From positions 1 to 22,118 of IMG/VR virus record IMGVR_UViG_3300024520_000534: a DNA stretch of 22,118 nt. The stretch is one strand, 5' to 3'. The stretch comes from a virus. The position numbers and the translations under genes were made by a program. The notes below the pieces were generated by a model. It saw only the letters and a program-made list of their open reading frames with translations. It had not been told where the DNA came from and ran no database searches. Positions 1 to 22,118 of the stretch are shown piece by piece. Numbering within the stretch: the stretch's first letter is position 1; every line of letters starts with the position of its first letter.

Positions 1-243
1 ATCGAAGCCAACTTCCACTATGTCCGTCAAGCCTACGAGAATGCCAACGGCAGCCTCGCGCCTGTACAGAACGTGGTCGCTGGTGCTGACGCTGGTGTCT
101 ACATCCCCGAGGGCACAGCCGCCTTCACCAGCCTTGCGGAGCAGCTAGCCGCGCAGGCGTCACCTGAGTACCGCAATGACCCCGCAGTCCGAGCCAAGGT
201 TGAGCAGCAGATCGCTATCTCTGGTCCGTACCCGAGGGTCTAA
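1..243 (+). CDS. C-terminal end of a capsid assembly/scaffold-like protein (partial)
   Basis: Frame 1 is open from the first base to a TAA at 241-243, giving 80 residues with no start in the window. The tail is polar and Ala/Glu-rich, with a segment reading SPEYRNDPAVRAKVEQQIA near the end. In T7-like phages the gene just before the capsid gene encodes the scaffold or assembly protein, so position suggests that role; here only a holin gene lies between. I cannot confirm the family from this fragment alone. The stop codon overlaps the ATG of the next gene by one base, so the two are likely translationally coupled. Confidence 0.55.
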   Translation: MEANFHYVRQAYENANGSLAPVQNVVAGADAGVYIPEGTAAFTSLAEQLAAQASPEYRNDPAVRAKVEQQIAISGPYPRV

Positions 244-671
244 TGGGACTCCCCATCATTGGCGCCATAGTCGATGGTGTCAAAGCCATAGTGGGCCTCG
301 TCGATGAGGTCACCACTACGGAAGACGAGCGGCTAGACCAGCAGGTGCGCCTTGACACGCTCAAGAACGCACTCGAAGTAGAGCTAGCCAAGCTCGACGC
401 AGAGTATGCAGCAATCCAGAGCCAGATCATAGTGGCTGAGGCGCAGTCCGAGTCGTGGATCACACGCTCGTGGCGCCCCATCACCATGCTGGCTTTCGTC
501 ACACTCCCCTTCTTCGTACTGTTCGGGCTGGACCCGACACCGTTGCAGGGAGTCCCTGACTTGGTCTGGAAGATCATCTGGACCGGACTCGGCGGATACA
601 TCGGAGGGCGGACTGTCGAGAAGACGGCTCCCAAGATCGTATCTGCACTGAGAACCCCGCCATCGGCTTAG
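243..671 (+). CDS. Holin of the three-helix GTA type (GTA_holin_3TM-like)
   Basis: This 142-residue protein begins with a hydrophobic glycine-rich stretch (PIIGAIVDGVKAIVGLVDEV), has a charged helical middle (about residues 27-70), then the signature-like segment ESWITRSWRPITMLAFV followed by a hydrophobic span (about 78-97) and another near 105-125. That order, with the Trp-Arg-Pro entry into the first strong membrane span, is typical of the 3TM holin family first described in gene transfer agents of alphaproteobacteria. Its role would be to permeabilise the inner membrane at lysis. The ATG overlaps the upstream TAA by one base. Its location between an assembly-like gene and the capsid gene is unusual for a T7-like phage, where the holin gene lies near the terminase genes. 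No endolysin is adjacent. Confidence 0.8.
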   Translation: MGLPIIGAIVDGVKAIVGLVDEVTTTEDERLDQQVRLDTLKNALEVELAKLDAEYAAIQSQIIVAEAQSESWITRSWRPITMLAFVTLPFFVLFGLDPTPLQGVPDLVWKIIWTGLGGYIGGRTVEKTAPKIVSALRTPPSA

Positions 672-681
672 GCCGGTGGTT

Positions 682-714
682 CGCGGTAGGGTTTCCCTCC
701 TTTCCCCTGCCGCG
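682..714 (+). terminator. GC-rich hairpin after the holin gene, terminator-like
   Basis: CGCGGTAGGG (682-691) pairs with CCCTGCCGCG (705-714) over 10 bp with one G-U pair, leaving a 13-base pyrimidine loop. It starts 10 bases after the holin stop. The sequence after it, CTTTCA, has only a short T run, so it may be a weak terminator or an RNA-processing hairpin rather than a strong stop. Confidence 0.5.
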
Positions 715-720
715 CTTTCA

Positions 721-736
721 CGCCCCCTCCGGGGCG
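721..736 (+). other. Second compact hairpin upstream of the capsid gene
   Basis: CGCCCC (721-726) and GGGGCG (731-736) form a perfect 6-bp stem with the loop CTCC. No T tract follows. It sits 6 bases after the larger hairpin at 682-714, so the two together form a structured boundary between the holin gene and the capsid leader. Confidence 0.5.
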
Positions 737-740
737 GGAA

Positions 741-817
741 GCATCCGACCTTACCAAGCGAATCCTTGACCCGATACGTCGGACAATCTCGTGAGGACAC
801 GGATAGGAGACGGATGC
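741..817 (+). promoter_or_regulatory. Structured leader of the capsid gene
   Basis: GCATCCG (741-747) and CGGATGC (811-817) are perfect 7-base inverted repeats 63 bases apart. Between them lies a small palindrome, CCGATACGTCGG (771-782). In RNA these could form a closed stem enclosing an inner hairpin just upstream of the capsid start at 858. A promoter for the capsid gene would be expected in 672-857, by analogy with the gene 10 promoter of T7, but I do not recognise its consensus here. The ribosome-binding region before the ATG is only purine-rich (GAAGAAAAGAGA, 840-851). Confidence 0.35.
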
Positions 818-857
818 GTGGACAACCTTTCACGTATCTGAAGAAAAGAGACGCACA

Positions 858-1808
858 ATGGCTACTGCCAACGTCTCGCGCTTAGGTCAGATTAACTCCG
901 CAGGAGATGCGAAAGCTATCTTCCTGAAGGTTTTCTCTGGTGAAGTGCTGGTCGCGTTCAACGAGACCACGCAGTTCATGGAGAGGACTTCATCGCGGAA
1001 CATCAGCTCCGGCAAGTCGGCGCAGTTCCCGGCCTCCGGTAAGTCCAGCGCGAGCTACCACACTCCGGGTGTGGAACTCACGGGTCAGGCTCTCAACCAT
1101 GCAGAGCGGGTTATCAGCATCGACGACATGCTGCTTTCCGACCACTTCATTGCTTTGATCGACGAAGCGATGAACCACTACGACGTTCGTCAGATTTACT
1201 CGAAGCAGATGGGCGAAGCTCTGGCCGTCACCGCGGATCAGAACATTGCTCAGGTCATGGCGCTTGCCGCCAAGGCTTCTGCGACCGTCACCGGACTGTC
1301 CGGTGGGTCCGAGTTCAACTCAGCGAACATGCCCACGTCGGGCACCGAGCTGCTTACCGGGGCGTATTCCGCCGCGCAGGCACTCGACGAGAAGGATGTA
1401 CCTCAGGGTGGGTTCCCGAATGGTGCAGCCAACGGACGTAACATGTTTGTGCGTCCGGCCTCGTACTACGATCTCGTGCAGAACACCGCCGCGATTGACC
1501 GGGACTTTGGTGGCGAGGGCAGCATCGCGGCTGGTACGATCTTCCGCGTGGCTGGTCTGGACATCATCAAGACCAACAACCTTCCTTCCACGAACATCAC
1601 GACAGGCCCCGCGGCCTATCAGGGTGACTTCTCCAAGCTGGTCTCTTGCGTGTCGCACAGCTCCGCTGTCGGTACTGTCAAGCTGGTCGACTTGCGGACG
1701 GAAATGGGCTACGACATTCGGCGTCAAGGTACGTTGCTCGTCGCGAAGTACGCGATTGGCCACGGCATCCTTCGTCCGGAAGCCGCAGTCAACCTCAACG
1801 ACACCTAA
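858..1808 (+). CDS. Major capsid protein (T7 gp10-like)
   Basis: The 316-residue product matches the T7 gp10 family along its length, at a size slightly shorter than T7 gp10A. Recognisable blocks are AIFLKVFSGEVLVAFNETT (about residues 20-38), ISSGKSAQFP (49-58), the HAERVISIDDMLLSD region (81-95) and DEAMNHYDVR (102-111), all with close counterparts in T7 gp10. It forms the HK97-fold icosahedral shell. Start choice: the ATG at 858 follows a purine-rich stretch and gives the expected short N-terminus before the conserved LKVF block. A structured leader precedes it and a strong intrinsic terminator follows 30 bases after the stop, so it is probably expressed as its own high-level unit. I see no slippery heptamer near the end for a gp10B-type frameshift extension. 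Confidence 0.97.
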   Translation: MATANVSRLGQINSAGDAKAIFLKVFSGEVLVAFNETTQFMERTSSRNISSGKSAQFPASGKSSASYHTPGVELTGQALNHAERVISIDDMLLSDHFIALIDEAMNHYDVRQIYSKQMGEALAVTADQNIAQVMALAAKASATVTGLSGGSEFNSANMPTSGTELLTGAYSAAQALDEKDVPQGGFPNGAANGRNMFVRPASYYDLVQNTAAIDRDFGGEGSIAAGTIFRVAGLDIIKTNNLPSTNITTGPAAYQGDFSKLVSCVSHSSAVGTVKLVDLRTEMGYDIRRQGTLLVAKYAIGHGILRPEAAVNLNDT

Positions 1809-1837
1809 GCCGGTGTGGTTGTTTGGTTCGAAAATCT

Positions 1838-1872
1838 ACCGGGTGGTCCCTCACGGGGCTTCCCGGTTTTTT
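1838..1872 (+). terminator. Strong rho-independent terminator after the capsid gene
   Basis: ACCGGG (1838-1843) pairs with CCCGGT (1862-1867), and GGTCCC (1845-1850) continues the stem with GGGGCT (1855-1860), with one T-T mismatch between the two blocks and a TCAC loop (1851-1854). Six T follow and overlap the base of the stem (1867-1872). The position corresponds to Tphi of T7, which lies just after gene 10. Confidence 0.9.
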
Positions 1873-1903
1873 GGTAGGATCAGGGTTCGAGTCCCTGCCT
1901 ACC
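1873..1903 (+). other. tRNA minihelix-like hairpin (T arm stacked on an acceptor-like stem)
   Basis: GGTAGG (1873-1878) pairs perfectly with CCTACC (1898-1903), then CAGGG (1881-1885) pairs with CCCTG (1893-1897), with the loop TTCGAGT (1886-1892) and a two-base AT bulge on the 5' side. The loop fits the tRNA T-loop consensus TTCRANY and the stem has the invariant G-C closing pair. It therefore looks like a tRNA from which the D and anticodon arms are missing. No 5' tRNA half that pairs with this acceptor exists within 80 bases upstream, and no CCA follows. It begins immediately after the T tract of the capsid terminator. It could be a tRNA remnant, an attachment-site-like fragment or a functional structured RNA; the sequence alone does not decide. 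Confidence 0.6.
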
Positions 1904-1912
1904 TCTGTTTTG

Positions 1913-1922
1913 ACAACTCACA
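1913..1922 (+). promoter_or_regulatory. ACAACTCACA motif, copy 1, upstream of tail tubular A gene
   Basis: ACAACTCACA recurs with one mismatch (ACTACTCACA) at 17990-17999, also in an intergenic gap just before a gene. The core ACTCAC is also the centre of the T7 RNA polymerase promoter, but similarity beyond the core is poor. It may be a phage-specific promoter element; this is weak evidence from two copies. Confidence 0.2.
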
Positions 1923-1961
1923 GTTTACATTTCTGCACACATTCCACACTAGGACAACATC

Positions 1962-2972
1962 ATGGCAGACTACATCGTTGCGCTCGTGGCTCAGACAGAG
2001 CTGGAGGCGATTAACGAGATGCTGGCAGCCATCGGCGTTGCTCCCGTAGCCGACATCACCACCACGACCAGCCGAGACGCCGTCTTGGCCAAGAGTGTAC
2101 TCTCTACCGTGGCGCGTGAAGTGCTGCTGGAGCGGTGGCGGTTCAACTCAGAATTCGGCGTCCAGATTCTCCCCTCACAGAAGATACTCTGGATAGACGA
2201 TATCGACAGCGCACAGAATACCCTCAACGTCTTCGAGGTTCCAGTGCGCGGGCAGTCCAGCACCAAGCAGCGAGCGTTGCTGCGCTGGAAGACCTCCGAT
2301 CACATCAATGTTCCCGGCTCCGGCTTCGTCAATCAGGCGGGCTTGGGCGTAGCGCTGCAGCCCCCAACTTCCAACGAGTTGGTTGACGGCGCGGCGCAGG
2401 CTATCACTGCAATCACAGACGCCGCGGCTGCCGTGGTCACGATTACAGGCCACGGCTACCTCGACGGGCAGACCGTAGTCATCGCCGGGACGGACAGCAC
2501 CCCGGTTATCGACGGTTCTCGCGTCATCACGCTAGTCGATGATGACAGCTTTTCCGTTCCTGTTACCACTACGGTAGTGGGCACCACAGGAACCAGCACG
2601 AATGAAACCCCGCAGCTCATCTTCTACGACACGTTCAGGGGCCGCGACGGCTTCCTCAGCACCGAGCGAGACGCTCTGTACATTGACGCTACGTGGTCGA
2701 CTGACTTCGTGGACATGCCACAGACGGCTCGTGACTACATCATCAAGCGGGCAGCTCGCCGCTTCGCATCACAGGTGGTAGGCGCACAAGACATGGTGGG
2801 CTACACCGCACAAGACGAACAGATCGCTCGGCGCACTCTCCGCAGGGAGCAGGGGCTGGAGCGCAAATTCAACATACTCAACAACCCGACCACGCGCATG
2901 GCACATGGCCGCACACGATTCGTCGTGAACAGCCAGCCTGACAGCGCGCAACCTCGGGGAGGAACAGCATAA
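1962..2972 (+). CDS. Tail tubular protein A (T7 gp11-like), with an inserted beta domain
   Basis: The start of this 336-residue protein (TELEAINEMLAAIGVAPV, about residues 12-29, then an REVLLERWRFN block at 52-62) is the hallmark of the T7 gp11 adaptor or gatekeeper family, as is the C-terminal part with YIIKRAARRFA (259-269). The protein forms the ring between portal and nozzle. T7 gp11 is about 200 residues, so this one is much longer. The extra length lies mainly at about residues 145-210 and contains a VVTITGHGYLDGQTVVIAG pattern followed by IDGSRVITLVDDDSFSVPV, which resembles the small barrel-like domain often labelled FCCH-like in phage tail proteins. The ATG at 1962 is preceded by CTAGGA (1949-1954). 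The stop is directly abutted by the next ATG. Confidence 0.92.
   Translation: MADYIVALVAQTELEAINEMLAAIGVAPVADITTTTSRDAVLAKSVLSTVAREVLLERWRFNSEFGVQILPSQKILWIDDIDSAQNTLNVFEVPVRGQSSTKQRALLRWKTSDHINVPGSGFVNQAGLGVALQPPTSNELVDGAAQAITAITDAAAAVVTITGHGYLDGQTVVIAGTDSTPVIDGSRVITLVDDDSFSVPVTTTVVGTTGTSTNETPQLIFYDTFRGRDGFLSTERDALYIDATWSTDFVDMPQTARDYIIKRAARRFASQVVGAQDMVGYTAQDEQIARRTLRREQGLERKFNILNNPTTRMAHGRTRFVVNSQPDSAQPRGGTA
2394..2591 (+). other. Inserted FCCH-like beta domain within tail tubular protein A
   Basis: Residues about 145-210 have an alternating hydrophobic pattern with TGHGY, DGQTVVIAG and DDDSFSVPV turns and strands. It separates the conserved N- and C-terminal parts of the gp11-like protein. 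The domain label is from pattern recognition and is tentative; exact edges cannot be set by eye. Confidence 0.5.
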
Positions 2973-5900
2973 ATGCCTAGAATCTCGGAATCAATCCCCG
3001 ATCTGTTGGGGGGCGTTAGTCAGATGGCTCCTCAGCGCCGTGAGGTGAATGAGGTCGAGTCTCTGGAGAACGTCATGCTGCGTCCCGCCGAGGGTGTGGT
3101 CAAGAGGCCACCCACTCAGTGGATTGCCGAGGTAGCTGCCTCCGCTTCCGCCTACAGTGGCGCCTTCGTTCACACGATCAACAAGAACGCCAATGAGCGC
3201 TTTTGGGTGATCGTGCTCGACGGTGACCTCAAGGTATTCAACGCAGTGTCGGGAGTAGAAGTCCCAGTAACCTTCCCCGATGGCAAAACCTATCTGGACG
3301 TTGTCGCCTCTCCTAATGAAGCCTTCCGGCTTGCGACCTTCAATGACACTACCGTCATTGTCAACCGTGAGACGGTGGTGGATCAGGCAGCCTCGCTCAC
3401 CTCGCAGCGCGGAAAAGAAGCGCTGATTGTAGTGAACCAGACCGACTTCGGAGTGCAGTACTCCGTGGGCATCAACTTCTCAGGCACCTACGACCCGTCC
3501 ACGCCCTTCCAAACTTGGGTTGACTATTGGATACCCGCACCTACCTCCACTAATCAGCGGAGCCTAAACACCTCCAACGTGGCCTCCAACTTACGGACGG
3601 CCATCAACGACAAGTGGGGCAGTGGCGGAACGAATCACCTAGTTGTAACCACTCGTGGTAACACCATCGTCCTGACACCCGGAGCGAATCTGCTGGCTGA
3701 CAACGAGTTTGTCATTCGGCTGACTGACGGCCTCGGGAACCAAGGGATGGACCTCCTACAGGACTCCATACAATCCGTCGAGCAGTTGCCCGCATGGGCA
3801 CCGGACGGGTTCACTATCAGAGTTGAAGGAGACCCCGATAAGACGCTGGACGACGTGTACTACAGATTTTCCAACAACACAGCGTGGGTAGAGACCGCCA
3901 AAGGCGGCATACCTGATACGCTGGATGCGACTACCCTTCCGTTGGAGCTCGTTGCTAATCCCAACTTGCTGACCTCCACGATCAAGGCAATAGTCCCAGT
4001 AGCAGCGCAGGTCGAGTCCCCAAAGACCGCATATACTACGGCTATGTTGCAGACACAGGACGGCACCGCGTCAACAAGAGCGCAAGCCATCATGTCGCCC
4101 GCACCCACAGCTTCAGTAGATCGTTTCTGGAATCTGGGGGATGCCAACGGGGCGGACATTCTGTTCCACCTCGACATGCTCATCGACCAGACCAACGTGG
4201 TCGCTGGCGGTGTTGATCCAACGAATCCCGGTGGTGGCCACTACGCAGGTGACCTCTATTCATGGGAGCTGTCGATAGACACAGGGGCTGGCTTCACCGT
4301 ACTCGAATCCGAGCCCATTGGCAGTTGGCAGGGGCAGGCTCTTCAATTTCTCATTGGCTCAAACATCTCTGCAGTACCAGCTAATAGTGACATCCGTCTT
4401 CGGGTTACCTCGAATTCAGGGAACAAGGGCTCTATCGCTATCACGCCCACCCTCTCTCAGGATTATGAGGTGGACGAGGGACAGAGAATCTTTGTCTCCT
4501 CCACTCACTATGCGCCGGGAACGGCCATGACTTTCACGCTGAACGGTACAGGCTACTCCGACACCTACGTCGCGGGTGGCACACAGTCAGCGTACATGAC
4601 CAACCTCAAGACTACCATTGAAGCATACGGCGGCGCGGCGGTCACAGTCACCATCAACACCGCAGGTGGCTACATCGACATCAACAACAATGATGGCACC
4701 CAGCCGACACTCGCAACTTTCACATTCGACGATGGCCTCGACCTTACTACGGAGCTCTTCAATGGCGGCGTAGACTTCACCACCTTCGGGATCATCGCCA
4801 CAGATATCATCAAGAATGCCACTGACACCTCTGCGGCGACCGTTTCGGCTGTTGCAGCTACCATCATAACGCATGGTGGCCTCACGGGTGGTGTGAACAA
4901 TACGTGGTCTCATGATGATGACGCGGTAGTGAACAAGACCGCAACAGAGTTTATCTGTCGTCAGCCTGTCTGGGCCAAGCGGCTGGTGGGCTCACTAGAG
5001 ACGAACAAGTGGCCCTCCTTTAAGGATGAGACCATCAACGAAGTATCGTTCTTGAAGAACCGACTGATCCTCCTCTCCGATGAGAACGTCGCGATGAGTG
5101 AGGTCGATGAGTTCTTCAACTTCTTCCGCTCGTCTACCATAGACGTGCTAGACAGCGACAGGATAGACGTAGCCCTCTCGGGCAACAAGGCGTCGGCGCT
5201 GCACAGTGCGCTTACATGGAACGAGACGCTCCTCACATGGAGCGAGCTGGGGCAGTTCGCCGTCAACGGTGAGCCGTTCCTCAGTCCGAACACAGTACGA
5301 CGGGAGGCCACCACCTCCTTCGTCAACACCCGCAAGGTACGGCCAGTAACCTCCGAGCGGAGCGTGTACTTCCTCACAGAGGGGAACGAGTACGCTCAGC
5401 TCTACGAGTACAGGCCCGAAGATAACGCCGCAGACGCTACGCGCCTGTCGGTGAAGGTGCCACGCTACATGCCGGGGACGCCTCGCGGCCTCCTCGCAGT
5501 GAGTGACCCTGAGCTGGTGCTGGTCTTGACCGCCACCAACCCAGACGAACTCTACGTGTTCACCCATCTAAGAGATGGAGTGGAGCGGCAGATGGCGGCA
5601 TGGCACAAGTGGACCTTCCCCGGAGTGACACAAATCCTGGGTATAGGCTCCATCGACAACGAAGTCTCTCTCATCTTTGAGCGGGACGACGGCAAGGTAC
5701 ACCTCGAAGTTCTCGACCTCTGGAAGCTGTCTGAGACGACAGTTGACGGACAGACGAACTCCGACGATCATCCCACGCCTCCAGCTTTCACCCCTGTTCA
5801 AGCAACACTCGGAGAAGACCTCTTCGAGGGGGAGACGGACGGTACGTTCCTCTCAGCACACACGCCTGACACAGGCTTCGGCGCTTGGGTCTACTCGGGC

Positions 5901-7010
5901 ACCGAGTCTGGTGCTTCGACTTGGAACGGTGGGCACATCACAAACACCGGGAAGCTCCAACTGAGTACTGGCACCGACAGCTACCACGCCACTACGGATG
6001 TTGGCAGCGAAGGCGACATTCATTTCTATGTAGATATGAATGCCAACTCGTTCTCTGCTGGACAGTTCCCACAAGGAACCTTCCTCTGGAACGCGCCCAT
6101 CGACGGCTCTTACAATGCCGCTGGTATTGGCATACAGGTTGACTCGTGGCAAACCACAAAGGCACGAGTCTACGCTACACGCTATGCCCGAAACACGCTG
6201 TACGAGCACCAGTTGATTGCGGCTATTGATCCGTGGACTGTTGCGGCGGTAACAGGGCGGCGCATTGGTTGTCGGATGTCTGGCCTTGTAGCTACACTCT
6301 ACACCGCCGACGTTGGCACTGGAGCTAACGAGACCCCACTGGGTTCGCCATTTACGTTCGGCACACTCAGTTCCACATTCATCACGGACCTCGACGCTGC
6401 AAGCCAAGGCGGGTTTATTATTACCTCCCTCGGTACACAGTCGCCGCGGTCTAACCGCTGGGAGTTCGAGAACGTCACCCTTGTTGGACCTACTGGTGCA
6501 AGCGAGACTGTCTTCACACCACCCGGACCAAACCCTGACGACTTTACCGGCATTGTCGGTATCGACGAGTCAGGTGGTACGCAGACGCTGACCCCCAATG
6601 GGGATGGCACTGCTTCTTGGCCGACGGCAGACGACGTGACGAGCCAGAACATCGTCGTAGGACTCCCCGTGACCAGCACCATTCAGCTCTCTAAGTTGTA
6701 CCACCGTAAGGACTTCGGTCCCCTCGCTGGTCGAGCAGAGGTGCGTGGAAACACCTACATCCAGAGCCTGTTACTGGGTCTGGAGAGCACCTCCGTCATG
6801 AGCATGGCAGTCGCCATCACTGGCCACGCCACGTTCACCCAAGACCTGACCGAGCCGCGCTCCCTAGATGCGGAGTACATGCATGTGCAGGTTGGAGGAC
6901 GCAACACAGAAACGACGCTAACCCTTACCCACACTGGCGGCACGAACTTCAAGCTCGTCGGCATTGATTGGGAAGGTTCATACTACCATAGAATCAGGAG
7001 AACAAGCTAA
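2973..7010 (+). CDS. Tail tubular protein B (T7 gp12-like nozzle), with two large insertions
   Basis: The N-terminus, ISESIPDLLGGVSQMAPQRR, is the classic gp12 opening, and the block from about residue 655 (RQPVWAKRLVGS, then EVSFLKNRLILLSDENVAMS and FFNFFRSSTIDVLDSDRID) is the conserved nozzle core. The end, from about 1225 (NIVVGLPVTSTIQLSKLY), matches the gp12 C-terminal domain. T7 gp12 is about 794 residues; this product has 1345. The excess falls at about 345-655 and 945-1175. The second insertion looks like a concanavalin/LamG-like sandwich. The protein forms the hexameric nozzle at the tail tip, so insertions there could face outward and touch the cell surface. SD-like GGAGGAA lies inside the end of the preceding gene; the stop overlaps the next ATG by one base. 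Confidence 0.95.
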   Translation: MPRISESIPDLLGGVSQMAPQRREVNEVESLENVMLRPAEGVVKRPPTQWIAEVAASASAYSGAFVHTINKNANERFWVIVLDGDLKVFNAVSGVEVPVTFPDGKTYLDVVASPNEAFRLATFNDTTVIVNRETVVDQAASLTSQRGKEALIVVNQTDFGVQYSVGINFSGTYDPSTPFQTWVDYWIPAPTSTNQRSLNTSNVASNLRTAINDKWGSGGTNHLVVTTRGNTIVLTPGANLLADNEFVIRLTDGLGNQGMDLLQDSIQSVEQLPAWAPDGFTIRVEGDPDKTLDDVYYRFSNNTAWVETAKGGIPDTLDATTLPLELVANPNLLTSTIKAIVPVAAQVESPKTAYTTAMLQTQDGTASTRAQAIMSPAPTASVDRFWNLGDANGADILFHLDMLIDQTNVVAGGVDPTNPGGGHYAGDLYSWELSIDTGAGFTVLESEPIGSWQGQALQFLIGSNISAVPANSDIRLRVTSNSGNKGSIAITPTLSQDYEVDEGQRIFVSSTHYAPGTAMTFTLNGTGYSDTYVAGGTQSAYMTNLKTTIEAYGGAAVTVTINTAGGYIDINNNDGTQPTLATFTFDDGLDLTTELFNGGVDFTTFGIIATDIIKNATDTSAATVSAVAATIITHGGLTGGVNNTWSHDDDAVVNKTATEFICRQPVWAKRLVGSLETNKWPSFKDETINEVSFLKNRLILLSDENVAMSEVDEFFNFFRSSTIDVLDSDRIDVALSGNKASALHSALTWNETLLTWSELGQFAVNGEPFLSPNTVRREATTSFVNTRKVRPVTSERSVYFLTEGNEYAQLYEYRPEDNAADATRLSVKVPRYMPGTPRGLLAVSDPELVLVLTATNPDELYVFTHLRDGVERQMAAWHKWTFPGVTQILGIGSIDNEVSLIFERDDGKVHLEVLDLWKLSETTVDGQTNSDDHPTPPAFTPVQATLGEDLFEGETDGTFLSAHTPDTGFGAWVYSGTESGASTWNGGHITNTGKLQLSTGTDSYHATTDVGSEGDIHFYVDMNANSFSAGQFPQGTFLWNAPIDGSYNAAGIGIQVDSWQTTKARVYATRYARNTLYEHQLIAAIDPWTVAAVTGRRIGCRMSGLVATLYTADVGTGANETPLGSPFTFGTLSSTFITDLDAASQGGFIITSLGTQSPRSNRWEFENVTLVGPTGASETVFTPPGPNPDDFTGIVGIDESGGTQTLTPNGDGTASWPTADDVTSQNIVVGLPVTSTIQLSKLYHRKDFGPLAGRAEVRGNTYIQSLLLGLESTSVMSMAVAITGHATFTQDLTEPRSLDAEYMHVQVGGRNTETTLTLTHTGGTNFKLVGIDWEGSYYHRIRRTS
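4005..4935 (+). other. First insertion in the nozzle protein (beta-rich)
   Basis: About residues 345-655 interrupt the gp12-like core. The segment is rich in Gly, Thr, Asn and Asp. It holds a jelly-roll-like part (WELSIDTGAGFTVLESEPIG near 431-450) followed by a part with FTLNGTGYSDTYVAGG (521-536) and GGYIDINNNDG (565-575). I do not recognise a named family. Edges are approximate. Confidence 0.5.
5805..6488 (+). other. Second insertion in the nozzle protein: concanavalin/LamG-like domain
   Basis: About residues 945-1172 begin with a DLFEGETDGTFLSAHTPD motif, continue with GFGAWVY and a series of short strands ending in RWEFENVTLVG. This DGT-L-HTPD-G-W opening and the closing DNF/EFENV-type strand are typical of concanavalin A-like lectin/glucanase sandwiches in phage structural proteins. 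A glycan-binding role is inference. Confidence 0.55.
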
Positions 7011-7591
7011 TGCCACTTCCTGTTCTAGCCGGAATTGCTATTGGCACCAGCATCGTCAGCGGAGTCGCTGGCTTTTTTGCTAAGAGCAACGCCGAAAAGA
7101 AAAGAGCGGAAGCTCTCGAACAGAATGCACTTGTTCGCCTGTCAGCTCAGCTCAGCGGGCTAGGAGCTCGCGAGCAAGAAGAGCTCGCCAACGCCAGACA
7201 GGCACGACGCCTCGGGAGGCGGCAGTCCGCCGTCCTCGAAGCTCGGGCCAGAGCTGGTGGAGCCGACGCAGGTGTTGGCTCTGGTGAACAAGTACAAGAT
7301 GTGGGACTCGGCTTGTCCGAGTTCCTTGGATCAGTAGACGAGAACCTCGCTCGCACCCGTTCGCAGATTCAACGCGGACGGATAGGGGCTGATCGGGAAT
7401 TTAGGGCAGCTCGGAAAGCTGCCAAAGCAGGTGTGGGCGGACCCGCCGCGGACTTCATGGACTTCCTGAACATCGGCGTCGGAGCGCTCAATACCTTCTC
7501 TAACTTCTCCCAACCCAGTAACTCATTCCAAGGACAAGCCTCGGGTAACCCCGGTGATGTCTTTAACACCGGGATCGGAGTAGGTCTCTAA
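7010..7591 (+). CDS. Internal virion protein, T7 gp14-like
   Basis: The product has 193 residues, close to T7 gp14 at 196. It opens with a glycine-rich hydrophobic segment (VLAGIAIGTSIVSGVAGFFA, residues 4-23), then a long charged, Ala/Arg/Glu-rich helical stretch, and ends with a Gly/Asn/Ser-rich tail. This is the layout of gp14, which in T7 is ejected from the core and forms the channel in the outer membrane. Position directly after tail tubular B and before two long internal proteins supports the call. SD-like CAGGAG (6995-7000) precedes the ATG, which overlaps the upstream TAA by one base. Confidence 0.85.
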   Translation: MPLPVLAGIAIGTSIVSGVAGFFAKSNAEKKRAEALEQNALVRLSAQLSGLGAREQEELANARQARRLGRRQSAVLEARARAGGADAGVGSGEQVQDVGLGLSEFLGSVDENLARTRSQIQRGRIGADREFRAARKAAKAGVGGPAADFMDFLNIGVGALNTFSNFSQPSNSFQGQASGNPGDVFNTGIGVGL

Positions 7592-9681
7592 TGGCTGAGA
7601 AACTAGGGGCACAGACCCTCAAGACGCAGGCAGCTCCCGTCACGCCCAACCTCGCGGCGCCACGCTTCGAGGGGCTTGACCGATTGTCGCAAGCGCTGAC
7701 CTCTTTCTCACAGAATGTGCAGCAGGTAGCAGTTTCCGAACACAACAAGGCCGCTAAGCGGAATGAAGAAAAGGGCCGCATCGCCGCAGCCGAAGCCATC
7801 TCGCAGGGGAGGGAAACCTTTGCTGAGCTGGAAGACGCAGGCATCCTCGACAGGGGGAGCAACCCATTCTTCCGTGACGGCGTCCTCTTTATGGCAGGCA
7901 AGGCACGGGCCGACAACTACGGCGCGAGCTTGCAGGTCGCCTACGCAGAGCGCTTCGGGAACGACCCGAGCTTTGACGAGAACGACTTCGACGCCTTTGC
8001 TGAGGAGTTCTCCGCTACGTTTGAGCAGGAGAATCCGGGGATGGACGACGACGCAGTGAACCAAGGCTTCGCTGAGCGAGCGTCAGATTATCTGACGTCC
8101 ATGAAGCAGCGACACGCTGGCATCGTCGCATCCAACATAGAAAACCTCGGGAACGAAGCGCTGCGGACTATGTACCGCGGCAGCATTCTCGACGCCGTTG
8201 CTAACGGCAATCCCCTTGATCGTGTAACGGACGTTACCGCAGGGCTGGAGCGGGTTCGCCAAGAACGGCTCGCTGCTCTCGGCCCAAACCCGAAGCCGCA
8301 CGAGAAGACCGCCATGAACAAAGCCATGGCTGGTGCCATCATCGACGCTGCGAGGGTCGGAGACCTCACGGAAGCCGAAGGCACAGAGGCGATGAAGCAA
8401 CTAGCTGGAGGCACCGGACCACTGTGGGGTGTGGGCGAGAACGCCATCAACCTACAAGCCGCTGCCGCCAGCTACGCCGCCACGGTCTTACAGCGGGACA
8501 ACCTCAACGAGGTTACGATCATGCGGCAGCAGCAGGCCGCTACCCGAGAGATTCACAACGACATCTGGGCATTGTATGATCCGAGGAGTGGTACGCTTGA
8601 CATTGAAGCGATACTCGCGGACGTGCAGATCAAGATGGCGGGAGACACGAGAGCCTTCGACGAGAACATCGTCCAAGACCTCACCACCTTCCGCGACAAC
8701 TTGGTCGCTGCCAACAGGCGCGGCATGGAGAGTAACCAACCTCTCCTTGAGAGCCTGCAAAGTCAGGTGATCCAAGGGACTCTCACTGACAAGAAGTTCA
8801 TCACCGACCTCACAGGCACCGAGGGGGGAATCAACCCCGCCGATGCTTGGGCCACGATCCAGATGATGGACCGCATGAAGGCTATGAAGGAAGAGGGCGG
8901 CACCAACAATCGTATGTTCAACGCAGGCTTGGACAGACTGAAGGCTGGGCTGGGAGCATTCAGCCCTGACCCGATCATCGCCGCTGCGTTCAACACCGCT
9001 GCACCAGTATGGACCGCGGAGTACCAAGAGTGGTTTGCCACGAACCCGGGGGAAGCTGTCTCCGGTGTGAAGTTCCAAGAGTTCCTCACCGCTTCGGTTG
9101 AGAGAATGCGGGCCATCTACCTAGAGCCCGGGCAGCGAGAGCTGGTGGACAGCATGCAGAGACAGGCTGTGGTCGCCAACAAGACCGCGCACTTCGAGTC
9201 CATCACCTTCACCTCGGACACGAACACCCTGTTGAGGTGGTTGGCCGAGGATCAACTTGAGTTGGATGACGAGTTCACCGGCATCTACATTTCGGAAGAT
9301 CAGAACATCTTCTTCCGTGCCGACGACCGTCAGCTTGCTGAAGAGTACATGTTGCCTGACGTATTCGAGGCCGCAGTCCGCGCACAGCTCAAGAGGAACG
9401 GCATCAACCCTGACGACAGTAAGATCGTCGAGCAGCTCGACAACATCAAGGCTGGCATCATCCGTAACGAAGGGCGCAGGCCCGGCACTTCAACGGTAGA
9501 TACAGCGATCATGGGTCTCAGTTCACGAACTGACGCAGACCTACTTGAGGCGATGCAGAAGGCTGAAGCACTGCGACTAGAGATAGAACAGTCGGAGCGC
9601 AACGAGGCCGCAGCCCTAGAGGCTTCTCAGAACCCCAACATTCCTATCGTCTCGGACGGAAGTCCTAACGATGAAGACTAA
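7591..9681 (+). CDS. Internal virion protein, T7 gp15-like
   Basis: The 696-residue product is close in size to T7 gp15 (747). It is largely helical, acidic and rich in Ala, Gln and Glu. The N-terminal part has a coiled-coil-like region followed by a GSNPFFRDGVLFMAGKARAD segment (about 89-108) that recurs in gp15-like ejection proteins of podoviruses. In T7, gp15 forms part of the internal core and of the periplasmic tunnel built with gp16 during DNA ejection. The gene sits between gp14-like and gp16-like genes with a 1-base overlap to the former. I see no enzymatic motif. Confidence 0.82.
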   Translation: MAEKLGAQTLKTQAAPVTPNLAAPRFEGLDRLSQALTSFSQNVQQVAVSEHNKAAKRNEEKGRIAAAEAISQGRETFAELEDAGILDRGSNPFFRDGVLFMAGKARADNYGASLQVAYAERFGNDPSFDENDFDAFAEEFSATFEQENPGMDDDAVNQGFAERASDYLTSMKQRHAGIVASNIENLGNEALRTMYRGSILDAVANGNPLDRVTDVTAGLERVRQERLAALGPNPKPHEKTAMNKAMAGAIIDAARVGDLTEAEGTEAMKQLAGGTGPLWGVGENAINLQAAAASYAATVLQRDNLNEVTIMRQQQAATREIHNDIWALYDPRSGTLDIEAILADVQIKMAGDTRAFDENIVQDLTTFRDNLVAANRRGMESNQPLLESLQSQVIQGTLTDKKFITDLTGTEGGINPADAWATIQMMDRMKAMKEEGGTNNRMFNAGLDRLKAGLGAFSPDPIIAAAFNTAAPVWTAEYQEWFATNPGEAVSGVKFQEFLTASVERMRAIYLEPGQRELVDSMQRQAVVANKTAHFESITFTSDTNTLLRWLAEDQLELDDEFTGIYISEDQNIFFRADDRQLAEEYMLPDVFEAAVRAQLKRNGINPDDSKIVEQLDNIKAGIIRNEGRRPGTSTVDTAIMGLSSRTDADLLEAMQKAEALRLEIEQSERNEAAALEASQNPNIPIVSDGSPNDED

Positions 9682-9704
9682 CTTCTAATCCTTACGAGGG
9701 TGAT

Positions 9705-12700
9705 GTGCAAAATCCACAAGATGATGCGATGGAACGCATCCGGCAGCGACAGGCCCAAGCTCGAAGCGAGCGCATGGCCGAAGTTGCCCGAGAGCGGAAC
9801 CCCCAAGGGGTCTCGCTTCAGGGTGAGTCGCTAGCCTTTCGTGATACAGAGCCACCCGAGGAACGGGTTGGTCTCGGTCGCATGCTACTCCACAACCTCA
9901 ACCCCATCGAAATTGCTAAAGGCATAGGACGTGGGGCTGTCGGGGCGGTGGATGAGCTAGGCGACTTCGCCACTTCAGTTGTAGGGGGCGCTGCCAAGAT
10001 CACCGGTATCGGTGAAGCCTTCGGCGGCGAGGACTTCCTCGATTGGTGGGCGCAAGACGATGACGACCGAAATGCTTTGCACATCGGTAAGGACATCATA
10101 GCTGCACCGACTTCGATTCTGGGCGGGCTCACAGAGGGCATCGTCCAGATCGGTATCGGCATGGTAGGCGTCGGCAAGTTTGCCGCTGCCGCCAAGCTGG
10201 GCAAGGTAGTCAAGCTCGGCAAGACCGGACAGTTTGCCGCCCGGGGTGCCGCCGCAGACGCCATCTTCTTTGACGCACACGAGAAGCGCATAGCGAACCT
10301 GTTGGACAACAGCCCCGATTGGTTTGGCAAGTCCGCGGTTGACTTCCTAGCCGCGAACGAGAACGACAGTGAGGCCGAGGGCCGCTTCAAGAATGCCCTC
10401 GAAGGTCTCATGCTGGGTGGAGTTATCGACAGCGCCCTCTGGGGCCTGAAGGTCTACCGCAAGGGGGCCAAGGGTGCCAAGGGCGAGGCCATCAAGCTCG
10501 CTGAAGAGTTCGAGCCCACTCCCTCTCGCGAGGTTGTGAAGCTCCCCGGTGGCCAGTATCGTCTAGCCCGCGAGGGCGGCGAGGACTTCCTCGACGACGC
10601 AATGCTGAAAGAGATTCGCCACGACGATCCCGCCCTCAAGGGCTTGGACGTGGTTGACGATGGCACTGACGGTGTGCGCACGTTCGGCTTCACAGCAAAG
10701 ACCGGCGACGATTGGCGGGTGACAGCCCGCATGACCGACGACGTGCTGCACGTAGAGGCCATGGGTAAGTGGATACCGTCCCCCTCAGGGGGTGGTCGTA
10801 TCGACCTCACCGGTTCCAACATTGGGGACGTTGGTGTCCAAGACATGAGCGTCATTGGCGTGGAGCTTGCAGCAGAGTTTCCCACCGCCACCCACATCAA
10901 GTTCACCAAGATCAATGCCGCGCAGGGCAAGGCCGCAAAGACTGTCACCAAAGAACTCGACAAGTTCCGTCAGGAGCTGTTCGCTTCTGAGGGTGACGCC
11001 GCAGCCGAAGCACTGTCGATGGCAGAGGGCAGGGCCAGCCGTGAGATCGCAGCAGACGGATTCTCGAAAGAGAGTGACGCCGCTGCCGCCGAGCTGGGCC
11101 GAGCCTACGAAACGAACCGCTCCACCAAGCTCATCAAGAACGCCGAGCAAGCGTGGATCAGGGCCAACCGAACGAACATCGGTGCGGGTAAGGCTGACAT
11201 CACCAAGCAGATCGTAGCACTAGCCCGCCACCTCACCCCCGCCCTCAGGGGTGGAGCGAGGAACGTGATGGCTCGACAGGCGAAGGACGCCCTGTCGCTC
11301 ATCAAGGGCGACTCCATGGAAGGCCTCGTCTCTGACATAGCCTTCGACGGAGTGGACGAGCTTGCCGCAAGGCGGGCCGCTGGGCTGATTCTGCAATCGC
11401 TGGGTGAGGACGTTGCCCGTTACTCCATCCGCATGAACGTCGGCAAGAGCAATCTCGCCTACGTGCAGATGGCGCGAGCGATGGATCAGATGATGCACGT
11501 CGAGGAGATACTGACAGGCAAGGCCGCGGTATTCGTGGACCGATCCAAGAAGTTCTTCGACGCGGGCCATCAGAAAAACACCGATGTGCAGGGAGCCCAC
11601 GCAGCACAGGACGCGCCACCGGAGCCCTCCTTGCAGAAGCAGATGGTACACGACCTCGAAGAGGCCGCAGGCGAGGGAGGCCCCGGGAAGCCGGGAAGCG
11701 AACAGCCGCCCCTCGAAGGCGAGGCACCTCCCGCCGCTCCTAAGGCGGACGCTACGGATGACGCAGGCCGTCCCGAGGCTGACAAGATACCCGCTGCTGC
11801 GTTCAAGAAGATCAGAGCTGGTGTGGCCCCCGGGCCGCGCTCAGTGCGTAACCTCTCCAAGAAAGAGATTCAGGACTTGGGCCGCTTCGTCGCACTAGCT
11901 GACGGAGACCCCCGAGCCATCCTGATTTCAGTCAAGGCCTCACGGCTCATCGCCAATGCAAGGCGCATGGCCCCGGGGCTGAAGTCCAACCTCATACGCT
12001 GGCGTCTGTCAGCTATGCTGTCTGGCGTAGGCACTCAAGCGGTCAACACCGTCTCCAACTTTGCGCAGGCTCTACTGATGCCTTCCGAGTTGATGATTGG
12101 TGGAGCGCTGAGAGCTGACCCCAAAGCCATGCGCGAAGGCAACAAGGCCTTCATGTCTCTCTTCGGAGAGCTGCGCGATTCGTGGACCGCGGCTAGGAAG
12201 TCGTGGAAGATGAAGGCAGGTGCGTTGGACGCACAGTACATGACCCGCGAGATTGACCCGGGCCGGTTCACTGGTATGCTGGCAATCGCCAACGTGCCGA
12301 TGGACTTCCTGACCTCCTCCGATGAGTTCTTCAAGGTGATGAACTACAGGGCGAGAATCCGGTCCAAGTCATACGCATCCTCCGTGGCCGCTGGGCTAGA
12401 CCCCGCAGCCGCTGCCAGCAGGATGGTCGATGATCTCGAAGCCAGTATGGCTCCCGATGGTCGCGGCCTCAACGCCGACGCACTGGAGTACTCACGTACT
12501 GCCACCTTCACCAACGAGCTAACTGGTTCCGCTAAGCGGGTAGCCGGTGCGCTCCAGAACCAAGACGATGCCATGGGCTTCGTCGGTCAGTTGTTCGTAC
12601 CATTCATTCGTACACCCCACAACGTGATGATGAACATCGTTCACCGGACCCCGGGGTTGCAGCTCATGACCAAGACGCTGCGCGAAGACCTAGCCGCTGG

Positions 12701-13799
12701 TGGCTCCCGAGCCGCTTCGGCCACCGGCAAGATGGTCACGGCTGGTGCCCTCGCAGGCTCGGCTGTACTACTGGCGCACTCAGGACGCATCACCGGAGGA
12801 GGCCCGCAGCACCCGCTCGTAAGACGCAGGTGGCTGGACGCAGGCTTCGTTCCCTATACTGTCAAGATGCCCACCCCAGATGGTGGTGAGGTTCTTATCA
12901 ACTACAACAGACTGTCCTCTCTGTTCGGCCCGATGGCCATGATAGCTGACGTGCTACAGGCGTCAGGGGACATTCGCAATGGCGAGACCGCAGTGCAGGC
13001 TGTATCAGGAGTCGCAGCGTCGATGATGAACTACGTGGGTGACAACTCATGGATCGGCAATGCTGGCGAGATGATGGAGACCATGTTCAACGGTGACGCA
13101 CATGCAATGCAGAACTTCGTTGAGAAGGTTGGTATCGGCATGGTTATGCCTGAGGCCATCTCTCAACTTACCGCGTGGGATGACACCATGCGTGAGGCGG
13201 ACGGGTTCATCCAGAACCTGATGAATGAGACCCCCGGTCTCTCTCAGAAGCTCCCCCCGCGCCGGAACATCTTCCGCGAGCCTGTGATGAAAGCGGCTGG
13301 CTCGTTCGACAGAGCCTTCAACCCCTTCACTCAGGTGGGTCCAACCGACGACAACGAGTTGGCGTTCTCCCTCTTCCGCCTTGGAAGACAGATGGCGCTG
13401 CCTCCGAACCTCCGGTTCGACGGTCGCATGGACCTGAAGGACAACGACAAGTACGGCATTGGGAGCGACACGTCGCCTTACGAGTACTACCTCGACAAGA
13501 CGGCGAAGCCCTCCAACGCCACGCCCACGCTGAAGTCGGCCCTTCGCAAACTGATCCGCAGCTCGACATGGAGCAACATGCCCGAGGGATCAGAGGATTG
13601 GCCGGGAGGCCCGCGGTACGAGGCCGCAGCGCGGATCATCAAGACCTATCAGGATATTGCCAACGCCCACATGTTGCGCAAGTATCCTAAGGTGTTCAAG
13701 GCCACGATCCAAGAACAGACCTTGAAGACCATAGGCCGCTTCGGTGGCAGACCTGCTACTGATCGCCTCCAAGAAACCTTCAACCGGACCAACCAGTAA
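9705..13799 (+). CDS. Internal virion protein, T7 gp16-like (no transglycosylase seen)
   Basis: This 1364-residue product compares with 1318 for T7 gp16. I chose the GTG at 9705, which follows GAGGG (9696-9700). The N-terminus is charged and Gln/Arg-rich, then come glycine-rich hydrophobic segments (about 65-105 and 135-175) that could contact membrane. A low-complexity Pro/Glu/Gly/Ala region lies at about 630-700, splitting the protein in two. The C-terminal half is mixed helical. T7 gp16 carries a lytic transglycosylase domain at its N-terminus; I find no comparable Glu-Ser-containing motif here. The position after gp14- and gp15-like genes, the length and the ATG overlap with the next gene support the assignment as the inner-membrane part of the ejectosome. 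Confidence 0.8.
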   Translation: MQNPQDDAMERIRQRQAQARSERMAEVARERNPQGVSLQGESLAFRDTEPPEERVGLGRMLLHNLNPIEIAKGIGRGAVGAVDELGDFATSVVGGAAKITGIGEAFGGEDFLDWWAQDDDDRNALHIGKDIIAAPTSILGGLTEGIVQIGIGMVGVGKFAAAAKLGKVVKLGKTGQFAARGAAADAIFFDAHEKRIANLLDNSPDWFGKSAVDFLAANENDSEAEGRFKNALEGLMLGGVIDSALWGLKVYRKGAKGAKGEAIKLAEEFEPTPSREVVKLPGGQYRLAREGGEDFLDDAMLKEIRHDDPALKGLDVVDDGTDGVRTFGFTAKTGDDWRVTARMTDDVLHVEAMGKWIPSPSGGGRIDLTGSNIGDVGVQDMSVIGVELAAEFPTATHIKFTKINAAQGKAAKTVTKELDKFRQELFASEGDAAAEALSMAEGRASREIAADGFSKESDAAAAELGRAYETNRSTKLIKNAEQAWIRANRTNIGAGKADITKQIVALARHLTPALRGGARNVMARQAKDALSLIKGDSMEGLVSDIAFDGVDELAARRAAGLILQSLGEDVARYSIRMNVGKSNLAYVQMARAMDQMMHVEEILTGKAAVFVDRSKKFFDAGHQKNTDVQGAHAAQDAPPEPSLQKQMVHDLEEAAGEGGPGKPGSEQPPLEGEAPPAAPKADATDDAGRPEADKIPAAAFKKIRAGVAPGPRSVRNLSKKEIQDLGRFVALADGDPRAILISVKASRLIANARRMAPGLKSNLIRWRLSAMLSGVGTQAVNTVSNFAQALLMPSELMIGGALRADPKAMREGNKAFMSLFGELRDSWTAARKSWKMKAGALDAQYMTREIDPGRFTGMLAIANVPMDFLTSSDEFFKVMNYRARIRSKSYASSVAAGLDPAAAASRMVDDLEASMAPDGRGLNADALEYSRTATFTNELTGSAKRVAGALQNQDDAMGFVGQLFVPFIRTPHNVMMNIVHRTPGLQLMTKTLREDLAAGGSRAASATGKMVTAGALAGSAVLLAHSGRITGGGPQHPLVRRRWLDAGFVPYTVKMPTPDGGEVLINYNRLSSLFGPMAMIADVLQASGDIRNGETAVQAVSGVAASMMNYVGDNSWIGNAGEMMETMFNGDAHAMQNFVEKVGIGMVMPEAISQLTAWDDTMREADGFIQNLMNETPGLSQKLPPRRNIFREPVMKAAGSFDRAFNPFTQVGPTDDNELAFSLFRLGRQMALPPNLRFDGRMDLKDNDKYGIGSDTSPYEYYLDKTAKPSNATPTLKSALRKLIRSSTWSNMPEGSEDWPGGPRYEAAARIIKTYQDIANAHMLRKYPKVFKATIQEQTLKTIGRFGGRPATDRLQETFNRTNQ

Positions 13800-14005
13800 T
13801 GTCCACCGTAGAATCTATGCTCGGTAGGATCGACGAGCGAACGGTGCTGATTCACGCTGACCTCAAAGAGTTCAAGACTGAACAGAAGGTGGTCAACGAG
13901 AAACAGCAGGGCGACATCGACTCTCTGAAGTTGTGGAGGGCTTGGCTCGCTGGAGGCATTGCTTTCCTGACAATCACAGGAACGGTCGCATTCAAATGGT
14001 TGTAA
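13799..14005 (+). CDS. Small one-TM protein, holin/XhlA-like candidate
   Basis: This 68-residue protein has an amphipathic, charged N-terminal helix (about 1-40, coiled-coil-like, ending in KQQGDIDSLKLW) and one C-terminal membrane span (about 47-66, WLAGGIAFLTITGTVAFKWL). That layout is shared by XhlA-type proteins. Size and place, just before the small terminase gene, match the T7 holin gp17.5. Its ATG overlaps the stop of the gp16-like gene by one base, and the next gene starts one base after its stop. It could be a second holin beside the GTA-type one at 243, or an accessory membrane protein. Confidence 0.6.
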   Translation: MSTVESMLGRIDERTVLIHADLKEFKTEQKVVNEKQQGDIDSLKLWRAWLAGGIAFLTITGTVAFKWL

Positions 14006-14006
14006 T

Positions 14007-14264
14007 ATGAACCAAGACGAAAAGGCGCGCATCGAACGGAACGCCGCTCGGTGCGCTAGGATCGAAAAGCTGTTGATGGACGACGCGGTTGCTCTCCTAG
14101 AGACGGGCGAGTCGCTCATCACAGATACTGCTCGGGGGCAGTTGCTCAAATTCGTTCAACAGAACGGCTTCAACGCCGATCTCACTACAATCCCGATTGA
14201 GCGCAGGCTCGCTACGGGACTCACTCCAGAAGACCTTGCGTCTTCCGAGGAGGACACGTGGTAA
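14007..14264 (+). CDS. Terminase small subunit (T7 gp18-like)
   Basis: The 85-residue, mostly helical and charged product is nearly the size of T7 gp18 (89). The segment LITDTARGQLLKFVQQNGFN (58-77 approx.) ends with the residue pattern seen in small podoviral terminase subunits. Position immediately before the large terminase gene is the main support. It would bind phage DNA and recruit the large subunit to start packaging. Its ATG lies one base after the preceding stop, with no clear SD, so coupling is likely; its end overlaps the large terminase start. Confidence 0.75.
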   Translation: MNQDEKARIERNAARCARIEKLLMDDAVALLETGESLITDTARGQLLKFVQQNGFNADLTTIPIERRLATGLTPEDLASSEEDTW

Positions 14265-14285
14265 ATAAGGAGGAGTTAACTCGGA
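14247..14285 (+). promoter_or_regulatory. Two candidate ribosome-binding sites for the large terminase
   Basis: GAGGAGG (14247-14253) lies 4 bases before the GTG at 14258, and AAGGAGG (14267-14273) lies 11 bases before an in-frame ATG at 14285. The first start overlaps the small-terminase stop; the second begins the protein nine residues later at MGLEDFRVF. Either could be used. Confidence 0.5.
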
Positions 14286-16024
14286 TGGGGCTAGAGGATT
14301 TCCGCGTATTCGTGGGGATGCTCTGGCAGCATCTGGGGTTGCCTAAGCCAACCCCGCTACAGCTTAATATGGCGCACTACCTGCAGCACGGACCCGACTT
14401 CAGTATGATTCAGGCTTTCCGTGGGGCAGCCAAGACGTGGCTCACTGGAGCCTACGTTGGCTGGTCCCTACTCTGGGCACCTTCAATGAAGATCATGCTA
14501 GTGTCAGCGTCTCAGGGCCACGCAGATGGCCTGTCCTTGTTCATCAAGGGCATGTTGGAGGAAGTGGATGTGATGCAGCATCTGGCAGGGGGAAGGCGAT
14601 GGGCGAATGACAAGTTCGACGTGCGCTCCATTATCATTGAGCCGTCACCGACCGTGAAGTCCATTGGACTGAAGGGCCAGTTGACAGGGTCACGCGCCGA
14701 CCTCATCATTCCCGATGACATTGAAGTCCCGACCAACTCCATGACGGAGCACATGCGTGAGGACACCCGCGAGCGCACCAAGGAGTTCCGGTCAGTGGTG
14801 AAGCCGGGAGGGAAGATCAAGTGGCTGGGGACTCCCCAGACTGAGATGTCCCTGTACGGCGAGCTGACGAAGCTGGGGTACGACCTCCAGATTTGGCCTG
14901 CACGAGTACCAAAGTCACGCGACGAGTTCATGTACGAGTTCGTTACTAACATTGGGGAAGAAGTGCCCACCCGCACGATGCGGTGTGCCCTCGCCCCCAT
15001 GATCCAACGCATGATGGATGACCCCGACGTTCTGGTAGGCCAGCCGACGGAGCCCTCGCGCTTCGACGAGAAAGACCTCCGCGGACGTGAGCTAGAGTAT
15101 GGCAGAGCGGGCTTCCAGTTGCAGTTCATGCTCAACACGCAGGCCGCGAGCGCCGAGCAGCACCCGCTCAAGCTGCGTAACCTCATTGTAGACAGCCTCG
15201 ACCACGAGATGGCCCACGTCAAGTACGTGTGGGGAGCCAGCAAGGACTCCGTTATCCATGATAGCCCCATCGGATTCGAAGGCGACAAGTGCTACCACCC
15301 TGTCTGGCGCTCCTCGGAGCTCGCCAAGTACACCGGGACGGTCATCGCTATTGACCCCTCCGGTAAGGGTAAGGATGAGACAGCATACTGTGTCATGAAG
15401 CAGATGTACGGCTACCTCTTCGTGATGGAGGTAGGCGGGTTCCAAGACGGCTTTGCTGACGAGACGCTCACAGCTCTCGCAGAGCGGGCGGTCTTCTGGG
15501 ACGTCAACGATGTGGTCACAGAGGCCAACTACGGCGGTGGTATGTTCGCCGCACTGCTGCAGCCGAAGCTGGTTGCCGCGGGCTGTAAGGCCGTGATGCA
15601 CGACCCTGTAGCCGGAGGATTGGCGAAGGAGTTCCGTATCTGTGACACGCTAGAGCCCCTGATGGGCGCACACCGCCTCATTATCAGTGAGGAGGTCATC
15701 CGTGCGGACCTGACGGACGCTATGGAAAAGAACACCAACAAGTACTCTCTGATGCACCAGATGACCCGCATGATGAGAGAAAAGGGCGCGCTGGCCCATG
15801 AGGACAGGCTCGAAACCGTCCAGATGGCCGCGTCGTTCTTCGAAGAGCGGGTCAAAATCAACGTCAATAAGGGTGTCGAGAGGCACCGTGAAAAGATGCT
15901 GAACGCGGAGATCGGCTCGTGGATGAAGGAAGTCCCCGGGCAATCGGTCACCCTCGGCATCGAACGACTTCGCAAAGCACGTCGCCCTAGCAAAATCTGG
16001 CGGCGCACACCTAGAGGCATGTAA
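14258..16024 (+). CDS. Terminase large subunit (T7 gp19-like)
   Basis: The 588-residue product aligns by eye with T7 gp19 throughout. The ATPase part has a Walker A-like AFRGAAKTW (53-61, Lys59; T7 has AFRGIGKSF), the SPTVKSIGLKGQLTGSRAD segment (130-148) and Walker B LIIPDDIEVP (149-158, Asp153/154). The coupling motif WLGTPQTEMSLY is at 189-200. The RNase H-like nuclease half shows IAIDPSGKGKDET (364-376, Asp366), VTEANYGGGMF (420-430, Glu422) and AHEDRLETVQ (513-522, Asp516). It is the packaging motor ATPase and the DNA-cutting nuclease. Start is GTG at 14258 or ATG at 14285. The stop overlaps the fibre gene ATG by one base. Confidence 0.97.
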   Translation: MVNKEELTRMGLEDFRVFVGMLWQHLGLPKPTPLQLNMAHYLQHGPDFSMIQAFRGAAKTWLTGAYVGWSLLWAPSMKIMLVSASQGHADGLSLFIKGMLEEVDVMQHLAGGRRWANDKFDVRSIIIEPSPTVKSIGLKGQLTGSRADLIIPDDIEVPTNSMTEHMREDTRERTKEFRSVVKPGGKIKWLGTPQTEMSLYGELTKLGYDLQIWPARVPKSRDEFMYEFVTNIGEEVPTRTMRCALAPMIQRMMDDPDVLVGQPTEPSRFDEKDLRGRELEYGRAGFQLQFMLNTQAASAEQHPLKLRNLIVDSLDHEMAHVKYVWGASKDSVIHDSPIGFEGDKCYHPVWRSSELAKYTGTVIAIDPSGKGKDETAYCVMKQMYGYLFVMEVGGFQDGFADETLTALAERAVFWDVNDVVTEANYGGGMFAALLQPKLVAAGCKAVMHDPVAGGLAKEFRICDTLEPLMGAHRLIISEEVIRADLTDAMEKNTNKYSLMHQMTRMMREKGALAHEDRLETVQMAASFFEERVKINVNKGVERHREKMLNAEIGSWMKEVPGQSVTLGIERLRKARRPSKIWRRTPRGM

Positions 16025-17367
16025 TGATAAGAATACCTCCACGACGAGTGCCAAGAGATAGGCTCGTGGCGCTCCCGGGATCATCCGGGGGCGGGCTCTT
16101 CGGGGGAGGCGCCCCCGGGGCGCACACGCATGTAGAGGCCGACATTACCGACCTCGGCAGCTACCTACCCCTTGGGGGCGGGACGATGACCGGGACGCTG
16201 GATGTGGACGGCGCGGAGCTTCGCGTATTCAACACTGGCAGCACCGACTACGGCACTTGGTCCCACGATGGCACCGACCTTCTGCTAGTAGGGACCAACA
16301 CCGCATCCTACCGCATGTCGGGCATGGCCGATGTAGTGATGGACGGAATCACCAAGCTGGACCTCCAAGCGGGGACCGCCTTGCGGGTTCGAGACGCTAC
16401 GAACAGCGACTACGGTGAGTGGGCTCACGACGGGACGAGCTTCTCCTTGACGTTGGCAGCTACCGCCCACTACAGCATAGCTGGGCACACCGGCTTGCTC
16501 TTCGTGGACTCAGGTGCGACCTTCAACGAGAAAGCCAACGCCACCACACTGTTGGCTGTAGGTGAAGCCACAACTCTGCGGGGTAACTCGCAGGACGCCT
16601 TCGTCCGCATCTACGGAGAAAATGCGAGCGCCATTGCTTATGGTCAGTTGAATCACACTGGTGCAAACTTTCAGCTTTCCTCCACTACCGGGAACATTCA
16701 GCTTAACTCGGGCACTGAGGTCATCGCCGGAAACTACCTGCGTGTTCGTGACTCCACCAACGCCGACATCGGCTCATGGACTCACGACGGGACCGACTTC
16801 AATCTGGCGCTGACGAACACCACCGACTACAACATCACCGGGTTAACTAACCTGACGCTGGACGGTGGCCTCTCTATGGCTGGCATCCTAGTGAATACGG
16901 CTGGGACACCTACCTACCAGTGGAAAGAGGATGATGCCTCAGTAGATGCAGGGTGGTGGGAGATGCGGGCTGCGAGCGACGTGTTCGTCTTTCGTGCTGT
17001 TAATGACGCCAACACTGCTGCTGGTCAGGTCTTAGTCGTCACACGCACCGCTGAAGTACCACAGAGTATGTCCCTCTATACTGACTTGGATATGCAAGGA
17101 GGTAACTTCTTGCGGGTCCGGGACACGGGGGGTACAAGCTATGGTGTCTTCACGCACGACGGAACTGACTTCAATCTGACGCTGACGAACACCACCGACT
17201 ACAACATTAGCGGAGCCAATCTACGGATCGTGAATAACATTGGCTTCTATAACACCGCCCCCGTAGCACAAGGGACGGTCACAGGCTCCGCAGCAGGCAA
17301 TGCTGCCCTGCAGAGTCTCCTCACAGCACTAGCCGCTACGGGCTTAATCGTGGACAGCTCAACCTAA
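16024..17367 (+). CDS. Repeat-built tail fibre-like protein
   Basis: The 447-residue product opens with a basic stretch and a Gly-rich linker, then GAHTHVEADITDLGSYLPL and GGGTMTGTLDV, a start seen in many phage fibre proteins. The body carries about five copies of a unit reading roughly LRVRD...YG.W.HDGTDFNL.LTNTTDYNI.G, at about residues 65-100, 119-155, 192-228, 238-275 and 362-400; copies 4 and 5 are nearly identical. The end, TVTGSAAGNAALQSLLTAL, is a common trimer-fibre tail. It would be a receptor-facing fibre or appendage. In T7 the fibre gene precedes the terminase genes; here it follows them. It lacks a T7 gp17 N-terminal match that I can see, so its attachment to the particle is unknown. 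Confidence 0.72.
   Translation: MIRIPPRRVPRDRLVALPGSSGGGLFGGGAPGAHTHVEADITDLGSYLPLGGGTMTGTLDVDGAELRVFNTGSTDYGTWSHDGTDLLLVGTNTASYRMSGMADVVMDGITKLDLQAGTALRVRDATNSDYGEWAHDGTSFSLTLAATAHYSIAGHTGLLFVDSGATFNEKANATTLLAVGEATTLRGNSQDAFVRIYGENASAIAYGQLNHTGANFQLSSTTGNIQLNSGTEVIAGNYLRVRDSTNADIGSWTHDGTDFNLALTNTTDYNITGLTNLTLDGGLSMAGILVNTAGTPTYQWKEDDASVDAGWWEMRAASDVFVFRAVNDANTAAGQVLVVTRTAEVPQSMSLYTDLDMQGGNFLRVRDTGGTSYGVFTHDGTDFNLTLTNTTDYNISGANLRIVNNIGFYNTAPVAQGTVTGSAAGNAALQSLLTALAATGLIVDSST
16783..16842 (+). repeat. Near-identical DNA repeat in fibre gene, copy 1
   Basis: Bases 16783-16842 encode HDGTDFNLALTNTTDYNITG. They match 17155-17214 almost base for base, with a central stretch of over 40 bases carrying one difference. 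The similarity at silent positions suggests recent duplication or gene conversion. Confidence 0.85.
17155..17214 (+). repeat. Near-identical DNA repeat in fibre gene, copy 2
   Basis: Bases 17155-17214 encode HDGTDFNLTLTNTTDYNISG and are the partner of 16783-16842, 372 bases downstream and in the same frame. Confidence 0.85.
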
Positions 17368-17383
17368 TAGTTTCTAGCCCGAG

Positions 17384-17399
17384 GATGGTAAATACCATC
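17384..17399 (+). other. Small hairpin between fibre gene and next gene
   Basis: GATGGT (17384-17389) and ACCATC (17394-17399) form a 6-bp stem with an AAAT loop; flanking CCC and GGG could extend it across a bulge. No T tract follows, so it is not a convincing terminator. Confidence 0.35.
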
Positions 17400-17435
17400 G
17401 GGGGGCATTCATGCACCACCCTACAGGAGAACACC

Positions 17436-17882
17436 ATGGCAACCACCAGAGCACTCGCCGCCACTGGCGAAGTCATCGAGGACAGCGAACTGTCCGTCAC
17501 GTCGGCCTTGGCCGTCAACGTCAAGGCATGGCTACCCGCCGTCGAGGACGGTACGGGCACAACTGTTGCGACGGGCTACCAAGTCCTCGTGCAGGCCAAC
17601 GCTGCGGGCGACGTCGAAGTCGTCGACACGTTCGGCAGACGTGTACACACGGTACAGGCGGGCGAAGCTGCCATCCTGAAAGCCAACGGCGACGTGAATC
17701 GTCCCGATTGGACCGTGTTCCAAGAGGCGAACATCCTGAGCGTCGGTCAGGCCCAGCCTTCCGCTGGTTCCACGACTCCGGCCCTCGGCACCACCTGCCC
17801 CGCCGCTTCAGGAACGGTCAAGTGGATCGGACCAGTACAGTTGCTCGACGGCACCGTCGCGTACATTCCCTGCTGGACCTAA
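17436..17882 (+). CDS. Small virion-associated protein, function unknown
   Basis: The 148-residue product is Ala/Thr/Val-rich with a beta-strand pattern, including GYQVLVQANAAGDVEVVDTF (about 46-65) and a VHTVQAGEAAILKANG segment, and one Cys pair near the end (TTCPA and PCWT). I do not recognise a family. I start it at the ATG at 17436, which has AGGAGA (17425-17430) five bases upstream; an upstream in-frame ATG at 17385 sits in a hairpin without an SD. It lies between the fibre gene and the tRNA, in a run of exposed-looking structural proteins, so a head decoration or tail appendage role is inference. Confidence 0.7.
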   Translation: MATTRALAATGEVIEDSELSVTSALAVNVKAWLPAVEDGTGTTVATGYQVLVQANAAGDVEVVDTFGRRVHTVQAGEAAILKANGDVNRPDWTVFQEANILSVGQAQPSAGSTTPALGTTCPAASGTVKWIGPVQLLDGTVAYIPCWT

Positions 17883-17892
17883 GCACCAATAC

Positions 17893-17908
17893 GGGGGCTT
17901 CGGCCCCC
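17893..17908 (+). other. UUCG-tetraloop hairpin before the tRNA
   Basis: GGGGGC (17893-17898) and GCCCCC (17903-17908) form a perfect 6-bp stem with the extra-stable TTCG loop. It lies 10 bases after the stop of the preceding gene and 5 bases before the tRNA. No T run follows, so it may protect or separate transcripts rather than end transcription. Confidence 0.75.
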
Positions 17909-17913
17909 ACCCT

Positions 17914-17986
17914 TGGCCTCTAGCTCAACTGGCAGAGCGTCCGGCTGTTACCCGGAAGGTTGCAGGTTCGAAGCCTGCGGGGTCAG
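17914..17986 (+). tRNA. tRNA-Asn (anticodon GTT)
   Basis: All arms form. The acceptor TGGCCTC (17914-17920) pairs with GGGGTCA (17979-17985) using two wobble pairs. The D arm is GCTC/GAGC (17923-17926/17935-17938). The anticodon stem TCCGG/CCGGA closes the loop CTGTTAC with GTT at 17947-17949. The T arm GCAGG/CCTGC holds TTCGAAG. U1-A72 and discriminator G73 agree with bacterial tRNA-Asn. The 3' end reads G then CTA, so CCA is not fully encoded and would be added or repaired. It sits in the gap between two virion genes. Asn is frequent in the fibre and nozzle proteins and is written mostly AAC, which this tRNA reads. Confidence 0.93.
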
Positions 17987-17989
17987 CTA

Positions 17990-17999
17990 ACTACTCACA
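17990..17999 (+). promoter_or_regulatory. ACTACTCACA motif, copy 2, between tRNA and next gene
   Basis: This differs by one base from ACAACTCACA at 1913-1922. Both lie in short intergenic gaps upstream of genes. It is followed by the SD-like AAGGTAGGA (18002-18010). A phage promoter is possible but unproven. Confidence 0.2.
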
Positions 18000-18012
18000 C
18001 AAAGGTAGGACA

Positions 18013-18318
18013 ATGAGACTCTACAACAGTACCGGAGCCGCGCAGACAGGCGCTGACACCGGACTAACCGCGTCAATCCACGGCACCTACGAGAGCCCAA
18101 CTCGCGCTTACAGCGTGACCTTGGTCTCCGGAACTGCCACATGGCATCTGGAAGGCCGTATTGGTGACGACCACACATGGACTTCTATCGCCACAGGCTC
18201 CGCCACTGGCGGTGCCACGCTGCTTTCAGGCTGGCCCGAAGTCCGCTTTCGCTTGTCCGCTGCTTCTTCAGCGGTCATCATCTGTGATTACAATGGTGAA
18301 GGTCATACCATCCCGTAA
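18013..18318 (+). CDS. Small beta-rich virion protein, shares a module with the gene at 20819
   Basis: The 101-residue product starts at an ATG preceded by AAGGTAGGA (18002-18010). Its sequence matches the last 110 residues of the protein at 20819-21691: both have QTGADTG near the start, then a GTATWHLEG/GSATILIEG strand, a W-centred TWTSI/SWDTL turn, and an EVRFRLSAAS/MIRVRLSAAT strand. This points to one compact beta domain used alone here and fused to a repeat stalk there. I know no function for it. It is next to the tRNA and in a cassette of structural genes, so a surface or appendage role is inference. Confidence 0.75.
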   Translation: MRLYNSTGAAQTGADTGLTASIHGTYESPTRAYSVTLVSGTATWHLEGRIGDDHTWTSIATGSATGGATLLSGWPEVRFRLSAASSAVIICDYNGEGHTIP

Positions 18319-18340
18319 TCTCTACCTTTAGGAGAACACA

Positions 18341-18742
18341 ATGGCACTTCGCCTCGACGATGATGTCCGCAATGACTTGCTGGATGGCATCGACTCGACA
18401 TTCAACAGCGGCACGTTGGAAATTCGCTCAGGCGCGCAGCCTGCTAGCGCCAACGATGTAGCTACGGGTACGGTCCTAGCGACCATCACCCTCCCGGCTG
18501 ACGCCTTCGCTGCTGCCGCCTCTGGCTCCAAAGCCAAGCTCGGTACGTGGTCGGACGCCGCGGCTGACGCTACCGGAACGGCAGGATACTTCCGGATGAA
18601 CAACGGCGCCGACACGCGCCGGATCGACGGAGACATCACGATCACCTCAGGTGGTGGCGAGCTGGAGCTCGACTCCCTCAGCATCACCATTGGGCAGGTT
18701 GTCACTGTGGCGACCTTCACCCTCACTATGCCCGCTTCCTAA
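18341..18742 (+). CDS. Conserved phage structural protein, function unknown
   Basis: The 133-residue product has an N-terminal helix (DDDVRNDLLDGIDSTFNSG) followed by LEIRSGAQPAS, TVLATITLPADAF and a C-terminal strand-rich part. This pattern, a short helix and then the RSGAQP-type strand with repeated Leu-Ala-Thr-Ile-Thr, is common in phage proteins found next to tail fibre genes. The ATG is preceded by AGGAGAACAC (18330-18339), the same leader as at 17425. It may be a decoration or tail-associated protein; this is not established. Confidence 0.72.
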   Translation: MALRLDDDVRNDLLDGIDSTFNSGTLEIRSGAQPASANDVATGTVLATITLPADAFAAAASGSKAKLGTWSDAAADATGTAGYFRMNNGADTRRIDGDITITSGGGELELDSLSITIGQVVTVATFTLTMPAS

Positions 18743-18743
18743 G

Positions 18744-19235
18744 ATGGCGAGAGTCGTCTTGATGAAGAATGGCAACCCGCTGGTAGTCACAGGCACCAGC
18801 GGAAGACTCGTGCAGGGGAACGTAGCAGACATCCTACCGGATGGCACGTACCTCGGCAACGATGTAGAGCCTTCGTTGAACCCCTCTGGCATCTTCGTAG
18901 TTGTGGAGCTGCCGGGAGTCGACCCCGAAGAGCTGCAGTACCTCAAGCGCAAGCAGTATGGCGCTGACATCATCGTCCCGCGGCCCGGGCACCCTGATGG
19001 AGACAGACGCATTGAGCCTGTCATCCGTTCGCGGCGCCACCGCTTGGACATTTCGACTCTCACCAACTCTAGGCGCAACGCTTGGGGTAGGGGAGAGATC
19101 GTCTACCCCGGCGCCTCAAATCGCTCGCAGTTTGAAAACTCTGTGAGAGATTGGGTCCGCGCAGATGCGCTCGTGCGGCAGAACAACGTACCTCGCGACC
19201 GCGGTAACCCCGGCAACCGCCGCGGCCAAGACTAA
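18744..19235 (+). CDS. Unknown protein with a basic C-terminal tail
   Basis: The 163-residue product starts at the ATG one base after the preceding stop; no good SD is visible, so coupling is likely. The first 55 residues look beta-rich (VVTGTSGRLVQGNVADILPD, IFVVVELPGVDPEELQYLK). The rest is charged, with RSRRHRLD and an Arg/Asn/Gly tail ending in NRRGQD. I recognise no family. The conserved frame, tight spacing and place in the structural cassette support a real gene. An alternative upstream start at 18651 would overlap the previous gene by about 90 bases and is unlikely. Confidence 0.68.
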   Translation: MARVVLMKNGNPLVVTGTSGRLVQGNVADILPDGTYLGNDVEPSLNPSGIFVVVELPGVDPEELQYLKRKQYGADIIVPRPGHPDGDRRIEPVIRSRRHRLDISTLTNSRRNAWGRGEIVYPGASNRSQFENSVRDWVRADALVRQNNVPRDRGNPGNRRGQD

Positions 19236-19247
19236 TAGGAGAGTGCC

Positions 19248-20351
19248 ATGCCAACCACGAACGTAAAGACAATTGGCGGCACCACCCCCGATTACGCGAC
19301 TATCGCTTTGTGGGAAGCAGCTATTCCCGCGAACCTTATCACGACAGATGAAATCTGGCGGGGGGAGTGTCGAGACGTCACTTTCTCCGAAGCTGACGTT
19401 GCTCTGGGCTCTGGAGTCACTACCGATGCCACACGCTACCCAATCCTCACCCGAGAAGCGGGAAGCAACTGGGACGGAACAATAGCCAACGGACCCGTTG
19501 TGGACGAAGCTACAGGAACCGCAACCACCAACGGCTATGGCCTTCTGATCGACTGCGACTTCTTCCGAGTAGTCGGCATTCGAGTCTCTAATAGTCAGAC
19601 GAAGAACACGGGCAACAGCTCGATGTGGGCCTGCATAGCTACTTCTGCGGGACCGGGGGCCGACTCCACAATTGCTCAGTGCATCTGTCATGACGCCAAC
19701 CCAACCGACTATCGCACGTATGCCCTTCATCACGTTAGCGAACCTACTTCCGCCGACACCTACAACTGGCTCAACAACCAAGCGATCAACCTTGGCGCCT
19801 CTGGCGACCGAGCCCGCGCTATCGCCCCCGCTTGGTGGATGACGGGTATCACCATGAACATGATAGGTAATGTCGTTTTCAATTCCGATTGGGCTAGTGG
19901 CTTCGGGATGTACGTCGGTGATGACGGCGGATCGGCATGCACGGCCAACGTCTACAACAACGTCATGTTCAGCAACGGAGGCGGTGTTGGTTATGTGACA
20001 GCTGGCTTCGGGTCTAGCACGCTCAACGCCACGAACAACGGCTCAAGCGATACGACCACACCGGGAACCTCCACCTTCAACAGCCTCACCCAAGCCACCG
20101 AGCTAGTTTCCGTTACGGGTGGCTCGGAAGACCTTCACCTTGACAGTGGCTCGACCATCCTCGGAGATGGGAGCGACCGCGGCACTACGCCGACGCTGGT
20201 GGAGATCGACATCGACGGCTACGACCGAGATGCCGGAGGCGACACTTGGGACATCGGCTCAGATCAGTTTGGTAAGCCTGCTGCTGCTGTTGCCTTCTGG
20301 GTCAATCGTCGCACCCACAAGAATCCACTATTCACACTACTTCGCAGATAA
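19248..20351 (+). CDS. Parallel beta-helix virion protein (tailspike-like)
   Basis: The 367-residue product opens with VKTIGGTTPDYATIALWEAA (residues 6-25), the entry sequence of many phage beta-helix proteins, followed by a short cap with WRGECRDV. The middle has stacked turns rich in Asn, Gly and hydrophobic strands (GLLIDCDFFRVVGIRVSNSQ, MNMIGNVVFNS, TANVYNNVMFSNGGG, TLNATNNGSS), as expected of a right-handed helix. The end reads DIDGYDRDAGGDTWDIGSDQ, a common closing element of such proteins. Enzymatic activity on glycans is possible but no catalytic residues are recognisable. SD AGGAGA lies seven bases before the ATG. Confidence 0.78.
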   Translation: MPTTNVKTIGGTTPDYATIALWEAAIPANLITTDEIWRGECRDVTFSEADVALGSGVTTDATRYPILTREAGSNWDGTIANGPVVDEATGTATTNGYGLLIDCDFFRVVGIRVSNSQTKNTGNSSMWACIATSAGPGADSTIAQCICHDANPTDYRTYALHHVSEPTSADTYNWLNNQAINLGASGDRARAIAPAWWMTGITMNMIGNVVFNSDWASGFGMYVGDDGGSACTANVYNNVMFSNGGGVGYVTAGFGSSTLNATNNGSSDTTTPGTSTFNSLTQATELVSVTGGSEDLHLDSGSTILGDGSDRGTTPTLVEIDIDGYDRDAGGDTWDIGSDQFGKPAAAVAFWVNRRTHKNPLFTLLRR

Positions 20352-20359
20352 GGACTATC

Positions 20360-20815
20360 ATGGGACGCATGTATGCAGCCCCCATTGACATATCATCGTT
20401 CGGCACTGCCGCAGGGGACATCGTAGAGATTCGCCCCGCCGCTGGCAAGCCCATCGCCTTCCATGGTATGTTCTTGGCTGACTCTAGCGCCAACGCTAAC
20501 GAGCGTCTGGCGATCATCGTCAAGCGGATGGCCACCAGCGGTTCTGGTGGGACCACCGTAACGGGTGTCCCGTTGGACCCCAACGGCGCCGCAGACGCTT
20601 GCACCGTTGAGACCGCCAACACCACGGACGCCTCAAGCACCGCTACTAATCTGAAGCGGGACGCTTTCGACACGCAGCAAGGCTGGCAGTATCTTCCGGC
20701 CCCCGAACACCGTATCCTTCAGGACGACGGCGAGTCGCTGGTAGTGGCTATCACAGACACCCCCGCCACCTCCCCCGCATTCCAAGGCTACATCCTGTAC
20801 GAAGAATTGATCTAA
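20360..20815 (+). CDS. Conserved phage virion protein, function unknown
   Basis: The 151-residue product reads MGRMYAAPIDISSFGTAAGD at its start, then IVEIRPAAGKPIAFHGMFLA, ERLAIIVKRMATSGSGG and a C-terminal GESLVVAITD and FQGYILYEELI. This order is familiar from small, beta-rich phage structural proteins encoded among tail or decoration genes. Its function is not known to me. The ATG lies 8 bases after the preceding stop, with GGACTA as a weak SD. The stop is 3 bases before the next ATG, so the two are probably co-translated. Confidence 0.72.
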   Translation: MGRMYAAPIDISSFGTAAGDIVEIRPAAGKPIAFHGMFLADSSANANERLAIIVKRMATSGSGGTTVTGVPLDPNGAADACTVETANTTDASSTATNLKRDAFDTQQGWQYLPAPEHRILQDDGESLVVAITDTPATSPAFQGYILYEELI

Positions 20816-20818
20816 GCC

Positions 20819-21691
20819 ATGTCTTGGGTCAGCCGCCGCGGAATCTTCCGCAGAAGCTGGGTCGGCAAGGCTCCCAGACGTTTCGTACATGACGTCTTTA
20901 CGGGGATAACAGGGACGGCAACTCCAAGTCTGCCGTCCATGACCGTTGTCTCCGCTGGTACAGTAACTGTCACAGGTAGTGCTACACCTTCGCTGCCCTC
21001 TATGACCCTCGCAGCGGCGGGGACAGTCGCTGTGGCAGGAGCAGCTACCCCGTCCCTTCCGGCTATCTCGCTGGCAGCAGCAGGCACTGTGCTCGTCAAC
21101 GGCGTAGCTACGCCGACATTGCCGTCCATGACCATCGTCTCAGCAGGGACAGTCGCGGACCTTACCGGCATCGCAACACCCACTCTGCCATCCATGACCA
21201 TCGTCTCAGCAGGGACGATCTTGGTCAACGGCACAGCCACACCTTCACTACCTGCAATAGCGCTCTCCGCTTCCGGCACCGTCGGTGGCGCAGGAGCCCC
21301 TGTTTCAGGTGACGCCGCAATAACCCTTCCAGCCTTGTTGCTCACTGCACGAGGAGGAGTGAACATTAACGTGGTCTCAATCTACAGTATCGCGGGTCAG
21401 ACCGGAGCAGATACTGGTGCGACAGTTGCGATCTCGCGGGACCATGAGTCCTTCTTGAACCGTGACGTCCTCCAGCAGACCGTGCTAGGCGCGGGCTCTG
21501 CGACCATCCTCATTGAGGGAAGCCTCGACGGGGGGTCTTCGTGGGACACGCTCAAGTCGAGCGCTAGTGCCTCCGAGATGACCAGCATCAAGCTGCCACC
21601 TATGATTCGTGTTAGACTGTCCGCTGCTACGGCTGCCGACGTCGACGTCTACCTTGACGCCGACCAAGCCGCTGTGCGCGTCGACAACTAA
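20819..21691 (+). CDS. Tandem-repeat stalk protein with a C-terminal beta module
   Basis: The 290-residue product has three parts. Residues 1-31 are basic (SWVSRRGIFRRSW, KAPRRF). Residues about 32-184 are seven repeats of about 21 residues, each reading roughly G.ATPSLPSMT...AGTV.V, the last two more diverged. Residues about 185-290 form a module shared with the protein at 18013. The architecture suggests a fibrous stalk with a distal domain, perhaps a surface appendage; this is inference. No strong SD precedes the ATG at 20819, which lies 3 bases after the previous stop. The reverse strand is open across the repeat and is a composition artefact. Confidence 0.8.
   Translation: MSWVSRRGIFRRSWVGKAPRRFVHDVFTGITGTATPSLPSMTVVSAGTVTVTGSATPSLPSMTLAAAGTVAVAGAATPSLPAISLAAAGTVLVNGVATPTLPSMTIVSAGTVADLTGIATPTLPSMTIVSAGTILVNGTATPSLPAIALSASGTVGGAGAPVSGDAAITLPALLLTARGGVNINVVSIYSIAGQTGADTGATVAISRDHESFLNRDVLQQTVLGAGSATILIEGSLDGGSSWDTLKSSASASEMTSIKLPPMIRVRLSAATAADVDVYLDADQAAVRVDN
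20912..21370 (+). repeat. Seven 63-66-base tandem repeats
   Basis: Units of 63 bases, one of 66 and one longer, encode the G.ATPSLPSMT-type repeats. Units 4 and 5 contain an exact 26-base match (21125-21150 and 21191-21216, spaced 66 bases), indicating recent duplication or homogenisation. Units 6 and 7 have drifted. Confidence 0.85.
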
Positions 21692-21704
21692 GGAGAGAAC
21701 ACCT

Positions 21705-22007
21705 ATGATGGACCGACTCGAACTCTGGCTCAGCAAGGTTTCTCGCTGGGCCAAACTACGCTGGTACAAGCTGCGGTTGGAGGGGCTGATGCCCTTCTAC
21801 GAGACGCTTGACCAGTACCCCGCATGCCCTCACGAGGTGCGGGTTCCGATGGAGCGGGTTGCCGCCCTGTCACCCCACAAGACGCGCATGCTGCAGAGCG
21901 CAATGATCGACTACATGCGGCCTTCCGGCTGCACGATCCATGTCTGTCACCGCTGCTACTGCCTTATCGCGTCCCGCGTCACCAAGAACCAACTCGGGTA
22001 CGAATAA
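21705..22007 (+). CDS. Small Cys/His-rich protein, function unknown
   Basis: I start this 100-residue protein at the ATG at 21705; AAGGAG (21690-21695) lies nine bases upstream, and a second ATG follows directly at 21708. The N-terminal half is basic, with aromatic residues (WLSKVSRWAKLRWYKLRLEG). The C-terminal half holds Cys41, His43, Cys76, His79, Cys81, His82, Cys84 and Cys86, with a CHRCYC cluster that could bind a metal. I recognise no family. It is the first gene after the virion cassette that does not look like a beta-rich structural protein. Confidence 0.65.
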   Translation: MMDRLELWLSKVSRWAKLRWYKLRLEGLMPFYETLDQYPACPHEVRVPMERVAALSPHKTRMLQSAMIDYMRPSGCTIHVCHRCYCLIASRVTKNQLGYE

Positions 22008-22017
22008 AGGAGAACCA

Positions 22018-22118
22018 ATGGACCCCAAAGACGCACTGCAGATGATCGACAACATTCTGGCCAAGGCCGGAGGTAGTCGAGAAGACCACTTCAACATGCA
22101 GCAGATGATCGGCAGCCT
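22018..22118 (+). CDS. Start of a truncated gene, function unknown
   Basis: An ATG at 22018 preceded by AAAGGAGA (22006-22013) opens a frame to the window end. The visible 33 residues begin MDPKDALQMIDNILAKAGGS and look helical. The spacing and SD match the other genes in the cassette. Too little is present for a functional call. Confidence 0.6.
   Translation, partial: MDPKDALQMIDNILAKAGGSREDHFNMQQMIGS

Follow-up and report, generated by a model that had tools for sequence, protein, structure and literature searches.

The window analyzed here, the whole 22,118-nt stretch of IMG/VR virus record IMGVR_UViG_3300024520_000534, carries genes for a major capsid protein and a tail tubular protein A, separated by a gap that contains a terminator, a tRNA-like element and a 22-nt flank shared with a relative. 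The features of this region are:

858–1808, plus strand: major capsid protein gene (T7 gp10-like; PHROG 267, E 3.2e-76)
1838–1872, plus strand: capsid terminator, hairpin 1838–1867 plus T run 1867–1872 (fold)
1873–1878, plus strand: acceptor-like 5′ strand GGTAGG (sequence, fold)
1879–1880, plus strand: 2-nt linker AT, replacing the D and anticodon arms (sequence)
1881–1897, plus strand: T arm, made of CAGGG 1881–1885, TTCGAGT loop 1886–1892 and CCCTG 1893–1897 (sequence, fold)
1898–1903, plus strand: acceptor-like 3′ strand CCTACC, followed by TCTG, with no encoded CCA (sequence)
1910–1931, plus strand: TTGACAACTCACAGTTTACATT, 22 nt, between the element and gp11, common to the relative L004, where it lies 3′ of that phage's own element
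1962–2972, plus strand: tail tubular protein A gene (T7 gp11-like), the next gene (PHROG 446, E 6.4e-34)

The element at 1873–1903 reads GGTAGG-AT-CAGGG-TTCGAGT-CCCTG-CCTACC, with 11 of 11 pairs formed and a canonical T loop. RNA folding returned exactly this 6 + 5-bp hairpin with its 2-nt bulge (−17.0 kcal/mol, z −2.95), and folding the terminator and the element together gave −39.3 kcal/mol (z −4.87), which none of 200 shuffles equaled. The fold has the layout of a minihelix, an acceptor-like stem stacked on a T arm behind a single-stranded 5′ leader. A preliminary description of this DNA had proposed a T arm and a 6-bp acceptor-like stem joined by an AT linker, which sequence and fold confirm to the base; the T run ends at 1872 and GGTAGG begins at 1873, so the element does start directly after it as described, and TTCGAGT at 1886–1892 agrees with the TTCRANY loop assigned there. 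The first base of the T run, T1867, can pair with A1838. A strong terminator has been mapped at the same place, after the capsid gene, in the T7-like phage LUZ100 (PMC10134795).

The minihelix is not a chance product. We scanned the 22-kb window for a TTCRANY loop on a 5-bp stem with at least 4 acceptor pairs and a linker of 0–4 nt, and the element at 1873–1903 was the single occurrence, against 0.015 expected per window from first-order shuffles under this lax motif; with at least 6 Watson-Crick acceptor pairs, 0 of 400 such shuffles produced one. There is no cloverleaf at the element: ARAGORN calls only a tRNA-Asn at 17914–17987 in the window, and the Rfam tRNA model has no match at the element. 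An origin from a tmRNA, which has a similar T arm, was considered and rejected, as the element lacks G3-U70. The 22-nt flank TTGACAACTCACAGTTTACATT may be a promoter or other signal; a repeated phage promoter was rejected, because a search of the window that allowed 3 mismatches found the stretch only once.

Elsewhere in the window, at 17893–17987, a GGGGGC-TTCG-GCCCCC hairpin is closely followed by the tRNA-Asn (GTT), which is intact. The tRNA-Asn genes in the records of the relatives L003 and L005 have acceptor and T stems quite different from the window's. In Rhizobium phage RHEph21 and in LUZ100, tRNA-Asn lies upstream of the capsid gene. A few bases after it, and still upstream of that gene, RHEph21 has another tRNA-like sequence (L144, 146–219), which ends in ACCA and is apparently degenerate.

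The capsid–gp11 slot in related phages

Besides L002, which is 99.9% identical to the window, the clade comprises three other lineages, with capsid identities of 87, 86 and 80%. All three (represented by L003, L004 and L005) have a tRNA-like RNA of differing sequence in the capsid–gp11 slot. L003 carries a complete tRNA-Ile (GAT) a few bases 3′ of the terminator T run, which has nothing in common with the window element beyond the T-loop consensus. In L004, TCAG-TTCGG-TTCGACT-CCGAA-TTGA forms a 9-bp T-arm hairpin (9/9 pairs, including one G-U). The L005 fold lacks a D arm and consists of an acceptor of 7 bp (TTTGGCC/GGCCAAA), a long middle arm and a T-arm-shaped hairpin of 5 bp whose loop is CTCACGA. 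Across the four lineages, the T stem is paired in 20/20 cells while 4 of its 5 pairs have changed on both sides, and none of 500 shuffles reached this percentage paired. The window element is a real tRNA-derived or tRNA-like element in a clade-specific slot. The close relatives have paired tRNA-like folds rather than the absent or unpaired hairpin that, in the preliminary description, would have counted against the element. That description's suggestions of a tRNA remnant and of a structure belonging to the capsid transcript hold in part, as the slot of the relatives is occupied by tRNA-Ile or by perfectly paired tRNA-like folds.

Fourfold-site differences between the clade lineages are 0.40–0.66, indicating that they split long ago and that an unselected 11-bp stem would rarely have stayed intact, with a probability of about 0.02 if each site has changed by 20% and 0.004 if by 30%. 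As the clade has only four lineages, each with a different structure, tRNA genes may have been gained and lost independently, including by separate recent gains. Further members of the clade were sought in viral and genome contigs with gp11, both as a single sequence and as an alignment, with the shared flank and with a capsid alignment; none was found, and the whole 31-mer had a near-identical contig as its sole match in viral contigs. At about 50 more distant T7-like loci (32–59% capsid identity), the terminator is mostly present and no such element lies 3′ of it.

The sequences flanking the terminator can also pair across its T run, as AGTAAA/TTTACT in L003, ACTGAA/TTCAGT in L004 and CTACC/GGTAG in the window (1836–1840 with 1873–1877). 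In L004 and in the window, such pairing and the tRNA-like hairpin would be in competition.

Similar elements in other viruses

Among phage isolates, a sensitive search gave as closest match an unannotated intergenic element of cyanophage Syn5, immediately 5′ of the capsid gene, which S-TIP28 also has. Both share the form GGTAG-linker-GCAGGG-TTCGATT-CCCTG[C/T]-CTACC, and the Syn5 element reads GGTAG AGCTGGTGCGCA GCAGGG TTCGATT CCCTGC CTACC. Syn5 and the window are 95.8% identical over a 24-base stretch from the T arm and the 3′ acceptor strand, and the 5′ acceptor GGTAG is also common to both; the database score is weak (E 0.06–0.3). The cyanophage elements resemble the window's in their GGTAG/CTACC acceptor, their CAGGG/CCCTG T stem (with one G-U in S-TIP28), their strand and their place after a GC hairpin in the capsid region of a T7-like podovirus, whereas they differ in having a D-like linker of about 12 nt and in lying upstream, not downstream, of the capsid gene. 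In sequence, the window element corresponds to the Syn5 element with the D-like linker cut to a few bases. Common descent of the two is likely rather than proven, because the E value is weak and T loops are constrained.

The same search also matched unannotated gaps in Streptomyces phages. Multi-copy elements of the same design occur in Streptomyces phages phiCAM (L271) and Izzy (L272), with 10 copies per genome each, and in Mycobacterium phage Konstantine (L276), with 7 in the region read. These 27 model matches lie on the sense strand in gaps between consecutive genes, commonly 6–20 nt from the preceding stop codon; one phiCAM copy overlaps the following gene, as annotated, by 9 nt at its start. 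Among gaps of at least 60 nt, the element is present in 9/10 in Izzy, 7/10 in Konstantine and 8/11 in phiCAM. We compared 15 distinct copies at 13 pairs (5 bp of acceptor, 6 bp of T stem, one linker pair and one tertiary pair from linker to T loop), finding that 13/13 were 100% standard and 9/13 had changed on both sides. None of 500 shuffles reached this result, and slid controls were paired in only 28–49% of cells. The tertiary contact takes a third pair type (C-G) in two further copies. Like the window element, the Streptomyces and Mycobacterium elements have an 11-bp acceptor/T stack and a TTCGAGT loop and are intergenic on the sense strand; unlike it, they have an 11-nt linker with a conserved GG, the linker–T loop tertiary pair and 7–10 copies per genome, with no T-run terminator directly before them.

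A covariance model derived from the Streptomyces copies (R1) matched Syn5 (29.7 bits), S-TIP28 (26.5 bits) and Halorubrum pleomorphic virus 1 (HRPV-1; 21.4 bits) at full length; in the window only model positions 18–34 (the T arm) were matched, at 19.7 bits (E 0.029), with no full-length match. The archaeal virus His2 has a short-linker version, and linker length ranges from 2 nt in the window through about 6 in His2 and 11 in the Streptomyces phages to about 12 in Syn5. HRPV-1 (L274), His2 (L273), Lactococcus phage 4268 (L275) and Peppino (L151), like phiCAM, Izzy and Konstantine, carry these intergenic tRNA-like RNAs unannotated. The element is multi-copy and strongly covarying in the Streptomyces and Mycobacterium phages and single in the other viruses. 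BLAST with one copy returned 856 places in 141 phage records, with almost no annotated features under the matches; Rfam gave nothing above threshold in the phiCAM stretch tested, and a literature search found no published description of the multi-copy intergenic elements. The design of the window element relates it to a larger set of tRNA-like RNAs between viral genes, a set that is apparently undescribed.

We also considered a general class of T run plus short T-arm hairpin in IMG/VR and rejected it: the matches listed were mostly 3′ ends of real tRNAs and tmRNAs. Among these listed matches, acceptor pairing of at least 5 was seen in 7 against 4.7 expected, and with no excess of short acceptor pairing, a terminator followed by a minihelix is not a common arrangement.

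Separately, we observed message-less tmRNAs, 80–83 nt long and scoring 61–76 bits with the Rfam tmRNA model, from which the whole mRNA-like and pseudoknot part is missing. One lies at 1498–1580 (minus strand) of L109, the same as 1812–1894 (minus strand) of L142 (contig of the relative L005), and others occur in L130, L131 and L133 to L139; several stand at the head of tRNA arrays. In 8 of 8 distinct sequences, G3-U70, A73 and CCA (ATCA in L142) are kept, and the 7-bp acceptor and the T arm are both perfect. These RNAs could be charged with alanine yet lack a tag reading frame. A literature search found no published description of them.

A proposed role for RNase P, and alternative readings

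The reading we favor, to which we give about an even chance, is that the window element, whether derived from a tRNA or mimicking one, punctuates the late transcript of the phage and is recognized by RNase P. We infer cleavage by RNase P, or by another tRNA-maturation enzyme, and the consequences for the mRNA from the following. Of a tRNA, the element retains just the half in which acceptor and T-stem/T-loop are coaxial, which is the smallest module recognized by bacterial RNase P. Hairpins made of acceptor and T arm are cut canonically by the bacterial enzyme, whose substrates also include the M3 and C4 RNAs of phages and the T4 gene 32 mRNA (PMC11143913; PMC11221534). On RNA that continues past the capsid terminator, the cut by host RNase P would fall at U1872/G1873. 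Upstream of the cut, the capsid mRNA would finish with the terminator hairpin and its U run, just as it does after termination; the downstream product would be an mRNA for gp11 and the genes beyond it, whose base-paired 5′ end would resist 5′-dependent decay. In the Streptomyces and Mycobacterium phages, R73-C74 follows the element in 26/26 copies whose flanks were listed, which fits RNase P. Against this reading, the window element lacks a 3′ RCCA (TCTG is found instead) and the D-loop GG, and its 11-bp stack is one pair short of the 12 bp of tRNA. RCCA is preferred for efficient processing by RNase P, and T4 precursors without CCA are still substrates (PMC11143913).

The main alternative is a functionless relic: an internal deletion would have removed the D and anticodon arms of an ancestral phage tRNA, tRNA-Ile or another, and what is left would now only be drifting. 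The L003 slot does hold a real tRNA-Ile, whose TTGGCC...GGCCAA acceptor is common to L005, and one or two tRNAs are frequent in this group of phages, with tRNA-Asn present in the window, in the L003 and L005 records, in RHEph21 and in LUZ100. Pure decay is nonetheless disfavored because the three non-tRNA versions keep perfect stems (11/11; 9/9 with one G-U; the acceptor and T stem of L005) despite old splits. The likeness of the window and L003 elements in the T-loop consensus alone and the retention of the same acceptor and T stems in Syn5 and S-TIP28 also speak against it, and overall we find a relic possible but rather doubtful. A plain structural hairpin, acting as a tandem terminator or as a 3′ or 5′ mRNA-stabilizing stem whose T-arm look is secondary, would account for a stable hairpin that adjoins the terminator and is followed by TCTGTTTT. 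This is improbable, since a generic stem would not retain a TTCRANY loop or give way to a genuine tRNA, and no T run follows the relatives' elements; as a tandem terminator the element was rejected on the evidence of the relatives, and in the window itself it is followed by no more than TCTGTTTT.

The preliminary description had also raised an attachment-site-like fragment, that is, an attP derived from a host tRNA. Fragments of tRNA can occur in T7-like phages that have an integrase, and LUZ100, where a tRNA-Leu adjoins the integrase (PMC10134795), counts in favor of such an origin. In the five clade records, most of which are fragments, there was no Phage_integrase match, and the proposed search for a host tRNA 3′ end returned 0 exact matches to the 23-nt 3′ half of the element in 84,980 species genomes. 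The element also has a 5′ acceptor strand, which an attP of a tRNA 3′ end does not need, and we consider this origin scarcely credible. The Streptomyces-phage copies, and these alone, could be taken for repressor stoperators, which would act as DNA operators and not as RNA: intergenic stoperators, eight or more in number, are reported from R4-type Streptomyces phages (PMC10276819). Here the half-sites change by compensatory pairs (9/13), the orientation of the copies is fixed relative to the genes, and the same fold recurs in Mycobacterium and Halorubrum viruses and cyanophages, making stoperators very unlikely.

Extending the RNase P reading beyond the window, we tentatively suggest, with less than even confidence, that reduced tRNA-like hairpins, up to 10 in a genome, serve phages and some archaeal viruses as marks at which RNase P cuts operon mRNA into messages of separate stability. 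Of these hairpins, the one in the window would be the most reduced natural form, an acceptor/T-arm minihelix so placed that cutting gives the capsid mRNA the end that the terminator gives it. If so, phage mRNA would be punctuated by tRNA-like structures as in mitochondria, through the host's essential RNase P and with no phage protein needed, and conserved unannotated gaps in well over 100 sequenced phages would be explained. The elements would then be natural minimal substrates for studying RNase P requirements in vivo. Several carrier phages are in laboratory culture, making the reading directly testable.

Among known systems, the model substrates of RNase P (AT1/pATSer type) share with the window element a single hairpin, a 7-nt T loop and U at position −1; the window element differs in having 11 bp with a 2-nt bulge rather than 12 bp, in lacking a 3′ RCCA and in being a natural phage sequence inside an mRNA. 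The mascRNA and MEN beta tRNA-like RNAs (RF01684), cut by RNase P in animals, are likewise tRNA-like without a full anticodon arm and stand at the 3′ end of an mRNA or ncRNA. Against a gathering threshold of 42.5, Syn5 (23.4 bits) and phiCAM (22.3 bits) match the RF01684 model at full length and the window through its T-arm segment only (16.4 bits), all below threshold, and we claim no homology. Mitochondrial tRNA punctuation of polycistronic RNA and the phage C4 and M3 RNAs also use tRNA-like structures to mark cut sites between messages. By analogy only, the window would carry such a mark as a reduced minihelix, its cleavage being proposed.
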